From positions 496,001 through 560,000 of the forward strand of contig NZ_JAATOP010000001.1 in the NCBI RefSeq assembly GCF_011806565.1: a DNA stretch of 64,000 nucleotides, in the 5' to 3' direction. The translations under genes and the position numbers were made by a program. Position 1 is the first letter of the stretch; each line of letters begins with the position of its first letter. Below the pieces are notes generated by a model, which ran no database searches, was not told the DNA's origin, and worked only from the letters and a program-made list of their open reading frames with translations. This stretch comes from Marivivens donghaensis (GTDB taxonomy: Bacteria; Pseudomonadota; Alphaproteobacteria; Rhodobacterales; Rhodobacteraceae). This document shows positions 1-64,000 of the stretch, in pieces.

Positions 1-139
1 AACCGTGATGCAGGCGGGCGGCGTGATCCGTTCGGACTACGTGCGCCACCCTCTCAAGCCGATGAGCCAGCGGACCAAGGACCGTCTGTTGCAACTCTCC
101 AAGGAACTCGATGTGATTGCCCTGAAGTGGGGCAAGTAA
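1..139 (+). CDS. C-terminal end of a dihydrodipicolinate-synthase-family protein (probable 2-keto-3-deoxy sugar-acid dehydratase)
   Basis: Only the last 45 codons are in the window; they read in the frame beginning at base 2 and stop at TAA 137-139. The tail contains SDYVRHPLKPM and ends LDVIALKWGK. From memory, this kind of ending is common in DHDPS-family sugar-acid dehydratases and aldolases. The next gene starts 9 bases downstream and encodes a semialdehyde dehydrogenase, the partner expected for an L-2-keto-3-deoxyarabonate or 5-dehydro-4-deoxyglucarate dehydratase. The substrate is inferred from context only, because the catalytic lysine lies outside the window. Confidence 0.5.
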   Translation, partial: TVMQAGGVIRSDYVRHPLKPMSQRTKDRLLQLSKELDVIALKWGK

Positions 140-148
140 GGACGACTT

Positions 149-1660
149 ATGACCTATGTACCAAGCGGTAAGCACCTGATTGCAGGCGAATGGGTCGCGG
201 GCGACGCGACCTTCACCTCCAGCCCCGCCCACGGCGAAGCGCGTGAATATAGCGAGGGCTCGCCTGCCCATGTGGACCGCGCCTGTCAGGCGGCGGAAGA
301 AGCGTTCTGGACCTTCGGCTATTCGCCCCGCGAGGAACGTGCCGCGTTCCTGAACGCCATCGCCGACGAAATCGAAGCCCGCGCGGATGCAATCACCGAG
401 ATCGGCACGCAGGAAAGCGGTCTGCCCGAAGCGCGCCTGATGGGCGAGCGTGGTCGTACTGTTGGTCAGATCCGTCTTTTTGCGCAGCACATCCTTGATG
501 GTGCGTATCTCGACCGCCGCCATGACGAGGCGCTGCCGGATCGCCAGCCGCTGCCGCGTCCCGATCTGCGCATGATGCAGCGTCCCATCGGCCCTGTAGC
601 TGTGTTCGGTGCGTCGAACTTCCCCCTCGCATTCTCGACCGCTGGTGGTGACACCGCTGCGGCGCTTGCAGCGGGTTGCCCTGTTGTCGTTAAAGGCCAC
701 GATGCGCACCCCGGCACTGGCGAGATCATGGCTGAGGCCATCGCCGCCGCCGCCAAGAAATGTGGCATCCATCCCGGTGTGTTCAGCCTCGTCCAAGGCA
801 GCACACGCGAGGTTGGCGCGGCGCTGGTTCAGCACCCGCTCATCAACGCGGTTGGTTTCACCGGCTCGCTCGGTGGTGGCCGTGCGCTGTTCGACCTCTG
901 CGCCCAGCGTGAGGTTCCGATCCCGTTCTACGGCGAGCTCGGTAGCGTGAACCCGATGTTTGTTCTCCCCGAAGCGGGCGACACTCGCGGCGCTGCAATT
1001 GCCGCCGGTTGGGCCGGATCGCTCACCATGGGGGCAGGGCAGTTCTGCACCAATCCGGGGATCGTCGTAGTCCTAGCAGATCAGGCCGAAGCCTTCGCCA
1101 AAGCCGCTGCCGAGGCACTGAAAGATGCGGCCCCGCAGATCATGCTGACCGACGGCATTGCGAACGCCTACCGTAAGGGCCGCGACCGCGTTGCCGCTGG
1201 AACCAACGTTAAAGAAGTGCTGACCTCGGTCTGCGATATGCGCAACGCAACGCCCTACGTCTATGAGGTGAGCGCCGAGGACTGGCTGGCGAACGAAGTG
1301 CTGGCAGAGGAGGTCTTTGGCCCGCTCGGCATCATCGTGACAGCGCAGTCGGTCGACGAGATGGACAAGCTGGCTCGTAGTCTGCAGGGCCAGCTGACCT
1401 GCACGCTCCACATGGACGACGGCGACGCGGCAACTGCCCGCCGCCTGCTGCCGATCCTCGAACGCAAAGCGGGACGTGTGCTTGCCAACGGGTTCCCGAC
1501 CGGCGTTGAAGTGGCTGACGCCATGGTTCACGGTGGTCCGTACCCTGCCTCGACCAACTTCGGCGCGACTTCGGTCGGCACCCTCGCGATCCGCCGCTTC
1601 CTGCGCCCCGTATGCTATCAGAACATCCCCGTAGGAGTTCTGCCCGAGGATCTTGCATGA
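149..1660 (+). CDS. NADP-dependent aldehyde dehydrogenase, probable 2,5-dioxovalerate (alpha-ketoglutarate semialdehyde) dehydrogenase
   Basis: This 503-aa ALDH-superfamily enzyme oxidises an aldehyde to an acid in the cytoplasm. The general base Glu263 (ELGSVNP) and the nucleophile Cys300 (GAGQFCTNPG) are visible, and FGASNFPLAF near residue 153 matches the cofactor-binding region. Length and the FCTNPG motif fit the ketoglutarate-semialdehyde dehydrogenase branch, which ends the non-phosphorylative route from pentoses and aldaric acids to 2-oxoglutarate. It follows a DHDPS-family gene and overlaps dgoK by ATGA, so it belongs to a sugar-acid operon. The family call is firm; the exact semialdehyde is inferred. 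Confidence 0.85.
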   Translation: MTYVPSGKHLIAGEWVAGDATFTSSPAHGEAREYSEGSPAHVDRACQAAEEAFWTFGYSPREERAAFLNAIADEIEARADAITEIGTQESGLPEARLMGERGRTVGQIRLFAQHILDGAYLDRRHDEALPDRQPLPRPDLRMMQRPIGPVAVFGASNFPLAFSTAGGDTAAALAAGCPVVVKGHDAHPGTGEIMAEAIAAAAKKCGIHPGVFSLVQGSTREVGAALVQHPLINAVGFTGSLGGGRALFDLCAQREVPIPFYGELGSVNPMFVLPEAGDTRGAAIAAGWAGSLTMGAGQFCTNPGIVVVLADQAEAFAKAAAEALKDAAPQIMLTDGIANAYRKGRDRVAAGTNVKEVLTSVCDMRNATPYVYEVSAEDWLANEVLAEEVFGPLGIIVTAQSVDEMDKLARSLQGQLTCTLHMDDGDAATARRLLPILERKAGRVLANGFPTGVEVADAMVHGGPYPASTNFGATSVGTLAIRRFLRPVCYQNIPVGVLPEDLA

Positions 1661-2523
1661 GCCAAGTCGCGTGGATTGCAGCCGACTGGGGCACGTCCAA
1701 CCTGCGTGTTTGGGGTTTGGGCGCCAACGGCAAAGTCATCGAAACAGCGCGTTCAGATCAGGGGATGGGGAAGCTCACTCCTGATCAGTACGAAGGTGTT
1801 CTGAACGGTCTGGTTGCCGGTTGGACCGACGGCCCGACCGACGTCCTGATTTGCGGAATGGCCGGCGCGAAGCAGGGCTGGAAAGAAGCGCCGTACCTCT
1901 CGGTACCCTGTGCCCCGGCTGGGGCTGACGCGGTTTCGGTGCAGACAAGTGGTGCGCTCAACGTGCGCATTCTGCCCGGCCTTTGCCAGATCGACCCGCC
2001 GGACGTCATGCGCGGGGAGGAAACGCAGATTGCGGGGTTCCTCGCTTCGCGTCCTGACTTCGCGGGCACGATCTGCTTGCCGGGAACTCACTCCAAATGG
2101 GTGCAGATCGCGGACGGGCAGGTAAGGTCTTTCCGCACAAAGATGACCGGTGAGCTGTTTAATCTGCTCTCAGAACAGTCCGTCTTGCGCCACGGGATGT
2201 CGGACGACTGGGATGATGGCGCTTTTACCGACGGGCTGAAGCAATCGCACGACGCGCTAAACGCCCTCTTCACCGTCCGCTCCACCGGTCTGCTGGACCC
2301 GAGCAAAGCAGCGGGCGCGCGGTCCTACCTCTCCGGCCTCCTCATCGGCGCGGAGCTTCAGGGCGTCGACACTGCCGTTCCCGTTGTCCTGATCGGCGAC
2401 GGAAAGCTTTCCGCGCTCTATGCCACCGTGCTCGAACAGTTCGGCGCAACCTCGGAAATCGTTGACGGCGAGGGGCTGGTTCTCGAAGGTCTCAAAGCCG
2501 CTTATGCAGAGTTGAAGGGTTAA
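1657..2523 (+). CDS. dgoK: 2-dehydro-3-deoxygalactonokinase
   Basis: The 288-aa product would phosphorylate 2-keto-3-deoxygalactonate at C6 with ATP, giving the substrate of the next gene product. The N-terminal phosphate-binding segment is [23 protein letters not shown] and the [10 protein letters not shown] stretch follow mid-protein, and the C-terminus carries [14 protein letters not shown]. The start at 1657 is chosen because its ATGA overlaps the stop of the dehydrogenase gene; an ATG at 1612 would need a 48-bp overlap and adds residues unlike the family. It forms a kinase-aldolase pair with dgoA, typical of the De Ley-Doudoroff galactose pathway. Confidence 0.88.
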
Positions 2524-2524
2524 C

Positions 2525-3130
2525 ATGACACGCAATATCGTAGCCATCATTCGCGGCGTCACGCCGGACGAAGCCCTTTCGGTCACGGGGGCTTTGATCG
2601 ACGCAGGCATCACGAAAATCGAGGTGCCGCTGAATTCCCCCGACCCTCTGAATTCCATTGAAGCAATGGCCAAGGCGTTCGGCGAAACGGCCCTCATCGG
2701 CGCAGGTACAGTCCTGTCGAAGGGCGATGTGGAGGATGTAGCCAACGCGGGCGGTAAGCTGATCGTCTCGCCCGACTGCAACCCCGAAGTCATCGGCGCG
2801 GCCAAATACAAGGGCCTGCTGTCCTATCCGGGCGTCATGACCCCGACCGAATGCTTCGCGGCCCTTCGCGCAGGGGCGGACGGGCTCAAGTTCTTCCCCG
2901 GATCGCTCATCGGTCCCGCTGGCCTCAAAGCGATGAACGCGGTTCTGCCCAAAGGCACTGATCTGCTGGCGGTCGGCGGCGCGAGCGCCGACAACTTCGG
3001 TGAGTGGGCCGCCGCCGGTGCGACGGGCTTCGGCATTGGCACGGCACTCTACAAACCGGGTGACAACGCCGCCGTGGTGGCCGAAAAGGCAACCCATATT
3101 GTGACTGCTTACGACCAGGTATTTTCTTGA
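2525..3130 (+). CDS. dgoA: 2-dehydro-3-deoxy-6-phosphogalactonate aldolase
   Basis: This 201-aa KDPG-aldolase-type TIM barrel splits 2-keto-3-deoxy-6-phosphogalactonate into pyruvate and glyceraldehyde 3-phosphate. The catalytic Glu33 (KIEVPLNSP) and the Schiff-base Lys122 ([11 protein letters not shown]) are both visible, together with the phosphate-binding GAGTVL and GGASADNF loops. It starts one base after the dgoK stop, and its own TGA overlaps the next ATG (TGATG at 3128-3132), so the three genes are translationally coupled. A KDPG rather than KDPGal preference cannot be excluded from sequence, but dgoK next door favours the galactonate route. Confidence 0.88.
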
Positions 3131-3978
3131 TGACTGCTTCTGTTTTCGACGACCGCGCTTGCGAACTGGGCGAAGGCCCCCTTTGGCACCCCGAGCGCAA
3201 GCAACTGTTCTGGTTCGACATTATGGCGAACACGCTGCACACGCGCTCCGACGCTGGCCCGCAAAGCTGGGATTTTGGAGAGCGCGTATCTGCCGCCGGC
3301 TGGGTGGATCAGACCACGCTGCTGGTCGCGTCGGAAACCAAGCTCCAGAAGTTCGATATCGAGACGGGCACCACTGGCCACGTCATCGACCTTGAGGCCG
3401 ACAACTCTGTCACCCGTTCGAACGACGGCCGCGCTGATCCGTTCGGTGGTTTCTGGATCGGCACGATGGGCAAGAACGCCGAGAAAGTGGCCGGATCGAT
3501 CTATCGCTACTACCGCGGCGAACTGCGGAAACTGTTCGGCGGTATCACCATTCCGAACTCCATCTGCTTTGCCCCTGATGGCCGCACGGGGTATTTCACC
3601 GACACGCCGACACGCATCGTTAAAAAGGTCTCTCTCGCGTCCGACGGTTGGCCCGATGCCGAGCCCGAGGTGTTCGTCGACTTGAACGACAGCGAAATGA
3701 ACCCCGACGGCGCGGTCACGGACTCCGAAGGTGCGGTCTGGTGCGCGCATTGGGGCGCCCACCGCGTCACACGCTATCTGCCCGACGGCACCAAGGATAT
3801 CAGCGTCGAAGTCGGAGGCGCCCACGCATCGTGCCCCGCATTCGGCGGCGACGGCTACAAAACGCTGTTCGTCACGACCGCCTGCGAAGGGATCGACACC
3901 CCATCCGAAGCCGAAGGCAAGGTCTATAGCGCGCCAGTCGACGTCGCCGGTCTACCGGAGCCGCGCGTCATCCTCTAG
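3130..3978 (+). CDS. SMP-30/gluconolactonase-family lactonase
   Basis: This 282-aa six-bladed propeller would hydrolyse an aldonolactone to the free acid, feeding the genes upstream. The metal-binding glutamate lies in LGEGPLWHP near the N-terminus; RSNDGRADPFGGFWIGTMG and FAPDGRTGYFTDT are characteristic SMP-30 blades, and MNPDGAVTDSEGAVWCAHW follows. The ATG at 3130 overlaps the dgoA stop; a TTG at 3127 would add only one residue. In this operon the likely substrate is a galactono- or arabino-lactone, but that is inference. Nothing recognisable fills the 81 bases before the next gene. Confidence 0.85.
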   Translation: MTASVFDDRACELGEGPLWHPERKQLFWFDIMANTLHTRSDAGPQSWDFGERVSAAGWVDQTTLLVASETKLQKFDIETGTTGHVIDLEADNSVTRSNDGRADPFGGFWIGTMGKNAEKVAGSIYRYYRGELRKLFGGITIPNSICFAPDGRTGYFTDTPTRIVKKVSLASDGWPDAEPEVFVDLNDSEMNPDGAVTDSEGAVWCAHWGAHRVTRYLPDGTKDISVEVGGAHASCPAFGGDGYKTLFVTTACEGIDTPSEAEGKVYSAPVDVAGLPEPRVIL

Positions 3979-4059
3979 CGCTATTCGCAGGCTTGGATGT
4001 CCAGTGCGTTGAAAATCGGATAGGACGTCGGGACCCATTCCCTAGCTGGTGCTGACCCG

Positions 4060-4704
4060 ATGACAGACGCTACCGCCACGCTCGCCTTCGTCGACTTTTT
4101 GGCAACGGCGATCTTTGCCATGACCGGTGCGCTTGTAGCGTCTCGTAAGCAGCTGGATATGCTCGCTTTTGTCTGGTTCGCAGCAGCGACCGGCATCGGC
4201 GGAGGAACCCTGCGTGACCTGCTGCTCGATGTGCCCGTGTTCTGGATCATCAATCCGGTCTACCTATCGATCTGTATCGTCGTAGCGGTGGTAATGCATT
4301 TCGCCGCCTCGCTTGTGGCCTCGCGGCAAACCTGGATCTTGTGGGCGGACGCCTTCGGCATGGCCTTCGCGGCGGTCGTCGGCACGGCTAAAGCGCTTGA
4401 ATTGGGTGCGTCAGCCCTCGTTGCGGTCGCGATGGGACTGTTCAGCGCCACCGCGGGCGGGATCATCCGCGATACGCTTGGTCAGGAGCCGAGCATCATC
4501 TTGCGCCCCGAAATCTACATGTCAGCCACGGTTTTGGGTGCAGTAACAGTCGTCGGAGGCCATTGGTTTGGCCAGCCGATGACTTTATCGATGCTTGCGG
4601 GCTTTTGCGTCGCGCTAACCGTCCGCTTGGCAGCAATCCAGTTCGATTTGAAGCTTCCGGTCTACAAGCCGCGCAAGGGCAGGCCGTGGGGACGCAAAAG
4701 CTGA
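4060..4704 (+). CDS. TRIC-family (UPF0126) cation channel protein
   Basis: The 214-aa product is an inner-membrane protein with seven hydrophobic segments, arranged as two tandem repeats with signatures GIGGGTLRD (residues 45-53) and GLFSATAGGIIRD (126-138). This duplicated glycine-rich pattern is diagnostic of the prokaryotic TRIC/UPF0126 (YadS-like) family, whose characterised members are trimeric, potassium-permeable channels. The C-terminal tail is basic (KPRKGRPWGRKS) and probably cytoplasmic. It is the last core gene before the left edge of the integrated island. The physiological role in this organism cannot be read from the sequence. Confidence 0.85.
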   Translation: MTDATATLAFVDFLATAIFAMTGALVASRKQLDMLAFVWFAAATGIGGGTLRDLLLDVPVFWIINPVYLSICIVVAVVMHFAASLVASRQTWILWADAFGMAFAAVVGTAKALELGASALVAVAMGLFSATAGGIIRDTLGQEPSIILRPEIYMSATVLGAVTVVGGHWFGQPMTLSMLAGFCVALTVRLAAIQFDLKLPVYKPRKGRPWGRKS

Positions 4705-4762
4705 GGCAATTCCCGACACCGCCAAGGTGCGAAGTCATTCAATAAATTGGGGAAAATAGAGG

Positions 4763-4779
4763 TGGAGGCGAGTACCGGA
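4763..4779 (+). repeat. Left attachment core (attL)
   Basis: TGGAGGCGAGTACCGGA is identical to the last 17 bases of tRNA-Cys at 13832-13848 (complement orientation), the expected duplication left by integrase-mediated insertion into a tRNA 3' end. The sequence after it (cccgctacc) does not continue the tRNA, so this is the displaced copy. Confidence 0.85.
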
Positions 4780-4840
4780 CCCGCTACCATTTTTCTAAGC
4801 CACTGGAAGGCTTCAACAATCGAGTGCGAGGTTGAGTTGT

Positions 4841-4862
4841 GTGTCGCACTTCGTGTCACACT
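4841..4862 (+). repeat. Left arm-type direct repeats (candidate integrase or excisionase binding sites)
   Basis: Two 10-mers, GTGTCGCACT (4841-4850) and GTGTCACACT (4853-4862), lie with a 12-bp period 61 bp inside attL. The same arrangement (GTGTCCCACT twice, 12-bp period) lies just inside the right end. Paired direct repeats at both ends of a tRNA-integrated element are typical of the arm sites bound by tyrosine integrases. The assignment is inferred. Confidence 0.6.
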
Positions 4863-4940
4863 TATGCTGCTAGAGTTGCGTTTCTGTCAACCGCCGAGTG
4901 TTCTCTCAGGTGGCCTTCTATTCTCCTATAGGTGGCCCGG

Positions 4941-5087
4941 ATGCCGACACCCGGCAGTTATCTTGCCTATGCGAAGGCCGACTTACGAGGCGGGGCGTAT
5001 CCCTACCATCGCGGGTGGGGTATGGGGGAAGTCCGCGCGGCTCAGTATATGGATAGGGCCGCGAAAAAATGTTTTGAGATTTTATGA
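4941..5087 (+). CDS. Small island protein of 48 aa, translationally coupled to the polymerase-like gene
   Basis: An ATG at 4941 opens a 48-codon frame beginning MPTPGSYLAYAKADLRGG and ending AAKKCFEIL. It is preceded by a good ribosome binding site (AGGTGG, 4930-4935, five bases from the ATG). Its TGA (5085-5087) overlaps the ATG of the next gene as ATGA, the arrangement seen at other operon junctions here. The protein is rich in Gly, Ala, Tyr and Arg, with one Cys and no signal peptide or membrane segment. No family is recognised. Ribosome site plus coupling make it more likely a real gene than a chance frame. The rest of the 379-bp gap before the large gene holds attL, the arm repeats and two AGGTGGCC copies. 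Confidence 0.55.
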   Translation: MPTPGSYLAYAKADLRGGAYPYHRGWGMGEVRAAQYMDRAAKKCFEIL

Positions 5088-6415
5088 TGACCGATGAACC
5101 CAAGTCCGTACTTGCTTTAAAGGCAGCGGCTTTAGCGGCTGAGTTGCCCAACCAACTCGCAGATCATTCATGGGCCTTTGAACCATATCTTGCGCTATCA
5201 AATCCCGATGCACAAAACCTTATCGACTTGCTTATGGATGACGTGTGCGCAGCGTGGACCGCATCATTTGCGCGAAAACCAAGCATCGACAGGCAACAGG
5301 CGTTTATCGACTGTGGCGGTGTCATTCTCGTAAACCTGATGCGGGCGAAGTGCAACAAGCGGCCGACTACAATCGGAATGCGACGTGGCAAGGGCGCTCT
5401 AGATCGTGAAAAGCGATACCGCCCAGACCACATGAAAGCCAAGCTATTCATCACTGTGCAAGACCGGCTTATCAACGCGGGCTATGTCGAAAAGGCGAAA
5501 AGTGGTTTCAATCTTCCCGGCTACAGTCAGACAAGCCGGTTTGCCTTGACGGAAAAGGGCGCGTTGGAACTCGAAACACATGAATGGGACGTCAACGACT
5601 TCAAAGTGCACCGGGGCAGAGAAACCATCCGCTTGAAGGACGCCGATGATCGACTTTGCGGATACGATGACACGCCTGAGATAATGGCTATCCGGGCGCA
5701 TATTGACGAGATCAACGCAAAGCTGGAAGCAACCGACATAGACACTGCGCGACCGCTCAGCATCCATGACAAAGGGCCGGACTATGAAGGTCGCAAGGCG
5801 AGCTTGCACCGGGTATTCAACCGGGGCAACTTCGACCATGGGGGGCGGTTCTATGGCGGGTGGTGGCAGGTCATCAAGAAACACGCGCGGCCCAAAATCA
5901 CCATAGACGGGCGGCACACCATCGAAGCAGACTTCCGGGGCTTCAACCCGGCGGTGCTGTTGGCAGAGGCGGGCCAGCCCATACCGGATGATCCTTATTC
6001 TCCAATAGTGGGGTCGAATGCGGACAAGGAGTTGCGGGACCACGGCAAGTCCACACTTGCCGCGTTGCTCAACTCCAAAACAGGCACCACCGAAGAACCT
6101 CGCGACTTCGACAGCGCCCGTTGGGGTATAACGGCAGAGGACTTCCGGCAGAAGGTGCTGGACGCCTTCCCAATGGTTCGCGCCATGCTGGGCACCGACA
6201 AGGGCCTAACCCTGCAACGGTTGGAAAGCGACATTGCCGAGGCGATCATTCTGCACTTTGTCAGGCAGGGCCATACGATCCTGCCCATCCATGATGCCTT
6301 CATCGTGCAGGCCCATCTGGAAGGGGAACTTGTACGAGTGATGCAGGACACCTTTAAAGCGAGGCTGGGGCAGGTTCCTCCTGTCAAAGTCACCCGGTCC
6401 TACGCCCTACGCTGA
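5084..6415 (+). CDS. Compact family-A DNA-polymerase-like protein of the island
   Basis: This 443-aa protein has a helical, winged-helix-like N-terminal half (about 60-165) and a conserved C-terminal half opening with RVFNRGNFDHGGRFYGGWWQ (243-262). Three blocks follow in the order of family-A polymerases: EADFRGFNPAVL with Asp283 (motif A-like), R318-x3-K322 followed by LAALLN (O-helix-like), and LQRLESDIAEAI ... LPIHDAFIV with His403-Asp404 (motif C-like, compare VHDE). No exonuclease domain or full fingers domain is evident. From memory, GGRFYGGWWQ proteins recur as uncharacterised proteins of mobile elements. Plausible roles are replication of the excised island or nucleic-acid synthesis in defence; both are inference. 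The start at 5084 is set by the ATGA overlap with the small gene. Confidence 0.55.
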   Translation: MMTDEPKSVLALKAAALAAELPNQLADHSWAFEPYLALSNPDAQNLIDLLMDDVCAAWTASFARKPSIDRQQAFIDCGGVILVNLMRAKCNKRPTTIGMRRGKGALDREKRYRPDHMKAKLFITVQDRLINAGYVEKAKSGFNLPGYSQTSRFALTEKGALELETHEWDVNDFKVHRGRETIRLKDADDRLCGYDDTPEIMAIRAHIDEINAKLEATDIDTARPLSIHDKGPDYEGRKASLHRVFNRGNFDHGGRFYGGWWQVIKKHARPKITIDGRHTIEADFRGFNPAVLLAEAGQPIPDDPYSPIVGSNADKELRDHGKSTLAALLNSKTGTTEEPRDFDSARWGITAEDFRQKVLDAFPMVRAMLGTDKGLTLQRLESDIAEAIILHFVRQGHTILPIHDAFIVQAHLEGELVRVMQDTFKARLGQVPPVKVTRSYALR

Positions 6416-6437
6416 CCTATCCCTACAAATCCAATGT

Positions 6438-6462
6438 TCCCTTTACCGGGGCAAATAAGGGA
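6438..6462. promoter_or_regulatory. Candidate operator upstream of mod, shared with the nuclease gene
   Basis: A quasi-palindrome with outer arms TCCC and GGGA surrounds TTAC-C-GGGGCAAATA. The same core, TTAC-T-GGGGCAAATA flanked by CCCC and GGGA, occurs at 11131-11156 upstream of the nuclease-like gene. The site lies 65 bp before the mod start. It could bind a controller protein and co-regulate the two units; no obvious regulator is encoded in the island. Confidence 0.45.
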
Positions 6463-6527
6463 CCGCTGGATTTTCCCTGTTCCGTCAGGCACAAAGGGCG
6501 AAAAGACGAACACGGGGGCGACCATCC

Positions 6528-8456
6528 ATGCAAAACCTTCTCGATGACCTGACGGACCTTCTTCAAGCCGAACAGGCGTTTATCTCGGATGGGGCAATCC
6601 TCAAGAATGCGGTAATCGAGGCGGCGCTGAACATGGATGCGCGGCTTTTAGAACTCCTGATGCAGTTAGACACGATCAAGGCGCACTTCTTCACCGAAGT
6701 TGCGGGGGTGCTGGTGTTCGACAAAGTAAAGTTTCAGGACTTTGTGTCCAATAAAGCCTTCCTGCCCGACAGTTACACCGCTTTCAAGAACCGGATCGGC
6801 CTGACCGATGGGCGAGGTGACTACCTGAGCCAGTCGCGCGACGTAGTGCTGGCGTGGCCCTACAAGGATTGTGTGCTGGAAGGCGGCATGACGAAAGAGG
6901 ACCGAGGCCGCAACGAGGTGTTCTGGAACACGACGCTGGCCCCGGACGACATCACGCGACTGTTTGAACCCAAGGTGCTGACCGGCTGGGAACGCTGGGA
7001 TGCAGAGGCCGTGGCGGAGGGCAAGGCCAAGCCCGTGGCGGAGGTGTCAGAGGACGACAACCTGCTCATCAAGGGCAACAACCTGCTGGCACTGCATTCG
7101 CTGAAAGCACGCTATGCGGACAAGGTGAAGCTGATCTATATTGACCCGCCCTATAACACGGGCAATGACGGGTTTCGGTATAACGACCGCTTCAACCATT
7201 CCGCGTGGCTGACTTTCATGAGGAACCGTTTGGAGGTAGCGAAAGCGTTGTTACAAAAAGACGGGCTTTTGTTCGTGCATTGCGATGGGAACGAGTTTGC
7301 ATACCTTAAGGTGCTCTTAGATGAAGTGATGAGTGACGGGATTTTTATCGAGTGCATTACCGTTGTGAACAATCCCCGTGGTCGCGATTATGGCGGCATT
7401 GCCAATATGCACGAATACATCCTTTGCTACGCCAAGCGACCTGATTATGAACTTCATCGCCTTGACGATCCTCAGAAGCAGTTTCCATATTCCGACACAA
7501 CCGGAGGCTTTGAGCTTCGTGAACTTAGGAACCGAAATACTGCCTTCAACGAGGGCAATCGTCCCAATCTTGTATATCCTTTCTATGCCGATCCAGAGGA
7601 CACTGATGAAAATGGCCTTCACACGATAAGCCTTGAACCTAAGGACGGTTGGCGGGAGGTCATGCCAGCCAAATCGCAAGGTATTCAGACTGTTTGGCGC
7701 TGGGGTAAACCTCGATCACAACAGAACCTCAACACTGAAATCAAGGCCAAGCAAATGAAAGATGGCCGATATCAAATCGTTGAAAAGTATCGCGACACTA
7801 AGCAGATGGCGCGTTCGGTTTGGTGGGATAAGGAAGTAAACTCTGAGCGCGGTACATTGCATGTGAAGTCACTCGTAGGGAAACAGGCCTTCACTTATCC
7901 AAAACCAGAAGAAACGCTCAGCCGCATCATCGAGATGACAACCGACGAAGGCGATCTTGTACTCGACTTCTTCGCAGGCTCCGGCACCACAGCTTCAGTC
8001 GCAAGTAAAATGGGGCGGCGTTGGCTGGCAGTGGAGCAGATGGACTATATCGAGGATTTAACCAAAACTCGCCTCAAGAAAGTCATTGAGGGTGAACAGG
8101 GTGGCATATCCAAATCCGTCGAGTGGCAAGGCGGTGGATCGTTTGTCTATGCCGAACTCGCAGCATCCAACTCGGTCTTTGCGGACCGGATCGAAGCGGC
8201 CCCTGACATGGTCACGCTGCAAACCATTCATGCCGACATCCAAGCCACGGGCTATCTGCGCTATGACGTGGACCTGAGCGCCTTTGACACTGATGACTTC
8301 GCTGCACTTCCACTGGACGATGCCAAGCGCGTCTTGATGGACTGCCTTGATGCCAACCACCTCTACGTCAATCTCGGCTCCCTTGGAGATGCGGATTTCG
8401 ACATCTCGGACGAAGACGCCCGCGCGACCCGCTCTTTCTATGGGCTGGACGCATGA
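6528..8456 (+). CDS. mod: Type III restriction-modification methyltransferase subunit
   Basis: This 642-aa N6-adenine methyltransferase both recognises the site and methylates it. DPPY (206-209, in KLIYIDPPYNTG) precedes the SAM-binding DFFAGSG (480-486), the beta-class order typical of type III Mod proteins. The N-terminal region (1-170) matches the usual Mod extension, and the target-recognition region falls between the two motifs (about 225-470). That middle stretch is visibly more AT-rich than the gene ends, suggesting an exchanged recognition domain. Its stop overlaps the res start (ATGA), so Mod and Res are co-translated and should form one complex. The ribosome binding site is weak. 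Confidence 0.9.
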   Translation: MQNLLDDLTDLLQAEQAFISDGAILKNAVIEAALNMDARLLELLMQLDTIKAHFFTEVAGVLVFDKVKFQDFVSNKAFLPDSYTAFKNRIGLTDGRGDYLSQSRDVVLAWPYKDCVLEGGMTKEDRGRNEVFWNTTLAPDDITRLFEPKVLTGWERWDAEAVAEGKAKPVAEVSEDDNLLIKGNNLLALHSLKARYADKVKLIYIDPPYNTGNDGFRYNDRFNHSAWLTFMRNRLEVAKALLQKDGLLFVHCDGNEFAYLKVLLDEVMSDGIFIECITVVNNPRGRDYGGIANMHEYILCYAKRPDYELHRLDDPQKQFPYSDTTGGFELRELRNRNTAFNEGNRPNLVYPFYADPEDTDENGLHTISLEPKDGWREVMPAKSQGIQTVWRWGKPRSQQNLNTEIKAKQMKDGRYQIVEKYRDTKQMARSVWWDKEVNSERGTLHVKSLVGKQAFTYPKPEETLSRIIEMTTDEGDLVLDFFAGSGTTASVASKMGRRWLAVEQMDYIEDLTKTRLKKVIEGEQGGISKSVEWQGGGSFVYAELAASNSVFADRIEAAPDMVTLQTIHADIQATGYLRYDVDLSAFDTDDFAALPLDDAKRVLMDCLDANHLYVNLGSLGDADFDISDEDARATRSFYGLDA

Positions 8457-11077
8457 GCCAGACCCTAAACGAACAGATTGATGCGGTTGCCAAGTTTGGG
8501 ATGCTTAAGGCCGACATTCCCGACGACATCACCGGCAACCTCGCGCCGAAGATCGAGTTACGCCCGTATCAGCGCACGGCACTAGAACGCTGGCTGTTCT
8601 ACATCGACAAATACGAGGCGCGGCCCAAGGCCCCGCACTTGCTGTTCCACATGGCCACAGGCAGCGGCAAGACTGTGCTGATGGCGGCGCTGATCCTTGA
8701 TCTTTACCGGCGCGGCTATCGGAACTTTCTGTTCTTCGTGAACTCCGCCCAGATCATCGAGAAGACCAAGGAAAACTTCCTCAACCCTGCATCGGCCAAG
8801 CACCTGTTTGCGCCAACGGTACGCATTGACGACAAGCCCGTGGAAATCCGCGCGGTGGACACCTTCGACGCGGTGTCAGGCGATGCGATCAACATCCACT
8901 TCACTACCATTCAGGGACTGCACACAAGGATGCAGGCCCCCAAGGAAAACGCCGTCACCATCGAAGACTTCCGCGACTACAAGGTGGTGATGATCTCGGA
9001 CGAAGCGCACCACTTGAACGCCGAGACCAAGAAGACGCTAACGGCAGGGGAAAAGGCGGACAAGGCCAGTTGGGAAGGCACGGTATCCGAGATTTTCCGC
9101 CAGCACCCCGAGAACATGTTGTTGGAGTTTACCGCGACTGTGGACCTGAGCCATGAGGCGATCCGCGCGAAGTATGCCGACAAGATACTGTACGACTATT
9201 CCCTGCGACAGTTTCGGGAGGGCGGCTATTCCAAGGACATCGAGTTGCGGCAGGCCGATTTGCCGCCCGAGGCCCGGATGATGCAGGCGATGGTTCTGAG
9301 CCAGTATCGCCGCAAGGTGGCCGAGGCGCACGGGCTGCATTGCAAGCCGGTGATCCTGATGAAGTCCAAGACGATCAAGGAAAGCGCCGACAACGAAGCG
9401 ACCTTCACTGCGATGGCTGCCGGGCTGACGGGCGAGGCGCTGGACGCGCTCAGGGTGGCCTCTGAGGGCGATGAGACGCTTTCGCGGGCCTTTGCCTTCA
9501 TCATGGATGAAAGGGCCATGAGCGGCGCGGATTTCGCCCGCGAGCTACAGGGCGATTTTGCCCCCGAGAAGGTGGTGAACGTCAACAACCCCAAGGATTT
9601 GGAAAACAGACAGATAGAACTCAACGCCTTGGAGGACCGCGACAACGAGATGCGGGTGATCTTTGCCGTCGATAAGCTGAACGAAGGCTGGGACGTGCTG
9701 AACCTGTTCGACATTGTGCGGCTTTACGATACTCGCGACGGCAAGGCCAACAAGGTCGGCAAAACCACTATGGCCGAAGCTCAGTTGATTGGACGCGGGG
9801 CGAGGTACTTTCCGTTCATGGCCCCGGACCAGCCTGACGCGGCTCGGGAAAAACGCAAGTACGACAGCGCCGTGGACACGCCTCTGCGCATCTTGGAGGA
9901 ACTGCACTACCACTGTTCGCACAATCCTAAGTACATCCAAGATATCCGCAACGCCCTGCGTGAAACCGGGATGCTGGATGATACCGCACGGACGGTGCGA
10001 CTGCGCCTCAAGGACAGCTTCAAGCAAACTGACCTGTATGAACGTGAGTTTGTTTGGGTCAATGATCGGGTGCGCAATCCCCGCGATGGTGTTGCTGGCC
10101 TTGACGCCTACAAGATCGAAAGCACTGTCACCTATCCTAACCTGATGACAGGCCGGGTGATAGAAGCCTCTGCCTTTGGCGGCGGGCAGTTGACTTTGAA
10201 GCCGTCCAGCAAAGAACCTGTGTCCCGCGACTTCAAACTGGCCGACTTTGGCAGGGCCATTCTTGGCTTTGCGATGGACGCCAATGACTTCTTCCACTTC
10301 GCCAACCTGCGGACCTATTTCCCGCAACTCGCCAGTGCATCGCAGTTCGTCACCTCTGACACCTATCTGGGCGGCGTGACAGTGAGTCTGCGCGGATTGC
10401 TAGATGACTTGGACAACCTGACCGCACGGCAAAAGCTGGACATCGCGCAATACGTCCTGCACGAGATCGAAAGCGGTGTGAAACGCGAAAGTGTCGAATA
10501 TGTCGGCACCAAGGACTTCAAGCCCTATCCCATCAAGGACCGTTTCACCGACAAGGTGCTGAAACTGCGGGTTGAAGGCGAGACTGGGCTAAGCTGGACC
10601 GAAAGCAACGTGCCAGGGCTGGACCAGATCGACCTGTCGGGCAAGGGCTGGCACGCCTATGACGACAGCTATGGCACGGATCAGGAAAAGCACTTCATCA
10701 AATACATGCACGATCAGGAAGCCCGGTTGCGCGGTATCTATGACGACTTCTACCTGCTGCGGAACGAGAAGGCGGTGAAGCTATACGACTTCGACACCGG
10801 ACGCGCCTTTGAACCCGACTTTGTTCTATTTCTGAGGAAGAAGGGCGAGGATGCAAGCACGATCTTTCAGCTATTCATCGAACCCAAAGGCGACCAGTTG
10901 CGCCCGCAAGACGACTGGAAGCAAGACTTCCTTGCTCAAGTGAAAGCCAAGGCCCGACTTGAAACGGTATTCCAAGGGCGGGACTATACCGTGCTGGGGC
11001 TGCCCTTCTTCAATGAGACTGGGCAGACCAATACTGACTTCAAAGCCGCATTCGAGACTGAGGTGCTGGACGCATAG
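8453..11077 (+). CDS. res: Type III restriction enzyme Res subunit (helicase-nuclease)
   Basis: The 874-aa product is the ATP-dependent translocase and nuclease partner of Mod. Near the N-terminus are Walker A (MATGSGKT, about 67-74) and the DEAH box (ISDEAHH, about 181-187). Helicase domain 2 includes DKLNEGWDVLNLFDIVRLYD and the Q-x-x-GRG segment AEAQLIGRGAR. The C-terminal nuclease motif is EPDFVLFL ... LFIEPKG (about 786-812), a PD-(D/E)XK signature with the Glu and Lys intact. No frameshift or stop interrupts it, so the restriction activity looks functional. It starts inside the mod stop codon. Confidence 0.9.
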   Translation: MSQTLNEQIDAVAKFGMLKADIPDDITGNLAPKIELRPYQRTALERWLFYIDKYEARPKAPHLLFHMATGSGKTVLMAALILDLYRRGYRNFLFFVNSAQIIEKTKENFLNPASAKHLFAPTVRIDDKPVEIRAVDTFDAVSGDAINIHFTTIQGLHTRMQAPKENAVTIEDFRDYKVVMISDEAHHLNAETKKTLTAGEKADKASWEGTVSEIFRQHPENMLLEFTATVDLSHEAIRAKYADKILYDYSLRQFREGGYSKDIELRQADLPPEARMMQAMVLSQYRRKVAEAHGLHCKPVILMKSKTIKESADNEATFTAMAAGLTGEALDALRVASEGDETLSRAFAFIMDERAMSGADFARELQGDFAPEKVVNVNNPKDLENRQIELNALEDRDNEMRVIFAVDKLNEGWDVLNLFDIVRLYDTRDGKANKVGKTTMAEAQLIGRGARYFPFMAPDQPDAAREKRKYDSAVDTPLRILEELHYHCSHNPKYIQDIRNALRETGMLDDTARTVRLRLKDSFKQTDLYEREFVWVNDRVRNPRDGVAGLDAYKIESTVTYPNLMTGRVIEASAFGGGQLTLKPSSKEPVSRDFKLADFGRAILGFAMDANDFFHFANLRTYFPQLASASQFVTSDTYLGGVTVSLRGLLDDLDNLTARQKLDIAQYVLHEIESGVKRESVEYVGTKDFKPYPIKDRFTDKVLKLRVEGETGLSWTESNVPGLDQIDLSGKGWHAYDDSYGTDQEKHFIKYMHDQEARLRGIYDDFYLLRNEKAVKLYDFDTGRAFEPDFVLFLRKKGEDASTIFQLFIEPKGDQLRPQDDWKQDFLAQVKAKARLETVFQGRDYTVLGLPFFNETGQTNTDFKAAFETEVLDA

Positions 11078-11130
11078 CACGGTGCCGCTTGTCTAAGTCT
11101 GCGGGATTGGCGGGCCTATAAATGGTATCT

Positions 11131-11156
11131 CCCCATTACTGGGGCAAATAGTGGGA
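11131..11156. promoter_or_regulatory. Second copy of the island operator, upstream of the nuclease-like gene
   Basis: CCCC-A-TTAC-T-GGGGCAAATA-GT-GGGA repeats the element found 65 bp before mod; ten consecutive bases (GGGGCAAATA) and TTAC are identical. It ends 31 bp before the start at 11188. Confidence 0.45.
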
Positions 11157-11167
11157 AGAAATCCCAC
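11151..11167. repeat. Perfect hairpin in the leader of the nuclease-like gene
   Basis: GTGGGA (11151-11156) and TCCCAC (11162-11167) are exact complements around AGAAA. The left arm overlaps the end of the operator-like element, so binding of a regulator and folding of the RNA could compete. No T-run follows, so it is not a standard terminator. Confidence 0.4.
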
Positions 11168-11187
11168 ATTCAGAAAAAAGTAATGAT

Positions 11188-12060
11188 ATGAGTACCTTCA
11201 CGCCACCAAAGCGCATTTCGCTCAAGAACCATCCTGTCTATTCCGAGAACTGGGTGCAGGACATTATTGCAGCCGATCCGGCGATCCTTGGGCTTGGTGA
11301 CTTGGTTCTGCGTGATCGTGAACGCATTCAGACACGGGCGGGCAGGTTGGACCTGCTTTTGCAAGACCGGGATAGCTACAAGCGTTATGAGGTTGAATTA
11401 CAACTCGGGCCAACTGACGAAGCACATATCATCCGCACTATTGAATATTGGGACATCGAGCGGAAACGCTATCCGCAATACGAGCACTGCGCGGTTCTGG
11501 TCGCTGAGGACATCACCAGTCGCTTTTTGAACGTGGTGTCATTGTTCAATGGATCACTGCCGATCATTGCAGTACAGATGCAGGCTTTTGAAGTCGGGGA
11601 TCACATCACGCTTGTCTTCACCAAAGTGTTGGATGAAATGCAGCGTGGCTTGGTAGACGAAGACGAAGACGCAATCAGCGCCCCGACTGACCGGTCTTAC
11701 TGGGAAGAAAAGGCCGCTAAGAAGACCATAGCCCTTATGGACCGCATGTTTGAAGTGGTACGTGAAGGCGATCCGAACTGCGAACTGAAATACAACAAGT
11801 TTTACATAGGCTTGTTGAAGGATGGGCGGGCGAACAACTACGTCGCCTTCCGTCCAAAGAAGTCTTTCGTGGTGTTTGAGCCGAAGTTGCCACGCTCAGA
11901 CGAAGTTGACGCAATGCTAGACACCGCAGGCGTTGAAACGCTTGAGTATAGCACGCGGTGGGCCAACTACCGTATCCGCGTCATTGACAAGGACTTCAAA
12001 GAGCATGAAGACCTTTTCCGGCATTTGATAAACGAAGCGCGCAATCAGCGTGAGGGCTGA
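11188..12060 (+). CDS. NucS-like / PD-(D/E)XK nuclease candidate of the island
   Basis: This 290-aa protein has an N-terminal domain of nuclease type. After WVQDIIAADPAILGLGDL comes RAGRLDLLLQ (about 51-60), then YEVELQLG (about 68-75) and HIIRTIEYW. The spaced Asp and Glu-x-Gln fit a PD-(D/E)XK core in which Gln replaces the usual Lys, as in some restriction-like folds; the layout recalls NucS/DUF91 domains. The C-terminal part (NKFYIGLLKDGRANNYVAF ... SFVVFEPKLP ... LEYSTRWANYRIRV) resembles DUF5655-type modules. It follows mod-res with its own promoter region and a shared operator-like site, so it may be an accessory defence effector. Function is inferred. No good ribosome binding site is visible. 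Confidence 0.55.
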   Translation: MSTFTPPKRISLKNHPVYSENWVQDIIAADPAILGLGDLVLRDRERIQTRAGRLDLLLQDRDSYKRYEVELQLGPTDEAHIIRTIEYWDIERKRYPQYEHCAVLVAEDITSRFLNVVSLFNGSLPIIAVQMQAFEVGDHITLVFTKVLDEMQRGLVDEDEDAISAPTDRSYWEEKAAKKTIALMDRMFEVVREGDPNCELKYNKFYIGLLKDGRANNYVAFRPKKSFVVFEPKLPRSDEVDAMLDTAGVETLEYSTRWANYRIRVIDKDFKEHEDLFRHLINEARNQREG

Positions 12061-12171
12061 GCTGATACGCCAAGCGAAGACCGAGCGAATGGCCAAAGTG
12101 CGGGTTGAGACTTGCTGCTTAACCAATGCAATGGAAGGGGCCATCCGAGACAGCCCCAACCACCCAATCGA

Positions 12172-13764
12172 CTATTTGGCTCGTTCGATGGCGAAGCGGT
12201 CGATGGCGTCTTTCAATTGTGCTAGCGTGTAGCCTTCCCTCAGATAGACTTCCTGCGTGACACCTGACCGGGCGTGGCCAACAATGCACTGGATGATCGG
12301 CTCTGGCACGTTCGCTTGCCCTAGTCGCGTCACCACGGTGTGCCGCAGGCTATGGAAGACAAGGCCCGGTTGCTTGATCCCCAGCTTGGGCAAGAAACTC
12401 TCGTTGCACCAGCGGCCCAAGTTGCGACCGTAGCCGCCATTGGCGCTGTAGCTGTAGTCTGGGAACAGGCGTGTGCCGTTCCTGCGACTGTCCACGAAGT
12501 CGAGAAAGCCAAGGCGGATCAACTCCGAATGCAGCGGCACCTTGCGCCGTCCTGCCTTAGACTTAACGCTTTTGGTGTCGTCGCCTTCGTCGGTGATGTT
12601 TAGGAACCATGTATCGCCGTCCTGCTTCACATCGGCAATGTCGAGTTGGCAAATCTCGTTCAGACGCGCCCCGGTGAACATGCCTAAGAGCATTCCCCAC
12701 TTATGGCTGTCCTTGCGGACCAGCCCGGACGGGTTTCTCGTCAACTCGGTGTAGATCAGGCGCGCTTGGTCTGGTGTGAAGGGCTTACGCTCGCTCTCGC
12801 TGGCCTTGTCCTTCTTCACCTTCATACCTTCAAAGAGCGTATGCGGTGAATGCCCATGCCGTTCGGCCCAGTCGAAGAACATCTTGAACATCTGGATATG
12901 GCTGTTGATCGTCTTGGCTGCGATCTTCTTGTGACCGGGTTCCTTGATGACTTGCATCAACGGTACGGCCTTCAACTTGGGCTTCGTGTTCCGGCTTGCC
13001 GGTAGCGCCTGTAACACCTTCTTTACTTCGCTGGCATCCTGCTTGGTGATCATTGCAAGCAACCGATCAGGGCCGAAGTATTCTACAAGGATGTTCAGGT
13101 AGGCACGGTTCTGGCCAGTGGTTTTTGCGGCCCACTGCCGCGAATGCTCAGCAATGAAATCATCTACCGCCACGCCCAGAGGCGATGAGGCTGGCAGAGC
13201 GGGTGCAGGAGCGGCAGGAGCGCTGGCTGGGACATCGTCATAGGAGTAATGCTCAAGACGCTCAGCGGCTTCGAGAACGCGCCTGAGCATGTCCCGGCGG
13301 CCTTGGCGTAGCTGGTGGGTGATCCGTGGCTGGCTGGCGTTCCATTGTTCGTCTGACACATCCATGACGCGCTTGAAACGCTCAACGGGCAACCACTGTG
13401 GAAAATCCGTCTCCATCTCTAGGAAACTTTCATGGTCCAGTATTTCTTCGCGAATGTCCGTTAGGGCGTTCTTCGACAAACCGCGACGGTCCAGCCAATC
13501 AAGGTACTGGTCCAGTTGCGCCTTGAAGTAGGCTTGCACCTTGTCGCGTATCTCGCTTTGTCTCAGTCCTGCCAATGCGTTGTTCTCTCGCAGTATTCTT
13601 CCGCAGGATGCAAGATGGCGGGCCAAATCACCAGCCCGATCCGGGCAACGTGTACGCAAGGATATGCGTATTGACGCTCGCTTTCCCTCCCTAGTGTGAG
13701 GGATAGACCAGCGAAAGTAGTAAATCCCGTGTCTTGAGGGGCTTAGATAGGATGACAGCATCAT
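12172..13764 (-). CDS. Tyrosine-type site-specific integrase
   Basis: The 530-aa recombinase would insert and excise the island at tRNA-Cys. The N-terminus (SRHGIYYFRWSIP) matches the DUF6538 domain of alphaproteobacterial integrases. A SAM-like core-binding domain spans about 205-310, and the catalytic domain has Arg367 (GARLNEI), HSLRH near 472-476, VGHARS, and the Tyr nucleophile near residue 509 (EVYLREGY). All expected catalytic residues are present. It sits 67 bp from the attachment core and reads away from the tRNA end, the usual arrangement. The 111 bp separating it from the nuclease gene hold no further gene. Confidence 0.92.
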   Translation of the reverse strand: MMLSSYLSPSRHGIYYFRWSIPHTREGKRASIRISLRTRCPDRAGDLARHLASCGRILRENNALAGLRQSEIRDKVQAYFKAQLDQYLDWLDRRGLSKNALTDIREEILDHESFLEMETDFPQWLPVERFKRVMDVSDEQWNASQPRITHQLRQGRRDMLRRVLEAAERLEHYSYDDVPASAPAAPAPALPASSPLGVAVDDFIAEHSRQWAAKTTGQNRAYLNILVEYFGPDRLLAMITKQDASEVKKVLQALPASRNTKPKLKAVPLMQVIKEPGHKKIAAKTINSHIQMFKMFFDWAERHGHSPHTLFEGMKVKKDKASESERKPFTPDQARLIYTELTRNPSGLVRKDSHKWGMLLGMFTGARLNEICQLDIADVKQDGDTWFLNITDEGDDTKSVKSKAGRRKVPLHSELIRLGFLDFVDSRRNGTRLFPDYSYSANGGYGRNLGRWCNESFLPKLGIKQPGLVFHSLRHTVVTRLGQANVPEPIIQCIVGHARSGVTQEVYLREGYTLAQLKDAIDRFAIERAK

Positions 13765-13820
13765 AGGGCGTGTGTCCCACTTTGTGTCCCACTCGACCGT
13801 TCAGCCGCTAACCCTATGAT
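13760..13820. promoter_or_regulatory. Integrase promoter region with flanking 9-bp inverted repeat
   Basis: ATCATAGGG (13760-13768, covering the integrase start codon) and CCCTATGAT (13812-13820) are perfect inverted copies 43 bp apart, enclosing the two arm-type repeats. This could allow the integrase to repress its own gene. It is a candidate on sequence grounds only. Confidence 0.4.
13772..13793 (+). repeat. Right arm-type direct repeats
   Basis: GTGTCCCACT occurs at 13772-13781 and again at 13784-13793, a 12-bp period, 39 bp inside the right core. It matches the pair near attL (consensus GTGTCVCACT), which is why both are read as integrase or excisionase arm sites. Confidence 0.6.
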
Positions 13821-13831
13821 TTAGAATGAAA

Positions 13832-13848
13832 TGGAGGCGAGTACCGGA
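13832..13848 (+). repeat. Right attachment core (attR) within tRNA-Cys
   Basis: This is the 17-bp copy identical to 4763-4779; it is the 3' end of the functional tRNA gene. Confidence 0.85.
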
Positions 13849-13905
13849 ATCGAACCGGTGTACACGGATTTGCAATCCGCTGCGTCACCACTCCGCCAAC
13901 TCGCC
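13832..13905 (-). tRNA. tRNA-Cys (anticodon GCA)
   Basis: The 74-nt gene reads GGCGAGT at the 5' end, pairs with ACTCGCC at the 3' end, and carries an encoded CCA (TGG at 13832-13834 on the plus strand). The anticodon stem-loop GGATTGCAAATCC gives GCA, and the T-arm GGTTCGATTCC is canonical. The island's right attachment core coincides with its last 17 bases, so integration leaves the tRNA intact. A possible promoter upstream is TTGCAC (13953-13958) and TATAGA (13932-13937), with a short 15-bp spacer. Confidence 0.95.
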
Positions 13906-14054
13906 GCCGTGGTGTGGTATGGTTCGCGTGATCTATACCGGAACTTCAGAACGTGCAAGCGGGTCAGATAGGATATTCTTTGACTTTCGGACATTGCGGG
14001 TTCGGGTTAGATATGGTTAGAACCTAATTGGAACTGAACGAAAGAGTTTAGACC

Positions 14055-14708
14055 GTGGCTGAATACACCACCCGCCGTACAATGATGGTCGATACGCAGA
14101 TCCGCCCGTCGGATGTGACCAAGTTTCCGATCATTGAAGCTTTCCTCGCCGTGCCGCGCGAAGCTTATGTGCCGTCGGCACAACGCGAAGCCGCCTACCT
14201 CGGCGAGAACGTCGCAATCGGCGAGGGTCGAGTGATGCTCGAACCGCGCACCTTTGCTAAGCTGCTGGATGCGCTCAATATTCAGCCTAACGAAGTCGTT
14301 CTGGATCTGGGTTGTGGCCTCGGTTACTCGACCGCTGTCATGGCTCGAATGTCTGAATTTGTCGTAGCCGTCGAAAGCGACGAAGCAATGGCTGCTGATG
14401 CGCAGGCGCTTCTGTCCGAGCACGGCGTGGACAACGCCGCAGTGATGACGAACCCGCTGGCCGAAGGCTGTGCCAAGTCCGGTCCGTACGATGTCATCAT
14501 TCTCGAAGGCGCTGTCGAGGTGGTTTCTGATTCCCTTCTGGCCCAGCTCAAGGAAGGCGGCCGCATTGCGTGCCTCTTTGCCGAAGGCGAGCTTGGTGTG
14601 GCCCGTGTTGGCTACAAGCTGGATGGACGGATCAATTGGCGGTTTGCGTTCAACGCTTCCGCTCCGGTTCTCGCCGGTTTCGAGAAAAACAAAGAATTCG
14701 CCCTCTGA
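14055..14708 (+). CDS. Protein-L-isoaspartate O-methyltransferase family protein
   Basis: This 217-aa class I SAM methyltransferase has the Pcm-type N-terminus (MMVDTQIRPSDV, then VPREAYVP), motif I VLDLGCGLGYST (about 82-93), the acidic AVESD segment and a PYDVIILEGAVE motif. It is a shorter, divergent Pcm relative found ahead of TolC genes in Rhodobacteraceae (recalled synteny); whether it repairs isoaspartate is uncertain. The start is a GTG at 14055. It is followed after 47 bp by the TolC gene on the same strand. Confidence 0.8.
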   Translation: MAEYTTRRTMMVDTQIRPSDVTKFPIIEAFLAVPREAYVPSAQREAAYLGENVAIGEGRVMLEPRTFAKLLDALNIQPNEVVLDLGCGLGYSTAVMARMSEFVVAVESDEAMAADAQALLSEHGVDNAAVMTNPLAEGCAKSGPYDVIILEGAVEVVSDSLLAQLKEGGRIACLFAEGELGVARVGYKLDGRINWRFAFNASAPVLAGFEKNKEFAL

Positions 14709-14755
14709 GCCGGGAACGCAGTGGATGGGCGCCATGGATATAACAAGGGAAAGCC

Positions 14756-16117
14756 ATGTTCACGCGTAACAAACTTCTCACAACCGCGATGGCGGCAGTA
14801 TTTGGGCTGTCGGCATCGCTGGCTTCCGCTGAAACCTTCGGTCAGGCACTGAGCTCGGCCTACGAAAATAGCGGTCTTCTTGAATATAACCGTGCCGTTC
14901 TGCGCGCTGCCGACGAAGATGTGGCGCAGGCTGTTGCCTCGCTCCGTCCGGCTGTTTCGTGGTCTTCCTCGCACTCGCGCGCGTACGACTTCGATGGAAA
15001 CCTCCTTCAGACTTCGACCGAACTGGCCCGTATTTCGGCGAGCTTCGATATCTGGGACGCCGGTATCGGCGCCATGGGTGTCGAACAGCAGAAGGCCACC
15101 GTTCTGGCGACCCGCGAGTCGCTGAAGTCGGTCGAGCTTGATGTGCTCAGCTCGGCTGTGTCGGCGTACCTCAACGTCCAGACCGCAGGGGAATTCGTGA
15201 ACCTGCGCGAAAGCAACGTCCGCGTTCTGACGCAGGAATTGCGCGCTGCGCGTGACCGTTTCGATGTGGGCGAAGTCACTCGCACCGACGTTTCCATCGC
15301 CGAAGCCGCGCTCGCATCGGCCCGCAGCCTTCTGGCCGTGGCGCAGGGTAGCCTCGCCAATGCGCGCGAAGCCTATGTTGTCACCATCGGCCACCTGCCG
15401 TCGAACCTTCAGGGCGTTCCGGTGGCTCCGCTGCCGATGAACCTGACGGATGCGCAAGCCTACGCGGTTCGTAATCATCCGACCGTTGTTGCTCTTCAGC
15501 ACCAGATCGCTGCTGCCGAGATCGGCCTGACCCGCGCGCAAAACGCGACCATGCCGACCGTTTCGGCTACCGCGACTGCGGGCATCGACGAAGATTTCAA
15601 CGGTGCAGCCCAGTTCGGCATCAACGCTGGCGGTCCGATCTACCTCGGCGGTCAGCTCGACAGCACCGTGCGTCAGGTGCGTGACCGCATCGACGGTCTG
15701 CGCGCCCAGCTTCACCGCGCTAGCCTACTGATCGAGCAGGGCGTTGCGAACGCTTACTCGAACTATCAGGTCGCTGTCTCAGCGTCCGAGGCATATTCGC
15801 GTCAGGTTTCGGCTGCCCAGCTGGCATTCGACGGTGTCCGCGAAGAAGCCAGCGCGGGTTCGCGCACCACGATCGACGTTCTGAATGCAGAGCAGGACCT
15901 GCTCGACGCACGCGCCAACCGCGTGTCGGCTCAGGCCGATGTGGTTCTGGCGAGTTACGGCGTTCTCTACGCGATGGGCCTGCTGAACGCGTCGCACCTG
16001 AACCTCGACGTCACGCAGTACGACGTCGAAGCGCACTACAATCTGGTTGCCGACGCACCGCTGGCTCGTTCCGAGCAGGGCGCCGCGCTGGAGCGTGTTC
16101 TTGAGGCACTCCGTTAA
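14756..16117 (+). CDS. tolC: TolC-family outer membrane efflux/secretion channel
   Basis: The 453-aa protein begins with a clear signal peptide ending ASA (cleavage about residue 25), followed by the two OEP repeats of long coiled-coil helices. Characteristic pieces are SAYENSGLLEYNRAVLRAADE, FDVGEVTRTDVSIAEAAL in repeat 1 and EEASAGSRTTIDVLNAEQD in repeat 2. The FDVGEVTRTDV and AGSRTTIDVLNAEQ segments correspond to each other, as expected of the duplicated fold. It would form the trimeric outer-membrane duct for type I secretion or tripartite efflux; no inner-membrane partner is adjacent. Confidence 0.92.
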   Translation: MFTRNKLLTTAMAAVFGLSASLASAETFGQALSSAYENSGLLEYNRAVLRAADEDVAQAVASLRPAVSWSSSHSRAYDFDGNLLQTSTELARISASFDIWDAGIGAMGVEQQKATVLATRESLKSVELDVLSSAVSAYLNVQTAGEFVNLRESNVRVLTQELRAARDRFDVGEVTRTDVSIAEAALASARSLLAVAQGSLANAREAYVVTIGHLPSNLQGVPVAPLPMNLTDAQAYAVRNHPTVVALQHQIAAAEIGLTRAQNATMPTVSATATAGIDEDFNGAAQFGINAGGPIYLGGQLDSTVRQVRDRIDGLRAQLHRASLLIEQGVANAYSNYQVAVSASEAYSRQVSAAQLAFDGVREEASAGSRTTIDVLNAEQDLLDARANRVSAQADVVLASYGVLYAMGLLNASHLNLDVTQYDVEAHYNLVADAPLARSEQGAALERVLEALR

Positions 16118-16213
16118 CCGAGAGTTGCAAATGTGAACAACCGGATCAGCGTTAATGTTGTCTGCGGGGTGTCACTGGTCTAAATTGATCGTGAGGCAAA
16201 GCAGGATAATAAA

Positions 16214-17224
16214 ATGTCTGATCCGGTCACCAATGTCGAAATCGAGGACGTGCTGACGTCCATCCGTCGACTCGTGTCCGATAACGAGTGGGCACGCCCT
16301 AAGGTTTATCGCCCTGACAGTGCAGAGGATGCACGTCAGATGGAGAAGGCCCCGAAATTCGCCGACAAACCGGCGGCGGAACGATTCGTTCTCACCCCTT
16401 CATTGCGCATCGCGGAATCGGCAGAACCTGCTGTTTCGGCTGTGGAAAATGTCGAGGTCGAAGAGGACGAAGAAGTCGCCATCACCTACAGCGAACCCTA
16501 TGCGGAGCCCACGGCCCCCGTGGTGGACGGAGCGCCCGAGCAGGAGCCGCAGTTCCAGACCAAGCGCCTTATGCCAAAGGACGCCGTCGAATTTTCTTCT
16601 GATTATACTGAAGACTCCGATACCATGGCCGCAGACGCTCGCATGAACGAGCTCGAGCGCATGATGGAAGAGTTGGAGGCGGCAGTGAACCACGGCAGTG
16701 AATGGGACGACGAAGCGCCGTTCGAACACGTCGCGGACTCGTCCGCTGTTCGTCCTATGCGCGAATCCGACACGGTCGAAGATGCTGAAGTGGCTGACGA
16801 TGCGCCGGAACTCGGCGTTCTCGAAACCGCTATCGAAGATGCGATCTTTGACGCGATCCAGACCGCGCCGCGACAGCCTGAGCCGGAAGTTCAGACGCTG
16901 TTCGATGCGGAAGAACCTGTAGTCGATGAGCCCGCCGCTGCGCAGGATCACTACATGCCCCCGCAGCGGGATGAAGATTTCGCGATCCCCGAAGAAGACG
17001 CCTACGAGCACAACGACGATCCTGACCTCGATCTGGACGCCGATCCGCTTGAGGACTTCTACGATACCGGCCCGCAGTTCGAAGAAGCCGCGCTGCGCGA
17101 AATGGTCCGCGATATCATCCGCGAAGAACTGCAAGGCAAGCTGGGCGAGCGCATCACGCGCAACGTCCGCAAGCTGGTTCGCCGCGAAATCTATCGCGTG
17201 ATGGCGCAGCAGGATTACGAGTGA
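16214..17224 (+). CDS. PopZ-like (DUF2497-type) polar organising protein candidate
   Basis: This 336-aa protein has a short conserved N-terminus (IEDVLTSIRRLVSDNEW), a long, very acidic low-complexity middle (about 60-285) and a conserved, charged helical C-terminus (REMVRDIIREELQ ... RNVRKLVRREIYRVM). That three-part build is the PopZ plan: an N-terminal binding helix, an acidic linker and C-terminal oligomerisation helices. PopZ proteins condense at cell poles and anchor chromosome origins. It follows tolC by 96 bp and is convergent with cobyric acid synthase. The alternative is an unrelated acidic scaffold; the match is to pattern, not strong identity. Confidence 0.6.
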   Translation: MSDPVTNVEIEDVLTSIRRLVSDNEWARPKVYRPDSAEDARQMEKAPKFADKPAAERFVLTPSLRIAESAEPAVSAVENVEVEEDEEVAITYSEPYAEPTAPVVDGAPEQEPQFQTKRLMPKDAVEFSSDYTEDSDTMAADARMNELERMMEELEAAVNHGSEWDDEAPFEHVADSSAVRPMRESDTVEDAEVADDAPELGVLETAIEDAIFDAIQTAPRQPEPEVQTLFDAEEPVVDEPAAAQDHYMPPQRDEDFAIPEEDAYEHNDDPDLDLDADPLEDFYDTGPQFEEAALREMVRDIIREELQGKLGERITRNVRKLVRREIYRVMAQQDYE

Positions 17225-18673
17225 TCAGCCGTTCTCGGCGATCCGCAGAATAGCATCCAGATCCAGATAGGTTTCCATGTGCTCGGCCAACGCGTCGAGC
17301 GCAGCATCCACCGTTGCCGCATAGCCAGGCGTCGCGGTGGCACCGAGCGTTTTGAGGAACGCCGCGCGGAACCCGTCAGCGGCGAACAGCCCGTGGATAT
17401 AGCAGCCGAGCACCTTGCCATCTGCGCTCGCCGCACCTTCGCCGCGCCCGTCGAGCGTCAGCCAAGCGCGCTCGCGGTCGGGGCCTTCCGTTACGCCGAT
17501 ATGGATTTCGTACCCGCTCACCGCCTCGCCGGAGGCATTGTGCAGCGCGCTCGAAATCGTCAGGCGCTTCATCGGCTTCATCTCGGTCACGACATCCAGC
17601 AGGCCAAGGCCCTCGACGCGGGCAGGCGCGCCCTCGATCCCATCGTCGTCGTGTATCGCTTTCCCGAGCATCTGGTAGCCGCCGCAAATTCCGAGAACCC
17701 GCCCGCCACGGCGTACATGTGCGTAGAGGTCGATATCCCAGCCTTGCTCGCGGAGATAGGCGAGGTCAGCTATGGTCGATTTGCTGCCGGGGATCAGCAC
17801 GAGGTCCGCATCGGCAGGTAGGGGGCGTCCGGCTTCGATAATCTCGACAGTCACATCGGGCTCGGCGGATAGCGGATCAAGGTCGTCGAAATTTGCGATA
17901 CGGTTCAGGCGCGGCACGGCGATTTTCACGTGCCCACCGGGGCGGCCTTTAATGTCCATCACGTCCTCGGCGGGCAGGCGCCACGCATCGGCAAACCACG
18001 GAACGATGCCGAGCGGCGTCCATCCGGTGCGATCGGTGATGACGTCCATGCCCTCGGCGAACAGCGTTGTGTCACCGCGAAATTTATTGACGGCAAAGGC
18101 TTTGATCCGGTCGCGGTCCTCGTCAGGCAAAACAGCGTGCGTGCCGACGAGCTGAGCGATGACCCCGCCGCGGTCGATATCACCGATCAGGGCAACGGGG
18201 ACGTTCGCGGCCTCTGCAAAGCCCATGTTCGCAATGTCGCCCGCGCGGAGGTTCACCTCGGCCGGCGATCCCGCACCTTCAACGACGACCAGATCGAACT
18301 GGCTCGAGAGCCGTTTGAAACTATCCAACACGGCAGGCAGCAGGGTCGATTTCGTCTTGCCGTAATCCCGCGCTTTCATCGTGGCGACGCGCTTGCCCTG
18401 CACGATGACCTGAGCGCCGACATCCGTTTCGGGCTTCAGGAGGACAGGGTTCATGTCGGTGTGCGGCTCAAGCCCCGACGCCAGCGCCTGAAGCGCCTGT
18501 GCACGCCCGATTTCCCCGCCATCTATAGTAACGGCAGCATTGTTAGACATGTTCTGAGGCTTGAACGGTGCCACTGACAGCCCGCGTTTGCGGAACGCAC
18601 GGCACAGGCCCGCAACCAGCATCGACTTGCCGACATTCGAGCCAGCACCCTGAATCATGATCGCTTTGGCCAT
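17225..18673 (-). CDS. cobQ: Cobyric acid synthase
   Basis: The 482-aa enzyme amidates four side-chain carboxyls of adenosyl-cobyrinate a,c-diamide with glutamine and ATP, late in cobalamin synthesis. The N-terminal P-loop-like domain starts [33 protein letters not shown] follows mid-protein, and the glutaminase domain shows the nucleophile motif [13 protein letters not shown] with YIHGLFA near the C-terminus. The ATG at 18673 is chosen over longer frames because GGAGGAAC precedes it and the protein then matches family length. No other cobalamin genes are in the window and no B12 riboswitch is visible in the 168-bp divergent gap to modA. Confidence 0.93.
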
Positions 18674-18789
18674 GCGCGTTCCTCCGTTCCGCTGCTTGTA
18701 GCGGGGGAATGTCCGACTGTGAACATACCCTTGGCGCCGCAGGTGCTCTCGCACCCGTCGACGTAAATGTGAGGATTTGCGACATTCGC

Positions 18790-18817
18790 TTGCTCCCCTG
18801 TTGCTGGCGGATATGCT
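18790..18817 (+). promoter_or_regulatory. Weak candidate promoter for modABC
   Basis: TTGCTC (18790-18795) and TATGCT (18812-18817) are separated by 16 bp, 24 bp before the modA start. The matches are partial. No clear ModE-type palindrome was found in the gap. Confidence 0.25.
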
Positions 18818-18841
18818 GGAGCGAACGAGGGAGAGGCGAGC

Positions 18842-19579
18842 ATGAAATCAGCGGTCTTGGCAGCGGTGATGGCCCTGTCGGCGGGGCAGGCATCGGCTGA
18901 CGAAGTCATTGTTTTCGCTGCGGCCTCTCTCAAAACCGCACTGGACGAGATCGCCTCGGATTATAAGGCCGAGACGGGCGAGACCGTTCTGATATCCTAC
19001 GCAGGAAGCAGCAAGCTCGCGCAGCAGATTATCCAAGGCGCACCGGCGGACGTGTTCATCTCTGCCTCGACGCAATGGATGGACGCGGTAGAGGCGGAGG
19101 GGCTGCTGACAAAGGGAAGCCGAACCGACCTCCTTGGCAACTCACTGGTTCTGGTCGGCTTTGAGGATGCAATGTTCGACATCGCGGGTTTGCCCGAACA
19201 CTTGGGCAACGAACGCCTCGCGATGGCCCTCGTGAACTCCGTTCCGGCAGGGCAGTACGGCAAAGAGGCGCTGACGTCGCTCAGCCTTTGGGGCACGCTC
19301 GCGCCCTCCGTGGCGCAGGCGGATAACGTACGAGCCGCGCTCGCGCTGGTGGCGACGGGGGAGGCTCCTTTCGGGATCGTTTACGCCTCCGACGCGGTGG
19401 CCGAGCCTTCGGTCCACGTCATCGCGACTTTTGCCGAGGACACCCACGCGCCGATCATCTATCCCGCCGCATTGACGACCGAAGCCAGTGATACGGCCTT
19501 CCTTGATTACCTCTCCACTCCGCAAGCCGCCGATGTGTTCGAGGCGCAGGGGTTCACCGTGATGCAGGGCAAAGAGTGA
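18842..19579 (+). CDS. modA: Molybdate ABC transporter periplasmic binding protein
   Basis: The 245-aa protein has a short signal peptide ([19 protein letters not shown]), then the ModA opening [17 protein letters not shown] with oxyanion-binding Ser and the [11 protein letters not shown] segment. [11 protein letters not shown] and FGIVYASDA are also typical of ModA. It captures molybdate or tungstate in the periplasm for ModBC. It heads a three-gene operon: modB begins at a GTG overlapping its TGA (GTGA, 19576-19579). A good ribosome site (GGGAGAGG) precedes it. Confidence 0.93.
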
Positions 19580-20271
19580 CGGACTGGCTCAGCCCCGAAG
19601 AGTGGCAGGCGGTTCTGCTGTCGCTCAAGGTGGCGCTCTGGGCTACGGTCTGGAGCCTTCCGCTCGGCATTTTCACAGCCTATGCGCTGGCCCGTTGGCG
19701 GTTTCCCGGACGGCAGTTACTAAACGGGCTGGTGCATTTGCCGCTGGTCCTGCCGCCTGTCGTGACGGGCTACCTGCTGCTTATTGTCTTCGGTCGGCGC
19801 GGTGTGATCGGCAGTGCCTTGGCGGATATCGGGATAGTCTTCGCGTTCCGCTGGACGGGCGCGGTGCTGGCCTGCGCGATCATGGCCTTTCCGTTGCTGG
19901 TGCGCGCCATCCGCCTATCCATTGAGGCCGTCGATCCGAAGCTTGAACAGGCTGCCGGAACGCTGGGCGCGTCAAAGCCGTGGGTGTTCATCACCGTGAC
20001 CCTGCCGCTGATCCTGCCGGGCGTGCTTGCGGGAGCAGTCCTCGCTTTCGCCAAGGCGATGGGAGAATTCGGCGCGACGATCACCTTTGTCTCCAACATT
20101 CCTCGGCAGACGCAAACTCTTCCGTCGGCGATCTACGCTTTCCTCCAAGTGCCCGGCGGCGAGGCATCGGCGATGAGGCTCGTCATCATCGCAGTCGTCA
20201 TCGCGATGGGCGCGGTGGTGCTGTCCGAGTACTTCTCGCGCCGCATTGCGCGCAGGGTGAGCGGGCAATGA
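19576..20271 (+). CDS. modB: Molybdate ABC transporter permease
   Basis: This 231-aa inner-membrane protein has five to six hydrophobic segments and the binding-protein-dependent permease loop EAAGTLGASKPWVF (about 130-143), which docks on ModC. LPLVLPPVVTGYLLL is a ModB/CysT-family hallmark. It starts with GTG overlapping the modA stop and ends overlapping the modC ATG (ATGA), so stoichiometric co-translation is likely. Confidence 0.93.
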   Translation: MTDWLSPEEWQAVLLSLKVALWATVWSLPLGIFTAYALARWRFPGRQLLNGLVHLPLVLPPVVTGYLLLIVFGRRGVIGSALADIGIVFAFRWTGAVLACAIMAFPLLVRAIRLSIEAVDPKLEQAAGTLGASKPWVFITVTLPLILPGVLAGAVLAFAKAMGEFGATITFVSNIPRQTQTLPSAIYAFLQVPGGEASAMRLVIIAVVIAMGAVVLSEYFSRRIARRVSGQ

Positions 20272-21344
20272 CGGTCTCGGTCGATATCCGCCACCGCTTC
20301 GGTGATTTTGCCTTGGACGTGCAGTTCGAGGCGCCGCAGGGGCTGACGGTGCTATTCGGGCGTTCGGGGTCGGGCAAGACCACCGTGATCAATGCGGTCG
20401 CGGGCCTCATCACGCCCGACAGCGGACACATCGCCGTCGATGGCCGCGTGCTGATGGGCGACGGGGTGGACCTGCCGCCACACAAACGCCGTGTCGGCTA
20501 TGTGTTTCAGGATGCGCGGCTGTTCCCGCACCTGACGGTCCAGCAAAACCTGCACTACGGACGCTGGTTCGCGCCGAAGTCCGCGCGGCCCCAGAACGCG
20601 GGCCGCATTATAGAGATGCTCGGGCTTGGTCAGTTGCTGACCCGCAGACCAGCGCAACTGTCTGGCGGCGAAAAGCAGCGCGTCGCCATCGGACGGGCGC
20701 TGATGTCCGGCCCTGATGTGCTGCTGGCCGACGAGCCGCTGGCCGCGCTGGACGAGCAGCGCAAGGAAGCGATCCTGCCGTATTTCGAAAAGCTTCGCGA
20801 CGAAGCGGGTGTGCCGATCCTCTACGTCAGCCACTCACCCAGCGAGGTTGCGCGCCTCGCCACGACGGTCGTAGCGTTGCAAAACGGCAAGGTCTTGCGG
20901 GCAGGGGAGGCGCACGACGTGCTGTCGGACCCTGCCGTCACTCCGGTCGGTGCGATGGCCGCCGGTGCGATGCTGACGACGACCGTCGGCATGCAGCACG
21001 AGGATGGCCTGACCGAGCTTCGCTTCGGGGCGGAGAGCCTTTTGGTCCCGCACGTCGACAAACCGGCCGGCGCGGGCGTGAGGGTGCATGTCGAGGCGCA
21101 GGATGTGATGCTGTCGCTTGAGCGCCCCACGGGTATTTCGGCCCTGAACGTTATTCCGGCCAAGGTCAGGTCGATCCGTATGGGCGACGGACCAGGTGCG
21201 CTTGTGCAGCTGGAAACGGGTGGAGAGCGTCTTCTGGCCCGCGTCACGCGGCGCAGTGTGGCAGCCTTGGGCCTCACCGAAGGGCTGGAGCTCTATGCGG
21301 TTCTGAAGGCCGTATCGGTATCCCGAAGCAATCTCGGGTCCTGA
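20268..21344 (+). CDS. modC: Molybdate ABC transporter ATP-binding protein
   Basis: This 358-aa ATPase has Walker A GRSGSGKTT near residue 32, the Q-loop GYVFQDARLFPHL, the signature LSGGEKQRVAIGRAL and Walker B VLLADEPLAALD. The C-terminal about 110 residues form the TOBE/Mop oxyanion-binding domain found in ModC (NVIPAKVRSIRMG). The ATG at 20268 overlaps the modB stop; the longer open frame upstream is a chance extension through modB. Confidence 0.93.
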   Translation: MTVSVDIRHRFGDFALDVQFEAPQGLTVLFGRSGSGKTTVINAVAGLITPDSGHIAVDGRVLMGDGVDLPPHKRRVGYVFQDARLFPHLTVQQNLHYGRWFAPKSARPQNAGRIIEMLGLGQLLTRRPAQLSGGEKQRVAIGRALMSGPDVLLADEPLAALDEQRKEAILPYFEKLRDEAGVPILYVSHSPSEVARLATTVVALQNGKVLRAGEAHDVLSDPAVTPVGAMAAGAMLTTTVGMQHEDGLTELRFGAESLLVPHVDKPAGAGVRVHVEAQDVMLSLERPTGISALNVIPAKVRSIRMGDGPGALVQLETGGERLLARVTRRSVAALGLTEGLELYAVLKAVSVSRSNLGS

Positions 21345-21349
21345 AAACA

Positions 21350-21380
21350 GAAACGCGGCCCGAGCAGAGGACCGCGTTTC
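21350..21380. terminator. Bidirectional terminator between modC and the DUF6280-type gene
   Basis: GAAACGCGG (21350-21358) and CCGCGTTTC (21372-21380) form a perfect 9-bp stem between convergent genes, with A/T tracts on the outer ends. Confidence 0.7.
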
Positions 21381-21405
21381 AGTAACATTAAACTTTGGAC
21401 AAGCC

Positions 21406-21726
21406 TTACGCGGCTTCGTCCTGTGCAGCAGCATGACGGCGTTCGCTTTCTTCGCGCGACAGTGCAACCGAAGTACGGATGCCCTTGGCGACGAATTCCA
21501 TCAGACCGTTTACAACGCGCTCGTTCGGGTCGATCCCGGCGCAGGTGAGAACTTCACGGCCGTCACGCGAACGCGCCCAGCGGGCGATCTGTTCGGGACC
21601 GTTGCCGTACTTTTTATCATCGGCAATCGCATCATCAAGAGCAGCGAGGACGACAGCGGCGAAGAGCTTGCGCGCGCGGTTGCCTTGCTCGTTATTGAAT
21701 GCGGTGCCATCTACGAAATCGTTCAT
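21406..21726 (-). CDS. Conserved small cytoplasmic protein (DUF6280-type)
   Basis: The 106-aa protein starts MNDFVDGTAFNNEQGNRARK and includes YGNGPEQIARWARSRDGRE. It has no signal peptide or membrane segment and looks helical. I recognise it from memory as a family highly conserved among Rhodobacteraceae, probably DUF6280; no function is known to me. It is divergent from efp, with a 223-bp gap in which I see no further gene. Confidence 0.75.
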   Translation of the reverse strand: MNDFVDGTAFNNEQGNRARKLFAAVVLAALDDAIADDKKYGNGPEQIARWARSRDGREVLTCAGIDPNERVVNGLMEFVAKGIRTSVALSREESERRHAAAQDEAA

Positions 21727-21949
21727 TTCGCGTCCTTTGTTGTTTTTGCTCTTGTGGTTCAGGCGTAGGGGGCAATATCCCTATTTCGTCTTGATTCGGG
21801 GGCCCTCTTTTGGAATGGCAGCTATGCACTCACTGCATGGCCTGACCGGCGAATTTCAAGTATTGCGCGTGCGGCTTGCCGAACGCATTGGCCCGATGTA
21901 ATGCGCTATCAGACTCCGGCAACCTATAGTCACGGAAAAGAGACCACTC

Positions 21950-22513
21950 ATGCCCAAGATCAACGGCAACGAAATCAAAATCGGCAATATCCTCGAGCAT
22001 GACGGCGGCCTCTGGGCTGCGGTGAAAGTTTCGCACGTCAAGCCCGGCAAAGGCGGCGCCTTCGCTCAGGTCGAAATGAAGAACCTGCGCACCGGCTCCA
22101 AGCTCAACGAGCGCTTCCGTTCGGAAGACAAGGTGGAGAAAGTCCGCCTCGAGCAGAAAGACCAGCAGTTCCTTTATGAAACCGACGGCCGTCTGGTGTT
22201 CATGGACACCGAGACCTTCGAGCAGGTCGAGATCGACGCGGAACTCCTTGGCGAACGTCGCCCGTTCCTTCAGGACGGCATGACCGCTACCGTCGAATAC
22301 TACGACGAAGAAGCGCTGGGCGTTTCGATCCCGCAGAAGGTCGTTTGCAAGGTCGTCGAGACCGAGCCGGTCGTCAAAGGCCAGACCGCTGCGAACTCCT
22401 ACAAGCCGGCGATCCTCGACAATGGCGTCCGCATCATGGTTCCGCCGTTCATCGGCACCGACGAGGACATCATCGTCAACACCGACGTGATCGAATACTC
22501 CGAACGCGCCTGA
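21950..22513 (+). CDS. efp: Translation elongation factor P
   Basis: At 187 aa this is the standard EF-P length. The N-terminal KOW-like domain includes [20 protein letters not shown], which carries the loop lysine modified in many bacteria. The two OB domains follow, ending with the EF-P signature [20 protein letters not shown] and [11 protein letters not shown]. It relieves ribosome stalling at polyproline. No EpmA or EpmB partner gene is nearby. Confidence 0.96.
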
Positions 22514-22537
22514 TTTGGCCCGCTGATGCGGACCAAG

Positions 22538-22555
22538 CCTCCGGCGGAGGTATTT
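22538..22555 (+). terminator. Short terminator hairpin after efp
   Basis: CCTCC-GGC-GGAGG (22538-22550) is followed by TATTTTT. The GGAGGTATTTTT part also resembles a short motif repeated between genes in this family of genomes. Confidence 0.55.
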
Positions 22556-22566
22556 TTATCAAAGTG

Positions 22567-22595
22567 AAAAGGGCGCGGGATTTCCGCGCTCTTTT
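22567..22595 (+). terminator. Strong Rho-independent terminator after efp
   Basis: AAAAGGGCGCGG pairs with CCGCGCTCTTTT around GATTT, with one G-T pair, and ends in a T-run. It closes the efp transcript before the aminotransferase gene. Confidence 0.75.
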
Positions 22596-22645
22596 GCTTT
22601 CTTCGGCTTGCTCGCGGGCTGGGTAGGCGTTTAACTCGGGCGGCT

Positions 22646-23758
22646 ATGACCAATGATCCTCGCCTGACACCGCTTGCTGCGTCGCTTCCCGCGACTGTTC
22701 CCTTCGTAGGTCCGGAGGCCCGTGAGCGGCAGACGGGACGGCCATTCGTGGCGCGGCTTGGTGCAAACGAGAACGCGTTCGGGCCGTCGCCGTGGGCAAT
22801 TGCCGCCATGCGACGGGCTGCGATGGACAGCTGGAAATACGGGGATTCCGAGAGCCACGATCTGCGCCGCGCGATAGCCGAGCGAGAGGGAGTGTCGCCC
22901 GAGAACGTGATGGTTGGCGAAGGTATCGACGGGTTGCTCGGGCTGTTGGTTAGGCTTTTCGTGGCGCAGGGCGACAATGTGGTGACGTCTGATGGCGCCT
23001 ATCCTACTTTCAACTATCATGTCGCGGGCTTCGGCGGCACGTTGCACCCGATCCCGTATACCGGTGATTTCGAGGATCCCTCCCGCCTGATTGCCAAGGC
23101 CAAGGAAGTCAGCGCAAAGCTGATCTATTTCGCCAATCCCGATAATCCGATGGGCACGATGCACGACGCCTGCACAGTCGTGCGCATGGTGCAGGCGGTT
23201 CCAGAGAGCGCGCTGCTGGTGCTCGACGAGGCGTATCTGGAGTTCGCGGACGAGAGCGTCGTGCCTGATATCCCGATCGAAGACGCGCGTGTCATCCGGA
23301 TGCGGACGTTCTCCAAGGCTTACGGGTTGGCTGGCGCGCGTGTGGGATACGCATTGGGGCCGAAGGCGGTGATTTCTGCTTTTGATCGCGTGCGGAACCA
23401 CTTCGGTATGAGCCGGATGAGCCAAGCGGGGGCGTTCGCGGCTTACCGTGACGAGGAATGGCTCGCCCATGTGCGGGCCGAGGTCATCATGGCGCGTCGC
23501 CGGATCGGAGAGATTGCCGCTGAATGCGGGCTTACGGTCATTCCTTCATCGACCAATTTCGTTTGTATCGACTGCGGGCGCGACGGGGCTTTTGCCAAGT
23601 GCGTGCTGGATGCCCTCGACGCGCGAGGCATCTTTGTCAGGATGCCCTTCGTCGCGCCCCAAAACCGCTGCATCCGCGTGAGCTGCGGCACGCCCGAGGA
23701 GCTCGACGCCTTTGCGGAGGCGCTGCCTCTGGCACTTGCAGAGGCAGCAGCAGGTTAA
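22646..23758 (+). CDS. Histidinol-phosphate-aminotransferase-like PLP enzyme
   Basis: This 370-aa fold-type I aminotransferase carries the PLP lysine at K224 in TFSKAYGLAGARVGYA, plus NPDNPMGT and DEAYLEFAD, the usual HisC-family motifs. HisC-like proteins transaminate histidinol phosphate and sometimes aromatic amino acids; no other his genes are present, so it could be a paralogue with another substrate. It overlaps the next gene tail to tail by four bases. There is no obvious ribosome site right before the ATG. Confidence 0.8.
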   Translation: MTNDPRLTPLAASLPATVPFVGPEARERQTGRPFVARLGANENAFGPSPWAIAAMRRAAMDSWKYGDSESHDLRRAIAEREGVSPENVMVGEGIDGLLGLLVRLFVAQGDNVVTSDGAYPTFNYHVAGFGGTLHPIPYTGDFEDPSRLIAKAKEVSAKLIYFANPDNPMGTMHDACTVVRMVQAVPESALLVLDEAYLEFADESVVPDIPIEDARVIRMRTFSKAYGLAGARVGYALGPKAVISAFDRVRNHFGMSRMSQAGAFAAYRDEEWLAHVRAEVIMARRRIGEIAAECGLTVIPSSTNFVCIDCGRDGAFAKCVLDALDARGIFVRMPFVAPQNRCIRVSCGTPEELDAFAEALPLALAEAAAG

Positions 23759-24933
23759 GCGGACAACAGGCGCGTGGCGGCTTCGACAGCGCCGTCGCCA
23801 TGCGGGATTTGCAGGGCTTTGAGGCCTGCGTCGATTGTCGCGATGACGCCCAGCACCATATGCGCGTTGATGTGGCCCATGTGGCCGATGCGGAACCATG
23901 CGCTGTCGGGCGTGCGTCCGAGGCCGATGCCGAGCGTGACGCCTGCTTCGTGTTCGCACCAGTGACGCAGACGGTCCGCATCGTTGTGACCGAGGTGGAC
24001 GGACGTCACAGCGTGGCTGCGGTGCGCGGCATCGGCCATGTTCAGGCGCATTTCGCCCTTCTGGCCCCATGTCTCGATGGCCGTCCAGATCATCTTGGCC
24101 AGTTGCGAATGGCGTGCCCAGATGTGGTCCAGACCTTCGGCGCGGATCAGGTCCAGCGCGGCGCGGAGGGCATAGAGGTGATGCGTCGGCGCGGTGCCGC
24201 CCCAGTACTGGTGGAAGAAATCGGGCGTCGCGCGCGGGCGCCAGTCCCAATAGCGGCTCGCCAGATCGGCGGTGTTGCGGGCTGCGTCGGCCTTGTCGTT
24301 GAACCAGACGAAACCAAGGCCGGGAGGAGTCATCAGACCCTTCTGGCTCGCAGCGACGATCACGTCGACGCCCCATTCGTCCATCTTCATCTCGTCACAG
24401 CCGAGCGAGGCGATGCAGTCGACCATAAGCAGGGCAGGGTGACCGCTCGCGTCCATCGCGCGGCGGATCGCGGGGACGTCGTTGCGGATGCCGGTCGAGG
24501 TATCGACGTGGCAAAGCGTGACAGCGCGGATTTTGTGTTCGGTATCGGCGCGAAGGGCGGCTTCGATACGGGCGGGGTCAACGGCGGCTTCCATGCCGTG
24601 TTCCAGCATCTCGACATCGAGGTGCAGGCCCTGTGCCATGTCGGCCCAACCATGACCGAAGCGGCCATTCACAGGCACCAGTACCTTGTCGCCGCGCGAG
24701 GCAACATTACACAGCGCCGCTTCCCAGACGGCGTGGCCGTTACCGATGTAGATCGCCACGAAATGTTCGGTGCCCGCGACGTACTTCAGGTCGGGAACCA
24801 GCCCATTGGCGAGGTTATGCAGTTCACCCTCATAGATATTCGGGGCCGGCCGCATCATCGCGCGCAGAACGGAGTCAGGCATGACCGAAGGGCCCGGAAT
24901 GGCCAGATAGGGGCGGCCGTTGGAAAGTGTCAT
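23755..24933 (-). CDS. Serine/alanine-glyoxylate-type aminotransferase
   Basis: The 392-aa class V PLP enzyme contains PGPSVMPDSVL at the N-terminus, GNGHAVWEAAL, and the PLP lysine at K198 in VAASQKGLMTPPG. This matches the serine-glyoxylate / alanine-glyoxylate aminotransferase group, which makes glycine from glyoxylate with an amino donor. A good ribosome site (AAGGAAG) precedes the ATG, and an 11-bp inverted repeat covers the promoter region. The substrate pair is not fixed by sequence. Confidence 0.82.
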   Translation of the reverse strand: MTLSNGRPYLAIPGPSVMPDSVLRAMMRPAPNIYEGELHNLANGLVPDLKYVAGTEHFVAIYIGNGHAVWEAALCNVASRGDKVLVPVNGRFGHGWADMAQGLHLDVEMLEHGMEAAVDPARIEAALRADTEHKIRAVTLCHVDTSTGIRNDVPAIRRAMDASGHPALLMVDCIASLGCDEMKMDEWGVDVIVAASQKGLMTPPGLGFVWFNDKADAARNTADLASRYWDWRPRATPDFFHQYWGGTAPTHHLYALRAALDLIRAEGLDHIWARHSQLAKMIWTAIETWGQKGEMRLNMADAAHRSHAVTSVHLGHNDADRLRHWCEHEAGVTLGIGLGRTPDSAWFRIGHMGHINAHMVLGVIATIDAGLKALQIPHGDGAVEAATRLLSA

Positions 24934-24943
24934 CGAATTCTTC

Positions 24944-24988
24944 CTTGGAATAGTGCGGCGAGACTACTCCAAGCCGAAGCGGGGTCAA
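24944..24988 (-). promoter_or_regulatory. Promoter with overlapping operator-like inverted repeat for the glyoxylate aminotransferase
   Basis: On the minus strand TTGACC (24983-24988) and TAGTCT (24961-24966) are 16 bp apart. An inverted repeat with 11-bp arms (24944-24954 and 24963-24973, one mismatch, 8-bp loop) overlaps the -10 element and the ribosome-site side. It could bind a repressor or fold as an RNA hairpin. Confidence 0.4.
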
Positions 24989-25055
24989 TCGGGCTGGCGC
25001 TTTCATCCTGCGCTTATTATCGCTATTGGCATGTGCAGTTATGAAAGGAAGCGGT

Positions 25056-26804
25056 GTGACTGAACCCGAGACCAATGCACGCGCTCTGTTCGGCTGGCTC
25101 TGGCGCCGGTACCTGAAGAAACAGACGGGCGGCCTGATGGCTGCCGTGTTCTTCATGGTGCTCGAAGGCTCGATGCTCGGCGTGCTGAGCTGGGTCATGA
25201 AGCCGATGTTCGACAACGTGTTCGTCGAAGGACAGTCCGGCTCGCTTTGGTTCGTCGCTGTTGCCGTTCTGGTCATTTTTACCACCCGCGCGATCAGTTC
25301 TGTCGCCCAGCGAGTGCTGATGAAGCGCGTGAGCGAGAAGGCCGCCGCGGTCATTCGCCTTGACCTGCTGCGCCACCTCATGCGCCTCGATACCTCGTTC
25401 CATCAGGTCAACCCGCCGGGCAATCTGATCGAACGTGTGCAGGGTGACGTTCAAGCGATCGGCACGGTCTGGACTGGGATCGTCACCGGCATCGCGCGTG
25501 ATGGTGTCGCGGTCATCTGGCTGTTCGGTGTCGCGATGTACACCGACTGGCGCTGGACCGTTGCCGCGCTGATCGGCATCCCCGTGCTCGTGCTGCCCTC
25601 GACGCTCGCGCAGCGCTACGTGCGCCGCAAATCCAAAGAAGCCCGCGATGTCGCCGCCAAGATGTCGACCCGCCTCGACGAGGTGTTCCACGGCATCAAC
25701 CAGATCAAACTGAACTCGCTCGAGGACTATCAGGCCGACCGCTACAACGCGCTCGTCGATGCCCGCGTACGGACCGAAGTGAAATCCGCGCTCGGACAGG
25801 CAGCAATCCCCGGTCTGATCGACGTGATGACGGGCGTCGGTTTCATGGCCGTGCTGCTCTATGGCGGCGCCCAGATCATCGAAGGCGACAAGACCGTCGG
25901 CGAGTTCATGTCGTTCTTTACCGCGATGGCGCTGGCCTTCGAACCGCTCCGCCGCCTCGGCAATATCTCGGGTCTGCTGCAACAGGCTGCGGCCAGTATC
26001 GAGCGTGTCGTGACCGTCTTCGATACCCAGCCGACCCTCGTTTCGCCCGCCCAGCCCAGGCCTGTTCCGCAAGAGGCTCCGCCGATCGTGTTCGATGACG
26101 TGAGCCTAGCTTACGGTGAATTCCCCGTTCTGCGCGGCGCCACCTTCACCGCCGAGGCGGGTAAAACCACCGCGCTTGTTGGAGCGTCCGGCGCTGGTAA
26201 ATCCACCGTCTTCAATGTGCTCACCCGCCTTGTCGAACCGCAAAGCGGCCTCGTCACCATCGGAGGGATCCGCTCACAGGACTTCGCGCTCGAGGACCTG
26301 CGCGGCCTCTATTCGGTCGTGACGCAGGACGCGGCGCTCTTCGACGAAACGCTCCGCGAAAACGTGCTGCTCGGCCGCGATGTGCCCGAAGACCGCCTGC
26401 GGGACGTGCTGCAAGCCGCCCATGTCGCCGATTTCGTGCCGCGTCTGGCAAACGGCCTCGACAGTCCCGCCGGTCCGCGCGGCTCGAACCTGTCGGGCGG
26501 CCAGCGCCAGCGCGTAGCCATCGCCCGCGCCCTACTGCGCGATACACCCGTGCTGCTGCTCGACGAGGCGACCTCCGCCCTCGACACCCGCAGCGAGGTG
26601 ATCGTCCAGCAGGCGCTCGAAAACCTCTCCAAAGGCCGCACCACGCTCGTTATCGCCCACCGCCTCTCGACCGTGCGCAACGCCGACAAGATCGTGGTGA
26701 TGGACAAAGGCACCGTGGCCGATCAGGGCACCCACGACGAATTGCTCGAACGCGGCGGCATCTACGCCGATCTTTACCGCCTGCAGTTCAACTCCGAGAA
26801 CTGA
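25056..26804 (+). CDS. ABC exporter, fused permease and ATPase (MsbA-like)
   Basis: The roughly 582-aa half-transporter has a six-helix membrane domain (about 25-310) and a C-terminal ATPase. Visible motifs are Walker A GASGAGKST, signature LSGGQRQRVAIARAL, Walker B VLLLDEATSALD and the H-loop VIAHRLST. The resemblance is to lipid-A/lipid and drug exporters, acting as a dimer. GTG 25056 is chosen because AAGGAAG lies about six bases before it; ATG 25041 and TTG 25026 are in-frame alternatives. Substrate unknown. Confidence 0.88.
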   Translation: MTEPETNARALFGWLWRRYLKKQTGGLMAAVFFMVLEGSMLGVLSWVMKPMFDNVFVEGQSGSLWFVAVAVLVIFTTRAISSVAQRVLMKRVSEKAAAVIRLDLLRHLMRLDTSFHQVNPPGNLIERVQGDVQAIGTVWTGIVTGIARDGVAVIWLFGVAMYTDWRWTVAALIGIPVLVLPSTLAQRYVRRKSKEARDVAAKMSTRLDEVFHGINQIKLNSLEDYQADRYNALVDARVRTEVKSALGQAAIPGLIDVMTGVGFMAVLLYGGAQIIEGDKTVGEFMSFFTAMALAFEPLRRLGNISGLLQQAAASIERVVTVFDTQPTLVSPAQPRPVPQEAPPIVFDDVSLAYGEFPVLRGATFTAEAGKTTALVGASGAGKSTVFNVLTRLVEPQSGLVTIGGIRSQDFALEDLRGLYSVVTQDAALFDETLRENVLLGRDVPEDRLRDVLQAAHVADFVPRLANGLDSPAGPRGSNLSGGQRQRVAIARALLRDTPVLLLDEATSALDTRSEVIVQQALENLSKGRTTLVIAHRLSTVRNADKIVVMDKGTVADQGTHDELLERGGIYADLYRLQFNSEN

Positions 26805-26810
26805 TACCTA

Positions 26811-26827
26811 TATCCGTCTGACGGATA
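26811..26827. repeat. Perfect short hairpin before ygfZ
   Basis: TATCCGT-CTG-ACGGATA is an exact inverted repeat between the exporter stop and the ygfZ ribosome site. No T-run follows. It may be a processing or regulatory stem. Confidence 0.35.
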
Positions 26828-26838
26828 AGAGGAACGCT

Positions 26839-27564
26839 ATGAGCACACGCACCATTCTGGCCGTCACCGGCAGCGACCGCGAAAAATTCCTGCAAGGTCT
26901 CGTCACCAACGATGTCTCGAAAGCGCGCGGCGGGATCGCCTACGCCGCGCTTCTGACGCCGCAGGGCAAATACCTCGCCGATTTCTTCATGGTGGGGCAG
27001 GAGGATCGCATCCTGATCGACGTCGATACCTCACTCGCGCCGATGCTGCTCCAGCGTTTGTCGATGTACAAACTCCGGTCCGATGTCCAACTCGAGGCCA
27101 CGGACATTCCTGTTGCGCGCGGAACCACGGACGCCCCCGAAGGCGCACTGACCGACCCCCGCGACCCTGCGATGGGATGGAGGCTCTACGGCAGCGAAGG
27201 CGACGACGGCACCGACTGGGATGCGCTCCGCATCGACCACCTGATCCCTGAAACGGGCAAGGAACTCGGCCCCGACAGCTATATCCTCGAAATGGGTTTC
27301 GAGCGTCTGAATGGCGTCGATTTCAGAAAAGGTTGCTATGTCGGTCAGGAAGTCACCGCGCGCATGAAGCATAAAACGGAACTGAAAAAGGGCCTCGCCC
27401 GCGTCACCTTGGACGACCCCGTCGACGCCGGCACAAGCCTCACATCGAACGATCGCCCTGCTGGCACCGTCCACACCGTGGCCGGAAACAAGGCGCTCGC
27501 CTATCTCCGCTTCGACCGCGCCGAAAACCTCACCGCAGGCACGACACCGGCCAAGGTCGACTGA
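26839..27564 (+). CDS. ygfZ: YgfZ/GcvT-like folate-binding protein
   Basis: The 241-aa protein carries the YgfZ signature KGCYVGQEVTARMKHK (about 168-183), with its conserved Cys, and an N-terminal FLQGLVTNDV segment related to GcvT. YgfZ/IBA57 proteins bind folate and help maintain some iron-sulfur enzymes. It is slightly shorter than E. coli YgfZ. A clear ribosome site (AAGAGGAA) precedes the ATG. It converges on valS across a terminator. Confidence 0.88.
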   Translation: MSTRTILAVTGSDREKFLQGLVTNDVSKARGGIAYAALLTPQGKYLADFFMVGQEDRILIDVDTSLAPMLLQRLSMYKLRSDVQLEATDIPVARGTTDAPEGALTDPRDPAMGWRLYGSEGDDGTDWDALRIDHLIPETGKELGPDSYILEMGFERLNGVDFRKGCYVGQEVTARMKHKTELKKGLARVTLDDPVDAGTSLTSNDRPAGTVHTVAGNKALAYLRFDRAENLTAGTTPAKVD

Positions 27565-27615
27565 CCCCTCTGCCTTGGTGCCTCAAATATCCTGGGGTGA
27601 ATTGGCGAAGCCAAG

Positions 27616-27667
27616 AGGGGCAAAGCCCCTGAAACGAAAAAGGGCGACCACTCGGGCCGCCCTTTTG
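27616..27667. terminator. Bidirectional terminator region between ygfZ and valS
   Basis: AGGGGC-AAA-GCCCCT (27616-27630) is followed by a longer stem, AAAAGGGCG (27638-27646) with CGCCCTTTT (27659-27667). The second has A and T tracts on opposite sides, so it can stop transcripts from both directions. The CAAATATCCTGGGG stretch just before resembles intergenic sequence common in Rhodobacteraceae. Confidence 0.7.
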
Positions 27668-27672
27668 TTTTA

Positions 27673-30600
27673 TCAACCGATCTCTGCCAGTCGGGCCAGC
27701 GCGGCTTTCAGCTGCGCTTCTTCTTCCTCGCGCAGCGCGAGGTTGCCTTTGGCTTCTTCGACAACCTCGTCCGGCGCGGAGGCGACGAACTTCGGGTTGT
27801 TCAGACGGCCACGCAGACCGCCCAGCTCTTTCTGCAACTTGCCGAGCACCTTTTCGATGCGGGCCTTCTCGGCATCCACGTCGATGATGTCGGCCAGCGG
27901 CAGTGCGAAGGTCGCGCCATTGGTCGGGATCGTGATCGAGCCTTTGGGCGCTTCGGCAGCTTCGGTAATATCACCAATGCGGGCCAGACGCTTGATCAAC
28001 GTCTCGTTGCTGGTCAGCGCAGCCTTCGCGGCGTCCGCGGCTTCCTGCATGACGACCGGCACATAGAGGCCAGCCGGCACGTTCATCTGCGCGCGGGCCG
28101 AACGGATGCCTTCGATCAGCGAGATCGCCCAGTTCATTTCCGCGTCGGCCTTCTCGTCGACAAGTTCGGCCATCGTGTAGGTCGGCCAGTCGGCGTGGAC
28201 GAGCATCTTGGAACGGTCCTCGGCAAGGGTGCCCCACAGCTCTTCGGTGATGAACGGCATGATCGGGTGCAGCAGGATCAGACACTGGTCGATGACCCAG
28301 CCCATGACCTTCTGCGTTTCCGCCTTGGTCGCTTCATCACCGTCGAGGATCAGCGGCTTCGAGAATTCGACGTACCAGTCACAAACCTTGCCCCAGACGA
28401 ACGCATAGAGCGCCAGCGCAGCGTCGTTAAAACGGTAAGCAGCCAGCGCTTCGTCCACGGTTTCGCGAACGCGGGCGGTTTCGCCGATGATCCACTTGTT
28501 GACGGTCGCGGTCGCCGTCGGAATTTCGGTCTGGCCGCAGACAGCGCCGTTCATCTCTGCAAAGCGCGACGCGTTCCAGAGCTTAGTGCCGAAGTTGCGG
28601 TAGCCTTTGATGCGGTCCTCGGACAGCTTCAGAACGCCGCCGATGGAGGCCATCGCGGTGTTGGTGAAGCGCAGCGCGTCCGCACCGTATTCGTCGATGA
28701 TGACGAGCGGGTCGATCACGTTGCCCGTGGTCTTGGACATCTTCTTGCCCTTCTCGTCGCGGACGAGGTCGTGCAGGTAGACGGTGTGGAACGGGATGTC
28801 GTCGACGACAGCAAGCTGCATCATCATCATACGGGCGACCCAGAAGAACAGGATGTCCTGACCGGTGACGAGCACGTCGGTCGGGAAGTACTTCGAGGTG
28901 CTTTCGTCCCAGTTCGGCCAGCCCAGCGTGCCGATCGGCCAAAGACCCGACGAGAACCAGGTGTCCAGAACGTCGGGATCGCGTCTAAGCTCTACGAAAA
29001 GCGAGCCAAGCTTACCTGCCTCTATTTCCGCACTCCAACCGCTTTCAGCGATCGTAATGGCTTCCTCACGTCGTCCGGCGGAGTCGGGGCTCGATTTCTG
29101 CTCGCCAGCGTTGCCTACTTCTACGACAATTTCACGCCCCGGATACTTTTCTTTGTATAGATCGTGAGCTTGGCGAACGGCTTCGGCTTCGGTCGGGGCA
29201 CAATAGGCTTTGCCTTCGAGGTCGTACCACACTGGGATCTGGTGGCCCCACCACAGCTGACGCGAGATGCACCACGGTTCGATGTTTTCGAGCCAGTGGT
29301 AGTAAGTCTTCTCGCCCGACTCCGGCATGATCTTGGTTTTGCCGGTGCGCACGGCCTCGAGCGCAGGCTCAACGATCTTCGAAGTTTCAACGAACCACTG
29401 GTCGGTCAGCATCGGCTCGATCACGACCTTGGAGCGGTCGCCGAACGGCTGCATGATCTTCTTGGCTTCGATCAGCGGAACGAGCTGCTCTTCCTCGGTG
29501 CGCATCTCGCCGCCCTCGGCGGGCTCGACAGGCGCTTTGACGGCGGCCTTGCCCAGACGCGGGTCGGTCGCTTCGGTCATGACGGCGAGGCCCTCGGCGA
29601 CAATCGCTTCGACGACCTTCTTGCGTGCCTCGAAACGGTCGAGGCCACGGTACTCGTCAGGCACGAGATTGATCGCGTCGATTTCCTGAACGGTGAAGTC
29701 CTTGCCGCCCGCGTACTCGGCAGCCTTCGCGGCTTCGTCGCTGTAGGGCGCACCATCGGCACGCATCGCGCCGCGGGTATCCATCAGGCGGTACTGCGGA
29801 ATGTTGTTGCGCTTGGCGACTTCGTGGTCGTTGAAATCGTGAGCACCGGTGATCTTTACCGCGCCCGAACCGAAGGTCATGTCGGGGTATTCGTCGGTGA
29901 TGATCGGGATCAGGCGGCGGTGCTCTTTCGGACCGACCGGAATTTCGCAGAGCTTGCCGACGATGGGCGCATAGCGTTCGTCATCGTGGTGAACGGCAAC
30001 AGCGCCGTCGCCGAGCATCGTCTCGGGGCGCGTGGTCGCGATAGAGATATAGTCGCGCTCTTCGGTGAACACGACGTTACCGTCCTCGTCCTTCTCGACG
30101 TAGGTGTAGGTCTCGCCGCCAGCCAGCGGGTACTTGAAGTGCCACATTTGGCCGTCGACTTCGGTGTTCTCGACTTCGAGGTCCGAGATCGCGGTTTCGA
30201 AATGCGGGTCCCAGTTCACCAGTCGCTTGCCGCGATAGATGAGGCCCTTGTTATACATCTCGACGAAGACCTTGATGACCGCGTCGTGGAAGTTGCCGTC
30301 CTCGCCGTCGGGCGCATTTGGCGCGCCAGACATGGTGAAGGCATTGCGCGACCAGTCAGCGGACGAGCCCAGACGCTTCAGCTGGCTGATGATGGTATCG
30401 CCGTACTGCTGCTTCCATTCCCAGACCTTGCCGAGGAACGCCTCGCGGCCCAGATCGCGGCGACCCGGTTGGCCGCTGGCGGCGAGCATCTTTTCGACCT
30501 GAAGCTGGGTTGCGATACCCGCATGGTCCTGACCTGGCTGCCAGAGCGTGTCGAAGCCGCGCATACGGTGCCAACGGATCAGGATGTCCTGAAGCGTGTT

Positions 30601-30774
30601 GTTGAAGGCGTGGCCGACGTGCAGAGCGCCCGTCACGTTCGGCGGCGGGATCATGATGCTGAAGGTTTCGTCACGGCTCGCGTTGGCGCCAGCCTTGAAT
30701 GCGCCGGACTCTTCCCACTTCTTGTAGATGCGGGCTTCGGCCTCGGCGGCGTTGAAGCTTTTTTCCATCGGCAT
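27673..30774 (-). CDS. valS: Valyl-tRNA synthetase
   Basis: At 1033 aa this is a class I synthetase with the HIGH box [15 protein letters not shown], the editing CP1 domain, the KMSKS box [10 protein letters not shown] and the C-terminal coiled coil (about 960-1030, [13 protein letters not shown]). [10 protein letters not shown] and [13 protein letters not shown] are ValRS hallmarks. Residues about 545-600 form a long loop (nucleotides about 28985-29155) with less GC-rich codons than the rest, an apparent family-specific insertion. The gene is intact. No good ribosome site is seen before the ATG at 30774. Confidence 0.96.
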
Positions 30775-30836
30775 AATGCGGATCCCTAATTCTGGTTGGG
30801 GATCAGATAACCCGTGGCTGGTCCGAGGGAAAGGGG

Positions 30837-31277
30837 TCAGACCGTCCGGTCGATGCGCGTAGACAGATGAATAAGGCTTTCGAGCAGGATCACACCGTCG
30901 ATTTCACCGATCTGGTCGAGCGCGGAGTCCAGCTCGAGCGTGTTGTTCGTCCGCAAGAGGCAGCACAGATCGAAACGGCCGGAGGTCGTATGGACAGCCT
31001 CCACCGCAGGCATCCGCTTGAGGTGGGTCAGCACACCGGGCAGTGCGGCGGGGCGGATCTGCACAAGGACGGTCGCCTTGATCGACTGCCGCTGGGCCTG
31101 ATCCGATAGCCGCACCGTATAACCGGCGATGACGCCGGACCGTTCCAGCCGTTCGAGCCGTGCCTGAACCGTCGTGCGGGCAAGGCCCAGCCGCGCGGCC
31201 AGTTTCGCCACCGGAAGGCGGGCATTTTGCGAAAGCTCGGCAATCAAAAGCCGATCGGTGTCATCAGTTTCGGTCAT
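30837..31277 (-). CDS. Lrp/AsnC-family transcriptional regulator
   Basis: About 146 aa: an N-terminal winged helix-turn-helix ([33 protein letters not shown] read in two parts) and a C-terminal RAM ligand-binding domain ([19 protein letters not shown]). The start at 31277 matches usual family length; GTG/ATG choices up to 31313 are possible. It is divergent from the decarboxylase gene, with a palindrome (31279-31297) at its start, so it probably regulates that gene and itself. The ligand may be ornithine, lysine or another amino acid (inference). Confidence 0.85.
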
Positions 31278-31278
31278 A

Positions 31279-31297
31279 TTGACGATGATGTCGTCAA
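31279..31297. promoter_or_regulatory. Candidate Lrp-type operator
   Basis: TTGACGA-TGATG-TCGTCAA is a perfect palindrome with 7-bp arms and a 5-bp centre, lying directly before the regulator's start codon and 90 bp before the divergent decarboxylase gene. Confidence 0.5.
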
Positions 31298-31341
31298 ACT
31301 GCCGATCATCCAAGACAAATTAAACAATTCGCCCCCACATT

Positions 31342-31370
31342 TTGACACAAACGGGCCTTACTCTTATCGT
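31342..31370 (+). promoter_or_regulatory. Promoter of the decarboxylase gene
   Basis: A perfect -35 TTGACA (31342-31347) and TATCGT (31365-31370) are separated by 17 bp; the ribosome site AGGAG follows, seven bases before the ATG. Confidence 0.6.
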
Positions 31371-31387
31371 ACGAGACAGGAGTTCCC

Positions 31388-32515
31388 ATGCTGCACCAGC
31401 CAGTTCGTCAGACCTCTATCGCAGAGTTCTTGCAATCCTATCAGGGTGGCGGCTCGGTTCATTTCTTCAGTCCAAGCCTGCTCGCGGCCAAACTGGCGGA
31501 GTTCCAGCGCGGCTTCGGTGGCCTCGTGACCTTTGCGGTCAAGGCCAACCCGACAGAGGATGTCCTGTCGACCCTTTGCCACGGCGGTCTTCACGGGTTC
31601 GATGTTGCGTCCCCTGAAGAAATCGCTTTGGCGCGCAAGATATGCCCCACCGCCGCGCTTCACTACAACAATCCCGTCCGCACCCGCGCCGAGGTCGAAT
31701 TCGGCGTGGCGAATGGCGTGGCGTCCTGGTCGGTCGACGACTGGGACGAACTGGAAAAACTGCTCGCCCGCGTGCCCGAGGACGCAGAGATCGCTGTGCG
31801 GTTCAAGTTGCCGGTGGAGGGCGCGGCCTATAACTTCGGTGCGAAATTTGGCGCGACCCCGCCGCTCGCAGCCATGATGCTCGCGCGCGTGGCAGAGGCG
31901 GGGCGCAAGCCGTCGCTCACCTTCCACGTCGGCACGCAATGCGTCGATCCCGCCGCGTGGGGGCAGTACGTCGGAGAGGCTGCCGCAATCGCTGCCGAAG
32001 CGGGCGTGACCATCGAGCGGCTCAATATTGGCGGTGGTTTCCCCGCCTCGCGCAATTACCGCGTCGAGATGATGCCTTTCTTCACCGCGATCAAGGAAGC
32101 GCTGGGCGCGTTTCCCGTGCAGCCGACCTTGATCTGCGAACCGGGCAGGGGCCTCGTCGCCGATGCCTTCGCACTCGCCGTGCAGATCAAATCGGTGCGC
32201 AACGACTGCATCTACCTCACGGACGGCGTGTATGGCGGGCTGTCGGAGCTCCTGTCCATGCCCGCGCCATCCTTCGCCGTTCTCTCCGAAAAGGGCTGGC
32301 GTAAGGGCCCGCACCGTCCGCGCAAAGCGTTCGGGCCGACCTGCGACTCCATCGATGTGCTGCGCGACCCGCTCGAACTGCCGATTTACCTCGATGAAGG
32401 CGACTGGATCGTTTTCCGTTCGATGGGGGCCTATGTCACGGGCGTGACGACCCGTTTCAACGGCTATGGCAGTATCGAAATGGTGACGCTCGACACACTC
32501 GATGCGCCGTTCTGA
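31388..32515 (+). CDS. Ornithine/lysine (group IV, fold-type III PLP) decarboxylase
   Basis: This 375-aa alanine-racemase-fold enzyme has the PLP lysine in TFAVKANPTEDVL (about residue 56), the phosphate-binding NIGGGFPAS and EPGRGLVADA, and the active-site Cys in FGPTCDSIDVL. It would decarboxylate ornithine to putrescine, or lysine to cadaverine, as in many alphaproteobacteria. It has its own promoter and is likely controlled by the divergent Lrp-type regulator. Substrate preference cannot be settled by eye. Confidence 0.88.
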   Translation: MLHQPVRQTSIAEFLQSYQGGGSVHFFSPSLLAAKLAEFQRGFGGLVTFAVKANPTEDVLSTLCHGGLHGFDVASPEEIALARKICPTAALHYNNPVRTRAEVEFGVANGVASWSVDDWDELEKLLARVPEDAEIAVRFKLPVEGAAYNFGAKFGATPPLAAMMLARVAEAGRKPSLTFHVGTQCVDPAAWGQYVGEAAAIAAEAGVTIERLNIGGGFPASRNYRVEMMPFFTAIKEALGAFPVQPTLICEPGRGLVADAFALAVQIKSVRNDCIYLTDGVYGGLSELLSMPAPSFAVLSEKGWRKGPHRPRKAFGPTCDSIDVLRDPLELPIYLDEGDWIVFRSMGAYVTGVTTRFNGYGSIEMVTLDTLDAPF

Positions 32516-32577
32516 GAGATTGGCCTTGCCCCCGCACTGAACTACCTTTTCTCATGCGAGGGAAGGGCGGAGGTTTC

Positions 32578-34848
32578 ATGGAAAAGTTCGGGAAAAGCCA
32601 GTCGGTCAAACGCGTCGAGGACGTGCGTTTCATCACGGGCGAAGGTCGCTATGTCGCGGACATTGTGCCTGAAAATGCGCTGCGTGCCTATTTCGTCCGT
32701 TCCCCCATCGCTCATGGCCGCTTGGTGTCTGTTAATCTGGACGACGTGCGCGAAATGGACGGTGTGCGAATGGCGATGAGCGCCGCCGATCTGGAAGCCG
32801 CAGGCGTGCGGCTCGATATGAAAGCGATCCTCGTCAAGAACAAGGACGGCAAGCGTGCGACCAAAACGCTGCGCCCGCTGATGGCGACTGACCGCGTGCG
32901 TCACGTCGGCGAAGCTATCGCTGTCATCGTTGCCGACACCTTCGAACAGGCCCGCGACGCAGGCGAGATGGCGGACTTCGATATCGAGGAACTACCGCCC
33001 CACATCGACCTGCGCGTAGGCGGCTCCGCCATCTACGAGGAAGTGCCCGACAACATCGCCTACGATTGGGCGATGGGCGACGCCGATGCGGTCGAACAGG
33101 CCATCGCGCAAGCCGCACATGTCATCCATACCTCGGTCCCCGATAACCGCATCATCGTTAATTCGATGGAGCCGCGCGGCGCCTATGCCGAGCCCGACGG
33201 CAACCGTATCCACCTTTGCGTCAACGGTCAGGGCGTGTGGTCGGCTCGTGATGACGTCGCCCGACACCTCAAGCTCGCCAAAGAAGACGTGCGCGTGACG
33301 ACCCCCGACGTCGGTGGCGGTTTCGGGATGAAAGCGATGGTTTATTGCGAGCCGATCATCGCCGCCTTCGCTGCGCGGACGCTGGGACAGGCGGTCGCGT
33401 GGATTCCCGACCGCAGCGAGTCGATGCTGTCTGACAACGCTGGCCGCGATCTGGTGACCGAAAGCACGCTGGCTTTCGACGAAAATTACAAGATCACGGC
33501 CTATAAAACGCGCACGCTGTCGAACCTCGGCGCCTATAACTCGCAGAACGGGCAGGTGATCCAGTCCGAGCTGTTCTCCAAGGTCGCGCCCGGCACCTAC
33601 GATTTCAGCGCGATCCACCTAGAGGCCAAGGGCATTTACACCAACACCACCCCCGTCGACGCCTATCGCGGTGCGGGTCGTCCGGAGGCGATCTTTGTCC
33701 TCGAACGGTCGATGGATGCTGCCGCGCGCGAACTGGGCATAGACCCTTGGGAGCTGCGCCGCCGCAATTTCATCAAGCCGAGCCAGTTTCCCTACACCTC
33801 TGCGACGGGAATGCCCTACGATGTTGGAGATTTCGACAAACTGCTGACCGAGGCCGAAAAGCAGACCGAAGGCTACGACCAGCGCCGCCGCGCGAGCGAG
33901 GCGAAGGGTTGCCTGCGCGGGATGGGGCTGGCGTATTACATTGAAAGCATCCTCGGCGAGCCGAGCGAAACCGCGAAGGTCGAATTCCTTTGGGACGGTT
34001 CGGTCAACATTTATGTCGGGACGCAGTCGAACGGGCAGGGGCACGAGACTGTCTATGCGCAGTTCCTGTCTGATCAGACCGGCATTCCCGCCGAGGACAT
34101 CACCGTCATGCAAGGTGACAGCGACCGCATCGCAACCGGCGGCGGCACCGGCGGGTCGCGCTCTGTAACCGTGCAGAACACCGCGACGCTGGCGACGGGC
34201 GAAACGATGATCACCCCGTTCTCTGCCTCCCTTCTGGAAAAAGAGGGCGGTGAGGTCACGTTCGACGACGAGCGTTTCCGGATTGAGAACTCGAACCTTT
34301 CCCCGTCGATGCAGGACGTGGCCCGCATGGCACGGGAGGATGGCCGCGAGGATCTGCTGTCCCATTCGGCGACGATCACCCTCGAAAACCGCAGCTTCCC
34401 GAACGGCTGTCACGTGGCCGAAGTCGAGGTCGATCCCGACACGGGCCAGCTACGTGTCGACCGCTACGTGGTGGTCGACGACTTCGGCAATCTCATCAAC
34501 CCGATGCTGGCCGAAGGGCAGGTCCACGGCGGTGTCGCGCAGGGCCTTGGTCAAGCGGTGATGGAACAGACGGTTTTCGACAAGGACGGCCAGCTCCTTT
34601 CCGGCAGCTTTATGGACTACGCCATGCCCCGCGCCTCGGATATGCCGTGGGTCAAATTTACCTCCGTCCCCGTGCCGTCGAAATACAATCCGATGGGCAT
34701 GAAGGGCTGCGGTGAGGCCGGAACCGTGGGCGCGCTGGCGGCTGTGACCAATGCCGTGATCGACGCGATTGGAACGGAAATTGCTATGCCATTAACGCCA
34801 TATCGCGTGTGGCGGGCACTTCAGGAGAAAGGCGTTGAAGCTCGGTAA
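32578..34848 (+). CDS. Xanthine-dehydrogenase-family molybdopterin-binding subunit (orphan)
   Basis: The roughly 756-aa large subunit begins MEKFGKSQSVKRVEDVRFITG, the usual opening of the CoxL-like group. It carries DVGGGFGMKAMVYCEP, AYRGAGRPEA and the catalytic glutamate motif KGCGEAGTVGALAAV near the C-terminus. Such subunits hydroxylate purines, aldehydes, CO or aromatics with a Mo cofactor, but normally need a 2Fe-2S and an FAD subunit; neither is adjacent. GGAGG precedes ATG 32578, so it is preferred over 32554. Its end overlaps the next gene by 14 bp. Substrate unknown. Confidence 0.85.
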   Translation: MEKFGKSQSVKRVEDVRFITGEGRYVADIVPENALRAYFVRSPIAHGRLVSVNLDDVREMDGVRMAMSAADLEAAGVRLDMKAILVKNKDGKRATKTLRPLMATDRVRHVGEAIAVIVADTFEQARDAGEMADFDIEELPPHIDLRVGGSAIYEEVPDNIAYDWAMGDADAVEQAIAQAAHVIHTSVPDNRIIVNSMEPRGAYAEPDGNRIHLCVNGQGVWSARDDVARHLKLAKEDVRVTTPDVGGGFGMKAMVYCEPIIAAFAARTLGQAVAWIPDRSESMLSDNAGRDLVTESTLAFDENYKITAYKTRTLSNLGAYNSQNGQVIQSELFSKVAPGTYDFSAIHLEAKGIYTNTTPVDAYRGAGRPEAIFVLERSMDAAARELGIDPWELRRRNFIKPSQFPYTSATGMPYDVGDFDKLLTEAEKQTEGYDQRRRASEAKGCLRGMGLAYYIESILGEPSETAKVEFLWDGSVNIYVGTQSNGQGHETVYAQFLSDQTGIPAEDITVMQGDSDRIATGGGTGGSRSVTVQNTATLATGETMITPFSASLLEKEGGEVTFDDERFRIENSNLSPSMQDVARMAREDGREDLLSHSATITLENRSFPNGCHVAEVEVDPDTGQLRVDRYVVVDDFGNLINPMLAEGQVHGGVAQGLGQAVMEQTVFDKDGQLLSGSFMDYAMPRASDMPWVKFTSVPVPSKYNPMGMKGCGEAGTVGALAAVTNAVIDAIGTEIAMPLTPYRVWRALQEKGVEAR

Positions 34849-35899
34849 CTGGATACTCCGGTTCTTTAACAAAGAGCCGCGCGTCGAAGAAAAAATCGTC
34901 CGGAAACGGGGTGCCGCGACGCATGTCATCATCCTCGATGGCACCAATTCGTCGCTGCGTCCGGAGGAAGAAACCAACGCGGGCCTCATCTACAAGCTGC
35001 TGCGCGAAAACGGCTATTCGGCCAATATGACGCTCTACTACGAGGCCGGTATCCAGTGGAAAGACTGGACCGAGACCTTCAGCGTCGTCGCTGGTCGCGG
35101 GATCAATCGGCAGATCAAACGGGCCTACGGTGCGCTCTGTTCCCGCTGGCGCGAAGGCGACGACATCGTGCTCATCGGGTTTTCGCGTGGAGCCTTCGCT
35201 GTCCGGTCCTTAGCCGGTGTCATCGACCGCGTCGGGCTTGTCCGAAGTCACCACGCCAATGAACGCAACATCCGGCAGGCGTATCGCTATTATTCTCAAG
35301 GTGCGGGCTCGCCCTATGCCAAGAAATTCAGCGAGCTGCACTGCACCCGCGACGTGACGATCAGCGCGCTGGGCTGCTTTGATACCGTCAAGTCACTTGG
35401 GCTGCGTGTTCCTCTGCTTTGGAAGCTTGAGGAGGAGCGCCACAGCTTCCACTCCGACGGCCTCGTTCCTGCGGTGAAGTCCGCTTTTCACGCGCTTGCC
35501 CTGCATGAAAACCGCGATGTCTTCGCGCCGGAAATCTGGAAAACGCCCGAAAACTGGACCGGCGTGATTGAACAGGCTTGGTTCCGGGGATCGCACGGTG
35601 ATGTTGGCGGTCACATCACGCCGTTCACGAGCGCCCGTCCGTTATCGAACATTCCGCTCGTCTGGATGCTGGAAAAACTGGGAAACCACGGCCTGCCTCT
35701 GCCTGCCGGTTGGCGTCAGCAGTTTCCTTGTGATCCCGATGCGCCGGAAGTTGGCCTCTGGGTCGGGTGGGGGAAGCTATTCCTGCTCCGCCACAAGCGC
35801 ATCGCCTGCACCGACCCGTCCGAGTTCATACACGAAACGGCGGAGTTGCCCCCGCCGCCACGTCATTGGTTCTTCGGTTTTCGAACGCGCAAGAGTTAG
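34835..35899 (+). CDS. DUF2235 alpha/beta-hydrolase-domain protein
   Basis: This 354-aa protein has the DUF2235 layout: VIILDGTNSS (about 31-40), then the nucleophile elbow GFSRGA (115-120, Ser117) and a late GSHGDVGG segment holding acid and base residues. DUF2235 occurs in type VI lipase effectors and in housekeeping hydrolases; no secretion genes are near. The TTG at 34835 is supported by AGGAGA seven bases upstream and gives a 14-bp overlap with the molybdenum enzyme gene, implying coupling. Its tail overlaps metF by four bases. Confidence 0.82.
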   Translation: MKLGNWILRFFNKEPRVEEKIVRKRGAATHVIILDGTNSSLRPEEETNAGLIYKLLRENGYSANMTLYYEAGIQWKDWTETFSVVAGRGINRQIKRAYGALCSRWREGDDIVLIGFSRGAFAVRSLAGVIDRVGLVRSHHANERNIRQAYRYYSQGAGSPYAKKFSELHCTRDVTISALGCFDTVKSLGLRVPLLWKLEEERHSFHSDGLVPAVKSAFHALALHENRDVFAPEIWKTPENWTGVIEQAWFRGSHGDVGGHITPFTSARPLSNIPLVWMLEKLGNHGLPLPAGWRQQFPCDPDAPEVGLWVGWGKLFLLRHKRIACTDPSEFIHETAELPPPPRHWFFGFRTRKS

Positions 35900-36762
35900 G
35901 CGACGTTCTCCAGCTGGACCTTCGGCGTGATGCCGAGCGCATGGCATACATCGCGGGTCAGTTCCGGCTTATTCAGCGTGTAGAAGTGCAGGTCTTCCAC
36001 GCCGCCCTGAAGCAGATCATCACAAAGCTCGGTCGCAAGCGCAGTTGCCAGCAGGTCGGTGCCGCCGTGCTTCGTCGCGGTCTCGAACGCATCGGCGACG
36101 ATGGTCGGGATGCTGGTTCCGCACATTGCCGCGAACTTGCGGGCGCCGTTCCAGTTTTCAATCGGCAGAATGCCCGGAATGATAGGGGCGTCGATGCCGG
36201 CCTTTTCGCAGGCGTCACGGAAGCGGAAGAATGTTTCGGCCTCAAAGAAGAACTGGGTGATCGCACTCGTCGCACCGGCATCAATCTTGCGCTTCAGCCA
36301 TTCGACGTCTGCGGTCGCGCTCGGCGACTCGGGATGCTGCTCGGGGTAGGCTCCGACGCGGATGTTGAACTTGCCGGTGTCGGCCAGCGCGCCGATCAGC
36401 TCGATCGACGACTGGAAACCGTCTTCGTTCGGCTGGAAACCGTTCGAGCCCTTGGGCGGATCGCCACGCAGCGCCACGATGTCGGTCACGCCAACGTCGG
36501 CATAACCCTGCGCGATCTGCATGGTCTCTTCGCGCGATGCGTCAACGCAGGTCAGGTGCGCCGCGACCCGCAGGCCAGAGGTTTTGTGGATTGTGCCCAC
36601 CGCATCGTGGGTCAGTTGGCGCGTCGTGCCGCCGGCACCGTAGGTCACCGACACGAAGGTCGGGTCCAGCGGCGACAGGACATTGACGCAATCCCACAGA
36701 CGGAAGGACGCTTCGAGCGTCTTCGGCGGGAAAAATTCAAACGAAACATTCGGACGTGTCAT
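35896..36762 (-). CDS. metF: 5,10-methylenetetrahydrofolate reductase
   Basis: The 288-aa FAD enzyme makes 5-methyl-THF for methionine synthesis. It begins MTRPNVSFEFFPPKT, continues FVSVTYGAGGTTR, VAHLTCVDAS, DIVALRGDPP, and has the family motif ITQFFFEAETF. ATG 36762 is preceded by AGGTGA, and longer frames reach into the metR promoter. It is divergent from a LysR-type gene, with MetR-like boxes in the 94-bp gap. Confidence 0.94.
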   Translation of the reverse strand: MTRPNVSFEFFPPKTLEASFRLWDCVNVLSPLDPTFVSVTYGAGGTTRQLTHDAVGTIHKTSGLRVAAHLTCVDASREETMQIAQGYADVGVTDIVALRGDPPKGSNGFQPNEDGFQSSIELIGALADTGKFNIRVGAYPEQHPESPSATADVEWLKRKIDAGATSAITQFFFEAETFFRFRDACEKAGIDAPIIPGILPIENWNGARKFAAMCGTSIPTIVADAFETATKHGGTDLLATALATELCDDLLQGGVEDLHFYTLNKPELTRDVCHALGITPKVQLENVA

Positions 36763-36810
36763 CGGGTCACCTGCAAATTCTGTTATCCTCTTGTCGTCGA
36801 AAAAAACGTG

Positions 36811-36854
36811 TGAGACAAATTCATAACTCTCACGACGATCATGAGGTTCCCTCA
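36811..36854. promoter_or_regulatory. MetR-like operator sites between metF and the LysR gene
   Basis: TGAG-ACAAA-TTCA (36811-36823) differs at one base from the MetR consensus TGAA-N5-TTCA. TGAG-GTTCC-CTCA (36842-36854), just before the regulator's ATG, is a second TGA-centred palindrome. A further GTGAGA/TCTCAC pair spans 36810-36833. Confidence 0.5.
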
Positions 36855-36856
36855 AC

Positions 36857-37762
36857 ATGCATATTGAAGTGCGGCACCTGCGAACCATCAAGGCGATCCA
36901 CGACACCGGCGGTCTCGCTCGGGCGGCGGACGTGCTGAACATCACGCAGTCGGCTTTGAGCCATCAGATCAAGGGGATCGAGGATCAGGCGGGCGTGGAA
37001 TTGTTCGTGCGGCGTTCGAAGCCGTTGAAACTGTCGGCGGCTGGGAAACGGATGCTCAAGGCGGCGGAGAGTATTCTGCCAATCCTATCCGATCTTGAGG
37101 CCGAGTTTGACGGGCTCAAAGACGGCAGCACGGGCCGTCTACACATTGCGCTCGAATGCCACGCGTGTTTTGAATGGCTACTGCCGGTGCTCGAACAGTT
37201 CCGCAAGGTCTGGCCCGATGTGGATGTCGATATCCGCTCTAGCCTTGCATTCGATGCGATGAGCGCTCTGCGCCGCGAGGAGGTGGACCTCGTCATCACG
37301 TCCGACCCGAATGCCGACGATGTGGCGGTTTTCAATCCGCTGTTCGACTATTCGCCGGTGTTCGTTTGTTCGTCGCAGAATCCGCTGGCAGAAAAGAGCT
37401 TTGTCACAGCGGATGATTTCGTCGACCAGACATTGTTCACCTATCCTGTCGACCGTCCGAAGCTCGACATCTTCAAAATGCTGCTGACCCCGAACCGGGT
37501 AGAGCCGGAAGCGGTGCGTCAGGTCGAACTGACTGCGGTCATTCTGATGCTGGTCGCGTCAAATCGCGGTGTCGCTGTGCTGCCCGATTGGGTCGTGCGG
37601 CAGGTCGGCAAAGCGGCCGAGCATGTGGTGCTTCCGATTACCAAGGGTGGACTGACCCGGCGGATGTATGCGGCAACGCGGGATACCGAAAATACGCTTC
37701 CCTATATGGCGCACTTCATTCGGCTGGCTCGGCAAGAGGCTGTGAAGCTGCAGCGAGCATAG
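36857..37762 (+). CDS. LysR-family regulator, probable MetR
   Basis: The 301-aa protein has a LysR winged helix (HLRTIKAIHDTGGLARAADV, then QSALSHQIKGIEDQ) and a periplasmic-binding-like effector domain (ALECHACFEWLLPVLEQFR). ECHACFEWL and the divergent position next to metF fit MetR, the homocysteine-responsive activator of methionine genes. Its 3' end overlaps the convergent GGDEF/EAL gene by 47 bp, an unusually long tail overlap. Confidence 0.85.
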   Translation: MHIEVRHLRTIKAIHDTGGLARAADVLNITQSALSHQIKGIEDQAGVELFVRRSKPLKLSAAGKRMLKAAESILPILSDLEAEFDGLKDGSTGRLHIALECHACFEWLLPVLEQFRKVWPDVDVDIRSSLAFDAMSALRREEVDLVITSDPNADDVAVFNPLFDYSPVFVCSSQNPLAEKSFVTADDFVDQTLFTYPVDRPKLDIFKMLLTPNRVEPEAVRQVELTAVILMLVASNRGVAVLPDWVVRQVGKAAEHVVLPITKGGLTRRMYAATRDTENTLPYMAHFIRLARQEAVKLQRA

Positions 37763-39701
37763 CTTTCTGGCGGGCAGCTTCGCGGGTTTCACTGAAAAGC
37801 CGGATGCGAATGTCCTCCAGCGGACGCGCTTTGCCGAAAAGATAGCCCTGCACGTAACGGCAGCCGAGTTCTTCGAGGTGGTCGGCCTGTTTGCGCGTCT
37901 CGACACCCTCGGCGATCACATCGACGCCAAGCCCTTCGGCAATATCGAGGAACCCGCGCACCAACACCTCGGCGGTCGGGTCGGTCACGAGGTCGGACAC
38001 GAAACTGGTGTCGATCTTCAGCTCGTCGAATTCAAGTTGGCGCAGGTGCTGGAAGGACGCGAAGCCGGTGCCGAAATCATCCAGCGACACGCGCAGGCCA
38101 GCGTTGCGGAAGTGGGCGATGCTCTCGCGGATCATGTCGGCGGAGCGCGCGATAAAGACGTCCTCTGTAATTTCCAAAGTAATGTGCTGCCGCGCCCTTG
38201 CATAGCGCCCGAGCAGCATATCGAGTTCCGAACGTCCTGACATGGTCGCCAGCGCGACCTCGGGAATGTTGATGGAGACTTGGCCTGGGTCAATGCCTTC
38301 AGAAAGTAGCCTTTCGACATCACTGAGGATTGCGGTCGTCATGTGGATCATGAAATCGCCGTGGAGGCCCATTTCATTGATCTCCGGAATAAAGAGGGCA
38401 GGGGCGAGCACGCCTTTCTCGGGATGAATCCAGCGGGCTAGCGCCTCGAAACCGATGCTGCGTCCTGTGCTGAGGTCGACCTTCGGCTGGTAGAACGGCA
38501 CGATCTGGCCCTGCGCCATTGCGCGAACGATGGAGGCGCGGTCTTCCAAAGTAGTGCGACGCTCGAACACCGATTTGTCGTAGAGGACCGCCCGCGATCC
38601 GGCGGCGTTTTTGGCGCGATACATCGCCTGGTCGGCAGCAGCACAGATCGCCTCGACCGTTTCGCCGGCGTAGGATGTCAGACCGACGCCGACGCTGGCG
38701 GTGACGTGGAGGTCTTTCTCTTCATAGTGAACCGGCTCGCTAACGGCGCGGCAGACGTATTGAGCCAAGCGCATCGCCGCCTGCTCGGATGCCACCGAGC
38801 GGAATGCCATTGCGAACTCGTCCCCACCCAGACGGGCCGCGATGCCAGTCGCACCGACCAGACCGCGGAGGCGTTCGGCAATGGCTTGGAGCACCTGATC
38901 GCCAGCTTCGTGGCTGTAGGTGTCGTTGATCGGCTTGAACCCGTCGAGGTCAATCAGAAAGACGCATACATCGGTCCCGATGCGCCTCGCGGTCAGCATG
39001 CGCGAAAGCTCCTCGTCGAATGCTCGGCGGTTCAGAAGACCGGTCAGCGGGTCGTGACGCGAAAGATGCTCGAGCGCGCGGAGGCGGGAGTTTGCTTCCT
39101 CCCGCGCGGCATTCAGCGCGCGCTGGGTGTCTTTCTGCTTATGGAGGGTCTCGTAGGTGTTGAAGATATAGACCACCATCATGCCGGTGGTGATCATCCA
39201 TTCGGTATCAGTCGACGGCAGAAACGCATTCCCAGCAGCCAGCCAGAAGACAAGGAAGGCAGCGCCGAAGGAGGGCGCCATCAGGCTCCAGTTATAGAAC
39301 GGCAGGGCCGCGAAGGTGTTGGTGATATGGACGAACACGCCGAAGAGCCACAGGAAACCTGCTAGCAACATGGCGGACGACGGCTCCGACGCTAGCAGAT
39401 AGGCGGGGGCGAGGTAGAACAGCACCGATGTGCAATTCATGGCCCAGACGGCGACCACAAAGCTGACGGACATTTCATCGTCGCGGTCGGGGAGTTGCCG
39501 CGCCACTGCCTGCGCACAGAATTCGTAGCCTACGATGGAAATCGACATGATGATGGGCGTCGACACATAGCCAAGCCACAGCAATATCAGCATCATCATC
39601 GCGGCCGAGGCGAGGCGCTTGGCTATGTCCCGCGTCGCGATGTGAACCGCAAAGCGGGTCTGGTATCTGATTTTGTCCAAACTCGTCGAAATCATCTGCA
39701 C
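37716..39701 (-). CDS. Membrane-bound GGDEF-EAL cyclic-di-GMP enzyme
   Basis: The 661-aa protein has about six N-terminal membrane segments (25-200), a coiled linker, a GGDEF domain with intact RLGGDEFAMAF, and an EAL domain with intact GFEALARWIHP, DDFGTGFASF and IAEGVETRKQ. Both synthase and phosphodiesterase sites look complete, so it may be bifunctional. No sensory domain beyond the membrane region is recognisable. It starts at GTG 39701 or ATG 39695; the ribosome site is unclear. Confidence 0.9.
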   Translation of the reverse strand: MQMISTSLDKIRYQTRFAVHIATRDIAKRLASAAMMMLILLWLGYVSTPIIMSISIVGYEFCAQAVARQLPDRDDEMSVSFVVAVWAMNCTSVLFYLAPAYLLASEPSSAMLLAGFLWLFGVFVHITNTFAALPFYNWSLMAPSFGAAFLVFWLAAGNAFLPSTDTEWMITTGMMVVYIFNTYETLHKQKDTQRALNAAREEANSRLRALEHLSRHDPLTGLLNRRAFDEELSRMLTARRIGTDVCVFLIDLDGFKPINDTYSHEAGDQVLQAIAERLRGLVGATGIAARLGGDEFAMAFRSVASEQAAMRLAQYVCRAVSEPVHYEEKDLHVTASVGVGLTSYAGETVEAICAAADQAMYRAKNAAGSRAVLYDKSVFERRTTLEDRASIVRAMAQGQIVPFYQPKVDLSTGRSIGFEALARWIHPEKGVLAPALFIPEINEMGLHGDFMIHMTTAILSDVERLLSEGIDPGQVSINIPEVALATMSGRSELDMLLGRYARARQHITLEITEDVFIARSADMIRESIAHFRNAGLRVSLDDFGTGFASFQHLRQLEFDELKIDTSFVSDLVTDPTAEVLVRGFLDIAEGLGVDVIAEGVETRKQADHLEELGCRYVQGYLFGKARPLEDIRIRLFSETREAARQKAMLAAASQPLAEPAE

Positions 39702-39845
39702 CCACCGACCCTTTCGGAAGTTCTAGGTGACAAAAGCGAATAAAAGGTTAATGCAGAGAAAATATGCTACAGCCCCTCCGCACGGCCTTGCCCGCGCGGA
39801 GATATTTTTCTATAGGCGCTGTCTTGACCGTGAACGGAGGCCCCG

Positions 39846-40643
39846 ATGGCTCAAAGTGCGAACATGAACGTGATGATCAAGACTGCCCGCAAGGTCGGTC
39901 GTGGATTGCTCAAGGACTTCACCGAAGTCGAGCAGCTTCAGGTCAGTTCCAAAGGTCCGGCGGACTTCGTGACCCGCGCCGACCGCCGCGCCGAAGAGAC
40001 CATCCGCGATGAGCTGATGGCGGCCCGTCCGTCCTACGGTTTCCTCGGTGAAGAGGGCGGCGAGATCGAGGGCGAAGACCCGACCCGCCGCTGGATCGTC
40101 GACCCGCTCGACGGCACCACCAACTTCCTCCACGGTCTGCCGCAATGGGCTGTTTCGATCGCGCTCGAACACAAGGGCCAGATCATCGCGGGCGTCGTCT
40201 ACGATCCCGTAAAGGACGAACTGTTCCACGCTGAAAAGGGCGGCGGTGCATGGATGAACGAAAGCCGTCTGCGCGTTTCGGCCCGCCACCGCATGATCGA
40301 TTGCATCTTCGCAACTGGCCTGCCGTTCGCCGGTAGCACCGACCTGCCGCAAACCCTCAAGGACCTGTCGCAGCTTCTGCCCGCGACCGCTGGTGTTCGC
40401 CGTTTTGGCGCCGCGTCGCTCGACCTGTGCTATGTCGCTGCCGGCCGCTTCGACGGCTTCTGGGAACGTCGTCTGAACGCATGGGACATCGCCGCCGGTC
40501 TGGTCATCGCGCGCGAAGCCGGCGCCTTCATCGAGCCGATCCGCACCGAGGCGAAGGACGTGTTCGAAGATCGCTCGCTCATCGTCGCAAACGAGGGCGT
40601 TTTCCCCGCTCTGGCAAAGGTCATCCGCAACGCGGCTGCCTGA
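39846..40643 (+). CDS. suhB: Inositol monophosphatase family protein (SuhB-like)
   Basis: This 265-aa Mg-dependent phosphatase has the metal motifs GEEGGEIEG, DPLDGTTNFLHGLPQW and AWDIAAGLVIAREAGA. It could dephosphorylate inositol-1-phosphate or act in RNA processing as SuhB does. The 144-bp gap before it contains GCGGAGATATTTTT (39796-39809), a motif similar to one after efp. A GGAGG ribosome site precedes the ATG. Confidence 0.9.
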   Translation: MAQSANMNVMIKTARKVGRGLLKDFTEVEQLQVSSKGPADFVTRADRRAEETIRDELMAARPSYGFLGEEGGEIEGEDPTRRWIVDPLDGTTNFLHGLPQWAVSIALEHKGQIIAGVVYDPVKDELFHAEKGGGAWMNESRLRVSARHRMIDCIFATGLPFAGSTDLPQTLKDLSQLLPATAGVRRFGAASLDLCYVAAGRFDGFWERRLNAWDIAAGLVIAREAGAFIEPIRTEAKDVFEDRSLIVANEGVFPALAKVIRNAAA

Positions 40644-40664
40644 TCACCCTCGGCAACGATTTTC

Positions 40665-40694
40665 AAAAGCGCGTCCGTTCGGGCGCGCTTTTTG
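40665..40694 (+). terminator. Rho-independent terminator after suhB
   Basis: AAAAGCGCG (40665-40673) pairs with CGCGCTTTT (40684-40692), followed by T residues. Confidence 0.75.
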
Positions 40695-40867
40695 CTTTGT
40701 AGGGCATGATCATCCTAATCAAAGATGAGAGAATGCCTAATTTGTGTGCGCGATGCGCAAGGTTCGGCACTTTTTCCGGTGATCACGGTAAGAACATTTG
40801 ACATAACGGCCATTCTGCAATTTCAGTCCCCGAAATCCAGAAAACCCCCAATCTCTCGGAGAATGTC

Positions 40868-41359
40868 GTGAACGATCGCGTGGCCGAACTTGATGCGTTT
40901 GACCGGAAAATTCTTGATATCGTTGCAGTCGAAGGGCGCATCAGTGTCACCGAACTTTCCCGCCGGATCGGCCTGTCGAAGTCACCGACGCAGGCGCGCC
41001 TGAAGCGCCTCGAAGATACGGGGATGATCCGCGGCTACCGCGCGCTGTTCGACCCGATCCGTTTGGGCCGCGATCACGTTGCCTTTGTCGAGGTCAAACT
41101 CACCGACACCCGCGAGGCCGCATTGGCGTCCTTCAACGAAGCGATTATGAAGATCCCCGAAATCGAACAATGCCACCTCATCGCGGGCCAGTTCGACTAT
41201 CTTCTGAAGGTGCGCACGTCGAGCATGACCGCCTATCGCCTCGTTCTGGCAGAGAAAATCTCGACCCTGCCGTTCCTTGCCAACACTTCGACCTACGTGG
41301 CGATGCAGGCGGTCAAGGAAGAAGGTGTGTCCGCCGCCGTCACCGAAGCAACCATCTAA
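40868..41359 (+). CDS. Lrp/AsnC-family transcriptional regulator
   Basis: The 163-aa regulator has an N-terminal helix-turn-helix (FDRKILDIVAVEGRISVTEL, RIGLSKSPTQARLKRLE) and a RAM domain (IPEIEQCHLIAGQFDYLLKV). The length and sequence resemble PutR-type proline regulators of alphaproteobacteria, but no putA gene is in the window. It starts at GTG 40868 behind CGGAGA. A TTGACA lies at 40798-40803 without a good -10 partner. Confidence 0.87.
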   Translation: MNDRVAELDAFDRKILDIVAVEGRISVTELSRRIGLSKSPTQARLKRLEDTGMIRGYRALFDPIRLGRDHVAFVEVKLTDTREAALASFNEAIMKIPEIEQCHLIAGQFDYLLKVRTSSMTAYRLVLAEKISTLPFLANTSTYVAMQAVKEEGVSAAVTEATI

Positions 41360-41424
41360 AAGCAGTAGAATTTTCGCGGTCTCCTCTTGGCGAATGCCGC
41401 CGAAGTTGATAGCCAATCCTCGGC

Positions 41425-41508
41425 GCCCGCGTGGTGGAATGGTAGACATCGGAGACTTAAAATCTCTTGGCTTAGGCCGTGCCGGTTCGAGTCCGGCCGC
41501 GGGTACCA
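41425..41508 (+). tRNA. tRNA-Leu (anticodon TAA)
   Basis: The 84-nt class II tRNA has acceptor GCCCGCG/CGCGGGT, a leucine-type D arm (TGGTGGAATGGTAGACA), anticodon loop CTTAAAA (TAA), a variable arm, and T arm GGTTCGAGTCC with encoded CCA. The pair 1-72 is G-U. No integration is seen here. Confidence 0.95.
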
Positions 41509-41576
41509 GCGCCTCTGTTTCGAGTTGAGCCTGCCTCGGATATCGGGATATTCCTGTAGTCAAACGAGGTCCGCGA

Positions 41577-42275
41577 TTGAATACTCCCCGCATATTTCCA
41601 CAAGGCGTTGACGGGCTTCTGGTCCGTTTCGGCGATGTGTTGGACGACGAGACCAACGCGCGTGCGTTGCAGTTTGCCGAAGTCGCGGCGGGCCTTGGTG
41701 GAGTGCTTGAGGCGGCAGGCGGCCTGACATCTGTCTATGTGCGTTTCGACCCGGTTGTTGGGCGCGCGTCGGTGGAGCAGACGGTGTCGGCTGCTTTGGC
41801 AAACGAAGGGCAGGCTGAAGCGCAGCCCTCGCGTCTGTGGAAAGTACCGTGCTGTTTTGCGGGCGACTATGCGCCCCAGTTGGCGGAAGCGGCTGAGCTT
41901 GCGGGCGTGACGCCCGGTGTCGCGGTGACCGAACTCTGCGCCGAACCTGTGCGTGTGATGGCGATCGGATTTGCACCCGGGCAGCCTTATCTGGGGCTGT
42001 TGCCGGATCACTGGAACATTCCGCGCCAAACCAACCTCACCGCCGAAGTACCCCAAGGCGCGTTGACCGTCGCCGTGCGGCAGTTAGTGCTTTTCGCCAA
42101 TCCATCACCGACCGGTTGGCGGCAGGTGGGGCGGACAGGGTTCCGATGTTTCGACATGGATCGGCCCGAAGCCTTCGCGTTGAAACCCGGCGATCTGATG
42201 CAGTTCGATGCGGTCTCGGCGGTCGAATTCCAAAGCCTGCTGAATGCACCGATGGGCGGGGCAGTTCTGTCATGA
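41577..42275 (+). CDS. pxpB: 5-oxoprolinase subunit B (allophanate hydrolase subunit 1 family)
   Basis: The 232-aa protein has the family pieces VYVRFDPV, IPCCFAG-like PCCFAGDYAPQL, FAPGQPYLGLLP and NPSPTGWRQVGRT. PxpB and PxpC act together on the ATP-driven opening of 5-oxoproline to glutamate with PxpA. TTG 41577 is used, supported by CGAGGT. The gene overlaps pxpC by ATGA. Confidence 0.88.
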   Translation: MNTPRIFPQGVDGLLVRFGDVLDDETNARALQFAEVAAGLGGVLEAAGGLTSVYVRFDPVVGRASVEQTVSAALANEGQAEAQPSRLWKVPCCFAGDYAPQLAEAAELAGVTPGVAVTELCAEPVRVMAIGFAPGQPYLGLLPDHWNIPRQTNLTAEVPQGALTVAVRQLVLFANPSPTGWRQVGRTGFRCFDMDRPEAFALKPGDLMQFDAVSAVEFQSLLNAPMGGAVLS

Positions 42276-43258
42276 TCGTCGAAGTGCTCAGAGCCGGTCG
42301 CGGCGTGACCATTCAGGACCAAGGCCGTGCGGGCCTGATCGCGCAAGGCTTGTCTCGTGGTGGCGCGGTGGACCGACTGGCGTTGCTGGAAGTTGAGGCA
42401 TTACTGAAACGCCGCGTTTCGGTGATTGAGCTGGCGGGGGCGGGTGCCTCTTTCCGCATTGGTCAGGGGTGCCAGATCGCACTGACCGGAGCGCCGCGAA
42501 AAGCCAATGCCGACGGGAACCCGCTACGTTGGAACGCCAGCCATAATCTGGCCGCTGGATCGGTGCTTACCATTACTGCGGGGCAGGGATACGCCTATGT
42601 TGCGTTCGACGCGGCGCTGGGCAGGCCCGAAGTGATCGGCAGCCAATCCGCCCATTTGAAGGGCGGGATCGGCGGCCATCTCGAACAGTGCGAACTGCAT
42701 TTTATCGACGCCCGCACCGGGACGTCCGATCTGCTTGACGTTGTCGACCGCACGGCTGGCGGCAACGTCCGCTTCATGGCGGGGCCGCAGACCGACGCCT
42801 TTGGCGAGGAGGCACTTGCGGCCTTCACCAGCCAAACGTTCACCAAATCCGCGCGGAGCAATCGGCAGGGGGCTGGCCTCGATGGAACGGTGGCTTTGGA
42901 TGCCAGTCAACTCAGCCGCGTCTCCGATTTCATCACCGAGGGCGATATCCAGATCACGGGCAACGGCGCGCCTTTCGTCTTGCTGGCAGAGTGTCAGACG
43001 ATCGGCGGCTACCCCCGTATCGGAACGGTGCTACCCTGCGATATTCCCATTGTTGCGCAAGCAAAACCGGGTGCCGAGTTGCGGTTCGAACTGGTTTCGA
43101 CCGATGAGGCCGAGGCGCTTTGGCAATCCGACGTGCAACAGGTCGCCGCGCTTCGCAGTAAAATCAGCCCGCTTTTGCGCGATCCTGCGACGATGAATGA
43201 CCTGTTGTCTTATCAGTTGGTGAGCGGGTTTATCCGAGGGGACGAAGAATGGCTCTGA
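42272..43258 (+). CDS. pxpC: 5-oxoprolinase subunit C (allophanate hydrolase subunit 2 family)
   Basis: The 328-aa protein carries EVLRAGRGVTIQDQGRAGLI, RGGAVDRLA and ECQTIGGYPRIGTVLPCDI, signatures of the biotin-dependent carboxyltransferase-like subunit. ATG 42272 overlaps the pxpB stop; the longer frame upstream is a shadow. It overlaps pxpA by 10 bp. Confidence 0.9.
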   Translation: MIVEVLRAGRGVTIQDQGRAGLIAQGLSRGGAVDRLALLEVEALLKRRVSVIELAGAGASFRIGQGCQIALTGAPRKANADGNPLRWNASHNLAAGSVLTITAGQGYAYVAFDAALGRPEVIGSQSAHLKGGIGGHLEQCELHFIDARTGTSDLLDVVDRTAGGNVRFMAGPQTDAFGEEALAAFTSQTFTKSARSNRQGAGLDGTVALDASQLSRVSDFITEGDIQITGNGAPFVLLAECQTIGGYPRIGTVLPCDIPIVAQAKPGAELRFELVSTDEAEALWQSDVQQVAALRSKISPLLRDPATMNDLLSYQLVSGFIRGDEEWL

Positions 43259-43995
43259 CAGTCGATCTAAACGCAGACATGGGCGAGGGCATCGGGCAGG
43301 ACGCACTGCTGCTGGACGTGGTGACCTCGGCCAATATCTGTTGCGGCCTTCACGCAGGTTCACCGCAAGTCATGGCAGACACGATGGAAGCCGCGATGAA
43401 GCGCGGCGTCGGTATCGGCGCCCACCCCGGGTTTGACGATCGCGCCAATTTCGGCCGTACCCGCATGACGCTCGGGACCGTAGATCTGGCCTCGCTCATC
43501 CGTTATCAAGTCGGTGCGGCAAAAGCGGTTGCCGATGGGCTCGGCACGCGGCTCGATCATCTGAAACTACACGGGGCGATGGCGAATATGGCGACCGAAG
43601 ACGTCGCATTTGCCGAAACCGCTTTCCGCGCCGCCTTGCAGGTCGCGCCGGAAATGAAGCTGATGGTCATCGCCGCAACGGCCCAGCAGACGGCGGCAGA
43701 GAAGCTCGGCGTGTCGTTCATCGGAGAGATTTTCGCGGACCGCGCCTATAACGACGACGCAACGCTCGTGGACCGTAGGCTCGAAGGCGCAGTGATCCAC
43801 GATGCCGAATTTGCCTCCAGCCGCGTGCTTGCGATGTTGGAGGCGGGGGCGATCATCTCTGCGTCCGGCACCCATATCCCGACCCGTATTGACACCGTCT
43901 GCCTGCATGGCGACACCGCCGAAGCGCTGGAGATGGCGCGCACGCTGCTCACCCGCCTCACCGAGGCAGGCGTCGTCATCCAGCGCGCAAAGTAA
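43249..43995 (+). CDS. pxpA: 5-oxoprolinase subunit A (LamB/YcsF family)
   Basis: The 248-aa protein starts MALTVDLNADMGEG and shows SANICCGLHAG, IGAHPGFDDRANFGR and DTVCLHGDTAEAL, the YcsF/PxpA metal-site motifs. With PxpB and PxpC it forms the prokaryotic 5-oxoprolinase, recycling pyroglutamate to glutamate. The overlapping genes indicate one operon. Confidence 0.93.
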   Translation: MALTVDLNADMGEGIGQDALLLDVVTSANICCGLHAGSPQVMADTMEAAMKRGVGIGAHPGFDDRANFGRTRMTLGTVDLASLIRYQVGAAKAVADGLGTRLDHLKLHGAMANMATEDVAFAETAFRAALQVAPEMKLMVIAATAQQTAAEKLGVSFIGEIFADRAYNDDATLVDRRLEGAVIHDAEFASSRVLAMLEAGAIISASGTHIPTRIDTVCLHGDTAEALEMARTLLTRLTEAGVVIQRAK

Positions 43996-43997
43996 CG

Positions 43998-44336
43998 TCA
44001 GCCTGCCAGTTTGGCCGCATGCCTGAGGACCGCGCCCCAGAATAATGTCAGGAGAGCCACGGCGAGCGGCGGGCCGAGTGTCGCCAGATCGCCGTCCCAC
44101 TGCGCGATCAGCACGATCAAGCCTAGCACGAAGCCGATGTATCCGCCGCGAAGGCAACCGTCACCGAACGCTGCAATCCGTGTCTGGTCCGGTTTCGGCG
44201 CTAGTGCAGCAGACACGCCGATCAGGACCACGACGGTCAGCGCTGGCACGTCCGAAAACGGTCCGAAGCCGCCGCTGAATTGCATGGCTGCGATGAGGCA
44301 GCCGGCGAATATGACCAGTCCGAGCAGGCGTTGCAT
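43998..44336 (-). CDS. Small integral membrane protein of unknown function
   Basis: The 112-aa protein has about four hydrophobic helices (LLGLVIFAGCLIAAM, ALTVVVLIGVSAAL, GYIGFVLGLIVLIAQW, LAVALLTLFWGAVL) and few charged loops. No family is recognised. A strong ribosome site (GGAGAGGAGA) precedes the ATG. It converges on pxpA with two bases between them. Confidence 0.65.
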   Translation of the reverse strand: MQRLLGLVIFAGCLIAAMQFSGGFGPFSDVPALTVVVLIGVSAALAPKPDQTRIAAFGDGCLRGGYIGFVLGLIVLIAQWDGDLATLGPPLAVALLTLFWGAVLRHAAKLAG

Positions 44337-44447
44337 TGCGGTCTCCTCTCCTCACGTCGAAGCGAAGACTACCAGTGATCAGCCGTTCCAAGCAGACGAT
44401 TGACAGCGGCCCATCAGTATAGCGGCGGGGCCTGCGCGGTCTCTCAA

Positions 44448-45206
44448 TCACCAGATGGTGTAACCGGCGTCGACCTTTAGCACGGTGCCGGTAATGCCGG
44501 AGGCGGCGCGGGAAGCGAGGAAGGTGATCGCCGCGGCGACTTCCTCCGGCTCGACCATGCGGCGCATCGGCGTGCCTTCCATCCAGACGTCGTAGAGCTC
44601 GGGGTTCTTGGCCGAGATGTTGGACATCGGCGTGTTCACATAGGTCGGCGCGACAGCGTTGACCCTGATCCCATGCTCGGCCCATTCGCCCGCGAGCGAT
44701 TGCGTGAGGTGGTGGAGGCCCGCTTTGGCCGCGTTGTAATGCACCTGCCGCTGGGGCTTGTTGGAGATCAGGCCCGACATGGACCCCACCGTGACGATGG
44801 CTCAGCCGCGACCGATCATCCGCTTGCCGAAGCTCTGGCATGTCCAGAACGCACCGTCGAGATCGATGGCCATCAGACGGCGCCACGCTTCGGGCGAAAG
44901 GTCCTCGGCCGCCGTATCCGGCCAAGCGATGCCAGCGTTGGCAATCAGCACGTCGAAGGTGTCAAGCCTGTCGGCCAGCGCTTCGGTCGCGGGTTGGTCG
45001 GCCACGTCGAGCGCATAGCCATAGACCTCGAAACCCAGCCCGCGCAGGAACGACAGCCCCTCTTGCAGTAGGTCTTCGTTGTGGTCGCTGATCGTGACGT
45101 TCGCGCCTGCTTCGGCCAGCGCCCGCGCAGAGCAAAGCCCGATGCCGCGCCCGCCGCCCGTGATAAACGACCCTTTGCCGGTAAAATCCGGCAATTCTTT
45201 GAACAT
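44448..45206 (-). pseudogene. Short-chain dehydrogenase/reductase interrupted by an in-frame TGA
   Basis: The first part (45206-44802) has the NAD motif TGGGRGIG (16-23) and NAGIAWP, then stops at codon 135 after RMIGRG. The same frame continues with AIVTVGSMSGLIS, the catalytic YNAAK and the tail VDAGYTIW to 44448. Family members normally read a glycine here, so one GGA-to-TGA change explains it. The full frame would be 252 aa, the standard SDR length. It follows the ribulokinase gene by 42 bp, so it probably oxidised a pentitol. A sequencing error is possible. Confidence 0.8.
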
Positions 45207-45248
45207 TAAATCCCCACTTATTCGCGCAGCAAAACCGCTGGCGAACCG

Positions 45249-46799
45249 TCAAATTTCCCGAAGTTTTCGCATGGTGCCTTGCAGCACAGGATCAGCGACC
45301 AGCGCGCGGTAGCTCTGGAAAAGCTGGTCGTAGGTCGCGTGAGCGGTCATGTCAGGCGTCACTTTGCGGCTACTGCGCGCCCCGAAACGGGCGGCCCCGT
45401 CCGCGTAGTCGCTGACGATCGCCGATGCGACCGCCCCGTGGATGGCCGCGCCGACGGCGGTCGCGTTGGCAATCTCGGGCACGATGATCTCGCGGCCTAG
45501 CACATCGGCCATCGTCTGGATGAGCAAAGCATTTCGGGACGCAAGACCGCTGGTCATGATGACTTGCCCTATTTCGAAGCCGCCGTCGGCAAAGAGGTCG
45601 TGCATGAGGCGCATCCCGTAGCAAAGCGCCTCGATTAGCGCGCGATAAACGTCGACGGAGGTCGTCTGCATATTCAGCCCGAGGATCATGCCGCTTAGGT
45701 CCGAGCGGGCGTGCGGGACGCGGTTGCCGTTCCACCAGTCGAGCGCCAAAAGGCGGTTCGCGCCCGCAGGGATTTGGCGCGCCTCTGCCTCGTAATTAGC
45801 GAAGCTCTCGGCTGGCGTGCTGCCGTTCGGAAACGCTTCGACGAACCATGCTAGCGTATCGCCGAAACTCGCCTGACCGGCCTCGTAGCACCACAGGTCG
45901 CGCAACGCGCCGTTGAATGCCACGCCCTCGATGCCTTTGGGCAGGCGCGGAGGCTGGTCGTCAATCATCATTGCGCCGGCAGAAGTGCCAAGCGCGGCGA
46001 CAAAGGTGCCTGCGCTCGCCGCGCCGACTGCTGGCAGTACGACATGGGAGTCGATGACCGCGACCGCAACGGTGCATGGGCCGATGATGCCGGCGTCAGC
46101 CAGCCATTCGTCCGTGAGGTCTCCGGCGGGTGAGCCGACTGGTAGCGGATCGGTCAGGCGCGCGGCCATGCCTGGGATGCCAACATCGGGATAGCCGCGC
46201 CCGTCCTGGAATTGCGCTTTGTAGGCGGCAAAGCCGAGGCCCCGCGCTTGGACGCCGGTCAGTTGCCAGACCAGCCAGTCGCCTCCTTCGATGAACCTGT
46301 CGGTTTGAGCCCATATATCGGGCGCTTCCTCGGCGATCTGCGCGGCCTTTGCCATGAGCCACTCGCCCGAGACCTTGCCGTTGAAATTATCAAGCCACGG
46401 CCCGCCCATCGCGCTGATCCGTTCGGCCTGCGGCTGTGCGGCGCCATGTTTCCAGAGCTTGACGTAGGCGTGCGGCGCATGGGGCGCGATGCGATCAAGC
46501 GGCGTGCCGTCGGCGCGGCAGGGCAGGGGAGAGCTTGCCGTGAACCCCAAACCGATGCTGCGCACACGCTTGCCGTTGCCGATACGTCCGAGGATATCGC
46601 GGGCCGCCGCCAGATAATCGTCGGCGACTTGAAGCGCCCAGCTACGCGGCAGGGGTGTGCCATCGGGGAGGCTCTTGGTCAGCGTGCCGTGGCGATAGTC
46701 ATGGACGTGGGACGCGACCTCTTGGCCCGTCGCGATGTCCAGCAGCACGCCGCGCGCGGAGGCGGAGCCGTAGTCGAGGCCGATAATATACTCGTTCAT
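45249..46799 (-). CDS. FGGY-family pentulose kinase, probable ribulokinase
   Basis: The 516-aa carbohydrate kinase begins IIGLDYGSASARGVLLD and has GGDWLVWQLTG, the AraB-like LLALDWWNGNRVP, and ANATAVGAAIHGAV. These point to L-ribulokinase or a close pentulose kinase, phosphorylating the ketopentose made by the neighbouring SDR from a pentitol. The ribosome site is not obvious. With the SDR disrupted, the pathway may be non-functional. No sugar transporter is present beside it. Confidence 0.85.
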   Translation of the reverse strand: MNEYIIGLDYGSASARGVLLDIATGQEVASHVHDYRHGTLTKSLPDGTPLPRSWALQVADDYLAAARDILGRIGNGKRVRSIGLGFTASSPLPCRADGTPLDRIAPHAPHAYVKLWKHGAAQPQAERISAMGGPWLDNFNGKVSGEWLMAKAAQIAEEAPDIWAQTDRFIEGGDWLVWQLTGVQARGLGFAAYKAQFQDGRGYPDVGIPGMAARLTDPLPVGSPAGDLTDEWLADAGIIGPCTVAVAVIDSHVVLPAVGAASAGTFVAALGTSAGAMMIDDQPPRLPKGIEGVAFNGALRDLWCYEAGQASFGDTLAWFVEAFPNGSTPAESFANYEAEARQIPAGANRLLALDWWNGNRVPHARSDLSGMILGLNMQTTSVDVYRALIEALCYGMRLMHDLFADGGFEIGQVIMTSGLASRNALLIQTMADVLGREIIVPEIANATAVGAAIHGAVASAIVSDYADGAARFGARSSRKVTPDMTAHATYDQLFQSYRALVADPVLQGTMRKLREI

Positions 46800-46860
46800 A
46801 TTGGTGCCTGCGGAGCCCGTGAATACTCTTGGCCGACTTGATAACGCCGATTTCGCTAAA

Positions 46861-46902
46861 TTAGTCGACCGTATTTGGAGCAGACAAAATAAGTCTGACT
46901 AA
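46861..46902. promoter_or_regulatory. Candidate operator upstream of the ribulokinase gene
   Basis: TTAGTC (46861-46866) and GACTAA (46897-46902) are inverted copies; the right one is embedded in the palindrome AGTC-T-GACT (46892-46900), and CAGAC/GTCTG overlap it. The stretch is AT-rich and lies 60-100 bp before the ATG, suiting a DeoR- or LacI-type repressor. Confidence 0.35.
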
Positions 46903-46961
46903 ATTTGCAACTATTTATAGAAAGTTAGCCAGATATTTCGCCAAAATGGCTCGCGGCGAGA

Positions 46962-46987
46962 GATGACCGGCGAACCCGCCGGTCATC
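46962..46987 (-). terminator. Hairpin terminator after the M20 peptidase gene
   Basis: GATGACCGGCG (46962-46972) pairs perfectly with CGCCGGTCATC (46977-46987) around AACC, 15 bp past the stop codon. It lacks a long T-run, so strength is uncertain. Confidence 0.5.
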
Positions 46988-47001
46988 GTTCTTGGTTGCC
47001 G

Positions 47002-48375
47002 CTACGCGCTGAGTTCCGACAGGATGCGGGCCCAGCTGCGGATGCCCTTGTGGAAGCTGCGCACGTCGTACTTTTCGTTCGGTGAGTGGATGGAGTCGTC
47101 CTCCAGCGCGAAGCCGATCAGCATGGCGTCCATATCAAGGATGGTCTTGAAGTAGCCAGCCACAGGGATCGACCCGCCCGAGCCGGTGAAGGCCGCAGCG
47201 TTCGGCCATTCGTCGGTGAGCGCGAGGCGCGCCTTTTCGAACGCGGGGTTGCTGGTTGCCATGACGGACGCCGGACCTGCGCCATGATCCTTGAACGTGA
47301 CCGAGCAATCCGGCGGCAGCTGCTCTTTGACCCAGTTCTGGAAATTCTCGCGGATTTTTAGCGGGTCCTGCGTTCCGACGAGGCGGAAGCTGATCTTGGC
47401 CGAAGCTTGCGAGGGCAGCACGGTTTTAAATCCGTCGCCTGTGTAGCCGCCAGTGATGCCGTTGAACTCTGCGGTCGGACGGGCCCAGATCTGCTCCAGT
47501 ACCGACTTGTCCGTCTCGCCCGCGGGCGTGTCGAGGCCGACCTCTTTCAGAAAGCTCTTGGCGTCGAAGCCGAGCGCGTCCCACTGGCCAAGCAGCTCGT
47601 CAGACAGCTCCGGCACGCCGTCATAGAAATCGGGCACCGTGATGCGGCCGTTTTCGTCGTGCATGTTGGCGCAGATCTTCGTCAGCACACGGATCGGGTT
47701 GATCGCGGGGCCGCCGTACATGCCCGAATGAAGGTCCTTGGACGGCCCGGTGATCGTGACTTCCTGACCGAGCAGGCCGCGCAGCATCGTGGTGATCGCG
47801 GGCGTGTCATAGTCGAACAGGTCGGTATCGCAGATCAGCGCAACGTCGGCTTTCAGCTCGTCCGCGTGTTCCTTGAGGAACGGGATCAGCGACGGCGAGC
47901 CGGACTCTTCCTCACCTTCGAAGAAAATGGTGATCTTGCACGGAAGCTTGCCATGCTCTGCAACCCACGCGCGGCAAGCTTCGACGAAGGTCATCAGCTG
48001 GCCTTTGTCGTCGGACGAACCACGAGCGCGGATGACTTTGCCGTTCGCGGTGTCTTCGATGGCGGGGTCGAACGGGTCGCGGTTCCACAGTTCCAGCGGG
48101 TCGGCGGGCTGCACGTCGTAGTGGCCGTAAAACAGCACGTGCGTGCCGCCTTCGCCGCCTTGTGCGACCACCATCGGATGACCGGGGGTAGGGCGGGAGG
48201 ATGCTTCAAAGCCGATGGATTTGAGATCCTCGACCAGCCAGTCGGCCGCTTTTGCACATTCCTGCTTGTAGGCAGGGTCGGTGCTGATCGATGGAATACG
48301 GAGCAATTCCATCAGGCGGTCCAACGCACCGTCGAGGTCCGTGTCGATACGGGTGAGAACTGGAGTAAGGGACAT
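47002..48375 (-). CDS. M20-family metallopeptidase (dipeptidase)
   Basis: The 457-aa zinc peptidase shows FYGHYDVQPADP (metal His and Asp), RGSSDDKGQ, FEGEEESGSPSL (catalytic and metal Glu) and GFALEDDSIHSPNE at the C-terminus. These are the carnosinase-like M20 dipeptidase motifs. ATG 48375 follows a strong AAAGGAGAG site; an upstream ATG at 48405 adds ten unlikely residues. It probably splits dipeptides in the cytoplasm. Confidence 0.92.
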   Translation of the reverse strand: MSLTPVLTRIDTDLDGALDRLMELLRIPSISTDPAYKQECAKAADWLVEDLKSIGFEASSRPTPGHPMVVAQGGEGGTHVLFYGHYDVQPADPLELWNRDPFDPAIEDTANGKVIRARGSSDDKGQLMTFVEACRAWVAEHGKLPCKITIFFEGEEESGSPSLIPFLKEHADELKADVALICDTDLFDYDTPAITTMLRGLLGQEVTITGPSKDLHSGMYGGPAINPIRVLTKICANMHDENGRITVPDFYDGVPELSDELLGQWDALGFDAKSFLKEVGLDTPAGETDKSVLEQIWARPTAEFNGITGGYTGDGFKTVLPSQASAKISFRLVGTQDPLKIRENFQNWVKEQLPPDCSVTFKDHGAGPASVMATSNPAFEKARLALTDEWPNAAAFTGSGGSIPVAGYFKTILDMDAMLIGFALEDDSIHSPNEKYDVRSFHKGIRSWARILSELSA

Positions 48376-48520
48376 TTGCTCTCCTTTGAGTTTCCGATCG
48401 GACACTAATCCTGTAAAATCGGGTGTCTAGAGGCGGTTCTGTGCGAAAATGTGACTGGGGGAGCCAAAGGTAGCGTATTGTTCCGCATTACGAGAGTCTA
48501 TAAAGACCCCCCAACCTGCC

Positions 48521-48536
48521 GTTAGCGCGTTAGCGC
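48521..48536 (+). repeat. Tandem 8-bp repeat upstream of hemA
   Basis: GTTAGCGC is present twice in tandem, giving also the short inverted repeat AGCGC-GTTA-GCGCT. A TATAAA lies at 48499-48504, possibly a -10 box, but no good -35 pairs with it. Confidence 0.4.
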
Positions 48537-48560
48537 TGCCCTGACGTGAAGGATGCTCTC

Positions 48561-49784
48561 TTGAACTACGAAGCCCAACTCGATTCCGCCATTGGTAAAC
48601 TCCATGAGGAAGGCCGGTATCGTACATTCATCGATATCGAGCGCCAGAAGGGCCAGTTCCCGCACGCCGTATGGCGCAAGGAAGACGGAAGCGAGCAGCC
48701 GATCACCGTATGGTGCGGGAACGACTATCTGGGCATGGGCCAACATCCCGTCGTTCTGGCGGCAATGCACGAAGCGCTGGACGCCACTGGCGCAGGATCG
48801 GGCGGTACGCGCAACATCTCGGGCACGACCGTTTACCACAAGCGCCTCGAAGCAGAGCTGGCCGACCTTCACCAGAAAGAAGCGGCACTTCTGTTCACCA
48901 GCGCCTACATCGCCAACGACGCGACCCTCTCGACGCTGCCGAAACTGTTCCCCGGTCTCATCATCTATTCGGACGAGCTGAACCACGCGTCGATGATCGA
49001 GGGCATTCGCCGCAACGGTGGTGCCAAGCGCGTCTTCAAGCACAATGACCTTGCCGATCTGCGCGCCAAGCTCGAAGCGGACGATCCCGCCGCGCCGAAG
49101 CTGATCGCGTTCGAGTCTGTCTACTCGATGGACGGCGACTTCGGTCCGATCAAGGAACTGTGCGACCTCGCCGAGGAATTCGGTGCGCTGACCTACCTCG
49201 ATGAAGTCCACGCTGTCGGCATGTACGGCCCCCGCGGTGGCGGCGTTGCCGAGCGTGACGGCCTGCTGGACCGCATCGACATCATCAACGGCACTCTGGG
49301 CAAGGCTTTCGGTGTCCATGGTGGCTATATCGCCGCCTCGGCCAAGATGTGCGACGCCGTGCGCTCCTATGCCCCCGGTTTCATCTTCACCACCTCGATC
49401 CCGCCGGCTGTTGCTGCGGGTGCAGCGGCGTCGGTCGCGCATCTCAAGCAGGATCAGGCCCTACGTGACCTCCATCAGGAGCGTGCAAAAGTCCTGAAAC
49501 TGCGCCTCAAGGGCCTTGGTCTGCCGATCATCGACCACGGCTCGCACATCGTTCCGGTCATTGTCGGCGACCCCGTCCACACCAAGAAGTTGTCGGACAT
49601 GTTGCTGAAGGAGTTCGGAATCTACGTCCAGCCGATCAACTTTCCGACAGTTCCCCGTGGGACGGAGCGTCTTCGTTTCACTCCGTCGCCGGTGCATGGA
49701 CCACAAGAAATTGACCACCTCGTAGGCGCTATGGACAATCTGTGGTCCCATTGTGCGCTAAATCGTGCCGAAATGGCGGGGTAA
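48561..49784 (+). CDS. hemA: 5-aminolevulinate synthase
   Basis: The 407-aa PLP enzyme condenses glycine and succinyl-CoA to 5-aminolevulinate, the first step of tetrapyrrole synthesis in alphaproteobacteria. It shows [59 protein letters not shown] and the PLP lysine in [17 protein letters not shown] 48561 is preferred because GAAGGA lies 8 bases before it and 407 aa is the Rhodobacter length; GTG 48546 is an alternative. Confidence 0.95.
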
Positions 49785-49904
49785 AATTTTTCTGCGGGTG
49801 CGTGAAGATGTCGTGTATGTTACTTGGCATCAAGGCGTCTAGTTGAACTCGAATCGGGATACTCGGGATGGGCGCCATGTGTTTTGAGGCGGTGGGACGG
49901 CCTA

Positions 49905-51116
49905 ATGATCGGGAAGAGCTTCAGGCGGAAGCCGGCAGTCGAAGAGACTGAAGTCAAAGGGTTCGATGGTTTCGAACTGCGCTTGGGTGACCTCATGCGC
50001 GGTGAGCGTGCGACCATGGGCAAGAGCCTTTTGGACGTCCAGCGCGAACTCAAGATCAAAGCTGCCTACATTGCCGCAATCGAAAACGCCGATCCGTCGG
50101 CATTCGATACCCCCGGTTTCATCGCAGGTTATGTGCGTTCCTATGCGCGCTACCTCAACATGGACCCCGAGCAAGCCTTCGATAAATTCTGCGCCGAAAG
50201 CGGTTTCACCACCGCGCACGGCATGTCGCCCGCTGCATCGGCTAAAAAGCCGGAGCGCGAAGAGCGAAGCTTCAAGTCCAGCAACGATATGTTCGACTCG
50301 CCGTCGACCCCGTTCATTCCGGCGGGCGAGGGTATGCTGTCGCGTATCGAACCGGGTGCTATCGGTTCGGTTCTGGTGCTGGCTGCGCTGATCTGCGGTC
50401 TGGGCTATGGCGGTTGGACGGTCCTGCAAGAAGTGCAGAAGGTCCAGTTCGCACCGGTCGAGAATACCCCCATCGTCGTCGCAGACCTCGATCCGCTCGC
50501 CGGTGTCGCTGCCGAACGCGCGGGCACCTCGCTCGATGCCGGCACCTCGATGGCCGCGTTCGAGACCCCGAACAACGATACCCTTGACCGTATGTACCGT
50601 CCGCAGGCGCTTGATATGCCCGTGCTGATCGCGCGCGACGGTCCGATTTCCTCGCTCAATCCGGCCACCATGGGCACCCTTGCGCCCGAGGTCGAGGCCG
50701 CACCCGTCATTGCCGACGCGACCGAAGCGGCTACCGAAACCCTCGCGCCGAGCGGCGTTCAGGTCACAGAGCCGCCCGCACCGCAGCTCGCGATGGTTGC
50801 TGTGCGTCCGGCTTGGGTCCGCGTGACTGCCGCTAACGGCACCGTAATTTTCGAAGGCATTATGAATGCTGGCGACACCTATGAGGTGCCGCAGACCGAA
50901 GATCCCGCAACGCTGCGCGTCGGCGAATCCGGTGCGATGTATTTTGCGATCAACGGCACGCACTACGGTCCGGTCGGCGAAAGCGGTAAGGTGACATCGA
51001 ATCTCCCGCTGGCAACCGATCAGCTTGCCCAATCGCTTCAGGTCGCTGATCTGAATGCCGATGCCGACCTCGCGGACTTTGTTCGTGTGGCCGAGGCAGA
51101 GACGACGTCACAATAA
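49905..51116 (+). CDS. RodZ-like helix-turn-helix membrane protein
   Basis: The 403-aa protein has an N-terminal Xre-type domain (GKSLLDVQRELKIKAAYIA, PGFIAGYVRSYARYLNMD), one membrane helix (about 153-170), a long periplasmic linker and a C-terminal DUF4115-type domain (PAWVRVTAANGTVIFEGIM). This is the RodZ arrangement, linking MreB to cell shape. ATG 49905 is chosen because homologues begin about there; an upstream TTG at 49824 adds unlike residues. It lies upstream of ispG, the usual neighbour. Confidence 0.85.
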   Translation: MIGKSFRRKPAVEETEVKGFDGFELRLGDLMRGERATMGKSLLDVQRELKIKAAYIAAIENADPSAFDTPGFIAGYVRSYARYLNMDPEQAFDKFCAESGFTTAHGMSPAASAKKPEREERSFKSSNDMFDSPSTPFIPAGEGMLSRIEPGAIGSVLVLAALICGLGYGGWTVLQEVQKVQFAPVENTPIVVADLDPLAGVAAERAGTSLDAGTSMAAFETPNNDTLDRMYRPQALDMPVLIARDGPISSLNPATMGTLAPEVEAAPVIADATEAATETLAPSGVQVTEPPAPQLAMVAVRPAWVRVTAANGTVIFEGIMNAGDTYEVPQTEDPATLRVGESGAMYFAINGTHYGPVGESGKVTSNLPLATDQLAQSLQVADLNADADLADFVRVAEAETTSQ

Positions 51117-51143
51117 CTTTGCCTCGCGGCCCGTTGCCTGTTG

Positions 51144-51175
51144 GCAGCTTGCGCTTTAGTTAGGACGCAAGCTGC
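51144..51175 (+). repeat. Strong hairpin in the ispG leader
   Basis: GCAGCTTGCG (51144-51153) and CGCAAGCTGC (51166-51175) form a perfect 10-bp stem with a 12-nt loop, 14 bases before the ispG ATG. No T-run follows, so it looks regulatory rather than terminating. Confidence 0.55.
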
Positions 51176-51189
51176 AATCGAGGTTTCGC

Positions 51190-52308
51190 ATGTCGCACAA
51201 TCCCATCCGTCCCTGGCGTAATATCGACCGCCGCAAGTCCCGCCAGATCATGGTTGGCAACGTGCCGGTGGGTGGCGACGCGCCGATCTCCGTGCAGACG
51301 ATGACCAACACGCTGACCCACGACGTCAAAGCGACGCTGGATCAGGTGATGCGCGCTGCCGAAGCTGGCGCGGACATCGTGCGTGTCTCGGCGCCCGATG
51401 TTGAATCGAGCATGGCGCTGAAAGAGATTTGCCGCGAAAGCCCCGTGCCGATCGTGGCGGACATCCACTTCCACTATAAGCGCGCTATCGAGGCTGCCGA
51501 GAATGGCGCGGCCTGTCTGCGCATCAATCCCGGCAACATCGGTGACGAAAAGCGCGTCAAAGAGGTCATCAAGGCCGCGAAGGACCACGGCTGTTCGATC
51601 CGTATCGGCGTGAATGCTGGCTCGCTCGAACGTCACCTGCTGGACAAATACGGCGAGCCGACCCCCGACGCGATGGTGGAAAGCGGCCTCGACCACATCA
51701 AGATCCTTCAGGACAATGACTTCCACGAATTTAAGATCAGCTGCAAAGCCTCGGACGTTTTCATGGCGGCTGCGGCCTACCAGATGCTAGCGGACGCGAC
51801 TGACGCGCCGATCCACCTTGGGATCACCGAAGCGGGCGGTCTGATGTCGGGCACGATCAAGTCGGCTATCGGCATGGGCAACCTGCTGTGGATGGGGATC
51901 GGGGACACGCTGCGCGTCAGCCTTTCGGCCGATCCTGTCGAAGAGGTGAAGGTCGGTTACGAAATCCTCAAGTCGCTCGGCCTGCGCCACCGCGGCGTGA
52001 ACATCATCTCCTGCCCGAGCTGCGCGCGTCAGGGCTTTGACGTGATCAAGACTGTCGAGATCCTCGAAGACCGTCTCCAACACATCAAGACGCCGATGAG
52101 TCTTTCGATCATCGGCTGCGTGGTGAACGGTCCGGGTGAGGCGCTGATGACCGATGTCGGCTTTACCGGCGGCGGTGCAGGGTCGGGCATGGTCTATCTG
52201 GCGGGCAAGCAGAGCCACAAGCTCGGCAACGATGGCATGATCGAACACATCGTCGAGCAGGTCGAAAAGAAGGCCGCCGAGATCGAAGCGGCGAACGCGA
52301 CCGAATAA
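51190..52308 (+). CDS. ispG: 4-hydroxy-3-methylbut-2-enyl-diphosphate synthase
   Basis: The 372-aa 4Fe-4S enzyme of the MEP isoprenoid pathway has [21 protein letters not shown], and the cluster cysteines in [11 protein letters not shown] plus [10 protein letters not shown]. The flavodoxin-dependent bacterial form is indicated by length. It is preceded by a GAGG site and a 10-bp hairpin. Confidence 0.95.
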
Positions 52309-52326
52309 GACCTGAACACTGAAACG

Positions 52327-52356
52327 AAAACGGGGGCCAGTCGGCCCCCGTTTTTT
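52327..52356. terminator. Bidirectional terminator between ispG and the SulP gene
   Basis: AAAACGGGGGCC-AGTC-GGCCCCCGTTTT is a perfect 12-bp stem followed by further T residues; it serves both convergent genes. Confidence 0.85.
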
Positions 52357-52357
52357 G

Positions 52358-54106
52358 TTATTCAGCTGCTTCTGCCGCTGGCGGCGTCGATTTCGGCGCC
52401 AGTTTCTCCATCGCATCGAACTGCGACAGGAAGATCTCGCCCGTCAGTTCGTGCAGGAAGTGCGAGGTTTGCAGCTTGTCCATAACGGGGCCTTTGACCT
52501 CGGACATGTGCAGCTTGATGTTGTTCGCCTTGAGTCGCTCGTTGATCGCTTCGAGGCTTTCCAGCGCCGAGAAGTCGATGGCGTTCACTGCCGACATCAT
52601 CAGAACGAGGTTCTTCACGCCGCAATCCGGCTGGATACGGTCATAGATGAAGTCTTCGAGGAAACGCGCATTGGCGAAGTAGAGGCTTTCGTCGACGCGG
52701 ATCGTGACCAGCGAAGGATCGGTGATGACCGTGTGGCGGCGGATGTTGCGGAAGTGCTCGGTGCCTGCAACGAGTCCGACTTCTGCAATGTGCGGACGTG
52801 AGGTCTTGAGCAGGAACAGGATGACCGAGAGGCCGACACCTGCCGAAACACCGACCTCGACACCGAACAGCAGGGTCAGGGCAATCGTGGTCGCGACGGC
52901 AAAGAAGTCCTGACGCGAGTAGCCCCACGAGCGCTTGAGGATCGAGAAATCGACGAGGCTCAGAACCGCAACGATGATGGTCGCCGCCAGCGTTGCCTTC
53001 GGGAGGAAATACAGCAGCGGGGTGAGCGCGACAGCGGCAATGGCCAGACCGACAGCGGTAAAGGCACCGGCAGCGGGCGTTTCGGCACCTGCGTCGAAGT
53101 TCACGACCGAGCGGGCAAAGCCGCCGGTGACCGGATAGCCGCCGGTGAAGGCAGCGCCGATGTTGGCAGCGCCAAGGCCGATGAGTTCCTGATCCGGCAC
53201 GATGCGCTGACGCTTCTTCGCGGCGAGCGTCTGGGCAACCGAGATCGATTCAACGAAGCCGATGATCGAGATCAGAAGGGCAGGAACGAACAGCTGGCCA
53301 ATCACGGTGGGCGACAGGTCTGGCATGGTGAAGGGCGGCAGGCTCTGCGGAACGGAACCGACGATCTTGACGCCCCAGTCATTCAGACCAAGCGCCCAAG
53401 TGACAACGGTGGTCGCGACGACGGCAGCGACCGGACCGGCTTTGGTCAGGATGTCGGCCATGCGCGGCTTGAGGCCCTTCGACAGCAGCAGCGGCTTCAG
53501 ACCCTTGCGAACCCAGAACAGGAACACGGTCGCAGCAACACCTAGGATCAGCGTGATGAAATTGAGGCCGGAAATGTTGTGGAACAGGCTCTCAATCATG
53601 TGGGGCAGGGTGTGGCCCGACAGGTTGATGCCGAGGATGTGGCCGATCTGGCTGCCTGCGATCAGGATGCCGGAAGCGGTGATGAAACCTGCGATCACAG
53701 GGTGCGACAGGAAGTTGGCGATAAAGCCGAGCTTCAGCAGGCCGAGGGCCAACAGCATGACGCCCGACAGGAACGCGAGCGACAGGGCCGCTGTGGCGTA
53801 ACCCATCGTGCCGCTTTCGGCGATGTTGCCGATAGCAGCAGCGGTCATGAGCGAGACGACGGCCACGGGGCCGACAGCCAGCGAACGCGAGGTGCCGAAG
53901 ACCGCATAGAGCATAATCGGCACGATGGAGGCGTAGATACCGGCTTCGGGCGGCAGACCGGCGAGCAGCGCGTAGGCCAGCGACTGCGGCACGAGCATGA
54001 TCGTCACGATCACGGCGGCGATCAGGTCGTTCGACAGCGCATCGCGGTTATAGGTGCGACCCCATTGGAGGATCGGCAGATAGCGGGAGAGAGAGGAGAA
54101 GTTCAT
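52358..54106 (-). CDS. SulP-family anion transporter with STAS domain
   Basis: The 582-aa carrier has 10-12 membrane helices, with LVPQSLAYALLAGLPPEAGI and GAANIGAAFTGGYPVTGGFA signatures, and a C-terminal STAS domain (about 440-560, VKNLVLMMSAVNAIDFSAL). SulP proteins move sulfate, bicarbonate or other anions. Lying 94 bp after the DUF442-SQR gene on the same strand, sulfate or sulfite export or uptake linked to sulfide oxidation is plausible. Confidence 0.9.
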   Translation of the reverse strand: MNFSSLSRYLPILQWGRTYNRDALSNDLIAAVIVTIMLVPQSLAYALLAGLPPEAGIYASIVPIMLYAVFGTSRSLAVGPVAVVSLMTAAAIGNIAESGTMGYATAALSLAFLSGVMLLALGLLKLGFIANFLSHPVIAGFITASGILIAGSQIGHILGINLSGHTLPHMIESLFHNISGLNFITLILGVAATVFLFWVRKGLKPLLLSKGLKPRMADILTKAGPVAAVVATTVVTWALGLNDWGVKIVGSVPQSLPPFTMPDLSPTVIGQLFVPALLISIIGFVESISVAQTLAAKKRQRIVPDQELIGLGAANIGAAFTGGYPVTGGFARSVVNFDAGAETPAAGAFTAVGLAIAAVALTPLLYFLPKATLAATIIVAVLSLVDFSILKRSWGYSRQDFFAVATTIALTLLFGVEVGVSAGVGLSVILFLLKTSRPHIAEVGLVAGTEHFRNIRRHTVITDPSLVTIRVDESLYFANARFLEDFIYDRIQPDCGVKNLVLMMSAVNAIDFSALESLEAINERLKANNIKLHMSEVKGPVMDKLQTSHFLHELTGEIFLSQFDAMEKLAPKSTPPAAEAAE

Positions 54107-54200
54107 TGGTGCCTCGAACCGAGGAAAAAGAAAAAGGTGGCGGAGCTATGTGGGAACCCCGCCAAGGTGCTGCCCGGCATGGACACCGGGCAGATATGGG

Positions 54201-55877
54201 TCACGAATTGGCCGAAATCGCTTCGGGTTTGACCATCCATTCGCGACCGCGAAGCATGGCTTTCCAGTAGACCGGCGGCAGCGCGGTCTCTTTGAGCCAC
54301 CATGCCGCGCGGGTCGGCTTGGTCCCGTCGAGCAGGAACTTGGGGAAGCTCGGGAGGAGCTTGCCGCCGTAGCCGAACTCGGCGAGGACGATCTTGCCGC
54401 GCTCGACGGTGAGCGGGCAGGAGCCGTAACCGTTGTACTGCACAGCGGCGGACTTGCCGTCGATATCGGCGCAGACGTTCTCGGCCACGACAGGCGCCTG
54501 AACACGGGCCGCAGCGGCGGTCTTTGCGTTCGGCGCGTTCATCACGTCACCCAGCGACCAGATGTTTTCATAGGTCTTGTGACGCAGGGTGGACTGGTCG
54601 ACGTCGACCCAGCCGGCAGCATCGGCCAGCGGAGAGACGCGGATGAAGTCAGGGGCGACCTGCGGCGGCACGACGTGGATCATGTCGAAGTCGACGGTGA
54701 CTTCGGTCTTTTCGGTGTCCGGCTTGGCCACGGTAAAGGTCGCCTTCTTCGCCTCGCCGTCGATCGACTTGAGGTTATGGAAGAAGTTGAGGGTCGCGTC
54801 GTACTTCTCGATGTATTTCTCGAGGGCGGGCACGTATTCCTTCACGCCGAACAGCACACCGCCAGCGTTCATGAACTGGATGTCGATGTCCTTGAGGGTG
54901 CCGTTGCGGTACCAATGGTCGCCGGACAGATACATCGCCTTCTGCGGCGCGCCAGCGCACTTGATCGGCATCGGCGGCTGGGTGAAGATCGCCTTGCCCT
55001 CTTTCATTTCGCTGACCAGCTTCCACGTGTAGGGCGCAAGGTCATAGCGGTAGTTCGAGGTCACACCGTTTCTTCCGAGCGTTTCGACAAGACCTTCGAT
55101 GCCGTTCCAGTTCAGCTTAAGACCCGGCGCAACGATCAGGCGCTTGTAGCCCACGGTGCGGCAGCCATCGAGGATGACGACGTTGTCTTTCGGTTCGAAC
55201 GCGGCGACGGCGGCTTTGATCCACGTAATATCACGGGGGATCAGGCTGCCCATCGTCTTGGAGGTTTCTTCGGGGTGGAACACACCGCCACCGACGAGCG
55301 TCCAGCCCGGCTGGTAGTAGTGGATATCCGCCGGATCGATGATCGCGATCTGGAGGTTCGGTTTGCGGGCCTTCAGCGAGGCCGCGACCGAGATACCGCC
55401 TGCACCGGCACCGACGATGACGACTTCATACGAGGCGTCGGTGGTGTTGGTCGGGGTCTTGCCGCCGTTGACGATGCGGCGGACAACGCCGCCCATGTTG
55501 TAGCCAGCCGCCTTGGTGGTGGCGAGGATATCCGAGGTCGACAGCTTGTTCGCTTGGCTCAGCGACCACAGCGTCGCGGAGCGGGTGCCGGTGCGGCAGT
55601 AGGCCAGCACCGGACCAGGGAGGGTATCAAGGGCATCGCCGAACTTCTCAGCGTCGTCATCGCCAACCTTGCCCGAGACGATGGGCAGGTAGAGGGTCTC
55701 GAGACCGGCCGCTTTAGCTGCGGTTTCGATCTCTTCAAACGTCGGCTGGTCCGCGCCTTCACCGTCGGGACGGTTGCAGATGATCGCGCGGAAGCCCGCT
55801 TCGGCGATTGCCGGAACGTCGGCGGCAGTGATCTGCGGCGTTACGCTCAGGCGTTTGCTGATGGTCTTGATGTCCAT
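54201..55877 (-). CDS. DUF442 (TIGR01244) phosphatase-like domain fused to sulfide:quinone oxidoreductase
   Basis: The 558-aa fusion has an N-terminal DUF442 domain with the loop CRTGTRS (94-100) and a C-terminal SQR-like flavoprotein. The FAD motif VVIVGAGAGGIS begins near 152. Cysteines in PIKCAGAPQK and YGSCPLTV sit where SQR enzymes have catalytic or structural Cys, followed by the membrane-associating tail. SQR passes electrons from sulfide to quinone, forming persulfide. The DUF442 domain may transfer sulfane sulfur. The fused form is known in this class. Confidence 0.85.
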   Translation of the reverse strand: MDIKTISKRLSVTPQITAADVPAIAEAGFRAIICNRPDGEGADQPTFEEIETAAKAAGLETLYLPIVSGKVGDDDAEKFGDALDTLPGPVLAYCRTGTRSATLWSLSQANKLSTSDILATTKAAGYNMGGVVRRIVNGGKTPTNTTDASYEVVIVGAGAGGISVAASLKARKPNLQIAIIDPADIHYYQPGWTLVGGGVFHPEETSKTMGSLIPRDITWIKAAVAAFEPKDNVVILDGCRTVGYKRLIVAPGLKLNWNGIEGLVETLGRNGVTSNYRYDLAPYTWKLVSEMKEGKAIFTQPPMPIKCAGAPQKAMYLSGDHWYRNGTLKDIDIQFMNAGGVLFGVKEYVPALEKYIEKYDATLNFFHNLKSIDGEAKKATFTVAKPDTEKTEVTVDFDMIHVVPPQVAPDFIRVSPLADAAGWVDVDQSTLRHKTYENIWSLGDVMNAPNAKTAAAARVQAPVVAENVCADIDGKSAAVQYNGYGSCPLTVERGKIVLAEFGYGGKLLPSFPKFLLDGTKPTRAAWWLKETALPPVYWKAMLRGREWMVKPEAISANS

Positions 55878-55922
55878 GATATCTCCTCTCCTTGTTTATT
55901 TTTTTGCGAGGTCGGTCCGGCC

Positions 55923-56807
55923 TTAGAGGCCGTTGACCGGAACCTTCAGCATCGGGTTGCCGTCCTTGTCGGTCGGCACTTCACCCGCGCGCATGTTCAC
56001 TTGGAGCGAGGGGATAATTAGACGCGGCATGGCGAGCTGCGCATCACGCTCGGTGCGGAACTTGACGAACTCTTCTTTCGTCTTGCCTTCACCAACGTGG
56101 ATGTTGTGGGTCTTCTCGTCGCCGACGGTGGTTTCCCACTGGATGTCACGACCGTTCGGGCCGTAGTCGTGACACATGAAGAGGCGCATATCGACCGGCA
56201 GTTCCAGCACTTTCTGGATCGAGTCGAACAGGATGCCTGCGTCGCCACCCGGGAAGTCGGCGCGGGCCGAGCCACCGTCCGGCATGAACAGGGTGTCGCC
56301 GACGAACGAGGCGTTGCCCATCGTGTGGACCATGCAAGCAGGCGTGTGACCCGGCGTGTGCATGGCGAAACACTTCATGTTGCCGACCATGTATTCGTCG
56401 CCGTCCTGGAACAGCTTGTCGAACTGCGAGCCGTCACGCTGGAATTCGGTGCCTTCGTTGAAGACTTTGCCGAAAACGTCCTGAACGGTCTTGATGTGCT
56501 CGCCGATACCGATCTTGCCGCCCAGTTTTTTCTGGATGTACGGCGCAGCCGAGAGGTGGTCGGCGTGGACGTGGGTTTCGATCAGCCACTCCAGCTCCAG
56601 ACCTTCGTCTTCGATGTACTTGATGATCTCGTCAGCCGAATCGTACGTGATACGGCCTGCGGCGTAATCAATGTCCATGACCGAGTCGACGACGGCACAC
56701 TTCTTGGTTTCCGGATCCTTGACCACATACGAGATGGTCCATGTCGCTTCGTCGAAGAAAGCTTTGACGTCCGGGGTGATATCCATGTTGACGGGGTAAT
56801 TTGTCAT
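55923..56807 (-). CDS. MBL-fold hydrolase, persulfide-dioxygenase-like
   Basis: The 294-aa metallo-beta-lactamase-fold protein has the metal motif THVHADHLSAA (78-88), GHTPACMVH and GDTLFMPDGGSARADF, the pattern of ETHE1/Blh persulfide dioxygenases and hydrolases. With the SQR gene 45 bp downstream it should oxidise the persulfide formed there to sulfite. It is the first gene of the operon. A good ribosome site precedes the ATG. Confidence 0.88.
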   Translation of the reverse strand: MTNYPVNMDITPDVKAFFDEATWTISYVVKDPETKKCAVVDSVMDIDYAAGRITYDSADEIIKYIEDEGLELEWLIETHVHADHLSAAPYIQKKLGGKIGIGEHIKTVQDVFGKVFNEGTEFQRDGSQFDKLFQDGDEYMVGNMKCFAMHTPGHTPACMVHTMGNASFVGDTLFMPDGGSARADFPGGDAGILFDSIQKVLELPVDMRLFMCHDYGPNGRDIQWETTVGDEKTHNIHVGEGKTKEEFVKFRTERDAQLAMPRLIIPSLQVNMRAGEVPTDKDGNPMLKVPVNGL

Positions 56808-56858
56808 TTTCGGTACTCCTCGTGCGAGCTTGCGCTCTAAGAAAGACTTCGCAGCCTA

Positions 56859-56924
56859 TCAGGTCTATACCTGAAAACATTGCGATGTTGAAATGTATAT
56901 GCTCCCATACTTTGATTGTGTCAA
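56859..56924 (-). promoter_or_regulatory. Promoter and palindromic operator of the sulfide operon
   Basis: On the minus strand TTGACA (56919-56924) and TATACA (56894-56899) are 19 bp apart. Downstream, TCAGGT-CTAT-ACCTGA (56859-56874) is a perfect palindrome about 52 bp before the MBL ATG, well placed for a repressor. No BigR/SqrR-type regulator is in the window. The rest of the 385-bp gap (56808-57192) holds no gene I can support. Confidence 0.45.
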
Positions 56925-57135
56925 CGGAAGCATTGCAAAAGCCAGATAAAATCTTCAAAAAAATGAATATGTATTGGTGTGTGAGATCACTCAAACGTCC
57001 CAAAGGGCAGTTTTTCCAAGGGGTTACGGTCTGCACTACCCGATCGAGTAGGGCGATCTGACACGGGGTAAGCGCAACCTCTGGGCGCGTCATTCGAGCG
57101 TTCGGCGCTTGGAATTCCTTTGACCGAGTCGCGCA

Positions 57136-57163
57136 TTGCGCCTCACTCAAAGACGGCTATTCT
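57136..57163 (+). promoter_or_regulatory. Weak candidate promoter for the small membrane gene
   Basis: TTGCGC (57136-57141) and TATTCT (57158-57163) are 16 bp apart, 30 bp before the GTG start. Confidence 0.25.
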
Positions 57164-57192
57164 GCACGTCTATCGATAGAGGAAGACGCCCC

Positions 57193-57405
57193 GTGATTAA
57201 GCTGATCGACGTTCACCACCCGTGGTTCAAGCCGCTCTGGCGCCGTATCCTCGTTGTCATCCTGCCGCTCGGCTGGGCCTTGTTTGAGCTGTCGCGGGAT
57301 GACGAAATGTGGGCGCTGCTCTTCGGTGCGATCGGCATTTACGCGGCATACATGCTGTTCTGGGTCTTCCGCACGGAACACGCGAACTCCGAAAGTGAGG
57401 GTTGA
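57193..57405 (+). CDS. Small membrane protein of unknown function
   Basis: The 70-aa protein begins VIKLIDVHHPWFKPLWRR and has two hydrophobic helices (ILVVILPLGWALFEL, ALLFGAIGIYAAYMLFWVF) with a short polar hinge. GTG 57193 is favoured by AGAGGAAGA upstream. I recall similar short proteins in Rhodobacteraceae, function unknown. Confidence 0.65.
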   Translation: MIKLIDVHHPWFKPLWRRILVVILPLGWALFELSRDDEMWALLFGAIGIYAAYMLFWVFRTEHANSESEG

Positions 57406-57553
57406 GCGGGCCGCGCCAAGCGCTCATCCATACGTGGAAAACTGTTGTTCTGTTGGACACACATGGACAAAACGCATGTATACGAAGGGTTAGTGACTAC
57501 CCAATAGTGCATTTCGATATATCCTTGGGCCTAAGAAATCCGAGGAGGGTGCC

Positions 57554-61565
<4,012 letters not shown>

Positions 61566-61569
<4 letters not shown>

Positions 61570-62996
61570 TTCAGTGCCAGCACGTCCTTATATAGTGCCG
61601 CGTATTTCGCGGCGGATGGGCCCCAGCCAACGGGTTGGGCCATCGCGTTCTTCTGCATTTTTTCCCATGTCGCCGCGTCCTGATAAAGATCGCAGAGACG
61701 GTTGATCGCGTTCCGGAGCGCTTCGGTCGTGATCGGGCTGAACTGCACGCCAGTCGCCACCTTGGCCGCCAGCGCCGCCGGAGATGCGTTGATCACCGTA
61801 TCCGCAAGCCCGCCGGTGAGCGCCACGCAGGGGATTGTACCATATCGCAGACCATAAAGCTGCGTGAGACCGCACGGTTCGAAACGGGAGGGCACGAGGA
61901 TCGCGTCACCGCCCGCGATCAAGCGGTGGGATAGCGTTTCGTCATAACCGATGCGCACGCCGACGTTCTCGTGGTTGGCAAGCTCGCGGTAGGCCTGTTC
62001 AAGGCCCGCATCGCCCGACCCCAGCAGCGCAAGCTGGCCGCCGCGCGCGGTCAGGGTCGGCATGGCTTCAAGCAGCAGGTCGAGGCCCTTCTGCTCGGTC
62101 AGGCGCGAGACAACGACGCAGAGCGGGCCATTGCTTTCCGGCAGCCCGAATTCTTTCTGAAGCGCGGCCTTCGCGCGCTTTTTCCCGCGCGGGGTTTTGT
62201 AGGGCGGGATGTTGATGTCGGTCTTCGGATCCCACGCCTTATCGTCGATCCCGTTGAGGATACCCACTAGGTCATCGCGGCGATACCGCATCACACCATC
62301 AAGGCCGAAGCCGAAGTGTTCGGTCATCAGTTCTTCGGCGTAGGTCGGAGACACGGTGGTGAGCTTGTCCGCGTTAATGAGGCCCGCCTTCAGCGCGGCG
62401 ATCTGGCCCCAGAATTCATAGCCTTCGGACGTGAACCGCTCGGAATCGAGGCCCAGCGTGCCGATCTTCTCGGCAGGGGCGAGGCCGTGGAATGCCATGT
62501 TGTGAATGGTCATCACCGTGCCGACTTTATCGCTCAGGCCCATCTGGTACAGGTATTCGGTCATCAGACCCGCCTGCCAGTCGTGGCCGTGCAGAACGTC
62601 GGGCCGCCAGCCATTTACCCCCTCGGCCGCAATGACGGCGGCCGCACGGCCCAGAGCGGCGAAACGTTCGGCGTTATCCGGCCAGTCGCGTCCGTCAGGG
62701 CCGAGGTAGATGTTCCCCTCGCGGTCATAAAGGTGCGGCGCGTCGAGCAGCAAGAGGTCCAGCCCCTCGACCTTGGCCGCGAGCACACGGGCGGGACCGC
62801 CCATGAGATCATCGAACGAAAGAACCTTTCGGGCGCCCTCGGCACGCGATTTGACCTGCGGATAGAGCGGCATCAGCGTCCGCATCCGGACGCCCTCCTG
62901 CTCTAGCGCGATGGGCAAAGCCCCCGCTACGTCGGCCAAGCCGCCGGTTTTCACCAGCGGCGCGCACTCGGAAACGACCGAAAGGACTTGTGTCAT
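61566..62996 (-). CDS. glgA: Glycogen synthase (ADP-glucose)
   Basis: The 476-aa GT5 enzyme has the ADP-glucose binding [13 protein letters not shown] at the N-terminus, HGHDWQAGL mid-protein and the catalytic-region signature [18 protein letters not shown]. It extends alpha-1,4-glucan from ADP-glucose. It overlaps glgC and glgX by ATGA on both sides. Confidence 0.96.
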
Positions 62997-64000
62997 AGAC
63001 TTGCTTCTCGCTTATCCAGCATCGATTGCGTGATGAGCGTCGTGCCTTTCGGCGTGACGCGGAACCACTTCGCATCTTCTTCGGGATCCTCGCCAACGAC
63101 GAGTCCTTCGGGGATGATTACACCGCGATCGATGACAACTTTGCGTAGTCTTGCTGAACGATTAATCACTGCGTAGGGCAGAACCACCGAGTGATCGAGC
63201 ACAGCATAGGAATTGGTGTGCACTTCGGTAAAGAGCAGCGAGTTGCGCACCTCGGTTCCCGAAATGATACAGCCGCCCGACACCATCGACGAAATTGCGA
63301 CGCCGCGGCGGTCCTTTTCATCGTGGATGAATTTCGCCGGCGGGACGCTTTCCGAATAGGTCCAGATCGGCCAGTCGCGGTCCCAGAGATCCAGTTCGGG
63401 GGTGAAGCTGGTGAGGTCGATGTTGGCTTCCCAGAACGCATCGACGGTGCCGACGTCTTTCCAGTAGGCGGGGGCGCCTTCGTGGCGAACGCAGCTTTCG
63501 TCAAAGCGGTGCGCCATCGCCTTACCGTTCTTTACGATCTCGGGGATGAGGTCGTTGCCGAAGTCGTGGCTGGAGTTCGGATCGACGGCGTCGGCCTTCA
63601 GCAGCTCGCGCAGGAATTTCCACGAGAAGACGTAGATGCCCATCGACGCCAGCGCGAGGTTCGGGTCCTCGGGCGTTGCGGGCGGGTCTTTGGGCTTTTC
63701 GAGGAACGACGTGATCTGGCCTTGGTCGTTGGTGGCCATCACGCCGAAGGCGGTGGCCTCCATGCGCGGGACGGTCAGACAGCCGATAGTCACGTCCGCG
63801 TTGGTCTCCACGTGCTGACGGATCATCAGCTCGTAGTCCATTTTGTAGATGTGGTCGCCCGCGAGGATCACGATGTAATCGACGTCGTAGCTGTCCACGA
63901 TATCCACGTTCTGCGCGACGGCGTCGGCGGTGCCGCGATACCACATGCTTTCGTCCATACGCTGCGAGGCAGGCAGGATGTCGAGGAATTCGTTGCGCTC
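62993..64000 (-). CDS. glgC: Glucose-1-phosphate adenylyltransferase (5' end outside window)
   Basis: About 336 C-terminal residues are present and the frame is open through base 64000, reading [20 protein letters not shown], so the gene continues beyond the edge. [25 protein letters not shown] and the beta-helix tail [20 protein letters not shown] match ADP-glucose pyrophosphorylase. It makes ADP-glucose, the regulated step of glycogen synthesis. Order glgC-glgA-glgX-pgm. Confidence 0.95.

Follow-up and report, generated by a model that had tools for sequence, protein, structure and literature searches.

The stretch of Marivivens donghaensis DNA analysed here (64,000 nucleotides, hereafter the window) contains a 9.1-kb element bounded by an exact 17-bp repeat. 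The left attachment repeat, TGGAGGCGAGTACCGGA, is located at 4763-4779 on the forward strand, and the right one (13832-13848, forward strand) lies inside the 3' end of a tRNA-Cys(GCA) gene (13832-13905, reverse strand), the integration target. The gene set of the element comprises a polymerase (5084-6415, forward), the methyltransferase (mod; 6528-8456, forward) and the restriction endonuclease/helicase (res; 8453-11077, forward) of a type III restriction-modification system, a 290-aa protein (11188-12060, forward) and the tyrosine recombinase, or integrase, of the element (12172-13764, reverse). The flanks are 89.3% (left) and 95.8% (right) identical in a sister genome from this genus, where the left flank up to 4779 is joined to the right flank from 13831 with an 18-bp overlap; the flanks are thus contiguous and the element is absent there, leaving an empty site.

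The 290-aa protein has a weak PADLOC match to the candidate PDC-S18 (E = 1.7e-6), and contains a GRLDLLL...YEVEL stretch that, by eye, we take to resemble the PD-(D/E)xK nuclease motif. Pfam searches recognised neither a D5-type helicase nor an SSB (OB-fold) partner in the element, the 290-aa protein having no Pfam match, and an Rfam scan at E 1 over positions 4500-14100 retrieved the tRNA alone and no partner RNA. An imperfect 36-nt repeat (78%; 6422-6457 and 11115-11150) is found ahead of both mod and the 290-aa gene, and is perhaps a shared regulatory site.

The polymerase gene encodes 443 aa, divided into an N-terminal domain (residues 1-177) and a palm part (about 178-442), and its boundaries are exactly those given in the original prediction. 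The dN/dS between this gene and five close homologues is 0.16-0.24, indicating that it is under purifying selection. In a close relative (L004), the reading frame opens a few codons farther upstream (MCRDFTM), where the Marivivens stretch presents an in-frame stop (5069-5083), so the true start codon is uncertain; the upstream regions of five relatives, aligned together, share a conserved stretch directly before the start codon.

Scans of the protein against Pfam and NCBIfam at E 1, and against PADLOC at E 0.1, did not retrieve any match. It matches phrog_4756 (E = 4.8e-36), as do all 40 rows of our alignment A2, and, judged by its sequence, it belongs to the PHROG 4756/divPolA2 family. This family was published for phages in 2024 by Yutin and colleagues (PMC11348598), who describe, in the available text, the proteins of barbaviruses and other phages as carrying the catalytic residues in a palm, as lacking both a PolA-type thumb and an exonuclease and as having an N-terminal domain of unplaced kinship, and propose a role in repair or RNA synthesis. 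Earlier, in 2008, Iyer, Abhiman and Aravind had described the TV-Pols as mobile-element polymerases, in neighbourhoods containing lambda-type integrases, gamma-delta resolvases and restriction operons; their hosts include Rhodobacterales (PMC2579912). An undescribed polymerase is therefore ruled out by the PHROG match and these two papers, and the initial statement that this architecture has no described function was too strong, as both descriptions include proposed roles. We found no functional assay of divPolA2 in the published literature, no publication on phrog_4756, and none joining an A-family polymerase, a tyrosine recombinase and defense systems. What is already known is thus the family, while the bacterial setting and the precisely bounded 9.1-kb element are new, a modest novelty.

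The order of motifs A, B and C had been proposed to follow that of family-A polymerases, and this is supported by the structure, the profile alignment and the conservation. The motifs and their residue numbering are as quoted (E281-A-D283-F-R-G-F, R318-xxx-K322 and L-P-I-H403-D404), and LQRLESDIAEAI is indeed located ahead of motif C. In the profile alignment, the "conserved GGRFYGGWWQ block" is the counterpart of the GRLSS...LQNIPVR block of PolA. This motif set is well beyond chance. D283 and E281 are present in all rows of a 28-row alignment (33 matches minus five near-duplicates or fragments), and R318, K322, H403 and D404 in 27 each, with one gap each. Among 95 non-redundant relatives, D283 is kept in 94 (one N) and D404 in 93 (two gaps), so the conservation of both Asp among homologues holds in the two samples; similarly, R255 is found in 92 (three gaps), R269 in 92, K322 in 91, R318 in 90, and H403 (two gaps) and E281 in 88 each. 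Three divergent, long-branched relatives from small 1.4-Mb genomes (L183, L184 and L185, family f9), keep both catalytic Asp and display a Cys at the K322 position, two of them together with a Tyr at R318.

The predicted structure and the fold comparison also bear out the palm fold. The PDB matches of the model span about residues 176-442, with DNA polymerases and mitochondrial RNA polymerase ranking equally; the 50 fold matches listed do not include T7 RNA polymerase, which is no evidence of its absence. Among the best matches in a viral structure library are a Barba phage "DNA polymerase" (E = 2.5e-21) and Aeromonas phage proteins (E about 3e-21). In the model, R255 sits within a beta-hairpin (242-257), with a long helix (198-216) ahead of it. 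The front half displays a helix followed by a beta-hairpin pattern (H119-131, E135-143, E149-155), and a winged-helix-like N-terminal half is plausible from the model. Weak matches concern phrog_11046 (E = 0.0084; winged-helix or regulator type) for the protein itself, and the Pfam families HTH_27, TrmB and MarR for one of 40 relatives each (E 0.05-0.08). The profile of this N-terminal part compares with PolA and with RNA polymerase at E 0.47-0.48, and the domain is predicted to replace the usual PolA thumb and to be unrelated to it.

The protein is like the divPolA2 of Caudoviricetes in belonging to the same PHROG, in its palm with the Asp of motifs A and C, in lacking an exonuclease and in what is predicted to be an unrelated N-terminal domain; in contrast to these proteins, described from phage genomes in the available text of PMC11348598, the Marivivens member is bacterial and resides in a tRNA-Cys element with an integrase and type III genes. 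It also appears to resemble TV-Pol, whose defining residues can be recognised in it: the hairpin Arg (R255), the palm Asp (D283/D404) and the fingers residues (D303 and R318-xxx-K322), without a nuclease domain (PMC2579912). The integrase, resolvase and restriction neighbourhoods and the Rhodobacterales host are shared as well, whereas no D5 helicase partner was found here. As described in that source, the TV-Pol thumb consists of two antiparallel helices and the N-terminal domain was predicted to be all-helical, in contrast to the mixed alpha/beta Marivivens model. In the 50 of 162 kb of phage Ma-LMM01 that were searched, the best ORF for the family profile, at a weak E of 0.012, is gp030, located beside transposases and probably the published TV-Pol.

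CcPol-MP and the PolA-SSB primases similarly combine a family-A catalytic domain with an integrative element and, often, restriction genes; CcPol, however, is near bacterial Pol I and is accompanied, in the available descriptions, by an OB-fold partner and a helicase, neither of which was recognised here (PMC7581432; PMC10061031). Pipolins share with the Marivivens element the direct repeats at a tRNA end, the tyrosine recombinase, a polymerase of their own and frequent restriction components, but, as presented in PMC7385651, their piPolB is a primer-independent family B enzyme, whereas the Marivivens polymerase has a family-A fold and the bounded elements measure 5.9-12 kb.

The divPolA2 family is widely spread. 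At E 1e-5, 37 of 295 genomes from its bacterial family contain a relative of the Marivivens protein; at E 1e-10, relatives were found in 30 of 385 genomes of the class and in 16 of 299 across the phylum (15 from this class and one from outside it), the own genome being counted in each case. At E 0.01, tblastn retrieved 169 phage records, of which 115 are from Rheinheimera (Barba phages), 29 from Vibrio and 14 from Aeromonas. Three plasmids carry relatives. The alignment-based scan of IMG/VR gives 51 loci, and a single-protein scan of viral contigs none. In a tree of 94 rows, bacterial and IMG/VR rows are mixed, requiring at least 10 changes, four of them forced by well-supported branches. One IMG/VR contig (L034) contains two polymerases (3087-4394 and 7816-8832) of two subtypes known from tRNA-Cys elements, and is perhaps a tandem composite element.

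Among 44 scanned loci, a tRNA was found in 22, and tRNA-derived repeats of at least 14 bp flank the polymerase in 12, including Marivivens; in two of these 12 bounded elements (L094 and L108) the polymerase is broken by stops. Scanning of selected larger ORFs recognised defence genes in six of the 12, corresponding to type III systems (the Marivivens element and, by similarity to it, L002 from Limimaricola cinnabarinus), type I (L092), type IIG (L117), a type II methyltransferase with a weak HNH match (L086) and a dCTP deaminase (L094). Six loci of the nearest clade contain type III mod-like ORFs (cluster c10), which directly follow the polymerase in five of them. An integrase cluster is found near the polymerase in 26 of 42 bacterial loci and a resolvase cluster in eight (L102, L109, L111, L114, L115, L117, L121 and L122), whose member in L115 was scanned as PF00239. 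None of 30 D5_N helicase loci (about 1.5 kb searched on each side) carries the polymerase family; one 7.5-kb contig combines the family with a D5 that is fused to an AEP prim-pol.

One further tRNA-Cys element bounded by repeats (L305) encodes an integrase 68% identical and has no polymerase, and the idea of an obligatory core gene is rejected on these grounds. By eye, L305 also carries apparent insertion-sequence genes. We consider the polymerase an accessory gene, frequent and not obligatory, of small tyrosine-integrase elements at tRNA 3' ends. The distances of polymerases and integrases are correlated (Mantel r = 0.70, none of 5000 permutations as high, n = 22; r = 0.75 with 20). Despite this overall correlation, the two genes have also been exchanged between elements: the Marivivens integrase is 84% identical to those of L089 and L090, for polymerase identities of 30 and 27%, whereas with L002 the polymerase is 78% and the integrase 55% identical.

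Whether such an enzyme would make DNA or RNA is a question on which its residues can be compared with both groups. PolA presents a Glu at the motif A gate, a Tyr in motif B and HDE in motif C, a signature from which the 443-aa protein departs with N288, N330 and HDA, respectively. Among the 95 relatives, the gate is His in 67, Asn in eight and Gln in eight, the T7 RNA polymerase having Gly. Under the steric-gate rule, a bulky residue at this position favours dNTPs, so the use of dNTPs would be favoured here. The motif B Tyr position is Asn in 73 of the 95, and motif C, for the 93 rows that have a residue there, is HDS in 74 and HDA in 11, like that of phage RNA polymerases. Combining a His/Asn gate with Asn in motif B and HDS in motif C, this pattern is intermediate between DNA and RNA polymerases and is relevant to the evolution of sugar choice in the superfamily.

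Profile comparisons are similarly divided. By the family HMM, the best phage RNA polymerase (Pelagibacter phage, E = 3.4e-5 among 14 scanned; next, 0.035) is placed slightly ahead of the best PolA (E = 1.5e-4; 29 of 30 below E 1). With hhalign, 178-181 columns of the family were aligned to PolA, at E 1e-6 with a 3-row profile and more weakly (E 1.4e-4) with a 30-row profile (29 PolA and T7 DNA polymerase), in comparison with 51 columns, covering motif C alone, for RNA polymerases (E 0.002-0.004). A true pair used as control, PolA against RNA polymerase, scores poorly (E 0.12 and 0.066, 15-18 columns), showing that hhalign misses true kin. The integrase controls gave 0.32 and 0.62 against the family, 0.41 and 0.63 against PolA, 0.15 against RNA polymerase and 0.075 against the N-terminal part. 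The Pfam model DNA_pol_A has no match in the 443-aa protein at E 1, nor in 40 and 20 relatives at E 0.1. RNA_pol (PF00940), without a match in the Marivivens protein, is weakly matched by two of 40 relatives (best E = 0.011) and by one of 20 (E = 0.0018), and is the sole polymerase model among the weak Pfam matches of the family. The other weak matches were taken as chance (eleven more families with one row each; LXG in one of 20, E = 2.5e-4). A sequence search of PDB retrieved nothing significant for the protein or the profile, the best for the latter being Taq Pol I (E = 0.13). The signature is mixed, and sequence alone cannot decide between DNA and RNA.

We tentatively prefer a DNA polymerase that depends on a template and is probably a primase-polymerase, making single strands of the element, or incoming ones, double-stranded. 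The predicted fold, the conserved catalytic residues, the selection, the element structure and the empty sister site are the observations on which it is built; from them we infer catalytic activity, dNTP use, priming and the biological role. The protein would be a minimal family-A-type polymerase with a palm and short fingers and no exonuclease, following the catalytic steps of family-A chemistry, and its N-terminal domain would help it start on single-stranded DNA. Single-stranded DNA of the element, or incoming ssDNA, could in this way become the double strand required by the integrase and the restriction enzymes. Against a primase-polymerase count the missing D5 helicase and SSB partners, the motif C, the lean of HMM and Pfam to RNA polymerase, the null PDB search and the polymerase-free L305, where the polymerase is thus not required for integration. 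The precedents point in both directions: CcPol with its partner MP, one TV-Pol, is reported as a dNTP primase-polymerase that primes DNA in vitro (PMC7581432), and the primase-polymerase of a Thermus mobile element, of another fold, is described as dispensable for the replication of the element and as limiting transformation (PMC7693054).

The RNA-leaning evidence could instead reflect a single-subunit DNA-dependent RNA polymerase, or an RNA primase, serving element or phage genes, with the N-terminal domain reading a promoter or origin. We regard this as unlikely, although it deserves serious attention, given the T7-type motif C in 85 of 93 rows, the HMM ranking of the Pelagibacter phage enzyme, the weak RNA_pol matches, the tie of mitochondrial RNA polymerase in the fold comparison and the mention of RNA synthesis for divPolA2 by Yutin and colleagues (PMC11348598). 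The gate His/Asn/Gln instead of Gly and the replacement of the motif B Tyr argue against it; the contrast in aligned hhalign columns does so with little weight, as the true pair itself reached only E 0.07-0.12. A DNA polymerase that repairs DNA, fills gaps or bypasses lesions, aiding the host or phage independently of element movement, seems rather improbable. It would agree with the absence of the gene from at least one related element and with the carrier phages, which can have a separate replicative PolB, up to three paralogues and variable neighbourhoods (PMC11348598), but no repair gene is prominent among the annotated bacterial neighbours, which are a selection. One phage clade (five loci) has a UvsW-like helicase nearby.

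Defence genes in half of the bounded elements, and the mod-like ORFs directly following the polymerase in its nearest clade, raise the idea of a defence gene that makes nucleic acid, templated or not, against invading DNA, alone or with the adjacent restriction system. Such a role has little probability in our view: islands targeted to tRNAs generally carry defence genes, so this association is not specific, and the polymerase is not in PADLOC and is also carried by phage genomes. The effect of the Thermus primase-polymerase on transformation speaks in favour of it (PMC7693054). A narrower version, which we consider very improbable, pairs the polymerase with the restriction system, priming and filling ssDNA that enters by transformation or conjugation for cutting by type III, I, II or IIG enzymes; if true, a small integrative element would close the single-strand gap of restriction-based defence. 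That the palm has lost catalysis and serves in DNA binding or regulation is hardly probable at all: eight of the 95 relatives depart at D283, D404, R318 or K322 (two being gaps at D404), but the Marivivens protein retains both Asp, R255, R269, R318, K322 and H403, which are near-invariant in the family. The compact 443-residue copy, its 9.1-kb element and the element-free sister offer a simple system for asking whether DNA or RNA is made, and whether movement or defence is served.

Two neighbouring regions of related loci display further features. In the tRNA-Asn element of L122 (5480-7705), a 742-aa protein with HATPase and Top6A/Spo11 Toprim matches, and without a PADLOC match, adjoins the polymerase relative. 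In L309, at about 6800-10700, ORFs beside a related integrase contain repeated peptide fragments reminiscent of a CRISPR array.
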